A stretch of 64,000 bases of DNA from Procambarus clarkii (taxonomy: Eukaryota; Arthropoda; Malacostraca; Decapoda; Cambaridae), in contig NC_091188.1 of NCBI RefSeq assembly GCF_040958095.1, forward strand, positions 6,116,556 to 6,180,555, in the 5' to 3' direction. The notes under the pieces were generated by a model that made no database searches, was not told where the DNA came from, and saw only the letters and a program-made list of their open reading frames with translations. Positions 1 through 64,000 of the stretch are shown one piece after another; position 1 is the stretch's first letter, and each line of letters begins with the position of its first letter. The position numbers were made by a program, and so were the translations under genes.

Positions 1-39
1 TTACTACTGTCCACCATTGCCAATCTCTTTACCATTTCT

Positions 40-520
40 TCACCCTCTTGGATCATCTTGATTCTTGTTTTTATTTGTTTCAAGGTTAACTGACATACAA
101 CATCAACAAGAGTTTTTTCCGTGGCTCTCTTTGCTATCTCATCAACTGCCTCATTCAACAGTATTCCCACATGTGAAGGGATCCACATGAATCTTACTTT
201 ATACCCAGTTTTTTCTAATTTCTTAACATTCTCTCTACACTCTATCACAATATTCTGGTAAACTGGTCGTCTGCTAGTTAAAGACTCTAACGCTTCTCTA
301 CTGTCAATAAAGAAGCAAGCATTTTTACCACAGTTAAGTACTTCCTGTAATCCTGCTTGGAGCTCAGCCTGCGTTGAAGAGACATTGTCAGTTAAGTGGC
401 GACCAATAACAGTATCTACAGTGCTGATGTCAGTGTACTCCCTGATCAAGACTCCACATCGTGCCTTCCCATCCCTAGTTATTGACCCATCACAATATAC
501 ATGTAGAGTGTTTTCTGTAG
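40..520 (-). pseudogene. LINE RNase H domain
   Basis: The minus-strand reading gives the four RNase H acidic or His landmarks in order: YCDGSIT (first Asp, near 500), STQAELQAGL (Glu, near 370), FFIDSREAL (Asp, near 310), and MWIPSHVGI...NEAVDEIAKRA (His and last Asp, 140-195). All four are intact, although the copy is broken further upstream. The domain ends near 100 and the reading continues toward the window edge. RNase H placed after RT assigns the copy to a LINE group that encodes its own RNase H. Confidence 0.8.
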
Positions 521-729
521 GTAATTTTCTAATTATACAATCATATGTTGCCCTCAGCTCTCCTATCTCATACATGCTTTTTTCTTTTGAAAGGTAATAA
601 TTACTACATCTACATTACAATCCTCCCATGGTGGTGTGAATTGTCTCTTAGGCAGAGCAATACATTCTGTAATAACATTATACTTTATAACATTAGAACA
701 TAAGGTACTCAAATATGCTCTCTTCTTTA

Positions 730-1107
730 TCATACATTGTTCATTTTGAACAATGAGCCCACCTTTTGAACTGAGAGGATTAATTCATTAGCTCCCCCAC
801 CTCTCATTAATCTAATGGCAGAGGCTACATTTAGCTCTGAAATTCTATCTCCAATACTCTTCAGATTCAACTCCATCCTCATTATCTCAATCATAGCATT
901 TCTTGGGCATCCTAAAATAATTCTCATGGCTTCATTTTGTACCTTCTCCAACTTGCCCATCCTACCTTTACCGAAACAAGAAATGACAGGTACAGCATAA
1001 TCAATAAGGGATCTTATAGTACTCAAGTATATCATTCGTAGCACAGGGACTCCCACTCCCTTTCCACAGCATGCCAAGGCATTCAAAGGTTGTAATCTCT
1101 TTCAATA
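730..1107 (-). pseudogene. LINE RT thumb/connection region
   Basis: This continues the element after the frameshift. It contains RMIYLSTIRSLIDYAVPVIS and LEKVQNEAMRIILGCPRNA, the pattern typical of the post-palm region of LINE reverse transcriptases, where a region related to 'IDYACPIY' is followed by 'LQRIQNKALRIILG'. A stop codon near 1107 interrupts the link to the palm. It leads toward the RNase H domain at lower coordinates. Confidence 0.8.
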
Positions 1108-1186
1108 TTGACCCAACACTCTGTTCATCTCAGCTTCCAAACTCTCATGGGTATATCCAACATATATGCCAAAATATTTATATATA

Positions 1187-1723
1187 TTAACTCCTCTCTA
1201 TATTTTTACCGTTTATTTTCAATATAATGGGCCTCCGACTTCTACATTCAAACTTAGTTTTGTCTTCATTAACCACCAGTCCCATGTGCTGACACAGATT
1301 TCCGAAATTATCCAACACTGTTTGAGCCTTTGAAATATCTTTGCCCTGAAACAAAATATCATCGGCATATATGATTGGAGTTACCCCATTTGAGTATCTC
1401 TCAGATGCTATCTTATTCATTAGTATATTAAACAGGGTGGGACTCAACACTCCTCCCTGAGGTGTGCCGAGTTCAAAAGATCTCACACCTGACATACAAC
1501 CTTGATACCACACCTGAGCCTTCCTCTCGTGAAGATAATCCTCTATCCAGCGTAATAATCTCCTTTTAACACCAAGACCAGCTAGTTCATATAAGATAAT
1601 CTCTTTATTGGCTTTATCAAATGCTCCTTGTAAATCAATAAAAATTCTATAATAATCATTATCATTAGCTAGACATTTAATAATACAGTCAGAGGTACTT
1701 TTGCCTTTGAGGAACCCGAACAA
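1187..1723 (-). pseudogene. LINE reverse transcriptase palm fragment
   Basis: A 178-codon open stretch carries the RT palm motifs in order. Motif A is FIDLQGAFDKANKEI (catalytic Asp). Motif B is TPQGGVLSPTLFNILMN. Motif C is YADDI with the catalytic Asp pair, followed by GLVVNEDKTKFE. The fingers and all upstream domains are missing. The open frame closes at 1187, and the homologous sequence continues in another frame (IYKYFGIYVGYTHESLEAEMN), so a one-base indel lies near 1190. Not a host gene. Confidence 0.9.
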
Positions 1724-1745
1724 ATTACTAGACAGCTGATCACCT

Positions 1746-2690
1746 ATTATATATAAGTCTATTTAAAATTATCAAGTAAATTCAGGTAAATATACATTTG
1801 TACTTTCCATTGCGTGTGATTCCGCACGAGCCCTCCGAAATGAAACAATGTATCATACACAATGGGGGGAGCCTTGACCACGAAGCCTCGGATTTTCTAT
1901 TCTGATAAGGCCAGTAGACACGGTGACACAGGTATAGACAGGTAAACAAACGTCAAGCATCCCGTCACACCCAAAACAATGTAGCAGTAGATCCGGTGGA
2001 ATCAAGCTTTATCAAGCTATAAAAATAAGCTTTATCAAATAATAGCCATGAAAAAACTCATAGAAATGAATTGAAACTAGAATACTGAATAACAATAGTT
2101 CCAGTCATTCAAAAGCTGTTTATATATCACCCCATTAATTACATTTACAAATTACAATTTTTAATTACATTTACAAATTACGAATCTTAATTACGATTTA
2201 CAAATTACAAATAAAAATAACATGCTAAACATACACTCACTCCACACATTCTCACGTGTTCTTTACGTGTACAAAACCTTGTTCCTAAATGCTAATCTTG
2301 ATCTGAAATTTTTCTCTTGATAGGTGTAACAGAACCCATGAACACCACACCAGAAATAAATATCATATTGATATCCCCAGAGTCAAACTAAATCTGTACA
2401 AACACTCCATGCAAATAAAAAGATCCAGTCTATGAAACTCACTCCCTAATTAATTAAAAAATTGTCCAACCTATGTCTTATTCAACAGTAAAACCAAAAT
2501 GTACCTAATTTCATCCTCATAGTTTTATGCTTCAAACTCACATTGAATCTTCTTGTACTACCCACTTCTCCAATATTAGTACTTAAGACATATATATATC
2601 TTCACCAGTGTAATCACCTGTCAATTTATATTGTAGTTATATGTTGATATAAAAAAATTCTGCAATGTACCTTTTCATCTTACCTGATAT
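1746..2690. other. AT-rich spacer, no gene seen
   Basis: About 950 bases of AT-rich sequence without a convincing ORF. A short degenerate direct repeat built on 'atttacaaatta' lies at 2125-2210. Nothing else is recognised. Confidence 0.5.
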
Positions 2691-3045
2691 GTTAGATTAA
2701 GGACCTGCCCGTAACGCTTTGCGTGTCTCACCAACCAGATCGAAAGATTTCTGTACCTTCTTGTAAATCAAAATTATTATCATTATTATTATTAAATGAC
2801 TATGGGAAATTGGACTCAGGATAGAAGCTGACACAAGAGGACAGTACCGATAAAAACTCTCTTATGTTGCACTTATTTCTATATGGTTTATAATATATCT
2901 AATCCAACCAAACCAAACCCAACCTAATTAAATGAAACTAAACTTAAACAGCCCTCTCTCTATATACCTAACTTAAACCTAGTCTCACCTTTGCCTAATT
3001 ACACACTTAGGTAATTACCTAATCTGGGCAGGTCCTTAATCTAAC
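2691..3045. repeat. Segment bounded by a perfect 20-bp inverted repeat
   Basis: The 20 bases at 2691-2710 (gttagattaaggacctgccc) are the exact reverse complement of 3026-3045. Between them is AT-rich sequence. The inner left part (2700-2780) resembles the 3' region of a retroposon repeated at 3500-3617 ('taacgct-ttgcg' and 'gtaccttcttgta' words). Either a small terminal-inverted-repeat element or two oppositely oriented retroposon ends. Confidence 0.55.
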
Positions 3046-3117
3046 ACCAATGTTATGTACTCTCACACAAAAACCTAATGTACCTTCTTGTATAAATAAA
3101 TAAATAAATAAATAAAT
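3046..3117 (+). repeat. Retroposon 3' tail ending in (AAAT)n
   Basis: The words 'tgtaccttcttgtataaat' followed by an AAAT microsatellite recur at 3578-3617, and in part at 2752-2780. A shared unique word plus A-rich simple tail is what LINE or SINE 3' ends look like. Confidence 0.55.
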
Positions 3118-3171
3118 ATTTTCTGTATCTAAATAGCACACGTCCGGTACTATTTATCTGTATCTATATCT

Positions 3172-3430
3172 AGGGCGCCTAACAGCTGAGTGGACAGCGC
3201 TTCAGGTTCGTAGTCCTGAGGGTCCGGGTTCGATCCCGGTGAATCGAAGACAAATGGGCAAAGAGTTTCTTTCACTCTGATGTATCTGTTACCTAGCAGT
3301 AAATAGGTATCTGGGAGTTAGACAGCTGCTACGGGCTGCTTCCTGGGGGTGTGTAACAAAAAGGAGGCCTGGTCGAGGACCGGGCCGCGGGGACGCTAAG
3401 CCCCGAAATCATTTCTAGATAACCGGTAAA
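3172..3430 (+). mobile_element. tRNA-derived SINE, full-length copy
   Basis: The 5' end is tRNA-like: an A-box-like 'agctgagtgg' is followed by a B box 'gggttcgatccc' (near 3230). A conserved body follows ('agtaaataggtatctggga', 'acgggctgcttcctggggg'), then a GC-rich module ('ggcctggtcgaggaccggg', 'gacgctaagccccgaaatc'). The same architecture appears at 42231-42490 and, decayed, at 12.6, 12.8, 14.7, 19.7, 21.5, 21.8 and 26.9 kb. Pol III transcription from the internal boxes is expected from the family type, not seen here. Confidence 0.85.
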
Positions 3431-3489
3431 CCAATCGAGCGGGTATATGTATACCTCGGAGGTCGTGTACACTTATTCCTATGTTCCTA

Positions 3490-3617
3490 CGTCACTACGT
3501 ATTTCTGCCCGAAACGCTGCGCGTACTAGTGGCTTTACAAGATTGTAAATACCATGCTATGTATCCTCACAAACCCAATGTACCTTCTTGTATATAAATA
3601 AATAAATAAATAAAACT
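3490..3617 (+). mobile_element. SINE/LINE 3' fragment with (AAAT)n tail
   Basis: Contains 'gcccgaaacgctgcgcgtac' and 'tagtggctttacaag'. Related words also occur, in the opposite orientation, in the tRNA-headed SINEs at 9900-10170 and 55680-55950. It ends in an AAAT simple repeat. Confidence 0.6.
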
Positions 3618-3639
3618 GTGTCCTCCCCTGTACTGGCTG

Positions 3640-4370
3640 GTCCTACGAGCATGATGATCTTTACCAGCGGACCTCACAGGAAACCATCTCAGTAACCACG
3701 AAGGAATTTCCACTTTTACTCACCACCTTTCAATCCATTCAACACTCCAGCCTAACAATACAGTTAGTCCTCCTATGGTTTCCCAACGTCAAGATATTGT
3801 CGTACTAAAGTGCCCTCTCCTAACCTACCATAGCCCCCACCAACTCTTGAAAGATGAGCCTAGCCAAATTACAATAGATGATAAAAGGATAGCAAACACT
3901 TTGAATAAATGCTTTACATCAATGTTCACACTAGACAGATTAGACGACATCCCATTACCCACACAAATATTTGAAGGTGAGAAGAACGAATTAAGAGATC
4001 CACCTACTGACGATGTCGATCCCAGCGGACCTACTGCAGCCTTACAACGCTGCCTCAACCCATTGAACCCAAACAAACCAGATCCCCAAAACATCAGCAA
4101 CCGAAGCAACACAGTGATCCAGGCAACAACCTCTACCCAGTCCGCCTTCACCCCAGACCAACCAGCGTGCCAACCTATGGAAACCTCAACACCCTCCACT
4201 GGAGCACGAAAGAAATATGCAGGACTGCCAAGGAAAAGAAGACAGAAAATAATAACTGACCAGATATATCAGGCTATATATAATATCTATAATACACCAT
4301 GGCAGATCGTTCAAAGGGTTGAAAGTCAGGAAGTATTTCCCCAACATAACCCCCAATGACACCAACCAAT
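3640..4370 (+). pseudogene. Chimeric LINE-derived ORF fragment
   Basis: An open frame at 3775-4359 contains ITIDDKRIANTLNKCFTSMFT followed by IPLPTQIFEGEKN. This resembles the linker between endonuclease and RT in CR1-like LINEs, where a line such as '...DDKEKAELLNEYFSSVFT' precedes RT. The first 50 bases (3779-3830) are instead shared with 34464-34515, so the ORF start is a repeat junction. The C-terminal half (from about codon 75) is Pro/Thr/Asn-rich and unrecognised. No RT follows. I read this as joined repeat debris, not a host gene. Confidence 0.5.
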
Positions 4371-4423
4371 GGTAATAGATCAGATGTTCATTTTCATCAA
4401 ATCAATTACATTTCCTAGAGAAA

Positions 4424-4462
4424 ACGCGAGCCTTATATATACATATATATGAGGCTCGCGTC
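4424..4462. repeat. Near-perfect hairpin with AT-rich tip
   Basis: The arms acgcgagcc and ggctcgcgt flank an alternating (TA) tip. The whole 39 bases fold with one mismatch. A C12 run follows at about 4484-4495. Possibly the end of a small foldback element. No function is assigned. Confidence 0.6.
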
Positions 4463-4580
4463 TTAATCCTCTTTTCTCCCCTCTCCCCCCCCCCCACTTT
4501 CTCCCAAAATGGTTAAGGTGTGAGTTATTACAGCGGGGAGCCCTCACACACGAGTTTCCCTGGGCTCAACGCCCAATGCA

Positions 4581-4946
4581 GGTGTGCTCAGGCCAGGTGG
4601 GGGTGTACCAGGCCAGGTGGGGGTGTACCAGGCCAGGTGGGGGTGTACCAGGCCAGGTGGGGGTGTACCAGGCCAGGTGGGGGTGTACCAGGCCAGGTTG
4701 GGGTGTACCAGGCCAGGTGGGGGTGTACCAAAACAGGTGAGGGTGTACCAGGCCAGGTGGGAGTGTACCAAGACAGGTGGGGGTGTACCAGGCCAGGTAG
4801 ATGGTGTGCCAGGCCAGGTGGGGGGTGTACCAGGCCAGGTAGATGGTGTGCCAGGCCAGGTGGGGGGTGTACCAGGCCAGGTAGATGGTGTGCCAGGCCA
4901 GGTGGGGGTGTACCAGGCCAGATGGGGAGTGTACCAGGCCAGGTGG
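4581..4946. repeat. Minisatellite, 20-bp unit, about 18 copies
   Basis: Unit ggccaggtgggggtgtacca, with 21-bp variants toward the right half. All reading frames through the array are open on both strands because the unit has no stop in any frame, so the ORFs here are not evidence of coding. The unit is visibly related to the 25-bp array at 5327 (shared gtgtacc and ggccaggt). Confidence 0.95.
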
Positions 4947-5047
4947 AAAGGATAAGGACTGTTCCTGAACAAATAGCTTGGATGTGTCGCAACAGAAAGT
5001 TTGATGATATTCTGAAGAGATATAAGAATTTTGCACCAAGACTGTAA
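4947..5047 (+). other. Possible 3'-terminal coding piece
   Basis: Immediately after the 20-bp array, a plus frame reads IRTVPEQIAWMCRNRK then FDDILKRYKNFAPRL and a TAA at 5045-5047. Composition is protein-like, unlike the array. There is no good polypyrimidine tract before it, so a splice acceptor is doubtful. I do not recognise the family. It could be the tail of a host exon into which the minisatellite expanded, or chance. Confidence 0.25.
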
Positions 5048-5159
5048 TCTTTTGTTGAATAATCTGCATGTCTCTTGCAAATTGTCTATACAGTATACCT
5101 AAGTCTTAAAAGTATTTGTGTTTACGTCTGATACCATACTACTTGTGTAAAGGACGGGA

Positions 5160-5245
5160 AGGGAACTATCAGGGGAAAAGCACCAAGCTATTACGACTAT
5201 ATAGCACTTGAAAGGGGTCAGGATAAGGATTTGGGATGGGACTTC
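5160..5245 (-). mobile_element. Truncated SINE (53.73-kb family)
   Basis: 'actatcaggggaaaagcacc', 'tatatagcacttgaaagggg' and 'ggataaggatttgggatggg' match, with changes, the repeat body at 53733-53830. In that copy the body runs into a tRNA-like B box. Here the tRNA-like head is missing. Confidence 0.5.
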
Positions 5246-5326
5246 TAAACTTCCCTTCACCTATGCCTGTCCTTCCTCTTTACTTCCCCCTCCCCCCCAC
5301 CCCCCCAAAAAAGGCCGGGTGTCGGG

Positions 5327-5833
5327 GGTGTACCCATGGCCAGGTAGGGTGGGTGTACCCATGGCCTGGTAGGGTGGGTGTACCCATGGCCAGGTAGGGT
5401 GGGTGTACCCATGGCCTGGTAGGGTGGGTGTACCCATGGCCTGGTAGGGTGGGTGTACCCATGGCCAGGTAGGGTGGGTGTACCCATGGCCTGGTAGGGT
5501 GGGTGTACCCATGGCCTGGTAGGGTGGGTGTACCCATGGCCAGGTAGGGTGGGTGTACCCATGGCCAGGTAGGGTGGATGTACCCATGGCCTGGTAGGGT
5601 GGGTGTACCCATGGCCTGGTAGGGTGGGTGTACCCATGGCCAGGTAGGGTGGGTGTACCCATGGCCAGGTAGGGTGGGTGTACCCATGGCCAGGTAGGGT
5701 GGGTGTACCCATGGCCTGGTAGGGTGGGTGTACCCATGGCCTGGTAGGGTGGGTGTACCCATGGCCAGGTAGGGTGGGTGTACCCATGGCCTGGTAGGGT
5801 GGGTGTACCCATGGCCAGGTAGGGTGGGGTGTA
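5327..5833. repeat. Minisatellite, 25-bp unit, 20 copies, two-state
   Basis: Unit ggtgtacccatggccNggtagggtg with N either A or T. Left to right the 20 copies read A T A T T A T T A A T T A A A T T A T A. Only one other substitution is visible (gggtgg to ggatgt near 5577). The array is thus very homogeneous apart from one biallelic site. Long minus-strand ORFs (about 200 codons in three frames) are an artefact of the stop-free unit. Confidence 0.95.
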
Positions 5834-6050
5834 CGGGGCCAGCCGGGCAAGCCCCAGCCGGTAGGGTGGCCGGGGTCGCAGCAGCAGCAGCAGGTGCTCC
5901 AAGGGGATTACCGGACCGGTCACGGGCTGCGGGAGAGCGGCGGTGTCGTGCCCTCGTCACACTCGGACAGGATTAAGCCGTCCACGATGCGGTAAGGTGG
6001 GAGGAGTACCCTGGGAGCCTGCAACTCCTGCTTGTTGACGTAGACTTGTG
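5834..6050 (-). other. GC-rich candidate exon, strand uncertain
   Basis: A GC-rich island in AT-rich surroundings. On the minus strand, 6044-5920 reads VYVNKQELQAPRVLLPPYRI then VDGLILSECDEGTTPPLSRSP and a TGA. Codons mostly end in G or C, and the nearest upstream acceptor is a weak 'acacaag'. On the plus strand the same DNA reads QVLQGDYRTGHGLRESGGVV and onward to a good donor, ATGCG|GTAAGG (5989-5994), with an upstream 'gggtcgcag' acceptor. Both readings look coding-like and only one can be right. I do not recognise either protein. Confidence 0.35.
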
Positions 6051-6834
6051 TTAATATTTAGTGATATTACGCTAGAGATACGTACGGGTGGCGTGTACCC
6101 CCAGGAAGCACAGGGCCTGTTGGTAATCGTAGCGGACTGACCCCCAATGTACCTAGGCCTCTTGTGTCCTGCTACACGTATATAACTCTTCCTCAGTATA
6201 GGCCTACTGCCAGATGAGAAATATGACACTTGAAAAACTTTTGTGTTAGGTTGGATTAGGGAAGGTTATAATATATATTTGCTCAAAAATTATAAAAGTC
6301 ATGGTGGGTGCAGAGGTCAGTACATACGGTTACAATGAACCAGCAGGTAATTTGCACACAGGTTTTAAAATCAGATCAGAAATATTCATTAAGCATGTAT
6401 GAAGCAAGGTGCATGAGTACAAAATGGTAACAAAATACGAAATGTATATTTTTTCAAATACATACGTTTTTGTGATTGAAACTGTGATGTGCTTGTATAC
6501 GATATGACCGTATCCTTATTGTAAGATGGTGCTTACCTGTATACAGGTCACATCGTACACAAGACGATTCGCCAATGGATTTTGAAACTTACCTAACCTA
6601 GCCCAACCAAACCAAACCGATTCAAATACAGCCTAACCTAAGCAAATACATCCTAACATAACAATATACGCTGTTTTAACAAACAGAAAACGAGCTTCGT
6701 CGAATTGTCTCGTATCCGAAATGACCGTACCCTGCTTGCCTAACAGTGGTCCTATAGTGCACACGTCATTACTGTCGAGCCATGTTTAAAAAGTCCAGAG
6801 TTTAATTACCATGGCATGACAGACCATGGGTATG

Positions 6835-6960
6835 TTTCATTTGAACTGATGCATCTGTTCGCATAGCTGTAAATAGGTGGCTCAGAAGTTAGATAACTTA
6901 TAGGTTGTATCCTGGGGAAAGATCCTAGTTTGCCTAGATCTCAACTGTGGGAAACCCAGT
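6835..6960 (+). mobile_element. Decayed tRNA-SINE body
   Basis: 'ctgtaaataggtggctcaga' and 'gttgtatcctggggaaagat' align with the conserved SINE body seen intact at 3290-3350. The tRNA-like head is not recognisable. Confidence 0.5.
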
Positions 6961-8932
6961 CGTACACAGGCATTTTGCACATAGCTTCTTTGGTTAGGGT
7001 GGGTTACGTTAGGTAAGAATTAAAATACATTTGTGAAGTAACTAATATATAAAGTGACCTAATGAGTACAGTGTATCCATTTTGTATACCTGAATTTCCA
7101 ACTGTTAATTTCATCTAAATTTTAATTTTAATTTAAGAGACCATATTTTGAAAGATTTATACACCAACATTATAACACTGTTGTTTTATATTGGAAAGTG
7201 GGTCATACAGTACAGTATTTAGAAATGTGCAACAATTTGAAGAGTATTTTGAGAATTGTCTGATGTATAGAAGTTTACACAATTTTGTGATTATGAATAT
7301 TTACCACAATACCAAGTGGCCTCAACGGGAACAAATAGTTAATGGCTTGATGGAAAATCCCCCTAATCATTCCTAAGGTCTCTTTCCTGCTGCATTTTGA
7401 ACTGTAGTACAGTACAGTACTGTATTTGTATTATCAGTCCTTCATTGTGGCTTGTTGAGTCAAACTGTTCCCTCGTGTGAGTCTAATTTAACTATTTAAA
7501 AATAATGAGCTGGAATAACATGACTTAACTTGTTTTATACATACTGTACTTCCAACCCACAAATCTGAAAATAAAACAAGTGGTGACGTTTTGGACCATC
7601 CTAAACCATTATCAAGTTATTGTTACTTATTGCCTGCATTTATTTGATATAGGCCTATAGGGCATTGCACATTTATATAAACATTCTAAATACATGTACC
7701 TGTACTGTATTCTTAAATACTAATACTGATACGAAATTCAGAAAAAGTTCTTAAAGCTGAAAGAGTTCTTCATTTGAGTTATTGTACTGTATCTTCTTTT
7801 CATGTTGAGGTTACTAAGTATTGAAAGATAGATTAAATATTATTAATGTTACTTTGTTCTTTTTTCTTATTGCAAAGAATCTAGTTATTCAAGATTGAGG
7901 AAGACTTGACAACCACTATCAGATCTTAATTTTCAGTGTACAAGGTGAGGCTTTTGCCTATGCAGTGTATTAAGCACTGTGGTGATATCCTACTTAATTT
8001 TGTGTGTATACTTGCTTGCTTTGCAGCACAATACACTGTTTTTAACAGCTACACTGCTTGTCTGCATTTTAAACAATTTTCTTTAATAATGGAAACAAAT
8101 ATGTTAACTCTTATGCAATTTACCTGTGTGATTTTATTATTGTTGTACAAATGTTATTTCCTTCTGGGTATTGTATTCTAAAATTTGTTGTAATTAAGCT
8201 TAGACAACAAACGGGTAAGTCTGATGGCAGTGGTAAAATATTTTGTTACACTGCAAAGTCTCTGCTTGCTTATATCTAAAACTTCTTGTTTGTAAACCAT
8301 TGTTTACCCATTTTTGGCCTTGTAATAGACAGTCACATTCATATCATGCATATTAGTGTAAAAATTAATTTTACTTGTTACAGATTACAGTGAACAGTAA
8401 TTTATTCTCAGAATTCTAGGAACATTGTATCATGCCAAAGGGTACTAAAATGTTTTCAGCATCGGTAAGAACATGACAAGATACTTCACTGTCATACGTT
8501 TAAAAGTTGGAAATGGAATTACTCAATTGAAAGTATGTTTGCGAGCATGAAATTCAAAGCATTAGTGATGGGCTGAAAGTATATATATGTAATATTTCCT
8601 TGGTAAAGTATCTCTGAAAATTCCTCCAGGATTTTAAGAAGGATACTGTGTGCTATTAATACTCTGGTATCTCCATCACCCCAAATTTATTGCTTGCATT
8701 CTCCTGATGATATGCTATACAGGCACATCCCCCAAAATCCAGATTATAGGATATCCAAACCCAATCTGGATTTCTGAAAATTTGCCCTTTCTTTGGCTAT
8801 TTATCACCAATATTATTGGTTTATATATTTTTCATGTAAAACTCCAAATGAAAATGATCCATAGAATTTTGTTTTAAATATGATCAGTAGCTTTCACAAG
8901 ATATCAACTGGTTTTTTCCTAAAGTTTCATTA

Positions 8933-8973
8933 AAAATGTGATCAGACCCATAATTTGGGTCTGATCACATTTT
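8933..8973. repeat. Perfect 17-bp hairpin
   Basis: Arms 8933-8949 (aaaatgtgatcagaccc) and 8957-8973 are exact reverse complements around a 7-base loop. A further partial direct copy (gggtctgaacata) follows. Likely a tiny foldback element or a cruciform-forming relic. Confidence 0.75.
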
Positions 8974-9323
8974 GGGTCTGAACATAATTAGTAGGAGCCA
9001 TAATTTGTTTTATGCCATAATGCCTTAATTTTTCCCATGTTTTATGGGGTGAATTTTATTGAATGCAATTTAAATTTTATCCCATTATGTGATGGACAAC
9101 TACCAGGAGAACCTGTCCATAAAGAGATTTCTTTCTCATTGCATGTGTTTCTCAGGATCCAGCCCCTTGAAGCTTGTTTCTTAAAGGTAGGACCATGGCA
9201 CTGAGTGAACCAGACCCCTCCTCATTCCCACATCCAAAACTTTCTTTAACTCAAGATTTTCTATGAGATTTTCAGAATAATAATATTACACAGAGAAATC
9301 ACATTAGCATGATACTGTATACA

Positions 9324-9535
9324 GTATATCAAAGAACAAATTCACAAGAGCCGTGATGAGGGTTTGAACCTATGCGCTGACTGTTCCCAGACGCGCTCTA
9401 GTCAACTGTCCTACGACATAGTAAAAAGAATTGCAACCGGGTGTGCTACTGCACCCCGAGTTGACTAGAGCACATCTAGGAACACTCGGCTAATAGGTAC
9501 AAACCCTCATTAAGGCTCCTGTGGATTTGTTCTTT
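9324..9535. mobile_element. Foldback element with tRNA-like arms
   Basis: The left arm (gaacaaattcacaagagcc, then gagggtttgaacctatg) is matched in reverse complement by the right arm (acaaaccctcat, then ggctcctgtggatttgttc). The inner arms both contain the agttgactagagc word. The arms resemble an inverted duplication of a tRNA-like head (ttgaacct as reverse B box). About 210 bp in all. Confidence 0.65.
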
Positions 9536-9899
9536 TATAACATTACAGTATTCGTATTTCCCCTAACCTAAATTCTGACTCCACAAAATGACAAGAAAAC
9601 AGAAGAATCTAAAAAATTTAGAAAAGATATGATCTGATAAATTCAAATTTGGAAAGAGAAATCATTTGGCCGAATTTGGTCCAATGTTTAGAGGCATCTG
9701 TTATAGGGAGGTCTGGATTTGGGAAGTCCCACTTCTGTATTGTGATGCTGTCTAAAGTAATCCTTAACTTAGTCATGCTTAGGTGATAATATACATAGCA
9801 TAGGTTATGAGGTGTTTGCCTAAATAGACCGATGGTACAATATTTAGTTATACTGTACAGTACTGTCTAAAGTTAGTTATGTTTTAAATATTTTATTTT

Positions 9900-10172
9900 A
9901 ATTATATATTTATATACACAATAGTTCTTACATTCTTGTAAAGCCACTGGCACGCATAGCATTTCTGGCAGGTCCTTAATTCAAATTTTCCCCAGAGTAT
10001 GACCTGCCAAATTGTTTGACAACCAGGTACCCATTCACTGCTGGTTGAACAGAGGATACAGTTAAGGATTGGCGCCCAGTCAATTCTCCTCGGCAATGAT
10101 ACGAACCCAGGCCAGAGTGCTTGCAAAGCGCCAGGCGAGTGCTTTACCACTGCACCACGGGGACTGCCACAA
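9900..10172 (-). mobile_element. tRNA-headed SINE, second family
   Basis: On the minus strand the 5' head (10172 downward) has an A box tggtgcagtgg and a B box gggttcgtatca. The body follows: gaatgggtacctggttgtc, then gtggctttacaagaatgtaa and an AT-rich tail. A better-preserved copy is at 55680-55950 (minus) and a truncated one at 25845-25975. Confidence 0.75.
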
Positions 10173-10179
10173 CCAGCTT

Positions 10180-10800
10180 CTTAACCAGCTGTAATTGATG
10201 CAGTTAATATGTGTGGAATACAAAAGTATTGGAAGAGTTGATTATATCTGGACACAAGGTGGATAGTATTTGACCAATAATATACCTGCTCAAATAGTAG
10301 TATCAATTATAGATAAATAATCAAATTTTTTATTTGATCTTTTTCACTTTTCTAATGTTATGAAACCTTTTTATATCAAATTTTCATTCCAGTAGGTTAA
10401 TGATTTTGTTCCTGGAGGTGCTAAGAGTTTTTGCATATCTGTAGATCTTTGACAAAAAAAAAAAAGAGAAAAAAAAGGAAAGAAGGGCATACAGGTGTCT
10501 TAAATTTTGTTCACTAATATTTTCTTACTAGTAACTATGTACTCATATTTCTTGTTTCTTGTTTACTTCTCACATTCGTCTCATCCTTTTGCAACTGAAG
10601 CATTTTTGGATGGCTGTTGCTTAATTAAGCTTTAAATTGTTACTAATGTGAGCTGTAAAAAATACAATTCTGTAATTTCATATCTGGTACTCAACACTTG
10701 TTTTAAATTATTTATAGTTTTATGATAGCATTAGCACATCAAATTTAAATCACTTGTATATTCAGTGGATTAATCCTTGGGTACATGAATGGATCTTTAA
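10180..10800. other. AT-rich, nothing recognised
   Basis: AT-rich sequence directly upstream of the first FITM coding exon. There is an A-rich run at 10454-10480. An ORF in the FITM exon-1 frame is open back to 10801 but contains no further Met. Confidence 0.4.
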
Positions 10801-10893
10801 TCAAAATGGCATCACTCTGATGGATATAAAGTTCAAATAAATCTTGTCTTGTACAGGACTGTTACGTGCAGAGGAGCTATAAAACGTGAGGCA

Positions 10894-10930
10894 ATGTGCA
10901 GCCCTGATGACGCTGTTACTCAGAATGTTG
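10894..10930 (+). CDS. Fitm2: FITM exon 1 (inferred start exon)
   Basis: ATG at 10894 opens MCSPDDAVTQNV and ends with one base (G) before a strong donor GTATGT at 10931. That leftover base joins the AG that begins exon 2 to make Glu, so the phase matches. The same frame is open upstream to 10801, with a plausible acceptor gtcttgtacag ending at 10856. The true protein could therefore begin in an earlier exon and this ATG be internal. A short polar, cytosolic N-terminus is normal for the family. Confidence 0.6.
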
Positions 10931-13900
10931 GTATGTATTAGCTTGGTAAACTGTGTGTATTGGTCTGGCAAAATATTAGCATTTATTAACCTAATAAAAT
11001 GTTGGTGTATTGTACCAGATGAGTTTTTCTTTTGTAGATACAATGTACAGTGCACTCTCCCAAATTTTGGCCCTAATAACTGATCCCTCTAACCAGTGGA
11101 CCAAAGTCACTACCATATTTTTCCCTCCAAAATTTGGATTAAAAAAAGAAAATCTGATTCTGGAGGGGGAAGGAAATGAATTTCTGGATCTTTGGTTCAT
11201 CATGTAAAGTAATTTCTGTCAAATCGTATTTTGCTTATTTTTTGGTAACCTTCTTGTTCATACGTAAATATTATTCACAGTAATGCATTTTATATTTTAG
11301 AAATGTTTTATTAAGCTTGTTATTGTACAGTACTGTAGTACTGTTCAGTATAAATTGCTCAACCGAGGTTCTTTGTGACTATTTTTCCGAGATATTCAGA
11401 CCTACTGGTAGGACTTGCATGCTGAATGCGTGTTTTCCGTTTATGCGAGTGTGGACTTGTCTCATTATTCAAGCATTTACATGAAACGTTTCTCCTGATT
11501 TGCGAATTAAAATCGTTTTGAGGCAATAGTACTATGACTACATGAAATAAGGGTGATAGACATTCCTTACCATGGAAAATAGGCCTAGTTATTAGAAAAA
11601 TGTGAGGATAATCACATTTTTTTAATGTTTTTTTTGTTTTGCATCTTTTCCAGAGGTGCAGGTATCTTCAGAAGAGCAAAAGCAAGTAAACCCACCTTCC
11701 ATATGGGAGACGATAGCTTCTTGGGGTGTTAACTACATGCACATACCTTCAGAAGTGAAGATAGGGTATTACTTCATCACCCTTCTAATGTTGTCCTTGG
11801 TTAAAGAGTCCATTGATGTACCACATATTGATATGCTGACTGGCAAGCATAGTGTTTTGAATACGGTAAGTGAAATATTGTATACAATGATGGAAGATGG
11901 TTTAAGCAACTAAAAACTTAAATAATATATTTGTGCACATATGCACACATCCACTTGCTACCCTTTCCTACCAGACATACGTGCACTATGAAAAACATAT
12001 CATAGTACAAATTGAGTTCATGCGCAGTTCATGTTGGCCAACTTATAATGGTACAGTATTAGAATAAAATGGGCAGAAAAATGCTAACATTATTCATAAT
12101 GCTTGTATGACCAAAATTGGAGTATACATAAGTGATGTGATGCCCTTACCTGAAGAAACACACCCACTAAGTTTGAGTACAGAGGCAAGCTACTAGGTAG
12201 GTACTGTAACCAATAGATTTGTTATTTAGAAAAAGGTGCAGATAACTAAAGCTAACTTTTTCTGGATGAGAAGGAAAAATGGGTAAAATAATCACTTTCA
12301 AAATAATTCAAGGTCCTGTAGAGAAAAGATGGGTAGGAAAATTATATTAGCTTGTACAACCAATGAAATAAATTTACTATATAACTATACTATTTATTTT
12401 ATTGGTTGTACTATAGGTACAACCAATGAAATAAATTTAAGATACCGAAAAATTTGCTGGTGAGATTATAACTATTTTTTAAAGTTGTGGATGCCTGGAA
12501 TGCATCTGCAAAATGGTAGAATGAGATGGCATGTGCAAAAATATTAACATTTTGTAATAATAATAATTCATTGTTATTTGGGACTGGCATCAAGTGTGTG
12601 TATATATTTTAGATTTATATTGAGGTCCCCTCTAAGGTCAGACTACTGACCCTTCCCAGGACGCAACCCCACAACATTTTGACTAATTCCTGGGTACCTA
12701 TTTACTACTAGGTGTACAGAGGCATTAGGGGATAGGAAATGCTCTCGGCCATTTCTGTCCCGCCTGGGATTTGAACCCGGAATTTACCATTGTAAGTCAA
12801 GAATGAACCTGACTACTACTGGAACTCTGAATAAATAGGGTCATGGTAGCACAATCAGATATGTTCTCAACTCGATCAAGAATTCCAGGTTCGAATCATG
12901 GGCAGGACAGAAATGGTTGGGCACATTTCCTATCACCTAACACTCCTATTCAGTTGGAAGTAAATAGGTACCTAGGAGCTAGTCAGCTTGTTGGGAGACT
13001 GCATCCTGAGGAGAGGCAGTAATTTGACAATGGGGGGGGGGTGTATTTTGATATACTGTATGATGATGGTTAAGATGAAAAGTCATTAATTAGAATAGGT
13101 AAATATTTAGCACCTATTATGTGCCTAGATGTCCCCAAACTGTTTGCTGTCTTGGTCTGTCTTGCCTGGCTATGTCTGGGCTGCAGAGCTCCCTGTCCCT
13201 ACCCTGTTCTCTCTTTTCTCGTGGAAGTTGGCAGGCTGTCTTCAGAGCAGTTTGAGAATTGGTTACCTGACTAATTGAGATCCTGGATCACCTGGGCCAC
13301 TATCTGGTGATAAGCAGCATTTTAAGGAGAGAATTTTCTTGCATTAACAATTGTTCACATTATTTTTGTCAGGGTTACCTTACCTTATAGTTACCTTGCA
13401 TTGATTTCGGGGACCAGTGTCCCAATGGCCCAGCCTCTGATCAGACTGTCCATTTGATGGTCTAGTCAACCAAGCTGTTGGACACGGCTGCTTACAGCTT
13501 ACATATGATCAGGTACAGCTGTTTGCAACCTGGTTGATCAGGTATTCTTTGGAGGTGTTTATTGAGTTCTCTCTTGAACATTGTTCAAGAGAGTATATGG
13601 CCTAGTACTGTACAGTACACACTTTATACCAAAGCATCCCCAAAATTTTCAAGCAGTTGTTCATTTTGGAGCACTTTGACACTTCTATATTTTGCTCATT
13701 TCGGTGGTGATCTCTAATTCTCAGGCTTTCCTTTGTTTCTTGAGTGGACCTGGTTCTTGTTTCTTGATCCCTGGTAGACACTCATGGACCTTCAGAGACC
13801 TGGCATGTTTGAAGAGTTGGTGGGTATGGTTTTTTGTGCTCCTGAGAATGGCAAGTAGTGAGTGAATGGATTGATGGCACTTAAAAACTTTTAATGTTTA

Positions 13901-16301
13901 ATCCAGTTTTCTTTGAATACTGTACAGTACAATGCTTATGCTTTCTTCTAGAGGCAAAGACGTTCCTGCAACTTGAATGAATGTTAATTTGGGTAATGAT
14001 AGTTTCCATTTTATATTCTCTACAGTATTTAATTTTTATATGCTCTTTCTATTTGTTAAACAGGTATTTGTGAAAAAGGGTTGGGGTATTACCTTAATTG
14101 CATTTGTCGTTTACCATTTGACATCACTTCCACTGCACCCTAAATGGATGATTGGTCTCAAACAGCTTTTGATTCGAATTGCTGCCACAACATTCTTCTT
14201 CTTCATTTGGTGTGCGGTGAGTCAGTGATATTTTTCCGTTCATATGTATTTTAATTTTAATATCTTTGCTAATCATGGCTGAAATTCTCTGATAGACTCC
14301 AGTGGAACAAGTCAATAAAACATGGTAATGTTAAGATTTATATGTAATCGGATCCATGAAGGGTATTAGAAGATGTCCAAAGAAGTGTCTTTACTGAGCC
14401 TGTTATTCTCTTGCTCCCTTTGGGTATATCTTGTTAAAATCTCCAGATAGAGTACTGTATATATATAAAATGTCATTGATGATAACAGAACTGCAGTATT
14501 GTTTGTACTGTATTTGCCGTTTATAATACAGGTAATGTAACATTACTTATTGGAGGCATGTTAAATAAACACCAACTAAAACTTAGAAGCTAATTAGGGA
14601 AAGGCAACAAGAGTGTAGTCAGTGCACCTAACGGGCCCCTGTTGTAAGTAGACTAATAAAGGTCAACAGTTCAGTATAAACATAGGTCAAGTAAAGTTGT
14701 GTTGTGTAATGCTCATTGTAATTTGTACACAACTGGAAGGTTCTGGGTTCGATTTCTGCACAAGATAGAGATGTTTGGGAATATTATTTTACACCTGATC
14801 TGTTCACCTGGCAATAAATAGGTACCTGGGAGTTAGACAACTGTTGTGGGTGGCAGCCTGGGTAAGTCATTTGTTGGACTAGGGAGACCTCAGTAAACTT
14901 AACAGGCTCCCTGTCCCCAACAATGGGAAACTGTGATAGATGCTAACTCTACTGATGGTTTGGAGTACCCTTGCTTAGCTATTGCAAATTTACGTCAGAT
15001 GAATGAAGGATTCCTACCACTTAGGTGTAGGGTCCCTTAACTCATTCCTCAATTTACTTGACTTGACTCAATAAATTCCCTTCACACAACAAGCACTGGT
15101 ATTTTTAATGGAAACATTTCTTACACACTTCCATATAAAGCCCTTTCTGTTGTGTTGACTCGGAGGGAGTGTCATAAGGGCATGCAGCAGTCAAGAACTA
15201 CAATTTTTCATTTAATATCAGGTAATGTATTCTTTCCTCAAATCATCAGCATCTGAGTGGTTCTTGTTAATCTTGGGGAGGTTTTGGAAAATTATTCTGT
15301 GGGATATACCCAAAACTGCACGTGATGTGCAGGAAATACTAAGTACCATGATATATGCATGTATTGAGTATAGGGCTAGAGCTGTTCATACAGCTGAATG
15401 CACTTCCTTGCAGTGTTATGCTCTATGTTCATTTACAGATTTCTGTGTTCAGGTGCTTTAAATAGGCACAAAGGCAATCAAGTAGTGAGAATACATTATT
15501 CCATAGAGAAATTATGTACCGGGACATTAAAAGTAGTTGTTAGCTGATGTAGTATTTATATATACCAGTACAAGTTCTGAATAAAGGAAAAAGTATTGTA
15601 TTATACTTGTACAAATAGAGAAGCTGGAAGGAGAAGTCTTGGTGATGTTTGATAGGGAGAAATTGATAATTATATAATGTGTACAGCTGTAGATGGAATT
15701 ATGAAAGGGTAAGGAAGAATAGGACCTCTGTGAAATAATTCATTATTTATGTACAGTACTGTAATAATCAATTACTAATTAATGTTCTTCATTACAGGTT
15801 GTTTTTGAAGTGGCTGAGCAATACTCAGAGGTCTGCACATTTAATAACATTAAGGTTGAATTAACTAAGAGACAGTGTTTGAAACTTAAAGACCATGTGT
15901 ACTATTCTTTTGATATTTCTGGTCACTCTTTCCTCACAACTTACTGTGTTCTCATTATGATGGAGGAAAGTAAAGAAATCCTCTACTTCCTTTGGCTGGG
16001 AAAATGTTTGCGTGGAATACCGACAAATACATCAGAGAGCATTGGCTTGGCCAAATTTGATGAGAAAGACACCAAGATATTACACTCAAGATATACCATA
16101 ATGTCTCCCATTGTGGTGGTCAGTTTTGTGTGCATTGTTTTGCTGTGCCTTATCTGGGATTTTATGTTTATTATAACCACGTTGTATTACCATAACTTTC
16201 TGGAGAAGGTAATTGGTACAATCCTTGCTGTGAGTACGTGGTACTTCTTATATAGACAGCTATTTACGTATGTTTTTAAACATAAATTTTTTCTTTCTTA
16301 G
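10894..16301 (+). CDS. Fitm2: Fat storage-inducing transmembrane protein (FITM/FIT2 family), four coding exons
   Basis: Spliced coding model: 10894-10930, 11654-11865, 14064-14216 and 15798-16301, giving about 301 residues. Human FITM2 has about 262. FIT proteins are multi-spanning ER membrane proteins that cleave acyl-CoA at the lumenal face and are needed for normal lipid droplet budding. The diagnostic FDISGHSF motif is present. The two catalytic His positions of the family correspond to H177 (in FDISGHSF) and H266 (in YYHNFLEKV). The loop between them is about 30 residues longer than in the human protein. The three later exons join in frame with consensus splice sites. Exon 1 is inferred from phase. 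Introns 2 and 3 carry SINE relics. The paralogue level (FITM1 or FITM2) is nominal; arthropods usually have one FIT gene. Confidence 0.9.
11654..11865 (+). CDS. Fitm2: FITM exon 2
   Basis: The acceptor is a T-rich tract ending cttttccag (11645-11653). The donor is ACG|GTAAGT at 11866. It encodes a polar lead, then PSEVKIGYYFITLLMLSLVK (first membrane segment) and ends DMLTGKHSVLNT, matching the family's conserved 'KRNVLNVYFVK' boundary, which is split here between exons 2 and 3. It leaves in phase 0. Confidence 0.85.
12610..12785 (-). mobile_element. Decayed tRNA-SINE in FITM intron 2
   Basis: Reverse-oriented B box (gggatttgaacccgg, about 12768-12782) and body word 'gggtacctatttactactag'. 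The copy is diverged relative to 42231-42490. Confidence 0.65.
12838..13030 (+). mobile_element. Decayed tRNA-SINE in FITM intron 2
   Basis: 'ccaggttcgaatcatgg' (B box), 'agtaaataggtacctaggag' and 'gactgcatcctgaggagagg' in the order of the SINE family. It ends near a G9 run. Confidence 0.65.
13365..13560 (-). mobile_element. Decayed SINE with the 'ccgggccgcgggg' module
   Basis: Reverse complement of the module seen at 34690-34830: 'tttcggggaccagtgtccca', 'tagtcaaccaagctgttgga' and 'acctggttgatcaggta' occur in matching order. Strongly diverged. Confidence 0.5.
14064..14216 (+). CDS. Fitm2: FITM exon 3
   Basis: The acceptor is ctatttgttaaacag and the donor is GCG|GTGAGT at 14217. It begins VFVKKGWGITLIAFVVYHLT, equivalent to the FIT 'YFVK-x-W-W' segment, and ends with the hydrophobic stretch RIAATTFFFFIWCA. 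It therefore supplies the second and third membrane segments. Enters and leaves in phase 0. Confidence 0.9.
14695..14950 (+). mobile_element. Decayed tRNA-SINE in FITM intron 3
   Basis: 'tctgggttcgatttctg' (B box), 'caataaataggtacctggga' and 'gttgtgggtggcagcctggg' follow the SINE order. TSDs were not determined. Confidence 0.65.
15798..16301 (+). CDS. Fitm2: FITM exon 4 (catalytic, terminal)
   Basis: The acceptor is gttcttcattacag. The exon carries the FDISGHSFLTTYC signature with the catalytic His codon at 15924, then a long polar loop (about 170 bp). Hydrophobic IVVVSFVCIVLLCLIW follows, then the second His at 16191 (YYHNFLEKVIGT), and a last segment AVSTWYFLYRQLF. TAG stop at 16299-16301. 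A GTAATT within the exon (16209) is not used, since family homology continues past it. Confidence 0.92.
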   Translation, partial: VVFEVAEQYSEVCTFNNIKVELTKRQCLKLKDHVYYSFDISGHSFLTTYCVLIMMEESKEILYFLWLGKCLRGIPTNTSESIGLAKFDEKDTKILHSRYTIMSPIVVVSFVCIVLLCLIWDFMFIITTLYYHNFLEKVIGTILAVSTWYFLYRQLFTYVFKHKFFLS

Positions 16302-16600
16302 GTATAATATATTACAATCATTTCCTGTGACGTACTGAGGAGGAAAATGTACAGTAAATTTCAAGCTCAATAAGTAAATTTATTTGTTTGAAAGAATTGT
16401 ACAGTATTTGTTAAAGACATTTATAAAGTTTTTATAAACTTGAGAAAAAATATTTATTTATATAAATATATTTAATGTTATACCTATTAGCCAGAACTAC
16501 ACTACTTGGCCTAGTATGCAATGCCTGATTTGCCTAACAGGCAGAATAATTTTCACTATTTTCAAACATTTCTTTTCAAATTGGTTTATACCAATAAATA
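16302..16600 (+). promoter_or_regulatory. FITM 3'UTR with candidate poly(A) signal
   Basis: AT-rich sequence after the stop. The first clear AATAAA is at 16593-16598, just before the transposon relic at 16630. Use of this signal is an inference. Confidence 0.4.
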
Positions 16601-16629
16601 TTGTTATAGTAAAAACTAGATATTATATA

Positions 16630-17553
16630 CAGTGGTACCTGTTTACGAATTTAATGTTCCCAGAGACGGCGTAACTCAAAACAAATTTGTAAATAATGTA
16701 AATTGAATTAATCTGTTCCACATTCCCAAAAATATTAACTTCAAAATACATTTCATACATAATACACACACATGTGTTGTACTAGAGTATGTTCAAGTTA
16801 CAGCTTACCTTTATTGATGACTCTTGTTGGCGTATGGAAGACGGTGAGGTTGGGGTGGGGGTGGGGGGGTGGGAGGAGAGGTGTTAGTGTTTGGAAGGAG
16901 AGTCCCCCTTCCATTATACCATCAGGTAGTGATGACTTCTATGGGGAACTCACTCTCCTATGTTTTGCAGGCATACCACTAAGTCCTGGCTGTGGCTCAC
17001 TGCTTGCTTGTCTTACTTAGAATCTGCCTAAAGACACTTGTTTTTTTCCTACATTTTAACACTAGTCTGTAGTGAGACATCACATTGTCATTAAAAAGGT
17101 CAGTGCAACGGCCTGCTACAGCTTTATCTGGGTGAGATTTTCAAAAAACCTTGCACTTTTTCCCATACTACACACATTTTAATGAAGAAGGGACATTCCC
17201 TACTGTCTCTGCTCACAACTATTTTCTTTGGTTGAACCTTACCACTGACTTTCTTGGGACCCATGGCATGATATATGATTATTACTTTTATGCTCAAAAA
17301 ACAAAAAAAGCACAAAAACAATTAAATTCTTTACAAAGAATTTGAGCGCAATTGTCACTAAGTGGGTGGCTCTGGTAAACTGAAGCGGGGGTCGCCCATG
17401 CCATCAGGAACCACGCGCTCGGCAGACCCATACGTGTATCAACAAAGTCGCAAGGCAAGGCAAAGGCAACCCGATTCAAATTTTCCAATGAAATTGCGTT
17501 CATAACTCAAAAAATTTATAAAAAAAGGATCTCCTTATCCCGAGGTTCCACTG
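16630..17553. mobile_element. pogo/Tigger-like DNA transposon relic, about 924 bp
   Basis: The ends cagtggtacct and aggttccactg are inverted repeats flanked by TA on both sides (16628-16629 and 17554-17555), as expected for the Tc1/mariner-pogo superfamily. Inside, the minus strand from 17264 begins MGPKKVSGKVQPKKIVV, resembling the basic N-terminus of Tigger-type transposases. The rest of the transposase is deleted or scrambled. The element lies just 3' of FITM. Confidence 0.7.
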
Positions 17554-17559
17554 TATGTA

Positions 17560-19590
17560 AATTATATATATAATGTTGTTCTTTAATTATAGTGCCGCCA
17601 ACTAATTTCTGCTGTAAATTGGTAAAAAATTGCAAGAGCGAAGGATATTAAGAGTACACCTATATGTGCGCTGGTATTATACATATACCTTATAGCTAAA
17701 GTTGTTAGACATGGTGAATTTTCTTAAATATAAACTTTATCAAAATTTATGTCTTGTTTATTCGTAGATACTTTAATTTTCTGTATGTGATTTGGATTTC
17801 TTTTAATTTGACAACTTGACCTAACATAAATTGCCTCATTACAAAAATTCTGCATAATGTAGGTAAAACTAAGCCCAAGTAAATTAGTTATTTTGCAGAG
17901 GTATAAGAAAGCAAACAAAAATGCTGTGGCTATTAATTATGGTTTGGCAAATTAAAAATGATGTGTATGTGCCCCTATAGGTGGGGTGTAGAATGATCAT
18001 TCAGTACCAGCACCAAACTCCAGACCTGAGTGCTACCATATCTACCTAACTAATAAAGAGTACATAAATTTTATTTATCTTTAAGTAGTGCTGTAGGAAA
18101 AAAGAATGGTGTAAATATGTACAGAACTCTGCTAAATAAAGTATTTTTTTGTGAAAAACTTTGTATGGATCTTAAATTAATTCCCCAGTGCTCGATTGCA
18201 TTTAAACTGTTTGGCTGCGTACACACCGCAACGTTTTCTTCTCGCCAAGGAAAGAAACGCAAATAATTTTTTAAATATTTATTTTTATTGTTAATTACAT
18301 TTTTAAAAAGATAACTGCTGTTTCAACATCTTTAAAAACATTGACAATATTTAATTTTTGTCTTAGTAAGGTACCAGTACATAGATTATCATAAGCCTAC
18401 CAAGGAATCTTAAATATTTGTGTCTATGAATGTTTCTACCATCAACTTTGATTTGTTTTTAATTTTTATTAGGTTTTTAGTAATAAGACTACTATTTTTA
18501 TATTTGCTATTACAGGTAATCATGAAAGCATTCATAATGTCTAGATTTGAACAAGAAAACACTAATTGATGAAGTTATCACAATCTTTTTAAACTGACTC
18601 ATTTTAGTATGCTTAATTATTTACACAAAATGGAACATTGTACAAAACATTATATGCATTCATTACAGTATTTCTAAAAATATTTTGATGTATTTTGAGT
18701 AAAAAAATATTTTGACAAATGCATTGAAAAATGCATTTAGCATTTCTTTATTTTTCAATGTGGTTTTCCACATACCTTTACATTACTTTGATCAGTGTTT
18801 TCATGATCGTTGTTGCATACAGATGTATTTGTCTCTCCTACTTTGACAGGGTAAGATAGCTGCTATAGAAATTAGTGTGTTATTAAGCACTTAACCACAG
18901 AGGCTGATTAAGATGCTTTAACAAGCTCAGGTTACATCACATGCATTACAGTCAATCTTGGGCACAAGTCCAGTATTCAAATACAGTAGTATTTACAGAG
19001 TTCAACATATCTCAACCCAGCAGGAGCAAAAATGAGTTAGTATGGGATGTTCCATAATATTAATGTTCATGTCTGCTCTTTCACAAAGCAGACACATGGT
19101 GTATTCAACATTTGAGTTTTGAATTTTTACCAGCGTACACTCGCATATTGTTTTCTACCAACCTCCTTTTTTGTATTTTGTCATTTTATTTTATTTAAAA
19201 CTTCATTACACAAAGAGGGTTACAATATTGGGTACATGCAAGGTACAAGGCTACTTGTCACAGGTTGTAGTGACAAGCTCTTTCCAGCTCCTCAGATGGC
19301 AGGCAGGAACCATGGATGCAGTCAGTGTGTGTGTTTCCTCTATTTATCGCAACACTAAGGTGCTGAAAGAGGAAACTGGTAGCTCTAGGATCCTTAATAA
19401 AACTGACAGCTCCCTCAAAAAACTAGCAGCACTTTTACCTCAGGCAACAAGTGTCTGAGGGAATGGATTCAAAATTGCAATTGCAATAGTGATCAAGATC
19501 TCTGTATTTACAAGACTTGGTTGCTTCCCGGTAAGTGGCAGCACAGCTTGGGTGTGCAACAGTGAAGTCAACAAACACACACACACAAAG
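17560..19590. other. AT-rich intergenic DNA
   Basis: About 2 kb, AT-rich, with ORFs of 95 codons or fewer. None has motifs or convincing splice context. Nothing else recognised. Confidence 0.4.
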
Positions 19591-19594
19591 TTGA

Positions 19595-19676
19595 TTGACA
19601 TTTGAGAGGCGGGCCCAAGGAGCCAGAGCTCAAACCCTGCAAGCACAACTAGGTGAGTACACATACACAAACACAT
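19595..19676 (+). mobile_element. LINE 3' tail, (AC)-ending
   Basis: 'gacatttgagaggcgggccc', 'agccagagctcaaacc' and 'gcaagcacaactaggtgagt' end in acacatacacaaacaca. The same 3' end occurs at 22030, 22440 (reverse), 38548 (reverse) and 59730. Confidence 0.7.
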
Positions 19677-19689
19677 TGGGTTTGTTCCG

Positions 19690-19880
19690 GATTGTAAATT
19701 GGGAATCCCAGGTTCGGTTCCTGGGAGTGAGAGAAATTGCTGTGCAGGTTTATTTTCACCTAATGCCCCATTTCACAAAGTAGTAAAGTAGTACCAGGGA
19801 GTTAGTGATCACCTGTTGCTGGGAAGGCTGGACACCACGAGCGTAGCTCTCATCCTGTAACTACACTTAGGTAATTACAC
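19690..19880 (+). mobile_element. tRNA-SINE fragment fused to a LINE tail
   Basis: 'ccaggttcggttcctggg' is a B box. The body continues to 'taccagggagttagtgatca' and runs directly into 'tctcatcctgtaactacact' and taggtaattacac, the 3' tail of the second LINE family. Confidence 0.55.
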
Positions 19881-19926
19881 ACACCAAATTGATAAAGAGG
19901 AATTCCTGACACCAGCAATTTCACCA

Positions 19927-20150
19927 ACAAGAGGACACAGATTCAAGCTAAGGAAACAAAGGTGCCGAAAAAATATTAGAACGTTTTCTTTTGTGAACAG
20001 AGAGGTAGACGGTTGGAACAAGTTAAGTGAGGTGGTGGTGGAGGCCAAAACCGTCAGTAGCTTCAAAGCGTTATATGACAAGAGTTCTGGGAAGACGGGA
20101 CACCATTAGCATAGCTCTTACCCTGTAACGACACTTAGGTAATTACACAC
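19927..20150 (+). pseudogene. C-terminal end of a CR1/L2-like LINE ORF2 plus 3' tail
   Basis: The plus frame 19927-20109 reads TRGHRFKLRKQRCRKN, FSFVNREVDGWNKLSEVVVE and SSFKALYDKSSGKTGHH, then stop. That is the RGHxxKL...VNxWNxLxxxVVxAxxxxxFKxxxD signature that closes CR1/L2-group LINE ORF2 proteins. The tail 'ttaggtaattacacacatat' follows. Only the last 60 codons survive. Confidence 0.75.
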
Positions 20151-20766
20151 ATATACATACTGGCTGCCTGTCCCCTGACAATGAATTATTATTATTATTA
20201 TTAATTAAATCCCGTGTTTCGACCTCCACAGCCTCGTTACTCTTAAAATAAAAATTGTTCTCCTGTGCCTGGCAACAATTCCCTACCCCTTCCCTGCCGT
20301 CCTTTTGAACTTATGGACCGTTTTAGTGTGTATGCAAATATGCTCTGCTGTATAATTCTACCATTATTTCAACAAAGGCTTTGTTATGCTAAACCGTTAT
20401 CAGTACTTTGCCTCCGAAACTGTGATCAAGTGACAAGAAGCTGGTTAAGTCTTGGCGCTCTAACACTAAATCAACTCTCCACAATGTATTATTCTGCTGT
20501 CCCCATTTTACCTCTCACCCACATAAAGATATTTTTTCCCACTTAATGTAAAGTAAATAGGCAGAGGACGAGTACACACCAAACACCACTTGGAGACAAC
20601 TGGAGCTCAGGTGGCCAGTCCACAGGAGACCCGCAGCCAGACACCCAGCACCGGTCCTTCCCCTCGTCCTCCTATTCTGTCCTCGTATTCCCTCAACGTG
20701 CTATATGCTCATGTACTGACTAGAGCTTCCTCCTGATAATTATCTGTCTTGTCTCTCATCTATACA

Positions 20767-20891
<125 letters not shown>

Positions 20892-21299
20892 TCTGTGTAT
20901 CTAATAAATAATAATTATTATTATTGTTATTATTTTCGTTATATTAACAACAAATAAATTCATAACACTTATTCTGCATCATGTCAGGACGGGTCTTGCC
21001 TTTTTTATTATATTATATATTTTATAATTATTATGATCAGTGTAAGGCTATTAGTTTGACATTTTCTTATATAAAATGAATAAATGATGTTTTGTAGACT
21101 TAGTCCATTATAAATGTTCGTCCATTCATGAATAATTTTGTTCTTGTTTGAGGTGAATTCGATGATGAGCACAAAGGAAGAATTGATGGGGATCTTTGAG
21201 CAAGAAATATTTTTAATTCTCTCCATGAAAATTGAAAGGGAAAGAGAGGCAATTTTAAATAGATAATAATAATTAGTTTTGTCGAAAACAGGAAGTACG

Positions 21300-21345
21300 C
21301 GTGTGTGTACTCACCTAGTTGTGTGTGTGTGTATTTACTATATGT
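21300..21345 (-). mobile_element. LINE 3' tail
   Basis: 'gtgtactcacctagttgtgt' inside a (GT) tract is the reverse of the aactaggtgagtacacac LINE end. Confidence 0.55.
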
Positions 21346-21484
21346 ATTTACTATTTGTTTCTGCAGAATCAAACAACCTTTTGGACCCCACCTTTCTAAC
21401 CAATGCATTTTTCCTATAAATTTCTTTATATATTTATTTATTCGAGATATATTTCTCTAACACACGCGTACACACACACTCGAT

Positions 21485-21690
21485 CCAAGAGTCAATGCTC
21501 AATCCTGCAGGCACAAATAGGTGAGTGCACGCACACACACGTGGGCGCTAGTAACTGAGTGGCGGGTTCGATTCCCGGCGCCGGCGAGGAACAATGCGCA
21601 GAGTTTCTTTCACCGTAATGCCCCTGTTACCTAGCAGTAAATAGGCACCTGGGAGTTAGTCAGCTGTTACGAGCTGCTTCCTGTGTGTGT
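21485..21690 (+). mobile_element. LINE tail followed by truncated tRNA-SINE
   Basis: 'gcaggcacaaataggtgagt' plus an (AC) tract (to 21540) is joined to a SINE. That SINE has its B box at 'gggttcgattcccgg' and the body 'agtaaataggcacctgggag' to 'gagctgcttcctg', ending in (GT)n. Confidence 0.65.
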
Positions 21691-21770
21691 GTGTGTGTGT
21701 GTATTCGCCTAGTTGTTAGTTGTGCTTGCGGGGGTTGAGTTCTGCTCTTTCGGCCCGCGCGACCGTTTCT
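21690..21770 (-). mobile_element. LINE 3' tail
   Basis: 'tattcgcctagttgttagtt' and 'gcttgcgggggttgagttct' are the reverse complement of the family 3' end. Confidence 0.55.
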
Positions 21771-21784
21771 AACTACTACTATTT

Positions 21785-21975
21785 TTGCCACACACCCCAG
21801 GAAGCAGCCCGTGACAGCTGACTAACTCCCAGGTACCTATTTACTGCTAGGTAACAAGGACATAGGGTGAAAGAAACTGCCCATTGTTTCTTGCCGGCAC
21901 CCGGGATCGAACCCGGGACCACAGGATCACGTGCCCCACGTGCTGTCCGCTCGGCCGGCCGGCCCCATGTATGTA
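21785..21975 (-). mobile_element. tRNA-SINE copy
   Basis: Read in reverse: a tRNA-like head with B box (cccgggatcgaacccggga, about 21899-21917), then 'caggtacctatttactgcta' and 'aggaagcagcccgtgacagc'. Well preserved. Confidence 0.75.
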
Positions 21976-22027
21976 TGTGTGTGTGTGTGTGAAAACAAAA
22001 CAATTAGTTAGTACTGTAGCTAGTAAC

Positions 22028-22170
22028 AGTTGATTGATTGACAGTTGAGAGGCGGGCCGAAAGAGTAGAGCTCAACCCCCCGCAAGCACAACTAGGTGAA
22101 AACAACTAGGTAAATACACACACACGAGCGTATCTCTCATCCTGTAACTACACTTAGGTAATTACACACA
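22028..22170 (+). mobile_element. Two LINE 3' tails in series
   Basis: 'gacagttgagaggcgggccg' to 'caagcacaactaggtgaaaa' is followed by a second family tail, 'gtatctctcatcctgtaact' with 'taggtaattacacacatac'. Both end in AC-rich sequence. Confidence 0.6.
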
Positions 22171-22196
22171 TACACACACCTAACTACAAATTGGTG

Positions 22197-22439
<243 letters not shown>

Positions 22440-22445
<6 letters not shown>

Positions 22446-22570
22446 TGTGTGTGTGTGTGTGTGTACTCACCTAATTGTGCTTGCGGAGGTTGAGCTCTGG
22501 CTCTTTGGTCCCGCCTCTCAACCGTCAATGAACAGGTGTACAGGTTCCTGAGCCTACTGGGCTCTATATA
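22440..22570 (-). mobile_element. Inverted LINE 3' end
   Basis: 'gtactcacctaattgtgctt', 'ccgcctctcaaccgtcaatg' and 'ggttcctgagcctactgggc' repeat the preceding element in reverse orientation. The two copies are tail to tail around a (GT)n tract at 22440-22463. Confidence 0.7.
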
Positions 22571-22879
22571 TCTACACATGAAACTATGAGAGTTGTATTG
22601 TTTACAACTTGAGTTGTATTGTATTGGAGAGAGTTGTATTGTTTATTGTGGTTGTTCTAAAGGATTTAGTCAGCGGTTCTTTTTGTTTTGTAGTAAATAA
22701 TTAATTCCAATTTTTGGTCTGGGGCTGTTGGTTTCACTCCATTTGAAATTATATTTTGCATTACTCTTTCTTCTGTTTTATATTGTGCGCTCATAATGGA
22801 TTTGTAATAGAGATTTATGGGAGGAGGCTGCTTTCCTGTTGTGGTTATTCTTCCCTGTTATAACACTTCTCTAAATGGC

Positions 22880-22990
22880 TTCTGATATAGGTGCTGATTT
22901 CTGGGTACTTATTCATTGCCAGGTGAAAAGAGGCATTAGGTGATCGGAAACGTGCCCACCCATTTCTGTCTCGCCCGGAAGTCGTACCCG
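22880..22990 (-). mobile_element. Decayed SINE body
   Basis: Reverse-oriented 'gggtacttattcattgccag' and 'catttctgtctcgcccgg' match the SINE family at 12.6-12.8 kb. Confidence 0.5.
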
Positions 22991-23034
22991 GAAGTCGTAC
23001 CCGGAAGTCGTACCCAGGAGTCGTACCCAGGAGT
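22976..23034. repeat. Short tandem repeat, 13-14 bp unit
   Basis: The unit cggaagtcgtaccc, with the variant aggagtcgtaccc, occurs about four times. Confidence 0.7.
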
Positions 23035-23035
23035 A

Positions 23036-23235
23036 GTTCTCGGACTGGATTCATTAAGCAGTTACGTGAGGTTCGTTGTACGTGTTTCCTCAATCTTTGT
23101 TGGTGTTCTTCATTTATTAAACAGTTTACGAGCTCCGCAGCACTGGGAGGCTGTTTATAACAATAATACCATTTGATTTCAGAAGTTCCGATGGTCGTAA
23201 ATCGTTTAATAAACACATTCTGGTTCGAATTCCCG
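23036..23235. mobile_element. Diverged copy of the 250-bp foldback MITE
   Basis: 'ggattcattaagcagttacg', 'cctcaatctttgttggtgtt', 'cagtttacgagctccgcagc' and 'gtttaataaacacattctgg' parallel the young copies at 33288, 42638, 43984 and 59001, but with many changes and no right terminus. Confidence 0.6.
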
Positions 23236-23395
23236 ACTGCGAGTCGAGAATGAATCCAATTGTACTATCGAATCCCTCTATCTAAAAATGTAATTTATTT
23301 TTGTATATGTACATATGTTCAGTATAGCTAGAAGTGTGTCGATTTGCACAAATTAGTTACAGATTTTTTTTTGTAATCCTCACCATACCGACTAG

Positions 23396-23468
23396 TTTTA
23401 TACGCACCATCTCTAGAGACTTTATACATACCATCGCTGGAGCGCTTATACATGCCATCCCTGGAAAG
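23396..23468. repeat. Three degenerate 25-bp direct repeats
   Basis: Three consecutive units share 'tttatac-nn-ccatc-n-ct-gag'. Their starts are at 23396, 23421 and 23445. They sit about 130 bp upstream of the candidate exon at 23598. Confidence 0.6.
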
Positions 23469-23597
23469 TTTGTTTACAAGGTGTGACTGCCATCTGTTGA
23501 GTAGTGTGGTAACTATGTGTGGTGGCAGGTGGACGCTGATAGTGTATCACACCTCTTGAAATGTAGTCTGGCAGGTGGAGGGTGTCACGGGTTCAAA

Positions 23598-23743
23598 ATG
23601 GTCTCAGGGTCTTGCTTAAACAATAATAGTATGGATTCGTACAAATTACTGGACTTATCTGGCTCAGACTCTGAAAATGAAGTCATACATTTCGCTCCAA
23701 TGCCTGACAACCCTCCACCCCAAAGAAAGAAGAGATTGAAAAG
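23598..23743 (+). CDS. Candidate first coding exon of an unrecognised gene
   Basis: Two in-frame ATGs (23598 and 23631) lead into MDSYKLLDLSGSDSENEVIH, then FAPMPDNPPPQRKKRLK. The exon ends at a reasonable donor AAG|GTGATG (23744). The pattern is an acidic Ser/Asp stretch (CK2-like sites), a Pro run, then a basic cluster like a nuclear localisation signal, which looks like a nuclear protein N-terminus. I cannot name the family and found no following exon in the window. The second ATG is the likelier start, since the sequence before it is low-information. It could be a short chance ORF. Confidence 0.35.
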
Positions 23744-23749
23744 GTGATG

Positions 23750-24940
23750 TAATTTTGCTGTTTATTAAAGTTTAGGGATTATTTCTTAAAATAAAAATAA
23801 TTGATGAATCCATAATTATTTTTAAGAGGTGACTAGCTAGAGTTCAATGTCTAAATGAACTATACCTATGGTTCACTGCTGATCTCTGGTGCTCAGGTGC
23901 TGGTTCAGTGTTATGTTTCAAGACAGTTTTGTGTAGCTAGACAGGCTTGAATTATTTTTACTTCAGGTAAATGTAAAATTTTAGTTAAAAGCATCATTTA
24001 ACTGGAATTTGGAACTGAAATAAGTTTCTTTTTTTCAACTTTCATAACCCAGCCCCAAAATGGACATATACTGTGGTATCAGACCAGTGATAGTGAGGGG
24101 TATAGACTACTTGTATTGTGTAGTATTGTAAAGGATATGTTGGTATGTAATTCACATTATTTATGAAAACCAAGGTAATCCCAAGCTAACCTTTGGATTA
24201 GTATAATGATATAATTAGTATAATATCATTAGCATAATGATATATACTAATTTGTATTTATACAATATACATTTGAACATGTTACAGTGGAGCATTAGTT
24301 GGTATATACAATTATATAAAGTCACTAAATATAATACTCAAAATGTTTTGAGCATAATGAAATGATTAGATAATATGTATACAGGGTGATTGGGTGGGGG
24401 CGCTACTTGCATGTGGGTCCAAGTTGTGCTACACTAAACAGATATAAAATTAAGTTACAACCTACACAGTTCAAAATTAGTGTAAAAACAATTTTATAGT
24501 TGTGTGAGACAGTGACTGATGGCAGTCAGGTGTGTATTTTGAGGCCAGATTTTCTATCCCTAGGTTACCTCTACTAAGGATACCTCTTGTATCCTCTGCT
24601 AAGCAACATATCCCCTCAAATACAGTAATTATATAGGTTAAGCAAGGTATTATACAATATTGAATGGCTAAGGAAGCAAAATTTGCAAAATTTGAGGTTG
24701 GATAATGCCTACTCACATCATCAAACTGCTATAGCATTGATATATTTTTCTCACTTAAAAATTACACTTGCCTGGCACACACACCATGAAGCCACTCATC
24801 AATTAATAATTAGAGAAATGCAGAAGATGCACAGTGACCATAATGCAGCAGCTGCAACATCAGGATCACTGCGTTGGTGCAAGAATTCAACCAAGTATAA
24901 ACAACTTATTTTCATGAAAGGGAAAATAGAAACACATAAG
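23750..24940. other. AT-rich DNA, no gene seen
   Basis: No recognisable repeat or coding signal. Short palindromic 'tataatatcatta' words lie around 24200-24245. Confidence 0.4.
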
Positions 24941-24944
24941 TACA

Positions 24945-25110
24945 CTTCAAATCAAATCAAATCAAATCAAATGTTTATTCAGATAAAAATACATACATAC
25001 AAGATGAGTTACAAACATAATGTTGGATTTCTAGAAAGAGATAGTACACACTATGCCTAAAGCCACTAATACGCACAGCATTTCGGCCAAGTCTAGCTGG
25101 CAGGTAAGCT
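24945..25110 (+). mobile_element. Retroposon end with (AATC)n
   Basis: An (aatca)n stretch is followed by 'tgtttattcagataaaaata' and 'cataccacaag'-like words. Then comes 'gccactaatacgcacagcat', related to the SINE body at 3510 and 55700. Confidence 0.45.
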
Positions 25111-25844
25111 GGCAACTTAAATCACATCAGACTTGGATACTCAAGCACTTGGGAAATAGTCCTACAGATTCTTGAAGATAAGAGAAAATGTCAGCACTAT
25201 AGAGAAATGCCCAACAGACCACTGAAACATCTAACACAGTGCAGAGTTACAAACGAAATAAGATTTTAACTGAGATTTAACAATGTAAATGATGCTAAAC
25301 ACAAGGAATATAATCTCTATGAAGCCAACATACGAGTCATAAATACTTATCCACTGCCTAAGTAAGACAGAAATTACTAACATTTAATGGGCCACCCAGA
25401 GGCTTAGGGCCTGTGTAAGAACATCCCTGCCAACAAAAAAAAAAAGTTAATAATTGTGAGCAGTGTAGTTCTTTTAAATATCACAAACTTGTATAATGAG
25501 CAAATGTCAAATATCTTGCAAGAAAATCCAGTTCTCAATGACATTGAGAGAAAAGTTGAGGTAAACACCTCACTACAGAGGTAGGTCCCTCACAACGCAG
25601 CCACAAAGACACACACGCCTCCTTCTCTGACAAGGTACAACTGTCCTCTAACCCAGAGGACGGAGAGAGGCTTAACATTCTCTTCCATATACAGTTCGCC
25701 GTACTTGCAACAATGGCAGTTGAAAAATAACATTGAAATAATAAAAGTAAAACAAACTGACAATAAATACAAATAAAAACCAGACATTATAACTTTATGT
25801 AATGTTATATTTATTTAATTTATTTATTTATATATTCAAGAGTT

Positions 25845-25975
25845 CTTACATTCTCGTAAAGCCAATAGCGTTTCGGATAGGTCCTTAATCTTAATTTTCC
25901 CTGGGGTGCGACTTGTCAATTGTTTAACAACCAGGTACAGTACCTATTCACTGCTGGGTGAACAAAGTTGTTCAT
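25845..25975 (-). mobile_element. Truncated second-family SINE
   Basis: 'gagttcttacattctcgtaa', 'gcgtttcggataggtcctta' and 'attcactgctgggtgaaca' match 55690-55820. The tRNA-like head is absent. Confidence 0.65.
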
Positions 25976-25979
25976 TAGG

Positions 25980-26900
25980 CTATCATTATTTTAATTTAGT
26001 TCAGTCCAAATAGTTTTTGTATATAAGTGTTGCTTTCCTGTTTGACTATATGAGGCTTGTATGAATTTTTTTTTATATCTTAATTTGGAATTCTGGTTAT
26101 AGTTCTTGGTCTTCTATATTCATCCATGTTTCTGTGATCACAATAATATCTACAGTATTGTATCTGCACACATGTGCACTTGATTTATCTGTTTTATTTC
26201 TAATGCTCCTACTATTTGTGTAGTTTATGTAGTATAGATTTTATGTTCATTATTCTGTTATCATTATCAGATCAAGAATACTTAAAAAATGTTAACTTGT
26301 CTTTATTTCCAAAATCTACTTTCCAAGTATGGATGTCATATTTACAACAGTGTTAATAGCATTTGTTTATTTTGCACACATTTAAGAGTCGCAAAACTTC
26401 TGTATTGTCTTATTTCAGGTTAAGAGCTCGCCCAATCACAGGTCATTTAAAGCTCTACTGTACAGTAATGTATATGAAGTACTGTACCATACTTGTTTTC
26501 TCTAGAAGATGATCTGAAATTGTTTTTATAATGCACCTGTCTAAACCCAGGTGATATTAACATTTGTATAGCCAGTGCAGTGTTAATTGTCCCCAAATTT
26601 ATTAGCAAGCAATGCTAATAAAGGTACTGTACATATATATTGTAAATTTATTTATGATGGTACAATGCAGATGCAACTGACAACCTTAATCATTAAATCA
26701 TTATGGATGGAAAGGTGGTGGTTGAAAGAGGGAATCCATAATTGCAAAAATTCGTCTTGAATACAAGTAGTACAGTATTTGTACTTTTAAAATACAAAAC
26801 AGACAAGTTTTTCTGACTTCCCAACCATGGCCTGGCCCAGGCTTGTCTTGTGACAACTTGATCTGAAAGGATGTTGCTTGGAGAGGCACACAGGATCTTG
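25980..26900. other. AT-rich DNA, nothing recognised
   Basis: Contains two tacagta-type palindromic words near 26458-26490. No genes or clear repeats. Confidence 0.4.
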
Positions 26901-26904
26901 TAGT

Positions 26905-27075
26905 CTATTTTGCTTCATTCCTTATTCAAAATCTCAGATCTAGGTTCGATTCCTGGGTGAGACAGAATTGGCTAGGCACATTTCTTATTACCTAATGCCT
27001 CTGTTTGCCTAGCAGTAAATAGGTACCTGGGAGTTAAGCAACTGTTGTGGGATTGCATCCTGGAAAGGGACAAAA
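26905..27075 (+). mobile_element. Decayed tRNA-SINE
   Basis: 'ctaggttcgattcctggg' (B box), 'agtaaataggtacctgggag' and 'gttgtgggattgcatcctgg' occur in family order. Confidence 0.7.
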
Positions 27076-27840
27076 GTTAGACCTTGAGGGGTGGGGGGCA
27101 CGACACAAGCCTAAAGTACAAATATACACAGGCTTATTATAATTATATCCATTACAGCTCGACTTGTCCATCACACCCTACAAAAGTTTGTCCAGTTCTC
27201 TTGAAAACATCTTGTGTTTTGCCAATAGTATATCGTATACTGTACTAGATAGGAGGAGCTTGCAGAGCCTTGGCCATGTGATGCCCAAGTGTTCTATAAT
27301 TGTGCCTATGGCACCTCTATACTTCAGTGGGTAAATTTTGCCTTTCTTACCATATCTTTCACTCTAGTGATTTAAATTGTCATTTTGTTCTGAATATTTT
27401 TGATTTGGCATTCCATTTATATATTATGTGATATATATCTTGTTTTGTACCATGTCTATGCATGCAGTATATGCTCTCTAAATTTATTCTATTTCAGAAA
27501 TCTTTCCTGCTTTGAAAGGGGTTATTAAGTACAGTACAGTATACAGTACTCATTGTGGAAAAACTCGAGTGATTTGAAATATGAGAGCATTGTGGTGGCA
27601 GACTTTATTTTAAAGGTTCTCATAATCTAGCTCATAATGTTCCTGGCTGGTGCTATATTTGCTTGGTTATGCTTACTAAATGTTAGGTTGTCAGTCATCA
27701 TTATTCTCTGATCTTTTCACGTGTTTCGTGTGTAAGTTCGTAATTTTGATCATATCTATTTGGAATTTGTCACTGTTGGAAACAATGTTATTTTGTGATA
27801 TCAGTTGGAAGACTTTATTTCAACCCGTTCTCGCAAATTT

Positions 27841-27862
27841 AATAAGTCAATATTGACTTATT
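27841..27862. repeat. Perfect 22-bp palindrome
   Basis: aataagtcaat and attgacttatt meet with no spacer, seven bases before the larger foldback element. Confidence 0.8.
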
Positions 27863-27868
27863 AGTTGC

Positions 27869-28143
27869 GTGCATAGGTGACATACTAAACATAATAGTTT
27901 CCCTTGAAAAGCTTCATAGAAAACACCGACCTTACCTAACCTACTTAGTATGTTAAAATAAGCATCTTATAGCTTCGTAATTACAATTGTTACTTAACCT
28001 ATTATAGGTATAGGTTAGGTAATAATTGTAATTACGAAGCAATAAGATGCTTATCTTAACATACTAAGTAGGTTAGGTAAGGTCGGTGTTTTCTATGAAG
28101 CTTTTCAAGGGAAACTATTATGTTAAGTATGTCACCTATGCAC
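27869..28143. mobile_element. Foldback (palindromic) MITE, 275 bp
   Basis: The arms are near-perfect reverse complements from end to end: left gtgcataggtgacatact, right agtatgtcacctatgcac. The inner arms contain accttacctaacctactta on one side and its complement on the other. Only a few mismatches (aaacat/ttaagt, ttaaaa/ttatct) break the stem. A half copy lies at 30478-30560. No coding capacity. Confidence 0.85.
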
Positions 28144-28289
28144 ATATTTAATATATTTATATATGTTTGTAGTCATTTATTGAGGTACTTTTCATGCAGA
28201 TTTTATCATCCACAAAGGATGACACGACAATGTGGAATGTATTTTGGTCTGTGTCTGATAACACGTAACTGTAACTGTGCCCGTAACAC

Positions 28290-28425
28290 GAACTGCCAAG
28301 TTCCCATTACTACCGGGTGAAAATTGGTTAACATTTAAGAATCTACACCCAGGGTTTGATCCCAGGTCAAATTGCTCACTCACATCAATTGGATGAGGTA
28401 GATATCCCATAAGCCACAACGGCAC
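28290..28425 (-). mobile_element. Decayed tRNA-SINE
   Basis: Reverse B box 'gggtttgatcccagg' and a distorted body. Low similarity but correct order. Confidence 0.45.
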
Positions 28426-28804
28426 TCCTTTGTATCTACAAGTTTTGCATTTTATTTGAAGAGGTTATACATCATATAGGTAACATAACCTAGTAGCCTC
28501 ATAAAATGCAGTAGCTGTAAGGTTATTATGTTACTGTGAGGTACATTGCGTACTAGATTATTTCGTGGTGTTGGAAGAAGAGCCCCGAACCATGACCTGG
28601 TGTACTCCTGCCAGCCAAGCCTCTAGTAAAATTCTTTTTCATTTATTAACGTAGAAGCGGCGTCCTGAAGTATTTGAGCCGGTGTCAGGGACGAGTCGCT
28701 TTCTTCCCGCAGGTTCTATATTGGAACCCATTTAATACGGAAATAAACTTGTAACCTCCCTCAGGCTCGGGCCGAGTCGTTCCTTCCATCACAGAGTGGG
28801 TCGC

Positions 28805-28900
28805 ATAGTTTCAAAGCGTTATATGACAAAGAGTGCTGGGAAGACGGGATACCACGAGCGTAGCTCTCATCCTGTGACTACACTTAGGTAATTAGGTAAT
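28805..28900 (+). mobile_element. LINE 3' tail (second family)
   Basis: 'tttcaaagcgttatatgaca', 'gtgctgggaagacgggatac' and 'tctcatcctgtgactacact' match 20072-20145. Confidence 0.7.
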
Positions 28901-29314
28901 TATGTAGCATAATCACACGGGCACCAGCAGTATAAACCAACCTTCCAGGATGGTACTGCCGTAAAGCGGCCGGTGTGAATGTCGGGGAATTAATTAAGGC
29001 ATTGAACGACACGTTTATTCTTTACTTAAAATAGCGTACATTTGAGAAATAGGGAAAGAACAGAAGAGGGAAAACGTTACGTGGGAAATTGAAAAATATA
29101 TTATTCTTAATTTCAGTTTCTTCCGCGTGAACATAATTGCAAAATATGTATTTTCTGTCTAAACATCTGGACGCTCATTTTCCCGATATCGGGGAAATTT
29201 TAGTGCAGTAACTCTGCTCTGCAGTTATTTGTATTTAATGTATTGATAGAATATGCTACGAAATTCTACGAATTTCATTCAATCTAACGAGTATATTATT
29301 TGTGGTGTTGGCAG

Positions 29315-29553
29315 ACGGGAGCGTGATCTTCTGCGAGTGTCGCCTAGTCAGGTGGACGAGGAGTCAGGGCGGTGGTGTGGGTGTGTGGGCGTGGGCGTGG
29401 GTGCTCACGGCTGTCACTCGTGGATAGCCAGTCCCGGGGAGGCTGTTCGATCCGCACTATTGTTGTTAGCACTCACAGGCCTCTCCCTGCTTACCTGGCT
29501 CGCGCTTCACCTTCAGGCTCGACTGGACGCAACTCAACACTTCATTACAACAG
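29315..29553 (+). CDS. Candidate exon with a membrane segment
   Basis: A GC-rich stretch in an AT-rich background, bounded by an acceptor (tttgtggtgttggcag, ending 29314) and a strong donor CAG|GTCAGTG (29554). The frame reads RRERDLLRVSPSQVDEESGR, then a Gly/Val stretch. Then comes AVRSALLLLALTGLSLLTWL and ALHLQARLDATQHFITT. The hydrophobic run of about 20 residues after a charged N-terminal part looks like a type II signal anchor. I do not recognise the protein and see no clear next exon. A LINE fragment follows on the other strand. An upstream ATG at 29253 would give an unspliced start. Confidence 0.35.
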
Positions 29554-29555
29554 GT

Positions 29556-29755
29556 CAGTGTCTTCTCTATCTTTTCCTTGTGTTTAGCTATATAGGTATG
29601 GACTAGAGCCGGAGCTGCATACTTCAGGATTGGTCTGACATAAGTGGTATACGAGGTCCAAAACGATGCCTTTCGCAAGTTTCTAAAGGCAGTTCTTATG
29701 TTGGCCGATCTAGCATATGCCGCTGATGACATCCTTTTGATGTGGGCTTCTGGGG
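29556..29755 (-). pseudogene. CR1/L2-like LINE RT C-terminal fragment
   Basis: The minus frame reads SSAAYARSANIRTAFRNLRK and YTTYVRPILKYAAPAL, matching the better copy at 38639-39170. About 60 codons survive, truncated on both sides. Confidence 0.75.
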
Positions 29756-30118
29756 GACAGTGTGTGTGTCTGTCTGTCGTCTATGTCTCTGTCTGTCTCT
29801 CTCCCAGTGTATATATCTCTTCTTCTCCCTCTCCCTGTCTGTGTGTGTGTCTCTCTCTCTGAAAATCTTAACACATAAGTGCCGACGTCAATCCTCCAGC
29901 CGTCAGGGATCAGCGTAGAAATTACAGGCTGCGGCGTAATGAGGTGCGGGTATTACAGGCTGTGATGGTGGTTTAGACAAGCGTATAGATTACAGGCTGT
30001 GATGGTTTAGTTTCATTTTCCTAGTGGATACTTACGCATAACCGAATCACGTCTTTTGTTGTGATTATTCGTGCATCAAATGAATGTATCTTTCAATGAT
30101 ACAAAAAATTAATATAAT

Positions 30119-30705
30119 TAACAACCCATCCTCCGAATTGACAGTACGGTTTAATACTAAGTGTAATAAGTACATTTCCTGACTGCTATACATAGTACAT
30201 AATTGCACTTATGGGGCTGTTACATTTACCTCCCCATTTATTCTCATTGTTTTCTGTTAAGACACTCAGAATTTTAGGATGAATTTTTCAAGCTCAATTT
30301 CCTATACACAAGTTTTAAATATCAGGAATTTCTTTTTCAGTTTTATTAAACAATAGAGATTTTATACAAAATTTGAAAATATCCTGAGTTACTTTACAAT
30401 TTATTGATATATTTTAGTTTTGTTTTATTAGTTTTATAAAACTGTAATATCAGTATAGCTATAGGCTAAGTACTAATTGTAATTAAGAAGCAATAAAATG
30501 CTTATCTTCAAACACTATGAAGGTTAGGTAAGGTCGTGTTTTTCTATTCAGCTTTTCAGGTAAACTCAAACATTCACAGTATATTTGACAGTACAGTTTA
30601 ATACTAAGTGAAAATAAGTATAATTCCTGACTGTTATGAAAAGTACATAATTGCACTTGTGCTGTTACATTTACCGCCACATTTTTGGAGGACGGGCTGA
30701 TAATT
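30119..30705. mobile_element. Composite element with inverted ends and internal direct repeats
   Basis: The ends taattaacaacccatcctcc and ggaggacgggctgataatta are imperfect inverted repeats. Just inside each end lies a direct repeat of about 100 bp (30141-30240 and 30588-30690, sharing ggtttaatactaagtg and gtacataattgcactt). The middle includes a half copy of the 275-bp foldback element (30478-30560). It may be two tandem insertions of one MITE with a nested insertion. Confidence 0.5.
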
Positions 30706-31024
30706 AATAAGGAGATCCGGCATGTTTAGCAACTCTATCTAATATTACATTATGTCGATCAAATAGAACGCCTGTCAAAGGGGTGTAAGCCAGACGCTTG
30801 GGGCTAGTCTCATTAAACTTTGCAGGGTAATAGGTGGGTGTGGCTGGGGGGAGACACAGTCATAGGTGGGTCGGGCAGTCGGCCACATTGTCTCCTTGAA
30901 CAGAATTTACTATGGAAGATCATAAATTATTTGTTAATGTGTACTGAAGACTTGTAGTTACATATAATATATGTGTGTGTGTGTATGGAGGGTGATGCAG
31001 GTATGGCAACGGGCGGGGAGAGTG

Positions 31025-31085
31025 TTGGGGTTGAGTTTAAGAACTGCCTCGTATGGGCCAACAGGCCTTCTGCTGCAGGCGATGA
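31025..31085 (-). repeat. Dispersed repeat fragment
   Basis: 'ctgcctcgtatgggccaaca' with 'ggccttctgctg' is the reverse complement of the sequence at 59330-59370 ('ggcctattggcccatacgag'). Confidence 0.6.
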
Positions 31086-31230
31086 GTCACAATAACATGG
31101 CTAAAGTAAGTTGACCAGACCACACACTAGAAGGTGAAGGGAGGACGACGTTTCGGTCCGTCTTGGACCATTCTCAAGTCGATTGTCCCTTCACCTTCTA
31201 GTGTGTGGTCTGGTCAACAGGCCTTCTGCT
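31085..31230. mobile_element. Repeat with 30-bp inverted arms
   Basis: 'ttgaccagaccacacactag', with aaggtgaagg, is answered by ccttcaccttctagtgtgtg with gtctggtcaa (31188-31217). The core is 'gacgacgtttcggtccgtct'. Truncated copies lie at 32188-32270 and (reverse) 53525-53565. Confidence 0.7.
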
Positions 31231-31380
31231 GTTTCATTTATTGTTGTATTTAGACTGGACTTGTCTTGTTCACAGGTAGGAGGTGTACTGGTGTGTCCTG
31301 CCCCCCACCTTCTCTCTCTCTCTCCTGGGAAGGCCAGCAGTGTGTGTGTTGACTCTCTGGTGTGGTGTCTGTGCCACAGC

Positions 31381-31490
31381 GCTACCAGATCCTCCCTGTG
31401 TCGTGTTGAGGAGGCTGTGGCAGCGTCTCCTCCAGGCGTGGTTCCCGCCGCCGCCGTGCTGGCCAGCGGCTCCTCTCAGCCTCGTCTGGT
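31381..31490 (+). other. GC-rich open stretch, possible exon
   Basis: After gtgccacag the plus frame reads ATRSSLCRVEEAVAASPP then GVVPAAAVLASGSSQPRL. Composition is exon-like, but there is no good donor; a retroposon end (gaaattgaaattgaaataag) abuts it. Its phase does not join the exon ending at 29553. Confidence 0.2.
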
Positions 31491-31600
31491 TGAAATTGAA
31501 ATTGAAATAAGTTTATTGAGGTAAAATACACACAAAGGGATGAGGTAGCTCAAGCTATTCTCACCCCGTTTCGTCATGTTTGTAGTTTAATAGTAAGGTA
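31488..31600 (+). mobile_element. Retroposon end with (GAAATT)n
   Basis: 'gttgaaattgaaattgaaat', 'ttattgaggtaaaatacaca' and 'gatgaggtagctcaagctat' look like the (antisense) 3' end of a LINE with a short simple-sequence tail. Confidence 0.5.
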
Positions 31601-31927
31601 ATTTGCGGAATGTTGCGAGAAGTCTGTTGATGCGATTTTGTCTTTGATATCGAAATGTTTCTAATGTTTTTAACAGCTCTCACTCACTCACTCTAATATA
31701 ATGTATGTGGGTTTACCCAGCACGCTTTTATTGTATTAGGGTTTTCACCGTAAGTAACTTTCGTAAGTTATATACGTAAGGGTTAAGGTAAATAACTTTG
31801 GTAAGGGTTCGTAAAGGTATCTGGTTAGGCAAAACAGTTGCAGTCTTCACGGAGTGGTATACACACAGAGGTGACAGTTTACCACGGGTGTAACTGGCGA
31901 AGTTACAACCCTGTAAACTGTAAACCC

Positions 31928-31965
31928 TTTTCCTTCAGTACTCAGTGTTGAGTACTGAAGGAAAA
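31928..31965. repeat. Perfect 17-bp hairpin, 4-base loop
   Basis: ttttccttcagtactca and its exact complement flank gtgt. A cruciform or RNA hairpin is possible. No downstream gene is evident. Confidence 0.85.
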
Positions 31966-32184
31966 CTTCCCGTATTGGGACCCTACTGAACAATAATTTC
32001 GCCGACCTTCGTACACAACGAATTACTTACTATTCTGCAAATGTATATCATCACCAGTTGGGTCATGATATTGCTTTTTCTCGGGGCTTCTAAGATCTGA
32101 AGTCATCATCATCTTTGAAGACAAGTACCCTTATGGCATCGAGGCCTTCCTCAACCTTAAGTACCCTAAGCAGGCGACGAGTCA

Positions 32185-32275
32185 CAATAACGTGGCTGAA
32201 GTATGTTGACCAGACCACACACTAGAAGGTGAAGGGACGACGACGTTTCGGTCCGTCCTGGACCATTTTCGACCA
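32185..32275 (+). mobile_element. Truncated copy of the 31.1-kb repeat
   Basis: 'gagtcacaataacgtggctg', 'ttgaccagaccacacactag' and 'gacgacgtttcggtccgtcc' are shared. The right inverted arm is missing. Confidence 0.75.
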
Positions 32276-32452
32276 TTGACTGTTGCCAGCTGATATCTGG
32301 CAACACCTAATTTTCTGGACTTGGACCCTTCCATGTGCCGTCATCAAGTTCCACCCGCAGCATATCTTTAGTACACGTTAATTAGCTCTCCGGGTCCGTC
32401 TTGGCTACACTCTTGTTTCCTCTGACCCCGTCATATCCGGTCCCGCGTGTGA

Positions 32453-32895
32453 TGTTGTTGTTATAGATTCAGCAACTCGGAACAAGTTCCAAGTAGCACG
32501 GGCTATGGTGAGCCCGTAGTGGACTTACCTGGCACGGGAGCGGGGCAAGCAGCACGGGCTATGGTGAGCCCGTAGTGGACTTACCTGGCACGGGAGCGGG
32601 GCAAGCAGCACGGGCTATGGTGAGCCCGTAGTGGACTTACCTGGCACAGGAGCGGGGCAAGCAGCACGGGCTATGGTGAGCCCGTAGTGGACTTACCTGG
32701 CACAGGAGCGGGGCAAGTAGCACGGGCTATGGTGAGCCCGTAGTGGACTTACCTGGCACAGGAGCGGGGCAAGTAGCACGGGCTATGGTGAGCCCGTAGT
32801 GGACTTACCTGGCACAGGAGCGGGGCAAGTAGCACGGGCTATGGTGAGCCCGTAGTGGACTTACCTGGCACAGGAGCGGTGCTGAATGATGATAG
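32453..32895 (-). mobile_element. VNTR-bearing short retroposon, 7 internal units
   Basis: Flanked by target-site duplications tcccgcgtgtga (32441-32452) and tccccgcgtgtga (32896-32908). On the plus strand it starts (TTG)n-ttatagattcagc. The ggaacaagttcc stem-loop follows, then seven 56-bp units beginning cacgggctatggtgagcccg (starts 32497, 32553, 32609, 32665, 32721, 32777, 32833). It ends ggagcggtgct. Variable-length TSDs and a simple tail indicate LINE-mediated retroposition, with the (CAA)n 3' tail on the minus strand. Each unit has a 7-bp stem (acgggct/agcccgt). Confidence 0.85.
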
Positions 32896-33290
32896 TCCCC
32901 GCGTGTGAGAGCCTCACCAGTGCCTATTTTCCCTCTTGGCTCCCCATTTCCCATCTTCCCATCTCAAGAGATTCCCTCGCATTTCCTATTTTCCCATTCC
33001 ATCTCCCTTCTTCACTTACCTTCTGGTTACCTTGTGATCGTTTCCGGGGCTTAGCGTCCCAGCGGCCCGGTCCTCGACCAGGTTTCAAACACTATTTTCC
33101 CTTCCATTTCCCCCCTCTTCCGTTCCTGTCTCCATTTTCCATCTCCCCCCCAACCCCCGCCGACCTCACCCTCGTGGTCCTCCTCCCCCACCCCCCCCCC
33201 CTCCCCACGGACTGGTCGTGTTGACTGGGCTCGACCAATCACAGTAGCCCGGGGCGCTAACGACCTTCTAGCTCACACAAGAGACCAGGG
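32896..33290. other. Pyrimidine-rich spacer with a SINE module
   Basis: C/T-rich sequence. At 33035-33085 lies the reverse SINE module ('cggggcttagcgtccc', 'ggcccggtcctcgaccagg'). Confidence 0.55.
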
Positions 33291-33537
33291 GCTAGATTCA
33301 CGCAAGCACTTACGAACCTGTACATCTTTTCTCAATCTTTGGCGGCTTTGTTTCCAATTATTAAACAGTTAATGAGCTCCGAAGCACCAGGAGGCTGTTT
33401 ATAACAATAACAACAGTTGATTGGCAAGTTTTCATGCTTGTAAACTGTTTAATAAATGTAACCAAAGCCGCCAAAGATTGAGGAAAGATGTACACGTTCG
33501 TAAGTACTTGCGTAAGTGCTTTAGTGAATCTGACCCC
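33288..33537. mobile_element. Foldback MITE, 250 bp, copy 1
   Basis: The ends ggggctagattcacg and agtgaatctgacccc are inverted repeats that extend inward for about 110 bp on each side ('caatctttggcggctttg' against 'caaagccgccaaagattg'). No coding capacity. Other copies are at 42638, 43984 and 59001. Confidence 0.85.
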
Positions 33538-33639
33538 AGGATAAAACACTAAGGGGGGTGACCTCGTAAACATTACCAGACTACGGGCGGCGTAAGTGTC
33601 CATTATGTCTTTTTCAGCTTGAGGCTCGCTAGGCTTGTT

Positions 33640-33955
33640 AGAATATGGCGTGAGCTACGGCAGGGGAGGGTCCAGGGGCAGCAGTAAGCCAGGGGAGGCA
33701 AGGGGGAGGGGTGTCTAGGGGGCAGCAGTAAGCTAGGGGAGGCTTAAGCCAGGCAGGGAAGGTGGAGACGGTTGAGGGGAGTGACGCAATAGGGGAGGGG
33801 TGTAGGTAGGGGGCAAGACCTCCACTCTCTGTTATTGTCGAGTGTGAGAGGGGAGGGGGGCCGGCAAGGGTGAGGGAGGGGGAGCTGGGGTTAGGAAGGG
33901 GGGTTATGGGGGTAAGGATTTAGGGGGGGGAGGGGGTTAGACGGGTAGAGCAACA
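33640..33955. repeat. G-rich purine tract with imperfect repeats
   Basis: A direct repeat 'ggggcagcagtaagcc-agg' (33675 and 33721) and many G4-G8 runs. The plus strand is quadruplex-prone. No gene. Confidence 0.7.
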
Positions 33956-34179
33956 ATTTTCCGGCTGCCGGCCTGTTTTTCCCATTACCTAAGTGGCTGT
34001 ACACTGCCACTTGATTGGTCGACCCATTTACGCACTGTTGCAGGTGCAGAGGGAGTTACGGGCGCGCGCGCGTGCTCACCTATATGGGGTTTTGAAGGGC
34101 GAGCTTCAGCTCCTGGGCCACTTGGGTTGTGTCGCATGCAATTTTAAATGTTACTATGGTGTTGGCCACCATTGACAGA

Positions 34180-34260
34180 GAAGTCTGTCAAGATCAAGGG
34201 CCCCAAGACTATTCAACACTTTCCAAACCAGCTCGTATCTCCTAAGGTTTCTCAACGTCA
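34180..34260 (+). pseudogene. LINE-like C-terminal fragment (RAPRLFN)
   Basis: One frame reads RAPRLFNTFQTSSYL, resembling the conserved 'RGPRLFNSLP' near the end of some LINE ORF2s. It is interrupted by the retroposon at 34261. Confidence 0.4.
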
Positions 34261-34464
34261 TGTTGTTGTTGTTATAGATTCAGCTACTCGGAACAAGTTC
34301 CAAGTAGCACGGGCTATGGTGAGCCCGTAACTTACCTGGCACAGGAGCGGGGCAAGTAGCACAGGCTATGGTTAGCCCGTAGTGGACTTACCTAGCACAG
34401 GAGCGGGGCAAGTAGCACGGGCTATGGTGAGCCCGTAGTGGACTTACCTGGCACAGGAGCGGAG
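34261..34464 (-). mobile_element. VNTR-bearing short retroposon, 3 units
   Basis: TSDs are tctcaacgtca (34250-34260) and tcccaacgtca (34465-34475). The same site without insertion is seen at 3780 (tttcccaacgtcaag), so this is an empty-site comparison within one repeat family. Three 56-bp units; in the first, the 'gtagtgga' part is shortened to gta. Confidence 0.85.
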
Positions 34465-34675
34465 TCCCAACGTCAAGAAAACGGTCAATTTAAAGTGTCC
34501 TCTCCTAACCTACCAGAGGACCCACAACAGAAAACGGGACATAGTACGTCACTTTCCGCCAGCCGATGCCATTTTCTAGCACGACAATTTTTGACCTTAG
34601 GTAACGCCTACGATGGAAATGCGACGTACTATGTAAGAGGACAGATTGGTGTAAACATAAGGGGCATAACTTATA
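34465..34675. repeat. Interspersed repeat with internal inverted arms
   Basis: 'catagtacgtc' and 'gacgtactatg' (34542 and 34622) are exact inverted repeats. The first 50 bases match 3779-3830. The target of the preceding insertion. Confidence 0.55.
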
Positions 34676-34679
34676 TGTA

Positions 34680-34830
34680 AGCCTGGTACCTGATCAACCA
34701 GGCTGTGACTCATACGTCAGGCTGCGAGCAGCTGCGTCCAACAGCCTGGTTGACCAGTCCAGCAACCAGGAGGCCTGGTCGACGACCGGGCCGCGGGGTC
34801 GCTGAGCCCCGGAATCACCTCAAGGTATAA
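34680..34830 (+). mobile_element. SINE with 'ccgggccgcgggg' module
   Basis: 'gaccagtccagcaaccagga', 'ggcctggtcgacgaccgggc' and 'cgctgagccccggaatcacc'. It shares its 3' module with the tRNA-SINE at 3360-3415 but has a different 5' part. Confidence 0.7.
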
Positions 34831-34889
34831 CTAGCTGGTCTCTCACGGTATTCAAAAGATACCTTAACACCTCCAAACAATACCTTGTT

Positions 34890-35030
34890 AACGTAACTGT
34901 GATTCATACGCCACAATGCGAGCAGCGGCGTCTAACAGCCTAGTTGATCAGACCACCAACCAGGAAGGCTAAGCAGAGACCGGGCCGCGAGGACATTGAT
35001 CCTCGAAACCATCTCGAGGGGTAGGTACCC
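34890..35030 (+). mobile_element. Second, older copy of the same SINE
   Basis: 'gattcatacgccacaatgcg', 'gttgatcagaccaccaacca' and 'gaccgggccgcgaggacatt' follow the order of the copy just upstream, with more changes. Confidence 0.65.
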
Positions 35031-35309
35031 TCTGCAGACAAGCTTGAGTAATTTGTGTGTCGTGGTCATGCCTTTCTAGCTTCTGCTTTCCTCCAGTCAC
35101 ATAAGGTGTAGTTCCCTTTTGAGAAGTCTCATTATACCGGGGCCAGGAGCTAGCACACGACACCAGAGTCTTTATAATAACCAACTGTTCTGGACAGACG
35201 ATAGTCATATGTATGATTCTACATAAGCCCCATAATACATGTATGTAGTATGCTGTGTATCATGCGATATGTTGTGTATCATGTGGGTGTGTATCATGTG
35301 GTTGTGTAT

Positions 35310-35592
35310 CAACCACCACTTGCATCACCACCACCTACATCATCATCATCACTTACAGCCAGAGCATCACCACCACCACCACCATCACCATCACCATCAC
35401 CATCACCATCACCATCACCATCACCACCACCACCACCACCACCACCACCACCACCACCACCACCACCACCATCACCACCACCACCACCACCATCACCATC
35501 ACCATCACCATCACCATCACCACCACCACCACCACCACCACCACCACCACCACCACCACCACCACCACCATCACCACCCCCACCCCCACCAC
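35310..35592. repeat. (ACC)n/(ATC)n trinucleotide array
   Basis: Blocks of cac and atc triplets alternate. All frames are open (poly-His, poly-Thr, Ser/Pro, Gly on the complement), so the long ORFs are artefacts. Confidence 0.95.
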
Positions 35593-35599
35593 CGGTGGG

Positions 35600-36200
35600 A
35601 AGGGACCTGTGTGTCCTTGGCCCACCACCTGTCATGGTGGGGGTGGTGGGGGCGAGGACTATGTGCCCTCTGCCTCTGGAGTGTTGACAAACCCGTACAT
35701 GCTGGGGGGGGGGGGCACGTGTTTTTTTTTTAGGCTTGTAGTGCCATTGTATACGGGTGGGGCGTTGGTTTGTGTAGTGGGGTGGTCGCTACGGCGAGTA
35801 CTATGGCTTTAGTCGACATTACTGTCGACATTACTACCACCACTACTACCACCACTACTATCACCACCATCACCACTAACAGTCCTTCATCTAGGCACCT
35901 CTCTCACTTTGTTTTCTGTCCTTAAGGTACTCCTTTACACAGTTCAGTGTCTTGATAAGTTATCCTAGCCCCCCTCCCCCTTCTCTCCCTCTATCTCCCC
36001 CCCTCCGTCCCTCTCACCCATTTTGAACACATGAGGAACTCCCGTTCCGGCTAGATTTTCTCTTCCAGCTTACCCCTTTTAATGGGTAAGAGTATGGTTT
36101 CCCTCCCGTTTTCCATTACATTAATATTATAATGTTCTAGCACTCTCATTCCTAAAGGAACTACAGATGGAGAATAGTATGAGAGTGGGGTAAAGCTGCA
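35600..36200. other. Low-complexity spacer
   Basis: G12 run at 35704, second (ACC/ACT)n patch at 35828-35880, C/T-rich stretch 35968-36020. No gene seen. Confidence 0.5.
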
Positions 36201-36254
36201 GTTAAGATTTGTGGTGTGTGAGTCTCTCTCTCTCCGCTATAGTGAGGGGACAGG

Positions 36255-36325
36255 CCACTGCAGGTCTAGAGGCAACTTAAGTGAAGTTAGAGGCAACTTA
36301 AGTGAAGTTAGAGGCAACTTAAGTG
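36255..36325. repeat. Three 21-bp direct repeats
   Basis: Unit agaggcaacttaagtgaagtt, three times. It reads RGNLSEV x3 in the frame that later encodes the PLPPLPPSV repeats. Confidence 0.9.
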
Positions 36326-36382
36326 AAGTAAAAGATATAGAATCATTCCTCCGTTCCTTCCCAGTCTATACCATTGTTTGCA

Positions 36383-37449
36383 GATTCGTGCCACTGTCGG
36401 CACTTCCACCACTACCACCCTCAGTGCCACTTCCACCACTACCACCCTCAGTGCCACTGCCACCACTACCACCCTCAGTGCCACTGCCACCACTACCACC
36501 CTCAGTGCCACTGCCACCACTACCACCCTCAGTGCCATTGCCACCACTACCACCCTCAGTACCACTGCCACCACTACCACCCTCAGTGCCACTGCCACCA
36601 CTACCACCCTCAGTGCCACTGCCACCACTACCACCCTCAGTGCCACTGCCACCACTACCACCCTCAGTGCCACTGCCACCACTACCACCCTCAGTGCCAC
36701 TGCCACCACTACCACCCTCAGTGCCACTGCCACCACTACCACCCTCAGTGCCACTTCCACCCTCAGTGCCACTGCCACCACTGCCACCCTCAGTGCCACT
36801 TCCACCCTCAGTGCCACTGCCACCACTACCACCCTCAGTGCCACTGCCACCACTACCACCCTCAGTGCCACTTCCACCCTCAGTGCCACTTCCACCACTG
36901 CCACCCTCAGTGCCACTGCCACCACTACCACCCTCAGTGCCACTGCCACCACTACCACCCTCAGTGCCACTTCCACCCTCAGTGCCACTTCCACCACTGC
37001 CACCACTACCACCCTCAGTGCCACTTCCACCCTCAGTGCCACTTCCACCACTACCACCCTCAGTGCCACTTCCACCCTCAGTGCCACTTCCACCACTACC
37101 ACCCTCAGTGCCACTTCCACCCTCAGTGCCACTTCCACCCTCAGTGCCACTTCCACCACTACCACCCTCAGTGCCACTTCCACCCTCAGTGCCACTTCCA
37201 CCACTACCACCCTCAGTGCCACTGCCACCACTACCACCCTCAGTGCCACTTCCACCCTCAGTGCCACTTCCACCACTGCCACCCTCAGTGCCACTGCCAC
37301 CACTACCACCCTCAGTGCCACTGCCACCACTACCACCCTCAGTGCCACTTCCACCCTCAGTGCCACTGCCACCACTACCACCCTCGGTGCCAGCACCGCC
37401 GGCACTCTATTGTAAACGTGGAGAGGCCTCTGGAGGATTGATTGATTGA
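36383..37449 (+). other. 27/18-bp array with one frame-preserving Pro-rich reading
   Basis: About 37 units of 27 bp (ccactgccaccactaccacc-ctcagtg) mixed with an 18-bp form lacking ccaccacta and one 36-bp form. All lengths are multiples of nine. In the frame open from 36211 to 37449 it reads VPLPPLPPS over and over. The substitutions I can see (ctg/ctt, cta/ctg, ctg/ttg, gtg/gta, tca/tcg) are all synonymous in that frame but not in the other two plus frames. A plausible acceptor (accattgtttgcag, ending 36382) precedes it. No ATG lies in the frame, and the donor side is weak (TATT|GTAAAC). It may be a Pro-rich exon or a non-coding minisatellite. Confidence 0.45.
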
Positions 37450-37600
37450 TAAAGATGAAGCCACCCAAGAGGTGGCACAGGCATGAATAGCCCGTAAGTG
37501 GTGGCCCTTTTGAGTCATTACCAGTATCAAGAGCTGATACTGGAGATCTGTGGAGGTGCGACTGCACCCTGCGTGACGGGAGATGTCTCCCGTCCTCTGG
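37440..37600 (+). mobile_element. Short interspersed element ('cccgtaagtggtggccc')
   Basis: 'agcccgtaagtggtggccct', 'accagtatcaagagctgata' and 'gtgacgggagatgtctcc' recur with few changes at 40008-40110. A (TTGA)n patch begins this copy. Confidence 0.75.
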
Positions 37601-37663
37601 AGGATGAGAGGACAACTTGTACAGTGGCGTGACCGCGGTCTCCAGGACAGCCGTAGCTGGCGG

Positions 37664-37967
37664 GGACCTCAGCCAGCTGGTCTGGCGGACCTCAGCCAGC
37701 TGGTCTGGCGGACCTCAGCCAGCTGGTCTGGCGGACCTCAGCCAGCTGGTCTGGCGGACCTCAGCCAGCTGGTGTGGCGGACCTCAGCCAGCTGGTCTGG
37801 CGGACCTCAGCCAGCTGGTGTGGCGGACCTCAGCCAGCTGGTCTGGCGGACCTCAGCCAGCTGGTGTGGCGGACCTCAGCCAGCTGGTGTGGCGGACCTC
37901 AGCCAGCTGCTCTGGCGGACCTCAGCCAGCTGGTGTGGCGGACCTCAGCCAGCTGGTCTGGCGGCAT
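37664..37967. repeat. Minisatellite, 23-bp unit, 13 copies
   Basis: Unit ggacctcagccagctggtct plus ggc, with T/G variation in ggtNtgg. The 23-bp period shifts frame every unit, so the ORFs across it are not meaningful. Confidence 0.95.
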
Positions 37968-37969
37968 TC

Positions 37970-38545
37970 ACTAATACTAAATATCCCTGATCTATACGCC
38001 CAACTTAAGTAGAAATAATGATGACATTAGTACCTTCAACGTTCACTAAATCCTTGGAAGTAGTCCTCGCGGGCTTGGTTACGTATGCTGGAGCAGAGTA
38101 ATAATGAGCCGAGCCGCGCGTAACTCCTACAATATTTTCTGACAATTTTATAAGAGTGAAGTAGTGTTTGTTATGGTGGGGTGGGGGGGGGGGGGGGGAG
38201 GGGGGAGGTGGAGTGGCCGGCCTGTGGTGCTCCACACCCCCAGGGCCTTGGGAGGGGTGGAGGGTTGCCTCCTACACTATACCTGCAAAAGATAGCAATT
38301 TACGACTGCTTGTGGGGAGTTATGGCAGCACAGCAGAAGGAGGACTCGGCAGCACACTTCTCCGTTGCGCATGTTGATGCGCTTGTACATGTCTCTCCTT
38401 GTACAGTGTTTGTGTTAATACCACCTCTAAGAGCTTGCTGTCGGTGTAGATGTGGTGGGTAGACACTGAAGCATGGCCCCGCGCGTGACCCAGCTGGCCA
38501 GGACGGCGGTCTCCTGGACCCCCGGGGCTCCGCCTCTCACACTCG
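37970..38545. other. Spacer with G-rich run
   Basis: Contains 'ggtggggtggggggg...' (38174-38215, quadruplex-prone). Otherwise unique sequence with ORFs of 97 codons or fewer and no recognised motif. Confidence 0.45.
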
Positions 38546-38547
38546 CT

Positions 38548-39174
38548 GTACTCACCTAATTGTGCTTGCGGGGGTTGAGCTTTGGCTCTTTGGTCCCGCC
38601 TCTCAACTGTCAATCAACTGGTGTACAGATTCCTGAGCCTACTGGGCTCTATCATACCTACATTTGAAACTGTGTATGGAGTCAGCCTCCACCACATCAC
38701 TTCCTAGTGCATTCCATTTATTAACTACTCTGACACTGAAAAAATTCTTTCTAACGTCTCTGTGGCTCATCTGGGTACTAAGTTTCCACCTGTGTCCCCT
38801 TGTTCGTGTCCCACCCGTGCTGAAGAGTTTGTCTTTGTCCACCCTGTCAATTCCCCTGAGAATTTTGTAGGTGGTTATCATGTCTCCCCTTACTCTTCTG
38901 TTTTCCAGGGATGTGAGGTTCAGCTCCTTTAGCCTTTCCTCGTAGCTCAATCCTCTCAGTTCCGGGACGAGCCTGGTGGCATACCGCTGAATCTTCTCTA
39001 ACTTTGTCTTGTGTTTAACTAGGTATGGACTCCAGGCTGGAGCTGCATACTCCAGGATTGGTCTTACATAAGTGGTATACAGGGTTCTGAAAGATTCCTT
39101 ACACAAGTTTCTGAAGGCAGTTCTTATGTTGGCCAGTCTAGCATATGCCGCTGATGATATTCTTTTGATGTGGG
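38548..39174 (-). mobile_element. 3' end of a CR1/L2-like LINE
   Basis: The longest LINE piece of this family in the window. The coding part is 39170-38639, followed by the 3'UTR ('gttgagaggcgggaccaaag', 'gcaagcacaattaggtgagt'). The same tail is found at 19595, 21690, 22030, 22440, 43200 and 59730. 5' truncated, as usual for LINE copies. Confidence 0.85.
38639..39170 (-). pseudogene. LINE ORF2 C-terminal region (intact frame, truncated)
   Basis: About 176 open codons: KRISSAAYARLANIRTAFRN, TTYVRPILEYAAPAWSPYL, KLEKIQRYATRLVPELRGL, SYEERLKELNLTSLENRRVR and VVNKWNALGSDVVEADSIHS, then stop. This is the thumb and C-terminal tail after the RT palm in CR1/L2-type LINEs. The palm is absent. No frameshift is visible, so the copy is fairly young. 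Confidence 0.85.
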
Positions 39175-39263
39175 TTTACTGTGTTTACTGCCCCATGTTG
39201 TGTCCTGTGGCTGGCGCCCTCGCTCCTCCTCCTCCCAGGTGCTGCCACACCACAGCACCTCTT

Positions 39264-39682
39264 CTGGGTGTGGACACCTGACTCGCCCTACGCTCTGGGT
39301 GTGGACACCTGACTCGCCCTACGCTCTGGGTGTGGACACCTGACTCGCCCTACGCTCTGGGTGTGGACACCTGACTCGCCCTACGCTCTGGGTGTGGACA
39401 CCTGACTCGCCCTACGCTCTGGGTGTGGACACCTGACTCGCCCTACGCTCTGGGTGTGGACACCTGACTCGCCCTACGCTCTGGGTGTGGACACCTGACT
39501 CGCCCTACGCTCTGGGTGTGGACACCTGACTCGCCCTACGCTCTGGGTGTACACACCTGACTCGCCCTACGCTCTGGGTGTGGACACCTGACTCGCCCTA
39601 CGCTCTGGGTGTACACACCTGACTCGCCCTACGCTCTGGGTGTACACACCTGACTCGCCCTACGCTCTGGGTGTACACACCT
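39264..39682. repeat. Minisatellite, 31-bp unit, about 13.5 copies
   Basis: Unit ctgggtgtggacacctgact plus cgccctacgct. The last copies change gtggac to gtacac, the form that fills the larger array at 44707-46340. The two arrays are therefore one family 5 kb apart. Confidence 0.95.
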
Positions 39683-39954
39683 GGTGCCTTCCTTGTGGCT
39701 CACACCTTGTCAGGTGTCACCTTCAGTACTCACTGCCGGTTGTTAGCGTCAACCTGGAGCTTGTCTTGGCAATCTTCTCGCGTGTCTATTGTTATCTACC
39801 GTTATCAATTATTAGTTATCCAGCAGGACACGGAGGACTGGCTCGAGAGGCAGGTGGTTCTCCCTAGTCCTCAACACCTCGGGAGGGACTAGGACGCCTT
39901 TTTTTGCCGCCACTCTTGTCATTACAGTAAGTAGAGTACATGGTCATTTGTGCG

Positions 39955-39962
39955 TAAGTAAG

Positions 39963-40008
<46 letters not shown>
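39955..40008. repeat. (GTAA)n microsatellite
   Basis: Immediately precedes, and seems to grow out of, the 'cccgtaagtggtgg' element start. Confidence 0.9.
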
Positions 40009-40110
40009 CCCGTAAGTGGTGGCCCTTTTGAGCCATTACCAGTATCAAGAGCTGATACTGGAGATCTGTGGAGGTGCAACTGCACCCTGCGTGACGGGAG
40101 ATGTCTCCCC
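40006..40110 (+). mobile_element. Second copy of the 37.45-kb short element
   Basis: 'cccgtaagtggtggcccttt' to 'cgtgacgggagatgtctccc'. It ends exactly where the next retroposon's target duplication begins. Confidence 0.75.
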
Positions 40111-40122
40111 CGTGGCGTCACG

Positions 40123-40220
40123 TTGTTGTTGTTATTGTTATAGATTCAGCTACACGGAACAAGTTCCAAGTAGCACGGGCTATGGTGAGCCCGTAGCTTA
40201 CCTGGCACAGGAGCAGTGCT
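40123..40220 (-). mobile_element. Minimal (single-unit) VNTR-retroposon, 98 bp
   Basis: TSDs ccgtggcgtcacg (40110-40122) and ccgtagcgtcacg (40221-40233) define the complete element. It has a (TTG)n end, 'atagattcagctacacgg', the ggaacaagttcc stem, one cacgggctatggtgagcccg hairpin unit, then 'cttacctggcacaggagcag' and tgct. This is the reference form without tandem expansion. Confidence 0.85.
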
Positions 40221-40317
40221 CCGTAGCGTCACGCTAACGTCCCCATCTTGTAGTATGGTTAGTCTTGACAACCCCTAACACCTCTCCCCTCCACCCACCC
40301 CCACCTGACAACTCCCA

Positions 40318-40795
40318 ACATCTCTCCCCCCCTGACAGCCCTCAACATCTCTCCCCCCCTGACAGCCGTCAACATCTCTCCCCCCCTGACAGCCCTCAAC
40401 ATCTTTCCCCCCCTGACAGCCGTCAACATCTCTCCCCCCCTGACAGCCCTCAACATCTTTCCCCCCCTGACAGCCGTCAACATCTTTCCCCCCCTGACAG
40501 CCGTCAACATCTTTCCCCCCCTGACAGCCGTCAACATCTCTCCCCCCCTGACAGCCCTCAACATCTCCCCCCCCCGTGACAGCCCTCAACATCTTTCCCC
40601 TACCTGACAGCCCTCAACATCTTTCCCCCCCTGACAGCCCTCAACATCTCTCCCCCCCCCTGACAGCCCTTAACATCTCTCCCCCCCTGACAGCCCTCAA
40701 CATCTCTCCCCCCCTGACAGCCCTCAACATCTCTCCCCCCCTGACAGCCCTCAACATCTCTCCCCCCCTGACAGCCCTCAACATCTCTCCCTGTC
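40318..40795. repeat. Minisatellite, 27-bp unit, about 17.5 copies
   Basis: Unit catctctccccccctgacag plus ccctcaa. It has two-state sites (ctct/cttt, ccctc/ccgtc) and C-run length changes of 27-29 bp. The minus strand has G7-G8 runs every unit. Confidence 0.95.
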
Positions 40796-40799
40796 TCTC

Positions 40800-41315
40800 T
40801 TGAATGCCTCACTATATTTTGCTCACCAGGCCCTCTTCCCCCCCCCCCACCGTGTGTAATCTTCCAGGTGTGGCCGCCTGTCTTTTGTTTTACAAATTAG
40901 CTGCTGATGGCTCTGGCGTGAGCGTCATGGATATTTGGGAATATGTACTTCCTGACATTATCTCTCGCTTCCTGTTCCACCTGTGTCAGCCTATCCCAGA
41001 ATGACACGAGGCTGGGTGGGAGAAGGGAGGGAGTTACGCTTAGCTGGTGTAGGTGTATATGCAGCGATAGTCGGCATTCCCAGTTGCCTAAGTGCTGGCG
41101 TTTAGCTTGATATCTTCTCCGTTATCATGGGAAGGGTCCGTGTGTAGGGGCGCTGGTGTGTTGCGCAGTGGTAGGTAGTTTTCACTTCCGTGTTGAATAT
41201 TGGTTATCTGACGTGTTATCTGTTTGATATTATACTGTTATCTGGCTGGCTCTGTGTCTAGGGGGGCGTGTCGCAGGTACTCGCTAGTGATTTATGGTTG
41301 GGGCTGCTGCTTCCC
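40800..41315. other. Unique spacer
   Basis: ORFs of 66 codons or fewer, C-rich run at 40838. Nothing recognised. Confidence 0.4.
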
Positions 41316-41317
41316 TT

Positions 41318-41948
41318 CCCTGAGCACCCAGGGTGGTGTGGGGACCTGACCTGTGGCAGGTCCAGGTCCCTCAAGTCCCTCCCCCTGAGCACCCAAGGTG
41401 GCGTGGTGACCTGACCTGTGGCAGGTCCAGGTCCCTCAAGTCCCTCCCCCTGAGCACCCATGGTGGCGTGGGGACCTGACCTGTGGCAGGTCCAGGTCCC
41501 TCAAGTCCCTCCCCCTGAGCACCCAAGGTGGCGTGGGGACCTGACCTGTGGCAGGTCCAGGTCCCTCAAGTCCCTCCCCCTGAGCACCCAGGGTGGCGTG
41601 GTGACCTGACCTGTGGCAGGTCCAGGTCCCTCAAGTCCCTCCCCCTGAGCACCCAAGGTGGCGTGGGGACCTGACCTGTGGCAGGTCCAGGTCCTACAAG
41701 TCCCTCCCCCTGAGCACCCATGGTGGCGTGGGGACCTGACCTGTGGCAGGTCCAGGTCCTTCAAGTCCTCCCCCTATGCACCCAGGGTGGCGTGGTGACC
41801 TGACCTGTGGCAGGTCCAGGTCCCTCAAGTCCCTCCCCCTGAGCACCCATGGTGGCGTGGGGACCTGACCTGTGGCAGGTCCAGGTCCCTCAAGTCCTTC
41901 CCCTGAGCACCCAAGGTGGTGTTTGGACCTGACCTGTGGCAGGTCCAA
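41318..41948. repeat. Minisatellite, 65-bp unit, about 9.7 copies
   Basis: Unit starts tgagcacccaaggtggcgtg and contains 'acctgacctgtggcaggtcc', a short palindromic core (acctg...caggt). Successive 'tgagc' starts at 41386, 41451 and 41516 give the 65-bp period. Confidence 0.95.
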
Positions 41949-41969
41949 TACTCTTATCACTACCACTCG

Positions 41970-42236
41970 GCCCTTGTGTTTCTCACTAGCATATATTGCT
42001 CACGTCCTGCATGTAGGGTTCTTGTTCGTGGGTAAACTTGGCTGGGAATTTATTGTTGAGTTCTTCAATTACTTGCTTTAATCCCACGAGTATTTCCCCT
42101 CTTTGGGCTTCACTCTGGTCACTCCAGTGTTTCACCAACAATTTCCTCTTAATGTGGCTGCCAAATTGCTTGGAATTCTCCCCCCTTTTTACTGCTTCCC
42201 TCCCAATTATATTCGTTATTGGCTCTCCTCGTAGGG
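41970..42236 (-). other. Unrecognised open stretch beside a SINE
   Basis: The minus frame from 42236 reads NIIGREAVKRGENSKQFGSH, IKRKLLVKHWSDQSEAQRGE and IEELNNKFPAKFTHEQEPYM, then ends near 41986. Composition is protein-like, rich in charged residues. A SINE abuts the 5' side. It could be a decayed retroelement ORF or a host exon. I do not recognise it. Confidence 0.3.
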
Positions 42237-42237
42237 G

Positions 42238-42308
42238 GCCTCGTAGGCCTGGTGGATAGCGCGCAGGACTCGTAATTCTGTGGCGCGGGTTCGATTCCCG
42301 CACGAGGC
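42238..42308 (+). tRNA. tRNA-like head of SINE (Thr-CGT-like), not a functional tRNA gene
   Basis: Cloverleaf features are given under the SINE. It is fused to the SINE body without an intervening terminator, so it is read as the SINE promoter region (A and B boxes), not as a cellular tRNA gene. Confidence 0.5.
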
Positions 42309-42490
42309 AGAAACAAATGGGCAAAGTTTCTTTCACCCTGAATGCCCCTGTTACCTAGCAGTAAATAGGTACCTGGGAGTTAGTCAGCTGTCACGGGCTG
42401 CTTCCTGGGGGTGGAGGCCTGGTCGAGGACCGGGCCGCGGGGACACTAAAGCCCCGAAATCATCTCAAGATAACCTCAAGATAACCTCCT
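42238..42490 (+). mobile_element. tRNA-derived SINE, best-preserved copy
   Basis: The head 42238-42308 folds as a tRNA. Acceptor stem gcctcgt/acgaggc is seven perfect pairs. Anticodon stem cagga/ttctg has loop ctcgtaa (anticodon CGT, Thr-like). T stem gcggg/cccgc has loop ttcgatt. Only the D stem is poor. The body (agtaaataggtacctgggag, cacgggctgcttcctggggg), the ggcctggtcgaggaccgggc module and a terminal direct repeat of tcaagataacc follow. The near-perfect fold suggests a young insertion. Confidence 0.9.
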
Positions 42491-42637
42491 GTTCACTTCT
42501 GGTTTCGTCCGTTATTTTACCTTTTCTGCATATTCTTGTATTTTTGTTTGTTTTGCTTGTATTGTTTGTTAAAGAAGATACTTGTGTGCTTATCCTGGTG
42601 GTGTTGGTGTGTATGGTGGCAGCCGGTGGGATCCAGG

Positions 42638-42896
42638 AGCCAGATTCACGAAACAGTTACGCAAGTTACTTACGAACGTGTACATCTTTCCTCAATCTTT
42701 GACGGCTTTGGTTACATTTATTAAACAGTTTACAAGCATGACAACTTGCCAATCAACTGTTGTTATTGTTATAAACAGCCTCCTGGTGCTTCGGAGCTCA
42801 TTAACTGTTTAATAATTGTAAACAAAGCCGCCAAAGATTGAGAAAAGATGTACAGGTTCGTAAGTACTTGCGTAACTGCTTCGTGAATCTGGCCCC
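42638..42896. mobile_element. Foldback MITE, copy 2
   Basis: gccagattcacgaaacagtt to cgtgaatctggcccc. The inner part (atcaactgttgttattgtta) is inverted relative to copies 1 and 4, showing insertion in the other orientation. Confidence 0.85.
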
Positions 42897-43080
42897 CAAG
42901 GCTCTCCCACACGCCCCGAATCCGTTAACATGTAACGTATTTTGTACAAATTTCGACACTAATATTATCGTTTTCTTTGCAGCTACCTCGTTGGGTTAGA
43001 TGGGTTGCTGGGGTTCGTACTTTTCTGGTTATTGAAAACAGTTGTATTTTTTTTTTTACGGTATGACAAATGGAGAGATG

Positions 43081-43150
43081 TTGTTGTTTCAGATTTAGCT
43101 ACTCAGAACGAAGTGTCCATGTAGCACGGGCTATGGTGAGCCCGTAGAAA
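43081..43150 (-). mobile_element. VNTR-retroposon, truncated copy
   Basis: 'ttgttgtttcagatttagct' through the hairpin unit 'cacgggctatggtgagcccg', ending at gtag followed by A9. The body beyond the hairpin is absent. Confidence 0.7.
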
Positions 43151-43214
43151 AAAAAATTAGAGAGAACTGGATACTCCAGTTAAGTGTATTTGGCAGTGTG
43201 GTGGAGGGTGGGAG

Positions 43215-43256
43215 TGTGTACTCACCTATTTGTACTCGCCTATTTGTGCTTGCAGG
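43215..43256 (-). mobile_element. LINE 3' tail, left part, split by an insertion
   Basis: 'gtgtactcacctatttgtac' to tgcttgcagg. It continues at 43457 with tgcttgcgggggttgagg and 'ggctctttggtcccgcctct' (to 43495). The retroposon at 43257 lies between. Confidence 0.75.
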
Positions 43257-43456
43257 GACATTCAGCACCGCTCCTGTGCCAGGTAAGTTCACTACGGGCT
43301 CACCATAGCCCGTGCTACTTGCCCCGCTCCTGTGCCAGGTAAGTTACGGGCTCACCATAGCCCATGCTACTTGCCCCGCTCCTGTGCCAGGTAAGTTACG
43401 GGCTCACCATAGCCCGTGCTACTTGGAACTTGTTCCGAGTAGCTGAATCTATAACA
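43257..43456 (+). mobile_element. VNTR-retroposon nested in a LINE tail, 3 units
   Basis: Flanked by tgcttgcagg (43247-43256) and tgcttgcggg (43457-43466), a 10-bp TSD inside LINE 3' sequence. Here the element lies in sense on the plus strand: gcaccgctcctgtgccagg, three hairpin units (near 43293, 43347, 43399), the ggaacttgttcc stem and a short gaatctataaca end. Confidence 0.85.
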
Positions 43457-43685
43457 TGCTTGCGGGGGTTGAGGTCTGGCTCTTTGGTCCCGCCTCTGTG
43501 TGGTGGAGCGTGGGAGTGTGTGAGGCTGGGGTGTGTTGCGGAAGTGCTGCCCAGCCCCGGTCACACCTCCACTCAGTAATTCAGTGTCGGCTTGTCATGA
43601 ATATGGGCTCCAGGCCGGCGGGTTTGTCACCCCCGGCGTCCACTCCCGCACCAGCGTGTTCACCACTCTTGTTGGTCATGTGTGT

Positions 43686-43766
43686 AAGACGGGCTCACCA
43701 TAGCCCGTGCTACTTGGAACTTCTTGTTCCAGGTAGCAAATCTTGGAACTTCTTGTTCCAGGTAGC
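43686..43766 (+). mobile_element. VNTR-retroposon fragment with duplicated stem
   Basis: One hairpin unit (acgggctcaccatagcccgt) then 'cttggaacttcttgttccag' twice. It abuts the left edge of the large palindrome. Confidence 0.7.
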
Positions 43767-44570
43767 AGAGCAAGAGTGGCGGTGACTGTTCTTGACTGGG
43801 GGTTAGAACAAACATGCCGTCAACTGTGCCGCTGGTCCTCACAGGGTTGTCGGTGCCGTCATCCTCCAACTGTGTTGACAGTTGGAGCAGCACCTCTGCT
43901 GAAGAACAACAATGGGTGTTTGTACACCGCGGGCGGCTTCCTGCGTGCCTGCGCCTGGAATGGACGAGCACTCCTGGAAAAATGGGGGGCCAGATTCACG
44001 AAGCAGTTACGCAAGCACTTACGAACGAGTACATCTTTCCTCAATCTTTGACGGCTTTGGTTACATTTATTAAACAGTTTACAAGCATGACAACTGGCCA
44101 ATCAACTGTTGTTATTGTTATCAACAGCCTCCTGGTGCTTCGGAGCTCATTAACTGTTTAATAATTGTAAACAAAGCCGCCAAAGATTGAGAAAAGATGC
44201 GCAGGTTCGTAAGTGCTTGCGTAACTGCTTCGTGAATCTGGTGCTTCGGAGCTCATTAACTGTTTAATAATTGTAAACAAAGCCGCCAAAGATTGAGAAA
44301 AGATGCACAGGTTCGTAAGTGCTTGCGTAACTGCTTCGTGAATCTGGCCCCCCATTTTTCCAGGAGTGCTCGTCCATTCCAGGCGCAGGCACGCAGGAAG
44401 CCGCCCGCGGTGTACAAACACCCATTGTTGTTCTTCAGCAGAGGTGCTGCTCCAACTGTCAACACAGTTGGAGGATGACGGCACCGACAACCCTGTGAGG
44501 ACCAGCGGCACAGTTGACGGCATGTTTGTTCTAACCCCCAGTCAAGAACAGTCACCGCCACTCTTGCTCT
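43767..44570. repeat. Large inverted repeat (about 800 bp palindrome) centred on a MITE
   Basis: The unique arm 43767-43983 (agagcaagagtggcggtgac...) is repeated in reverse complement at 44354-44570 (...gtcaccgccactcttgctct). I see no mismatch in the parts compared by eye. The middle is foldback MITE copy 3 plus a second right half. The ORFs in the arms mirror one another and are not coding. Confidence 0.85.
43984..44353. mobile_element. Foldback MITE copy 3 with duplicated right half
   Basis: A complete copy (43984-44240) runs straight into a second copy of its last ~112 bp (44241-44353). The join is at a shared 'ctggtgcttcgg' word: gaatctg|gtgcttcgg against cctcctg|gtgcttcgg. Confidence 0.85.
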
Positions 44571-44706
44571 CACTCTTCTCTCTCTCCTCCTCCTCCACAC
44601 TGCTTCTTAACGTCCCTCTAACTCTTATTATTGACCTCTACCTCCGCACACTTTTCGCGTGAAAGGCGCAGTAGCGAGTCAAGGAAGGGACGGGGAGATG
44701 GCCCTC

Positions 44707-46341
44707 GGGTGTGTACACCTGACTCACCCTACGGTCTGGGTGTACACACCTGACTCACCCTACGGTCTGGGTGTACACACCTGACTCGCCCTACGGTCTA
44801 GGTGTACACACCTGACTCACCCTACGGTCTGGGTGTACACACCTGACTCACCCTACGGTCTGGGTGTACACACCTGACTCGCCCTACGGTCTAGGTGTAC
44901 ACACCTGACTCACCCTACGGTCTGGGTGTACACACCTGACTCACCCTACGGTCTGGGTGTACACACCTGACTCGCCCTACGGTCTAGGTGTACACACCTG
45001 ACTCACCCTACGGTCTAGGTGTACACACCTGACTCACCCTACGGTCTGGGTGTACACACCTGATTCGCCCTACGGTCAAGGTGTACACACCTGACTCACC
45101 CTACGGTCTGGGTGTACACACCTGACTCACCCTACGGTCTGGGTGTACACACCTGACTCGCCCTACGGTCTAGGTGTACACACCTGACTCACCCTACGGT
45201 CTGGGTGTACACACCTGACTCGCCCTACGGTCTAGGTGTACACACCTGACTCACCCTACGGTCTAGGTGTACACACCTGACTCACCCTACGGTCTGGGTG
45301 TACACACCTGACTCGCCCTACGGTCTAGGTGTACACACCTGACTCACCCTACGGTCTGAGTGTATACACACCTGACTCACCCTACGGTCTAGGTGTACAC
45401 ACCTGACTCGCCCTACGGTCTGGGTGTACACACCTGACTCGCCCTACGCTCTGGGTGTACACACCTGACTCACCCTACGGTCTGGGTGTACACACCTGAC
45501 TCACCCTACGGTCTGGGTGTACACACCTGACTCACCCTACGGTCTGGGTGTACACACCTGACTCACCCTACGGTCTGGGTGTATACACCTGACTCACCCT
45601 ACGGTCTGGGTGTACACACCTGACTCACCCTACGGTCTGGGTGTACACACCTGACTCACCCTACGGTCTAGGTGTACACACCTGACTCACCCTACGGTCT
45701 GGGTGTATACACCTGACTCACCCTACGGTCTGGGTGTACACACCTGACTCACCCTACGGTCTGGGTGTACACACCTGACTCACCCTACGGTCTGGGTGTA
45801 CACACCTGACTCACCCTACGGTCTGGTTGTATACACCTGACTCACCCTACGGTCTGGGTGTACACACCTGACTCACCCTACGGTCTGGGTGTACACACCT
45901 GACTCACCCTACGGTCTGGGTGTACACACCTGACTCACCCTACGGTCTGGGTGTACACACCTGACTCACCCTACGGTCTGGGTGTACACACCTGACTCAC
46001 CCTACGGTCTGGGTGTACACACCTGACTCACCCTACGGTCTGGGTGTACACACCTGACTCACCCTACGGTCTGGGTGTACACACCTGACTCACCCTACGG
46101 TCTGGGTGTGTACACCTGACTCACCCTACGGTCTGGGTGTACACACCTGACTCGCCCTACGGTCTGGGTGTACACACCTGACTCACCCTACGGTCTGGGT
46201 GTACACACCTGACTCACCCTACGGTCTGGGTGTACACACCTGACTCACCCTACGGTCTGGGTGTACACACCTGACTCACCCTACGGTCTGGGTGTACACA
46301 CCTGACTCACCCTACGGTCTGGGTGTACACACCTGACTCAT
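44707..46341. repeat. Minisatellite, 31-bp unit, about 53 copies
   Basis: Unit gggtgtacacacctgactca plus ccctacggtct. Variants: tcg for tca, ctagg for ctggg, and rare gtatac or gtgtac. Same family as 39264-39682. The left half alternates the variants in short blocks; the right half is nearly uniform, as if recently amplified. Confidence 0.95.
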
Positions 46342-46430
46342 CTAAATCTAAATCTAACAATCTAAAAAAACACAAACAAAACAAACACAATAAAATGTCT
46401 CACAAAGGATGTATACACCGCTGGGAAGAT

Positions 46431-46996
46431 GTTGTTGTTGTTGTTGTTGTTGTCATAGATTCGTCGGAACAAGTTCCAAGTAGCACGGGCTATGGTGAGC
46501 CCGTAGTGGACTTACCTGGCACAGGAGCGGGGCAAGTAGCACGGGCTATGGTGAGCCCGTAGTGGACTTACCTGGCACAGGAGCGGGGCAAGTAGCACGG
46601 GCTATGGTGAGCCCGTAGTGGACTTACCTGGCACAGGAGCGGGGCAAGTAGCACGGGCTATGGTGAGCCCGTAGTGGACTTACCTGGCACAGGAGCGGGG
46701 CAAGTAGCCCGGGCTATGGTGATCCCGTAGTGGACTTACCTGGCACAGGAGCGGGGCAAGTAGCACGGGCTATGGTGAGCCCGTAGTGGACTTACCTGGC
46801 ACAGGAGCGGGGCAAGTAGCACGGGCTATGGTGAGCCCGTAGTGGACTTACCTGGCACAGGAGCGGGGCAAGTAGCACGGGCTATGGTGAGCCCGTAGTG
46901 GACTTACCTGGCACAGGAGCGGGGCAAGTAGCACGGGCTATGGTGAGCCCGTAGTGGACTTACCTGGCACAGGAGCGGGGCAAGTAGCACGGGCTA
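46431..46996 (-). mobile_element. VNTR-retroposon with about 9.5 units, 5'-truncated
   Basis: (TTG)8-like end, 'catagattcgtcggaacaag', then 56-bp units starting at 46484, 46540, 46596, 46652, 46708, 46764, 46820, 46876 and 46932, and a partial at 46988. It stops inside a unit (cacgggctat|tctgg). On the element's own strand that is the 5' end, so this is 5' truncation, typical of retroposition. The unit at 46708 has paired-arm changes. Confidence 0.85.
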
Positions 46997-46999
46997 TTC

Positions 47000-47546
47000 T
47001 GGTGTAATATCTCCAGTTATGTCCACTCTTTAGTCTTTCTCTTTTTTTCAGAAGTTGGAAGTTGTCTTCCCTTCATACTGTACTGCATTTGAGGTCCATT
47101 TACTCCTATTCCTATTCTCATACCCTTGCATTTGTCAGGGTTAAAGTCTAGTACCCATTTCTCAGACCATCTCTAGAGATTGTCTAGGTCATCTTGTAAT
47201 GGTTTGCAGTCCTCGTCAGTTCTGATTCGCCGCTTTAACTTTGCATCATCAGCAAACGTGAATAAGAATGAGTTACTTCTGTTATATCGTTGACATATAT
47301 TAAGAACAGGATGGGGCTCTAGTGTCGATCTTGAGGTACTTCACTCGTTATCCCTCTCTCCAGTCTGACAGGTCTCCTCGTACTGTGACTCTCTGGCTTC
47401 TTCCTGGAAGGTACTCCTTCACCCACATTAGTCAATACCTTCCTGAATACTCCAGCTGGTTTTTCGTGTTTGTGTAGGAGTCGCTCGTGAGGAACAGTCA
47501 AAGGCTTCCTGGCATTCTAGGAAAATGCAGTTTTTCCAGCCCTCTG
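47000..47546 (-). pseudogene. LINE reverse transcriptase palm, decayed
   Basis: Minus-strand reading, in two frames: VPQDRH*SPILFLIYVNDI (motif B, with a stop), then FLFTFADDAKLKRRIRTDED (motif C, FADD at about 47241-47257). CKPLQDDLDNL, a stop, RWSEKWVLDFNPDKCKGM follows. This is the CR1/L2 palm pattern. At least one frameshift and two stops make it inactive. The (CT)n tract at 47547 lies at its 5' side. Confidence 0.75.
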
Positions 47547-48060
<514 letters not shown>

Positions 48061-48065
<5 letters not shown>

Positions 48066-48335
48066 TTGAGTTGTTATTTTGTCGTAGAACGCGACTAAGT
48101 TGGTCGAGCAGGATCTTATTTGCTGAGTTCATGATAATACTTGAAATGTTTTGTTTATGCCCTAAATGTTCTACGAGCCTTCCTTTAAGTAGCCTCTCTC
48201 TAGTATCCTACAGGAAACACTTGCTAGTGCTGCCGGGCTGTAGTTCAGGGGCTCCTGTCTTCCTCCTCACTTGTATATACGCCACTTTTCAATTGTCAGG
48301 AAGTTCCCCTATTTGTAGCGAGGAGTGTGTGTGTG
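48061..48335 (-). other. Possible upstream part of the same LINE
   Basis: The minus frame gives MNSANKILLDQLSRVLRQNN and, in another frame, KVAYIQVRRKTGAPELQPG. Repeat-like text, but I cannot align it to a specific LINE domain. If correct, the (CT)n tract grew inside the element. Confidence 0.3.
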
Positions 48336-48689
48336 TGGTTGTGGTGCTGCTGGGCGTCGAACCAACGTCGGTCATGGAGACTGTGAGAGCTGTGCCGCTG
48401 CCCCAGCCTCACATGTGCTTACGGCGAGGCCAATAATGACTGACTTGACTGCTCTGGAGCGCCCGGTACCAAGCGCGTACGATTTCCTGTGTTTCCTGGT
48501 TGATATTTCTCCTCCGTCCTTACAGCCTGCGGCGAGGCAGCCTTCCCGCCTTGTGTTCCACTCCAAATATCCCTGTCTAACATTCCGTATTTTGTTCGCT
48601 ATTATGCCACTGTTTTAAAGATTCTATTTCATTGATAAACCTTTGTTAGAGACAGGTTTGAAGAGATACGGGTTTTGTCGTGGAAGAAA

Positions 48690-49010
48690 GAAAACGAAGC
48701 GGATCATAGAAAACGGGAACGCCGGAGTGTTTTATCGGCTGGAAAGTCGGTGTCGGCGGCAGAGCTCAGTTAGCGTGTTGCGAGTGTAGGGGGCGTCACG
48801 CTGCGCGCTCTGGCCGTGTTATAGTGTGTGTGTATGAGAGCGACTGTATGTAGTGCTCGGGCGACACTGTAGTGAGGAGGGGGGCGGTGGCGGCGTGTAG
48901 TGTCCCGCCGCCCCCTCCCCCTAGTGGTAGTGTAGTGGACTAGCAAGTGTAAGGGTGGCGGCTAGTGTGGCCGAGGAGGGCGGCTGGTGGTGGCCAGGTC
49001 CTGCTGCTGC
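48690..49010 (+). promoter_or_regulatory. CpG-rich promoter-like island
   Basis: GC- and CpG-rich non-repetitive sequence, unlike its neighbours. It contains an arthropod-type initiator (gctcagttagcg, TCAGT at about 48766) and a GC-rich 5'UTR-like stretch up to a (CCTT)-type run at 49020. The short plus ORF from 48955 (ASVAEEGGWWWPGPAAAVLW) runs into low-complexity sequence. A transcription start for a plus-strand gene whose exons lie outside the window, or at 52.7 kb, is possible. Confidence 0.35.
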
Positions 49011-49223
49011 AGTGTTGTGGCCTCCCTTCCCCTTCCCTCCCCTCCCTCCTTCCCTTCCCTCCCCTCCCTCCTTCCCTTCCCCTCCCTCCCCGTCCCTTCG
49101 TCTCCTTCCCTTCCCCCGTCTTCCTCCTCCTACGGCTCCTTCCCCTCCAGGGTGTGTGTGTGTGTGTGTGTCTTCCTCCTTCCAGTGCTGGTAGCTCCCT
49201 TCTCTAGCATCTTTATCCTTCAG

Positions 49224-50725
49224 GGTTAGGGCACCTCTCTCCTACAGTAGGTGTGGCACCCCTCTATCCTTCTACAGTAGGTGTGGCACCCCTCTATCCT
49301 CCTACAGTAGGTGTGGCACCCCTCTATCCTTCTACAGTAGGTGTGGCACCCCTCTATCCTTCTACAGTAGGTGTGGCACCCCCCTCTATTCTCCTACTGT
49401 AGGTGTGGCACCCCCCTCTATTCTCCTACTGTAGGTGTGGCACCCCCCTCTATTCTCCTACTGTAGGTGTGGCACCCCTCTATCCTTCTACAGTAGGTGT
49501 GGCACCCCTCTATCCTTCTACAGTAGGTGTGGCACCCCCCTCTATCCTCCTACAGTAGGTGTGGCACCCCTCTATCCTTCTACAGTAGGTGTGGCACCCC
49601 TCTATCCTCCTACAGTAGGTGTGGCACCCCCTCTATCCTCCTACAGTAGGTGTGGCACCCCCTCTATCCTCCTACAGTAGGTGTGGCACCCCTCTATCCT
49701 CCTACAGTAGGTGTGGCACCCCCTCTATCCTACAGTAGGTGTGGCACCCCTCTATCCTCCTACAGTAGGTGTGGCACCCCTCTATCCTTCTACAGTAGGT
49801 GTGGCACCCCTCTATCCTCCTACAGTAGGTGTGGCACCCCCTCTATCCTCCTACAGTAGGTGTGGCACCCCTCTATCCTCCTACAGTAGGTGTGGCACCC
49901 CCTCTATCCTACAGTAGGTGTGGCACCCCCTCTATCCTCCTACAGTAGGTGTGGCACCCCTCTATCCTCCTACAGTAGGTGTGGCACCCCTCTATCCTTC
50001 TACAGTAGGTGTGGCACCCCTCTATCCTTCTACAGTAGGTGTGGCACCCCTCTATCCTCCTACAGTGGGTGTGGCACCCCCTCTATCCTCCTACAGTAGG
50101 TGTGGCACCCCTCTATCCTCCTACAGTAGGTGTGGCACCCCTCTATTCTCCTACAGTAGGTGTGGCACCCCTCTATCCTTCTACAGTAGGTGTGGCACCC
50201 CTCTATCCTCCTACAGTAGGTGTGGCACTCCTCTATCCTCATACAGTAGGTGTGGCACCCCTCTATCCTCCTACAGTAGGCGTGGCACCCCTCTATCCTT
50301 CTACAGTAGGTGTGGCACCCCTCTATCCTCCTACAGTAGGTGTGGCACTCCTCTATCCTCCTACAGTAGGTGTGGCACCCCTCTATCCTCCTACAGTAGG
50401 TGTGGTACCCCTCTATCCTCCTACAGTAGGTGTGGCACCCCTCTATTCTCCTACAGTAGGTGTGGCACCCCTCTATCCTCCTACAGTAGGTGTGGCACCC
50501 CTCTATCCTCCTACAGTAGGTGTGGCACCCCTCTATTCTCCTACAGTAGGTGTGGCACCCCTCTATCCTCCTACAGTAGGTGTGGCACCCCTCTATTCTC
50601 CTACAGTAGGTGTGGCACCCCTCTATCCTCCTACAGTAGGTGTGGCACCCCCTCTATCCTCCTACAGTAGGTGTGGCACCCCTCTATCCTCCTACAGTAG
50701 GTGTGGCACCCCCTCTCTCCTTCAG
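49224..50725. repeat. Minisatellite, 30-bp unit, about 49 copies
   Basis: Unit taggtgtggcacccctctat plus cctcctacag. Variants of 27-32 bp from C-run and 'ctcct' changes. Each unit ends in a pyrimidine tract plus CAG, the layout of a 3' splice site. Long plus ORFs (250 codons) arise because the unit lacks stops in two frames. Confidence 0.95.
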
Positions 50726-50975
50726 GTGACATGGCACTCACCTCTCCTCGTCCAGGAGGTGTGGCACGCTTCTCTCCTGCAGGAGGTATGCATCTTCCTT
50801 ATCCAAACCTGACGAATCCTTCCTGGGAAAGGAAAGCCAAACCTGTTGGCTCTCCAACAGGTTTGGCTCCTTCCTTCTTCAGGTGTGGCACCTCCTTTTT
50901 TCAGGTGTGGCACTTCACTCATACAGGATGTGTGACACACTCCCCCTTCAGATGTGACACATTCCTCCAGGCGTG
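50726..50975. repeat. Degenerate edge of the 30-bp array
   Basis: 'caggtgtggcac' words recur at irregular spacing (50705, 50757, 50880, 50902) with diverged fillers, as expected of old units at an array edge. One short palindrome, 'ccaaacctgttggctctcca' with acaggtttgg, lies at 50838. Confidence 0.6.
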
Positions 50976-50979
50976 AGTG

Positions 50980-52512
50980 CCACCTTCCCCACCCCTGGTG
51001 GCACCTTCCCCACCCCTGGTGGCACCTTCCCAACCCCTGGTGGCACCTTCCCCACCCCCCTGGTGGCACCTTCCCCACCCCCCTGGTGGCACCTTCCCAA
51101 CCCCTGGTGGCACCTTCCCCACCCCTGGTGGCACCTTCCCAACCCCTGGTGGCACCTTCCCCACCCCTGGTGGGACCTTCCCAACCCCTGGTGGCACCTT
51201 CCCCACCCCCCTGCTGGCACCTTCCCCACCCCCCTGGAAGCACCTTCCCCACCCCCCTGGTGGCACCTTCCCCACCCCCCTGGTGGCACCTTCCCCACCC
51301 CCCTGGTGGCACCTTCCCCACCCCCCTGGTGGCACCTTCCCCACCCCCCTGGTGGCACCTTCCCCACCCCCCTGGTGGCACCTTCCCCACCCCCCTGGTG
51401 GCACCTTCCCCACCCCCCTGGTGGCACCTTTCCCACCCCTCTGGTGGCACCTTCCCCACCCCCCTGGTGGCACCTTCCCCACCCCCCTGGTGGCACCTTC
51501 CCCACCCCCCCTGGTGGCACCTTCCCCACCCCCCTGGTGGCACCTTCCCCACCCCTGGTGGCACCTTCCCCACCCCCCTGGTGGCACCTTCCTCATCCCC
51601 CTGGTGGCACCTTCCCCACCCCCCCCTGGTGGCACCTTCCCCACCCCCCTGGTGGCACCTTCCCCACCCCCCTGGTGGCACCTTCCTCATCCCCCTGGTG
51701 GCACCTTCCCCACCCCCCCTGGTGGCACCTTCCCCACCCCTGGTGGCACCTTCCCCACCCCCCTGGTGGCACCTTCCCCACCCCCCTGGTGGCACCTTCC
51801 CCACCCCCCTGGTGGCACCTTCCCCACCCCCCTGGTGGCACCTTCCCCACCCCCCTGGTGGCACCTTCCCCACCCCCCTGGTGGCACCTTCCCCACCCCC
51901 CTGGTGGCACCTTCCCCCACCCCTCTGGTGGCACCTTCCCCACCCCCCTGGTGGCACCTTCCCCACCCCCCTGGTGGCACCTTCCCCACCCCCCCTGGTG
52001 GCACCTTCCCCACCCCCCCTGGTGGCACCTTCCCCACCCCCCTGGTGGCACCTTCCCCACCCCTGGTGGCACCTTCCCCACCCCCCTGGTGGCACCTTCC
52101 TCATCCCCCTGGTGGCACCTTCCCCACCCCCCCTGGTGGCACCTTCCCCACCCCCCTGGTGGCACCTTCCCCACCCCCCTGGTGGCACCTTCCTCATCCC
52201 CCTGGTGGCACCTTCCCCACCCCCCCTGGTGGCACCTTCCCCACCCCTGGTGGCACCTTCCCCACCCCCCTGGTGGCACCTTCCTCATCCCCCTGGTGGC
52301 ACCTTCCCCACCCCCCTGGTGGCACCTTCCCCACCCCTTTGGTGGCACCTTCCTCATCCCCCTGGTGGCACCTTCCCCACCCCCCCCTGGTGGCACCTTC
52401 CCCACCCCCCCCGGTGGCACCTTCCCCACCCCTGGTGGCACCTTCCCCACCCCCCCTGGTGGCACCTTCCCCACCCCTGGTGGCACCTTCCCCACCCCCG
52501 GTGGCACCCTCC
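50980..52512. repeat. Minisatellite, 23-bp unit, about 67 copies
   Basis: Unit ccctggtggcaccttcccca plus ccc, with length variants (20-25 bp) in the C run and a 'tcctcatccc' variant spread through the array. ORFs over 500 codons in all plus frames and on the minus strand are artefacts. The minus strand has G4 and G6 runs in every unit (quadruplex-prone). Confidence 0.95.
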
Positions 52513-52689
52513 CTACCCTCTCTCTCTCTTAGGTCAAACGAGGATTTCGTTTTATGTGGCTCCGATTACATGTACATTGTTGTCCTAAGTTCCCACTCTA
52601 TGAGGACATTTGAATTGCAACATATTGTGTGTTGCAACATGGACAGTATACCGTTCTTGGTATGCACTGCAACGCTGTGTATTTATTAT

Positions 52690-53140
52690 ACTGTAACGTG
52701 TTTGATTTTGTAGACAGCGGCCACTGGTCTGAGGCGCGCAGGAGCAGCAGCGGTATGTATGTATGTACGCGTCAGCTGATCTTTGTTTACCATCCCTCCA
52801 GGGGGACCTCTCGACGCTTGCGTCTGTTTGGCGCGGTTAGTCTCCGTAGCGGAGGCTGATTTCCCGCCAACTGTGTTTATTGCATGTTTCCATCGTTAAT
52901 ATGTTATTACGAACACACTGCGTCAATTACCCTCGAACGACGACGTCCGGAAATTATCGCTCAGAGACTGTGGACGATCGGGGAGTACCAGGAGCTTCTT
53001 GGCAGAGGAAGTTATCGTTGGTTGGTGTGTCCATGTGTACGAATGTGGACACAGATGGGAACGTGTTGCTGGTCGTACAGGTGTTTCAGGTGAAGGACAC
53101 GAGCCTCGGCCAGACGTCAGCAGGTGACGATGCTCGGGTT
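52690..53140 (+). other. Unique GC-rich island with possible small exons
   Basis: A 39-nt segment 52714-52752 sits between an acceptor (gtttgattttgtag) and a strong donor GTATGT, reading SGHWSEARRSSS in one frame. A second stretch, 52970-53122, reads VPGASWQRKLSLVGVSMCTN and LLVVQVFQVKDTSLGQTSAG before CAG|GTGACG. Not repetitive and bounded by arrays. Neither piece is recognised. Confidence 0.25.
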
Positions 53141-53142
53141 GC

Positions 53143-53252
<110 letters not shown>

Positions 53253-53346
53253 GTGCTAGCAGAGGCTAGCACGCTATGCCAGCCCTCTTGATGTAATGTA
53301 TAGAGCGCATATTTCTTATTATTCGTGTGAGCCTACATTTGTTAAT

Positions 53347-53349
<3 letters not shown>

Positions 53350-53429
<80 letters not shown>
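53350..53429. repeat. (TA)n microsatellite
   Basis: About 80 bp of pure alternating TA. Confidence 0.95.
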
Positions 53430-53430
<1 letters not shown>

Positions 53431-53521
53431 GTACTATTTGCTTCGTTCGTGTCATTAAGTGTGATGACGGGTTGTTAGGTTAGCAGCCAACCGCCAGCCA
53501 GGGTGACTGTCATTCGTAAGA

Positions 53522-53566
53522 AACGTCGTCGTCCCTTCAACTTCTAGTGTGTGGTCTGGTCAACAT
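53522..53566 (-). mobile_element. Fragment of the 31.1-kb inverted-arm repeat
   Basis: 'aacgtcgtcgtcccttcaac' with 'tagtgtgtggtctggtcaac'. Confidence 0.65.
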
Positions 53567-53639
53567 TCGTAAGAATGTATTTCTTTCTTGTTTCAATAAA
53601 CATACCTGAACGTGAACTCGTAAGAATGTGGTCTATGTG

Positions 53640-53725
53640 AAGGTATCCTTTACGATGGGAGGGAACCCGCATCCTTGGACTCGTGAGTCGTACGCACTAC
53701 CGACTGGACCACGATGGCCTAAAGG
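53640..53725 (-). mobile_element. tRNA-like SINE head, third family
   Basis: On the minus strand: A box tggtccagtcgg, B box gggttccctccc, and complementary flanking arms cctttaggcc and aaagg. No conserved body recognised after it. Confidence 0.55.
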
Positions 53726-53880
53726 TAAGGTAATTATCAGGAGAGGGCGCCAAGCCAGAACCATTATGTAGCATTTGGAAGGGATGAATGTAGATAGGAA
53801 TTTCGGAAGGAATGGCGCCCAACCACTTGGACGGTCGGGGATTGAACGCCGACCTGCAAGAAGGGAGACCGTCAAACTAC
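53726..53880 (-). mobile_element. tRNA-related SINE, fourth family
   Basis: Head on the minus strand at about 53835-53870: ggtcggcgttcaatccccga is a stem plus B-box-like loop. The body 'ggcgccattccttccgaaat' to 'cctgataattacc' is shared with 5160-5245. Confidence 0.6.
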
Positions 53881-53884
53881 CTTA

Positions 53885-54455
53885 AAATCGAAGTTGGAGT
53901 AAAATGATAGTGTGTTTGGCCGTGGTGTTCAAGGACGCAGGTTTGAACCCATCGTACAGCTTCACTATTTTCTCAAAGCCTACTAGTACTTATAAGATTT
54001 AATACTTGAATTTAAATGAACTTAATTTGAATTTAATACTTGTTAATAATCCCGAATAGTGGACTCCTTATGAATGTATAGATGTGCTTCCCTGAGAGAA
54101 TTCACTTAAACACTTTAAACACTTGGAGCCTTACACTTAAGGCTCCTTGTGTTTATCTGAGGCTGAAGCACCAAGCTTGTGGCTCTCAACAATTTTGTTT
54201 GCTGATGAAATTACAATTTATGAATGTTGCCGCATAGGATGTTTATAGTTTGATATATTAGAGAGCTTCAACATGTTGACTTTAATTAAGAAAACTTAGT
54301 GAATAGTCAGATAATTAAGGTTCTTTTGGTTATTGTGCGGTGTAGCCAAATGTTGTGTATATAGTGAAGCCTTTTATGTGAATTTGGAGAATGGCTGGTC
54401 GTACTGGCTTGATGGGCGGTACATTTTGTAGGGTCATTATACTGAGTTTGTTGGG
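53885..54455. other. AT-rich unique spacer
   Basis: No gene or repeat recognised, apart from short direct repeats of 'aatttgaatttaatactt'. Confidence 0.4.
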
Positions 54456-54458
54456 TGT

Positions 54459-55073
54459 AGGGTGACCTGGCTACACCCGCCACCTCACACACCTGGCTAC
54501 ACCCGCCACCTCACACACCTGGCTACACCCGCCACCTCACACACCTGGCTACACCCGCCACCTCACACACCTGGCTACACCCGCCACCTCACACACCTGG
54601 CTACACCCGCCACCTTAGTGCTGTCACACCTGGCTACACCCGCCACCTTAGTACTGTCACACCTGGCTACACCCACCACCTCAGTACTGTCACACCTGGC
54701 TACACCCGCCACCTGAGTACTGTCACACCTGGCTACACCCACCACCTTAGTGCTGTCACACCTGGCTACACCCACCACCTTAGTGCTGTCACACCTGGCT
54801 ACACCCGCCACCTTAGTACTGTCACACCTGGCTACACCCACCATCTCACCCTCACACACCTGGCCACACCCACCACCTCACACACCTGGCCACACCCACC
54901 ACCTCACACACCTGGCTACACCCACCACCTCACACACCTGGGCCACACCCACCACCTCACACACCTGGCCACACCCACCACCTCACACACCTGGCCACAC
55001 CCACCACCTCACACACCTGGCTACACCCACCACCTCACACACCTGGGCCACACCCACCACCTCACACAACCGC
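54459..55073. repeat. Minisatellite, 26- and 33-bp units, about 21 copies
   Basis: Three blocks. First: cacctcacacacctggctac plus acccgc (26 bp). Second: the longer 'cttagtgctgtcacacctgg' form (33 bp). Third: the 26-bp form with ggccacacccac. The block order suggests successive local amplifications. Confidence 0.93.
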
Positions 55074-55299
55074 ATTCATTCGCTCCCTCTGCATGTTCAG
55101 ATTTAAATATGCATAAAAGGAGAGAGGGAGAGAGACTTTTGTTTGCCGAATATTCATAATATAATTTGCGTTGTAAAGTTATGCCTGACACAGTGACCTA
55201 GGGAAGGGTGGAAGGGTCACCTGTGATCTGTCGCGATCACAACATGTTTATAATTGGGGATTTACACACTATGGGGGAAATGTTGTTGACTGGGAGGGA

Positions 55300-55400
55300 C
55301 TCCTGTGGCACACTGGCTTGCGACTCGACGGCCAGTCGGGTCTGGAGTCCCGGGCTGCGAGTTCGATCCCCCATTGTATGGCCTCGGACACACTAGGGAT
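55300..55400 (+). mobile_element. tRNA-like fragment
   Basis: 'tcgacggccagtcgggtctg' and B box 'gcgagttcgatccccca'. A head-only SINE relic. Confidence 0.45.
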
Positions 55401-55506
55401 GTGCTGGTGTGTTATTGGGGGTGGTAGTGGGGAGCCCCTGAGTGTGTGGTAGAGTGGTATTGACCAGTTTAGTGTACCAGTCCGGGTTAAGCTGGTTCTC
55501 TGATTA

Positions 55507-55507
<1 letters not shown>

Positions 55508-55582
<75 letters not shown>
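55508..55582. repeat. (TA)n microsatellite
   Basis: About 75 bp of pure TA, followed by a C13 run at 55620. Confidence 0.95.
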
Positions 55583-55587
<5 letters not shown>

Positions 55588-55679
55588 CATACCCGCCGGC
55601 CCTGTCTTCAACAACCCTTCCCCCCCCCCCCCACCAAGGGGCAAAACATATGTTTTGTATGTTTTTTTTTTTTTGAGAT

Positions 55680-55950
55680 ATATACAAGAGTTGTTACATT
55701 CTTGTACAGCCACTAGTACGCGTAGCGTTTCGGGCAAGTCCTTAATCCTATGGTCCCTGGAATACGATCCCCTGCCGCGAAGAATCGTTTTTTCATCCAA
55801 GTACACATTTTACTGTTGCGTTAAACAGAGGCTACAGTTAAGGAATTGCGCCCAGTAAATCCTCCCCGGCCAGGATACGAACCCATGACATAGCGCTCGC
55901 GGAACGCCAGGCGAGTGTCTTACCACTACGCCACGGAGACTGCCGGAGAC
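55680..55950 (-). mobile_element. tRNA-headed SINE, second family, good copy
   Basis: Head on the minus strand from 55945: A box tggcgtagtgg, B box gggttcgtatcc. The body 'gaggatttactgggcgcaat' to 'gcttgaggactt'-like sequence follows, and the tail 'acaagaatgtaacaactctt'. Compare 9900-10172. Confidence 0.8.
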
Positions 55951-56105
55951 TGCTCTATATGTTAATAGAGCATGCATGCTCTATTATTGGCGAATCGACG
56001 CTAACGTTATATCGTCGGAAATTTAACGTTCACTTCTCGTTGTTCGCCTTAGCGTGCGCCCGTAGAGCGTCTGGTACACCAATATTCCAGTTTACAAGGG
56101 AGGGA

Positions 56106-56206
56106 TTTGTTGTTGTTTTAGATTCAGCCACTGGGAACAGAAAGTTGCAAGTAGCACGGGCTATGGTGACCCCGTAGTGGACTTACCTGGCACAGGAGCG
56201 GCGCTG
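56106..56206 (-). mobile_element. VNTR-retroposon, single-unit copy
   Basis: 'ttgttgttgttttagattca', a diverged stem (gggaacagaaagttgc), one hairpin unit with a broken arm (gtgaccccg), and 'ggcacaggagcggcgct'. It directly precedes the 29/30-bp array. Confidence 0.75.
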
Positions 56207-56224
56207 TAACTTGCAAGGCTTGGG

Positions 56225-58592
56225 CGTCTTGGGACGTGGCTGGGTGTACTGGGGTGTCTGGGACGCGGCTGGGTGCTACTGGGGTGTCTGGGACGCGGTT
56301 GGGTGCTACTGGGGTGTCTGGGACGCGGCTGGGTGCTACTGGGGTGTCTGGGACCCGGCTGGGTGCTACTGGGGTGTCTGGGACGCGGCTGGGTGTACTG
56401 GGGTGTCTGGGACCCGGCTGGGTGCTACTGGGGTGTCTGGGACGCGGCTGGGTGCTACTGGGGTGTCTGGGACGCGACTGGGTGCTACTGGGGTGTCTGG
56501 GACGCGGCTGGGTGTACTGGGGTGTCTGGGACGCGGCTGGGTGCTACTGGGGTGTCTGGGACTCGGCTGGGTGCTACTGGGGTGTCTGGGACGCGGCTGG
56601 GTGTACTGGGGTGTCTGGGACGCGGCTGGGTGTACTGGGGTGTCTGGGACCCGGCTGGGTGCTACTGGGGTGTCTGGGACCCGGCTGGGTGTACTGGGGT
56701 GTCTGGGACCCGGCTGGGTGTACTGGGGTGTCTGGGACCCGGCTGGGTGTACTGGGGTGTCTGGGACGCGGCTGGGTGTACTGGGGTGTCTGGGACGCGG
56801 CTGGGTGTACTGGGGTGTCTGGGACGCGGCTGGGTGCTACTGGGGTGTCTGGGACGCGACTGGGTGTACTGGGGTGTCTGGGACCCGGCTGAGTGCTACT
56901 GGGGTATCTGGAACGCGGCTGGGTGCTACTGGGGTGTCTGGGACGCGGCTGGGTGCTACTGGGGTGTCTGGGACGCGGCTGGGTGCTACTGGGGTGTCTG
57001 GGACCCGGCTGGGTGCTACTGGGTTGTCTGGGACCCGGCTGGGTGCTACTGGGGTGTCTGGGACCCGGCAGGGTGCTACTGGGGTGTCTGGGACCCGGCT
57101 GGGTGCTACTGGGGTGTCTGGGACCCGGCTGGGTGCTACTGGGGTGTCTGGGACCCGGCTGGGTGCTACTGGGGTGTCTGGGACGCGGCTGGGTGCTACT
57201 GGGGTGTCTGGGACCCGGCTGGGTGTACTGGGGTGTCTGGGACCCGGCTGGGTGTACTGGGGTGTCTGGGACCCGGCTGAGTGCTACTGGGGTGTCTGGG
57301 ACCCGGCTGGGTGCTACTGGGGTGTCTGGGACCCGGCTGGGTGTACTGGGGTGTCTGGGACCCGGCTGGGTGTACTGGGGTGTCTGGGACCCGGCTGGGT
57401 GCTACTGGGGTGTCTGGGACGTGGCTGGGTGCTACTGGGGTGTCTGGGACCCGGCTGGGTGCTACTGGGGCGTCTGGGACCCGGCTGGGTGCTACTGGGG
57501 TGTCTGGGACGCGGCTGGGTGTACTGGGGTGTCTGGGACCCGGCTGGGTGCTACTGGGGTGTCTGGGACCCGGCTGGGTGTACTGGGGTGTCTGGGACCC
57601 GGCTGGGTGTACTGGGGTGTCTGGGACCCGGCTGGGTGTACTGGGGTGTCTGGGACGCGGCTGGGTGTACTGGGGTGTCTGGGACCCGGCTGGGTGCTAC
57701 TGGGGTGTCTGGGACACGGCTGGGTGCTACTGGGGTGTCTGGGACGCGACTGGGTGCTACTGGGGTGTCTGGGACGCGGCTGGGTGCTACTGGGGTGTCT
57801 GGGACGCGGCTGAGTGCTACTGGGGTGTCTGGGACCCGGCTGGGTGTACTGGGGTGTCTGGGACCCGGCTGGGTGTACTGGGGTGTCTGGGACCCGGCTG
57901 AGTGCTACTGGGGTGTCTGGGACCCGGCTGGGTGCTACTGGGGTGTCTGGGACCCGGCTGGGTGTACTGGGGTGTCTGGGACCCGGCTGGGTGTACTGGG
58001 GTGTCTGGGACCCGGCTGGGTGCTACTGGGGTGTCTGGGACGTGGCTGGGTGCTACTGGGGTGTCTGGGACCCGGCTGGGTGCTACTGGGGCGTCTGGGA
58101 CCCGGCTGGGTGCTACTGGGGTGTCTGGGACGCGGCTGGGTGTACTGGGGTGTCTGGGACCCGGCTGGGTGCTACTGGGGTGTCTGGGACCCGGCTGGGT
58201 GTACTGGGGTGTCTGGGACCCGGCTGGGTGTACTGGGGTGTCTGGGACCCGGCTGGGTGTACTGGGGTGTCTGGGACGCGGCTGGGTGTACTGGGGTGTC
58301 TGGGACCCGGCTGGGTGCTACTGGGGTGTCTGGGACACGGCTGGGTGCTACTGGGGTGTCTGGGACGCGACTGGGTGCTACTGGGGTGTCTGGGACGCGG
58401 CTGGGTGCTACTGGGGTGTCTGGGACGCGGCTGAGTGCTACTGGGGTGTCTGGGACGCGGCTGAGTGCTACTGGGGTGTCTGGGACGCGGCTGAGTGCTA
58501 CTGGGGTGTCTGGGACGCGGCTGGGTGCTACTGGGGTGTCTGGGACACGGCTGGGTGTACTGGGGTGTCTGGGACCCGGCTGGGTGTACTCC
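56225..58592. repeat. Minisatellite, 29/30-bp unit, about 80 copies, with a 621-bp higher-order repeat
   Basis: Unit gggtgctactggggtgtctg plus ggacgcggct (30 bp), or the form gggtgtact... (29 bp). Sites vary between gacgcgg and gacccgg, and rarely gacacgg, gacgtgg or gagtgct. The exact order of variants in about 57208-57828 repeats in 57829-58449, a duplication of 21 units. The 820-codon ORF is an artefact of a unit lacking stops. Confidence 0.95.
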
Positions 58593-58794
58593 AAAATTCT
58601 TTACTCGCTATCTATAAAGCGAACAATTTTGTTTCTCAATCTTTACACAAGTACATGTAACTACACGAACTAAAAATAAAAACACGATTATATTTGTTCC
58701 ATGAACGAGGCTTTTGGAGCCCGTAGGTGAAGTGTCGCCGGGAGACTCGCTCTCTCTCATAAGACTCGCTTGAGAAGTATGTGGGAAATCGAGA

Positions 58795-58865
58795 GTCCAT
58801 CTTCTTGAGATGATTTCGGGGCTTAGAGTCCCCGCGGCCCGGTCCTCGACCAGGCCTCCATGGAG
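58795..58865 (-). mobile_element. SINE module fragment
   Basis: 'gatgatttcggggcttagag' and 'gcggcccggtcctcgaccag' are the reverse complement of the 3360-3415 module. Confidence 0.7.
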
Positions 58866-59000
58866 AGGGGGGAACCTTCGATAAGCCGCCGGCTTCCTGT
58901 CATCGTCGAGGCCACTAGGGTTTATTGGCCTTCAGGTAAATTCAGGTAAATGTAATGTGTGGATGTGGCGTGGAGGGCGACGAGGCCTGGCTAGAGTTGT

Positions 59001-59262
59001 GGGGCCAGATTCACGAAGTAGTTACGCAAGCACTTACGAACGTGTACATTTTTGCGCAATCTTTGGCGGCTTTGTTTACAGTTATTAAATAGGTAATGAG
59101 CTCCGAAGCACCAGGAGGCTGTTTATAACAATAACAACAGTTGATTAGGAAGTTTTCATGCTTGTAAACTGTTTAATAAATGTAACCAAAGCCGTCAAAG
59201 ATTGAGGAAAGATGTACACGTTCGTAAGTGCTTGTGTAACTGCTTCGTGAATCTGGCCCCAG
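59001..59262. mobile_element. Foldback MITE, copy 4
   Basis: ggggccagattcacgaagta to cgtgaatctggcccc, same orientation as copy 1. Arms of about 110 bp with few mismatches. Confidence 0.88.
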
Positions 59263-59309
59263 ACGAGTACAGGAAGGCCAGGGTGAAGGTTCACCACTAG
59301 GAACAGGAT

Positions 59310-59405
59310 AAGAACATAAGAACAAAGGTAACTGCAGAAGGCCTATTGGCCCATACGAGGCAGCTCCTATCTATAACCAGCCAATCCCACTCTCAGGATA
59401 GCAGG
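59310..59405 (+). repeat. Dispersed repeat 'agaacataagaacaaagg'
   Basis: 'ggcctattggcccatacgag' and 'cagctcctatctataacca'. The reverse fragment is at 31025. Confidence 0.6.
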
Positions 59406-59729
59406 ATAGGAGGAAGGAAGGGGGGGGGGACTTTACTTAATTATTTAGCATTATAAATTATTTTCAGTACTTAATTATTTATCCTTATAAATATTAGTTA
59501 GGATAGAAGATAGTGAAGATAAAACCTAGAAGATTGGTAGAAGGGGATTGGGGGTGGGGGGGGGGGGGGCGGGTGATGGAGACCCACCCTCACATATGGT
59601 AAATCACGAGACACTACATGTCCTAAGCAGTCTAAGGATCAAATAATAATAATATAACAAGAATACTGAAGGAAGACCCTCCCACACATCCCATCTTGCT
59701 CGGCGACACACACACATCAGTCTACACCA

Positions 59730-59825
59730 ACTCTCAGTTGATTGACGGTTGAGAGGCGGGACCAAAGAGCCAGAGCTCAACCCCCAACCCCGCAAGCACA
59801 ATCAGGTGAGTACACCCCCCCCCCA
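59730..59825 (+). mobile_element. LINE 3' tail
   Basis: 'gattgacggttgagaggcgg', 'gaccaaagagccagagctca' and 'caagcacaatcaggtgagta', then C10. Confidence 0.75.
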
Positions 59826-59829
59826 CACC

Positions 59830-60150
59830 CCCATATATCTGGTGTTATCGTGCCTGACATTATTTATGATGTATAATCATACACCCTCAACATTTTCAAT
59901 ACGTCAAACGATAACAACAAACTATGGTACGATAGTTTGTGATAACGGGGGGAACCATCGAGGATTATGAACGTTGAACCGACAATGGCAATATGGCACA
60001 TTAAAGTATTATTATTATTATTATTATGCTGTAAATTAGAGGTATAATTTTGAGTGGTATTTATTGTTAATATGATGGAATACTGTTAAAGGTAGATTCC
60101 CATTGGAATGTAATGCGCTTGATCGTTGAATGATCGATATTGACAGAGTG
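59830..60150. other. AT-rich spacer
   Basis: (ATT)n at 60007-60030. A short inverted pair 'gataacaacaaactatggta / cgatagtttgtgataac' lies at 59910-59944. No gene. Confidence 0.4.
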
Positions 60151-60155
60151 CATTG

Positions 60156-60476
60156 TGTTGCGTCAGTGTGTTGCGTCAGTGTGTTGCGTCAGTGTGTTGC
60201 GTCAGTGTGTTGCGTCAGTGTGTTGCGTCAGTGTGTTGCGTCAGTGTGTTGCGTCAGTGTGTTGCGTCAGTGTGTTGCGTCAGTGTGTTGCGTCAGTGTG
60301 TTGCGTCAGGGTGTTGCGTCAGTGTGTTGCGTCAGGGTGTTGCGTCAGGGTGTTGCGTCAGTGTGTTGCGTCAGGGTGTTGCGTCAGGGTGTTGCGTCAG
60401 GGTGTTGCGTCAGTGTGTTGCGTCAGGGTGTTGCGTCAGTGTGTTGCGTCAGGGTGTTGCGTCAGTGTGTTGCACA
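60156..60476. repeat. Minisatellite, 13-bp unit, about 24 copies
   Basis: Unit gtgttgcgtcagt with T/G at the last base. The left half is all T; the right half mixes T and G. Confidence 0.95.
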
Positions 60477-60564
60477 AGTGTGATGTATTATACCAGCGGT
60501 GGTATGATACCTGTAACACTCGCTCACACCTCCACCACTACCCTTACACCTCCTCCACCTCCTC

Positions 60565-61838
60565 CAGTACACGTCCAGCACCCCCGTACACCTCCACCAC
60601 CCCCGTACACCTCCACCACCCCCGTACACCTCCACCACCCCCGTACACCTCCACCACCCCCGTACACCTCCACCACCCCCGTACACCTCCAGCACCCCCG
60701 TACACTTCCACCACCCCCGTACACCTCCACCACCCCCGTACACCTCCACCACCCCCGTACACCACCACTACCCCCGTACACCACCACTACCCCCGTACAC
60801 CTCCACTACCCCCGTACACCACCACTACCCTCGTACACCACCACTACCCCCGTACACCACCACTACCCCCGTACACCTCCACTACCCCCGTACACCACCA
60901 CCACCCCCGTACACCACCACTACCCCCGTACACCACCAATACCCCCGTACACCACCACTACCCCCGTGCACCACCACTACCCCCGTACACCTCCACCACC
61001 CCCGTACACCACCACCACCCCCGTACACCACCACCATCCCCCCGTACACCACCACTACCCCCGTACACCACCAATACCCCCGTACACCACCACTACCCCC
61101 GTACACCACCAACATACCCCCGTACACCACCACTACCCCCGTGCACCACCACTACCCCCGTACACCTCCACCACCCCCGTACACCACCACCACCCCCGTA
61201 CACCACCACCACCCCCGTACACCACCACTACCCCCGTACACCTTCACTACCCCCGTACACCACCACTACCCCCGTACACCACCACTACCCCCGTACACCA
61301 CCACTACCCCCGTACACCACCACTACCCCCGTACACCTCCACTACCCCCGTAGACCACCACCACCCCCGTACACCTCCACTACCCCCGTACACCACCACC
61401 ACCCCCGTACACCTCCACTACCCCCGTACACCACCACTACCCCCGTACACCACCACTACCCCCGTACACCTCCACTACCCCCGTACACCTCCACTACCCC
61501 CGTACACCACCACCACCCCCGTACACCTCCACTACCCCCGTACACCACCACTACCCCCGTACACCACCACTACCCCCGTACACCACCACTACCCCCATAC
61601 ACCACCAATACCCCCGTACACCACCACTACCCCCGTACACCACTACCCCCGTACACCACCACTACCCCCGTACACCACCACTACCCCCGTACACCACCAC
61701 TACCCCCGTACACCACCACTACCCCCGTACACCACCACTACCCCCGTACACCACCACTACCCCCGTACACCACCACTACCCCCGTACACCACCACTACCC
61801 CCGTACACCTCCACCACCCCCGTACACCTATACCTCCA
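60565..61838. repeat. Minisatellite, 19-bp unit, about 67 copies
   Basis: Unit cccccgtacaccaccacta, with the variant ctccacc in the left part. Occasional units of 18, 20 or 23 bp. Confidence 0.95.
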
Positions 61839-62004
61839 CTCATCAACATCAACATTCAGTGGTGGTTGTGTGTAGGAGGAAAGTTATAATTGGTGTAGTG
61901 AGGGGAGGCGGCGGCCTGGCGTGCGTCCTGGTGCCGCTGCTGTCATGTGTGTGTGTACTGCTGCCTTATCTTATCTCTCCTACCTTCACATCCGCGTCGT
62001 GTCA

Positions 62005-62826
62005 GGTGTTTGGTCTGCTACCACCACCACTACCCTATGTCGTGGCTGTGTCAGGTGTCTGGTCTCCTACTACCACCACCCTGTGTCGTGGCTGTGTCAG
62101 GTGTCTGGTCTCCTACCACCACCACCCTGTGTCGTGGCTGTGTCAGGTGTCTGGTCTCCTACAACCACCACCCTGTGTCGTGGCTGTGTCAGGTGTCTGG
62201 TCTCCTACTACCACCACCCTGTGTCGTGGCTGTGTCTGGTGTCTGGTCTCCTACCACCACCACCCTGTGTCGTGGCTGTGTCAGGTGTCTGGTCTCCTAC
62301 CACCACCACCCTGTGTCGTGGCTGTGTCAGGTGTCTGGTCTCCTACCACCACCACCCTGTGTCGTGGCTGTGTCAGGTGTCTGGTCTCCTACCACCACCA
62401 CCCTGTGTCGTGGCTGTGTCAGGTGTCTGGTCTCCTACCACCACCACCCTGTGTCGTGGCTGTCAGGTGTCTGGTCTCCTACTACCACCACCCTGTGTCG
62501 TGGCTGTGTCAGGTGTCTGGTCTCCAACCACCACCACTACCCTATGTCGTGGCTGTGTCAGGTGTCTGGTCTCCTACCACCACCACCACCCTGTGTCGTG
62601 GCTGTGTGTGGTGTCTGCACCACTACCACCACCCTGTGTCGTGGCTGTGTGTGGTGTCTGCACCACTACCACCACCCTGTGTCGTGGCTGTGTCAGGTGT
62701 CTGGTCTCCTACCACCACCACTACCCTATGTCGTGGCTGTGTCAGGTGTCTGGTCTCCTACCACCACCACCACCACCCTGTGTCGTGGCTGTGTGTGGTG
62801 TCTGCACCACTACCACCACCTGGTCG
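62005..62826. repeat. Minisatellite, 46-bp unit, about 17 copies
   Basis: Unit ctgtgtcgtggctgtgtcag plus gtgtctggtctcctaccacc and accacc. Length changes come from the (ACC)n part and a shortened gtgtctgcacc form. With the two preceding arrays it forms one 907-codon ORF that I reject as coding. Confidence 0.95.
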
Positions 62827-62829
62827 ACC

Positions 62830-63345
62830 ACCATCATGTTCCGGTAGACGAGGCGAGATTTGAATATATGACGGTTGCCTCGGGAACTTGTAGCGGCGCC
62901 CAGTACCACAAGTTTCCAGGCTGGACACGTTGATAACCTGGATTTATAAGTAATATAAATACATTAACCCCATATTTTGGCGTTGTTTATATATGAAAAT
63001 TTACGATGAGGCTATCACTTATAATCCGAGATATTTTAGAGTAGATTCGATTGATACACTTGCGGCTTGAGGGAGCCTAGTACATTATGTTTGTATTTTA
63101 AAAAGTTGTGTGTACGTTAACACTTTTTATTTCATTACGAAAAGAGTTTCTGCTCTTATTAAGAGCAGAAAGAGTCTTCGGTCAGTTTTACAGAGATTTT
63201 AATTTCAGCGATATATCGAATTTTTGACGCTGTGGCGGCAAAATATGGCGTATTAAATATGCGGAGAGATAAGTTGGTGGGTGTGCGGAGTACGCCAGCA
63301 CTGTCTGGTGGGCCGTTAGGCTCCCAGGGCGGGGGTAAACACAAC
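62830..63345. other. AT-rich spacer
   Basis: A short hairpin 'tttctgctcttattaagagc' with agaaa lies at 63148-63172. No gene recognised. Confidence 0.45.
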
Positions 63346-63349
63346 CTTA

Positions 63350-63530
63350 TCTCCCACCACCCACGGTGTGTCCCCCACCCACGGTGTCTCCCCCATCACC
63401 CACAGTGTCTCTCCTATCACCCACGGTGTATCCCCCACCCACGGTGTCTCCTATCACCCACGGTGTGTCCCACACCACCCACAGTGTGTCCCACACCACC
63501 CACGGTGTGTCTCCCACCACCCCAGGACGG
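63350..63530. repeat. Minisatellite, about 17-20-bp unit, 9-10 copies
   Basis: Unit cacccacggtgtgtccc, with caccc/catcaccc and cagtg variants. Confidence 0.9.
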
Positions 63531-63533
63531 TGT

Positions 63534-63594
63534 CCTGTAGCACGGGCTATGGTGAGCCCGTAGTGGACTTACCTGGCACAGGAGCGGTGCTTCG
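63534..63594 (-). mobile_element. VNTR-retroposon, truncated single unit
   Basis: 'tagcacgggctatggtgagc' to 'ggcacaggagcggtgct'. The (TTG)n and ggaacaagttcc parts are missing. Confidence 0.7.
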
Positions 63595-64000
63595 CGTTCT
63601 CACGATTTGATATTACCTTTATACCTTTTGGTATAAAGGCTTTTGGATACCTGTTGTTCGTTCCGGGAATCAATGTGCCTCGGCGACCCGGTCTCAGACC
63701 AGCCCTCCTGGTTGGTAGGTTGATACGGAGGAAAAGCCGTTACCCATGCAGCAGGTCCCCCCCCCCCCCCCCGCCCTCTTCACGGCGCCAAAAGTCTCCA
63801 ATGGAAAGGAGACTTTCCAGATGTTAAGTAATTATAGACAAGCAAGCGCCATGGGCTTAATTATAATCGCTATTTGCTAAGGCTTTCGTACGAAATGGAA
63901 ACCCAAATTATCACGACTTGAAGGCAGTCATATAATCACGCCGCTATGGTCATTCATACGAAGGTGAAGGAAAGATCCAATCCCAATATATGTAAGTGTA
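63595..64000. other. Right-end spacer
   Basis: SINE-module fragment near 63680-63725 ('ggcgacccggtctcagacca') and C17 run at 63755. Nothing else recognised up to the window end. Confidence 0.4.

Follow-up and report, generated by a model that had tools for sequence, protein, structure and literature searches.

The described systems closest to the element reported here are SINEs whose 3′ end is also that of a LINE and the SVA-type retroposons of hominoids; to our knowledge, retroposons with an internal VNTR are mainly known from the latter group. LINE-tailed SINEs are short and non-autonomous, are flanked by target site duplications (TSDs) of variable length, end in a simple repeat tail and carry the 3′ domain of a longer retroelement. 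SVA and LAVA elements contain an internal VNTR of GC-rich units of 30–50 bp. In PMC4432496, changes in unit number at shared sites (orthologues and segmental duplicates) are ascribed to DNA-level events, and new LAVA insertions in cells are described with their unit number unchanged. Among decapods, SINEs were rare in all genomes covered by a repeat survey, and a recent SINE peak was noted in two Procambarus species and P. monodon (PMC10454600). Here we describe a repeat family of Procambarus clarkii, present in a 64,000-nt stretch of DNA (the window) and in large numbers in the genome, which we interpret as a SINE with a LINE-type tail and an internal VNTR resembling that of SVA, apparently independent of the hominoid system.

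The first-pass annotation of the window had placed the repeat at nine positions, and it was matched at all nine (Table 1). The unit counts of 1 (40123, 56106), 3 (34261, 43257) and 7 (32453) were reproduced, and the estimate of about 9.5 units at 46431 corresponds to 9 full units plus 17 bases. Read on the opposite strand, the (TTG)n side is the 3′ end of the RNA, whose sense sequence therefore closes with (CAA)n; in the basic family the full 5′ end extends past GCGG, reading GCTGTAACTT on the window strand. In the sense orientation, each VNTR unit of the seven-unit copy contains a single ACGGGCT/AGCCCGT hairpin and a single CAGGTAAGT. Unit spacing in the copy at 43257 is 56 bp and then 52 bp, and the plus-strand fragment that follows that copy has a hairpin piece duplicated alongside. 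All nine copies are situated in the more GC-rich half of the window (0.55 vs 0.38 GC).

Table 1 Copies of the element in the window, with their internal features and TSDs (window coordinates).
Feature	Position	Sense strand	Remarks
Seven-unit copy	32453..32897	−	5′ end near 32897; (CAA)n tail 32453-32461
TSD of the 32453 copy	32442-32452 / 32898-32908		11 bp exact, CCCGCGTGTGA
GGAAC..GTTCC hairpin of the seven-unit copy	32479..32490	−	3′ domain common to the longer retroelement
VNTR, 56-bp unit ×7	32490..32879	−	Inside the 32453 copy
Three-unit copy	34261..34464	−	5′-long, long, short-3′
TSD of the 34261 copy	34250-34260 / 34465-34475		10/11 bp, TCTCAACGTCA/TCCCAACGTCA
Copy with one short unit	40123..40220	−	
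TSD of the 40123 copy	40110-40122 / 40221-40233		12/13 bp, CCGTGGCGTCACG/CCGTAGCGTCACG
Copy with a partial unit	43079..43147	−	Ends after the first hairpin of its sole unit; TSD candidate GAGAGA weak
Three-unit copy	43258..43456	+	Inside the 3′ tail of a LINE-like repeat
TSD of the 43257 copy	43247-43257 / 43457-43467		10/11 bp, CCCTGCAAGCA/CCCCGCAAGCA
Fragment	43689..43730	+	Hairpin and part of one unit
Copy with 9 full units + 17 bases	46430..46997	−	TSD not found
Single-unit copy	56106..56212	−	Basic family; no clear TSD
One unit without CAA (TTG) end	63534..63590	−	Adjoins a minisatellite

The window itself shows a GC step at 32 kb (0.42 to 0.53 in 4-kb bins): positions 32001–64000 are GC-rich with about 30 tandem arrays, compared with roughly a dozen in the AT-rich left half. 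LINE pieces with reverse transcriptase and RNase H (Pfam PF00078, PF00075) occupy positions 1–1762 on the minus strand; this LINE extends beyond the window start and has frame breaks. A LINE-like C-terminus at 38579–39175, also on the minus strand, gave no Pfam match. The plus-strand frame at 15783–16301 matches FIT, fat storage-inducing transmembrane protein (Pfam PF10261, E=3.2e-16), and is probably a host gene exon. Some 250 bp at 33281–33532 gave sub-threshold matches to miRNA-precursor models on both strands and seem to form a foldback element or long inverted repeat.

Across the genome (4.03 Gb, 2,308 contigs), copies define a basic element of ~105 nt, a 32-nt head followed by a two-hairpin 3′ domain, with the sense-strand consensus AAGTTACAGCCCCGCTCCTGTGCCAGGTAAGTCCACTACGGGCTCACCATAGCCCGTGCTACTTGGAACTTTTTGTTCCSAGTAGCTGAATCTAAAACAACAAC. 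It is short, has no reading frame of its own and ends in a simple-sequence 3′ tail, (CAA)n, whose length varies among copies. The exact 5′ 25-mer occurs 4,903 times, the exact 3′ tail ending in WAAAC 3,819 times (including some copies of the longer partner described below) and the exact tail of the ATAAC type, that of most VNTR copies read, 5,481 times; the reversed-pattern control gave 0 in each case. Genome copies were fetched with the single-unit copy at 56106 as the query and represent the best-scoring 40 candidates, so identity values drawn from them are biased. The spread is uneven: on contig C1, 35/52 exact 5′ ends fall within 27% of the length (28–46 Mb), 6 were observed below 28 Mb where 22 are expected, and four 10-kb stretches elsewhere in the genome held zero copies. 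Low-complexity contexts excluded, no run of at least (CAA)4 without a preceding GCTGAATC-like end was present in 321,694 bases. No family name or description was found in the open-access literature, where text searches with pieces of the sequence were unmatched, and public viral and prokaryote collections gave no match to the element.

Folding of the sense RNA relative to shuffles was uneven for one-unit forms (z of −0.5, −3.6 and −1.9) and reached −4.3 and −5.5 for three-unit copies; in the consensus hairpins, 0/16 predicted pairs had both sides changed. Pairing of the two ends into a closing stem (ATTCAGC/GCTGAAT), suggested by window copies, was dropped because the 5′ bases differ among copies. 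Another element starting with the same head was also considered and rejected: of 62 head copies that do not continue with CCAC-like letters, 56 have the short form TACG and the other six differ singly or in pairs, as judged from the matched letters only.

The first-pass annotation had taken the repeat for a non-autonomous retroposon with variable-length TSDs and a simple-sequence 3′ tail, which the genome copies support, and had called clear target duplications in four copies. Eight window copies were tested (43686 was left out), and four of them (32453, 34261, 40123 and 43257) have clear flush TSDs, with scores of 8–11 against a maximum of 7 in 56 cross pairings of the flanks; random window stretches reach the same scores in 0.05–0.95% of 2,000 draws each. 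No clear TSD was seen in the other four (46430, 56106, 43079 and 63534), the candidate at 43079 being reached in 5% by chance. For the insertion at 43257 the empty site is visible, since the repeat that it interrupts is also present uninterrupted at 59758, 38597, 22512 and 21739. A recurrent 3′ tail with CAACCCC[CT]GCAAGCACAA-like letters, found also at 22512, 21739 and 59758, served as this empty-site evidence.

Among genome copies, a TSD score of at least 9 was obtained in 19/43 (24 scoring below 9) vs 107/1,806 cross pairs, and a score of at least 8 in 21/43 vs 142/1,806. This set omits three of 46 rows (two L001 rows that are window copies and a false match at L033), and its match at L029 is the tail of a neighbouring SINE rather than a TSD. 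VNTR arrays scored at least 8 in 14/17 cases vs 8/272 cross pairs; the stricter count is 11/15, because the insertions at L074 and L080 are those already counted at L073 and L075, and the match at L081 falls within the element. These 17 derive from 20 loci hand-picked from the first 100 junctions listed, all on C1 and C2, of which three had no 3′ end (L083, L086 and L090). Matched TSDs are ~8–15 bp long, with one possible longer case (L078), and basic copies often have 1–8 extra bases between the TSD and the 5′ end.

These data bear on two readings that do without LINE-type mobility. Segmental duplication, or the spread of an ordinary minisatellite, would account for the copies that sit in duplicated blocks (L075/L080, L073/L074, L008/L091 and L110–L112, the last being copies of the longer partner); however, the flanks of fetched genome copies mostly differ, and many copies combine unrelated flanks with a TSD of their own, making this explanation extremely unlikely. 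Helitron- or Helentron-associated elements of the HINE type, which insert without duplicating their target, have internal tandem units (a minisatellite), a microsatellite end and a terminal hairpin, and the present element likewise combines minisatellite, microsatellite and hairpins. TSDs of ~8–15 bp at distinct sites, an 11-bp TSD against empty sites and the variable length of the (CAA)n tail nevertheless leave a HINE origin with hardly any probability. The first-pass annotation had named missing TSDs, shared flanks and Helitron or TIR ends as grounds for abandoning a retroposon; TSDs stand well above the cross-pair controls, flanks mostly differ, and neither Helitron nor TIR features were present at the element ends seen.

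The two-hairpin 3′ domain with its (CAA)n tail also closes a longer retroelement that has an open reading frame (ORF), a partner found through the comparison with LINE 3′ ends that the first-pass annotation had proposed. Among the 3′ tails that lacked an exact match at the 5′ end, sixteen were selected and read: three (L093, L100 and L104) share another upstream sequence, and the rest are SINE copies, several of them 5′-truncated. SINE positions 32–88 (tail removed) align with these three at scores of 87, 87 and 61, vs shuffle maxima of 25, 25 and 21. A search with the partner 3′ end, in which 40 of 3,305 candidates were scored, listed 42 matches. The locus C5:49446557 carries this 3′ end, and the stretch immediately upstream (L114) leads into an ORF that stops short of the 3′ end and contains the zinc knuckles CX2CX4HX4C, CX2CX3HX4C and CX2CX3HX6C, a three-knuckle set known from ORF1 of I- and jockey-type LINEs; a Pfam scan of the ORF gave a single match, below the cut-off. 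With its gag-like ORF and no reverse transcriptase in the one 2.4-kb upstream stretch read, the partner may itself be non-autonomous. At L114:2–2311, a long minisatellite of ASYGPIAA-like repeats stands in frame ahead of the gag-like ORF. This copy is possibly a half-LINE: it resembles half-LINEs of the HAL1 type in having a gag-like ORF directly before the 3′ end and no reverse transcriptase in the copy read, and differs in that an RT-bearing form of the partner, of which a single 2.4-kb upstream stretch was read, may exist.

Judged by these alignments, the 3′ domain is LINE-type, and its presence in both the SINE and the longer retroelement fits insertion by LINE machinery that recognises this end. 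L008 contains a sister 3′ end whose hairpins are similarly arranged and whose tail is of the (ATCA)n type, ~340 bp downstream of an RNase H ORF; the score of this end against the SINE is 28, near the shuffle maximum of 24. An RT-bearing LINE ending in the SINE 3′ domain was not found in genome tail searches or in the partner copies read. Candidate drivers were rejected as follows: all four matches to a first tail pattern are diverged SINEs, the 27 matches to a second (control 2) are mostly SINE-variant-like in the matched letters, and the 6.6 kb read for the LINE at window positions 1–1762 are free of (CAA)n.

Exact unit junctions number 18,433 in 4.03 Gb (reversed-pattern control 0). The first 100 listed fall into 53 arrays, 37 of which contain a single exact junction; in most longer runs of this sample the spacing is constant at either 52 or 56 bp, an odd unit is present in some (L079, L084 and L088), and the longest array seen has 17 units (L003). 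Two-unit copies are the commonest arrays, and in several copies read the first unit is long (56 bp) and the last short (52 bp). In a comparison of 87 units from 15 arrays, mostly at biased best-scoring loci, unit identity was 0.978 within arrays (329 pairs) vs 0.957 between arrays (3,000 sampled pairs), and adjacent units were no more alike than others of the same array (0.977).

Two pairs of duplicated loci show that unit number was altered after insertion. L075 and L080 have the flanks and TSD in common, with 3 vs 2 units, and L073 and L074 have common flanks and TSD and differ by one unit and a 26-bp deletion; as each pair holds the same insertion with unequal units, the change occurred in DNA, as a gain or a loss. 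This agrees with the earlier suggestion of an internal unit that changes in number. Alternatively, the reverse transcriptase might slip on its template, so that unit number would change during reverse transcription and not in DNA afterwards. Units could then be added at each jump, and the 37/53 arrays with a single exact junction mean that many new copies may start as dimers; yet the two pairs, one unit apart at the same insertion and TSD within near-identical flanks, speak against slippage, as does the constancy of new LAVA insertions in cells (PMC4432496), and we consider it unlikely.

Intact units carry CAGGTAAGT, a perfect 5′ splice-site 9-mer, and in sense RNA each could thereby pair with the U1 5′ end, to which the site is complementary. 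On both window strands the 9-mer occurs 23 times, 23/23 within the element, where about 1 is expected (0.39 + 0.67). It is slightly more conserved than the rest of the element (0.97 vs 0.93 in 49 biased copies), and GGTRAGT is intact in 37/49 aligned copies. A test for spliced retrocopies found breaks exactly after CAG in 3/14 matches (L046, L050 and L051), the remaining 11 being SINE copies with small changes; given 2/10 (L067 and L069) for a control break point 3 nt away, there is no excess of spliced retrocopies. At L050:1500 (minus strand), an apparent 26-base insertion comprises the first bases of the SINE up to CAG only; it stands between AGGCAAG-type direct repeats and has no CAA tail.

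SINEU elements are snRNA-headed SINEs of crocodilians. The present element resembles them in containing 11–12 nt that match the U1 5′ end; unlike in SINEU, this match is antisense and weakens after about 12 nt. Rfam at gathering scores gave no match in the element and at E≤10 weak ones only, and no sense-strand homology of the head to U1 or U2 snRNA was found; Rfam and tRNA scans of the element gave no sign of a tRNA, 7SL, 5S or snRNA origin. U1 was the sole match of one 121-base scan, sub-threshold (E=3.5) and on the antisense strand, a similarity for which complementarity to the splice-site consensus largely accounts.

This match, the confinement of the 23 9-mers to the element and a layout like the general SL RNA plan (as outlined in PMC4664967) could be taken to mean that the head is an snRNA- or SL-like 5′ end, with 26 exon-like nucleotides up to CAG/GTAAGT and then hairpins, the family being an SL- or U1-related SINE. 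But exon-without-donor junctions leaving the SINE were found at 3/14 vs 2/10 in the control, printed copepod and amphipod SL sequences differ in a by-eye comparison, the hairpins belong to the 3′ domain common to the longer retroelement, and an Rfam scan of one basic-family copy gave chance matches only. The probability of the U1 or leader-RNA reading is thus low, and we regard such a head as very improbable. Also very improbable is the idea that the unit is kept for its U1 site, that VNTR growth multiplies these sites and that the ancestor was possibly of the leader type; if true, repeat number would let the retroposon tune its retention in the nucleus, its escape from polyadenylation or its splicing.

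Returning to the LINE-tailed SINE, its copies are dispersed with variable-length TSDs and its 3′ end is common to a coding LINE-type element. As the first-pass annotation had stated, tRNA-type Pol III promoter boxes were not apparent, the best A and B box matches being no better than shuffles on either strand. We use 'SINE' in the wide sense, since many SINEs are defined by such an internal Pol III promoter. The single-unit form often contains a T run, and such a run would be expected to stop Pol III. Unlike described LINE-tailed SINEs, the element was found without a tRNA, 7SL or 5S head, and its internal units multiply. The comparison with SVA drawn in the first-pass annotation holds for behaviour, an internal VNTR remodelled in DNA, and fails for membership: the hexamer, Alu-like part, SINE-R and poly(A) of SVA were not seen in the copies read, Rfam gave no 7SL-type match, the unit and head look unrelated, the basic element is ~105 nt and the host is not a primate.

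We therefore favour, with a probability of about 0.9, a SINE family that inserts by LINE machinery, underwent unit duplication in one lineage and changes unit number at the DNA level. An RNA of ~105 nt, with the 32-nt head, two-hairpin 3′ domain and (CAA)n tail, would, we infer, be made by Pol II or read-through transcription; as a discrete SINE RNA it would start at AAGTTACAGC and end in CAA. Reverse transcription would take place at nicked chromosomal targets, presumably target-primed, by the machinery of a presumed driving LINE with the common 3′ end, an end that we observe directly. Insertion would leave TSDs of ~8–15 bp and 5′ ends that vary, frequently with some additional bases at the 5′ junction; the copies, their TSDs and an empty site are seen directly. 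Duplication of the segment that runs from CCCCGCTCC to GCTACTTG would have taken place in a single lineage, probably in one founder dimer. After insertion, single copies would gain or lose units in DNA, a step for which same-site copies with unequal units are the direct observation.

The 18,433 junctions, the segmental-duplicate pairs and the likely founder dimer offer a second system for tandem-unit growth in mobile elements. The common hairpin 3′ end makes the partnership between SINE and LINE testable, and the many splice donors on the sense strand may alter how host transcripts are spliced.
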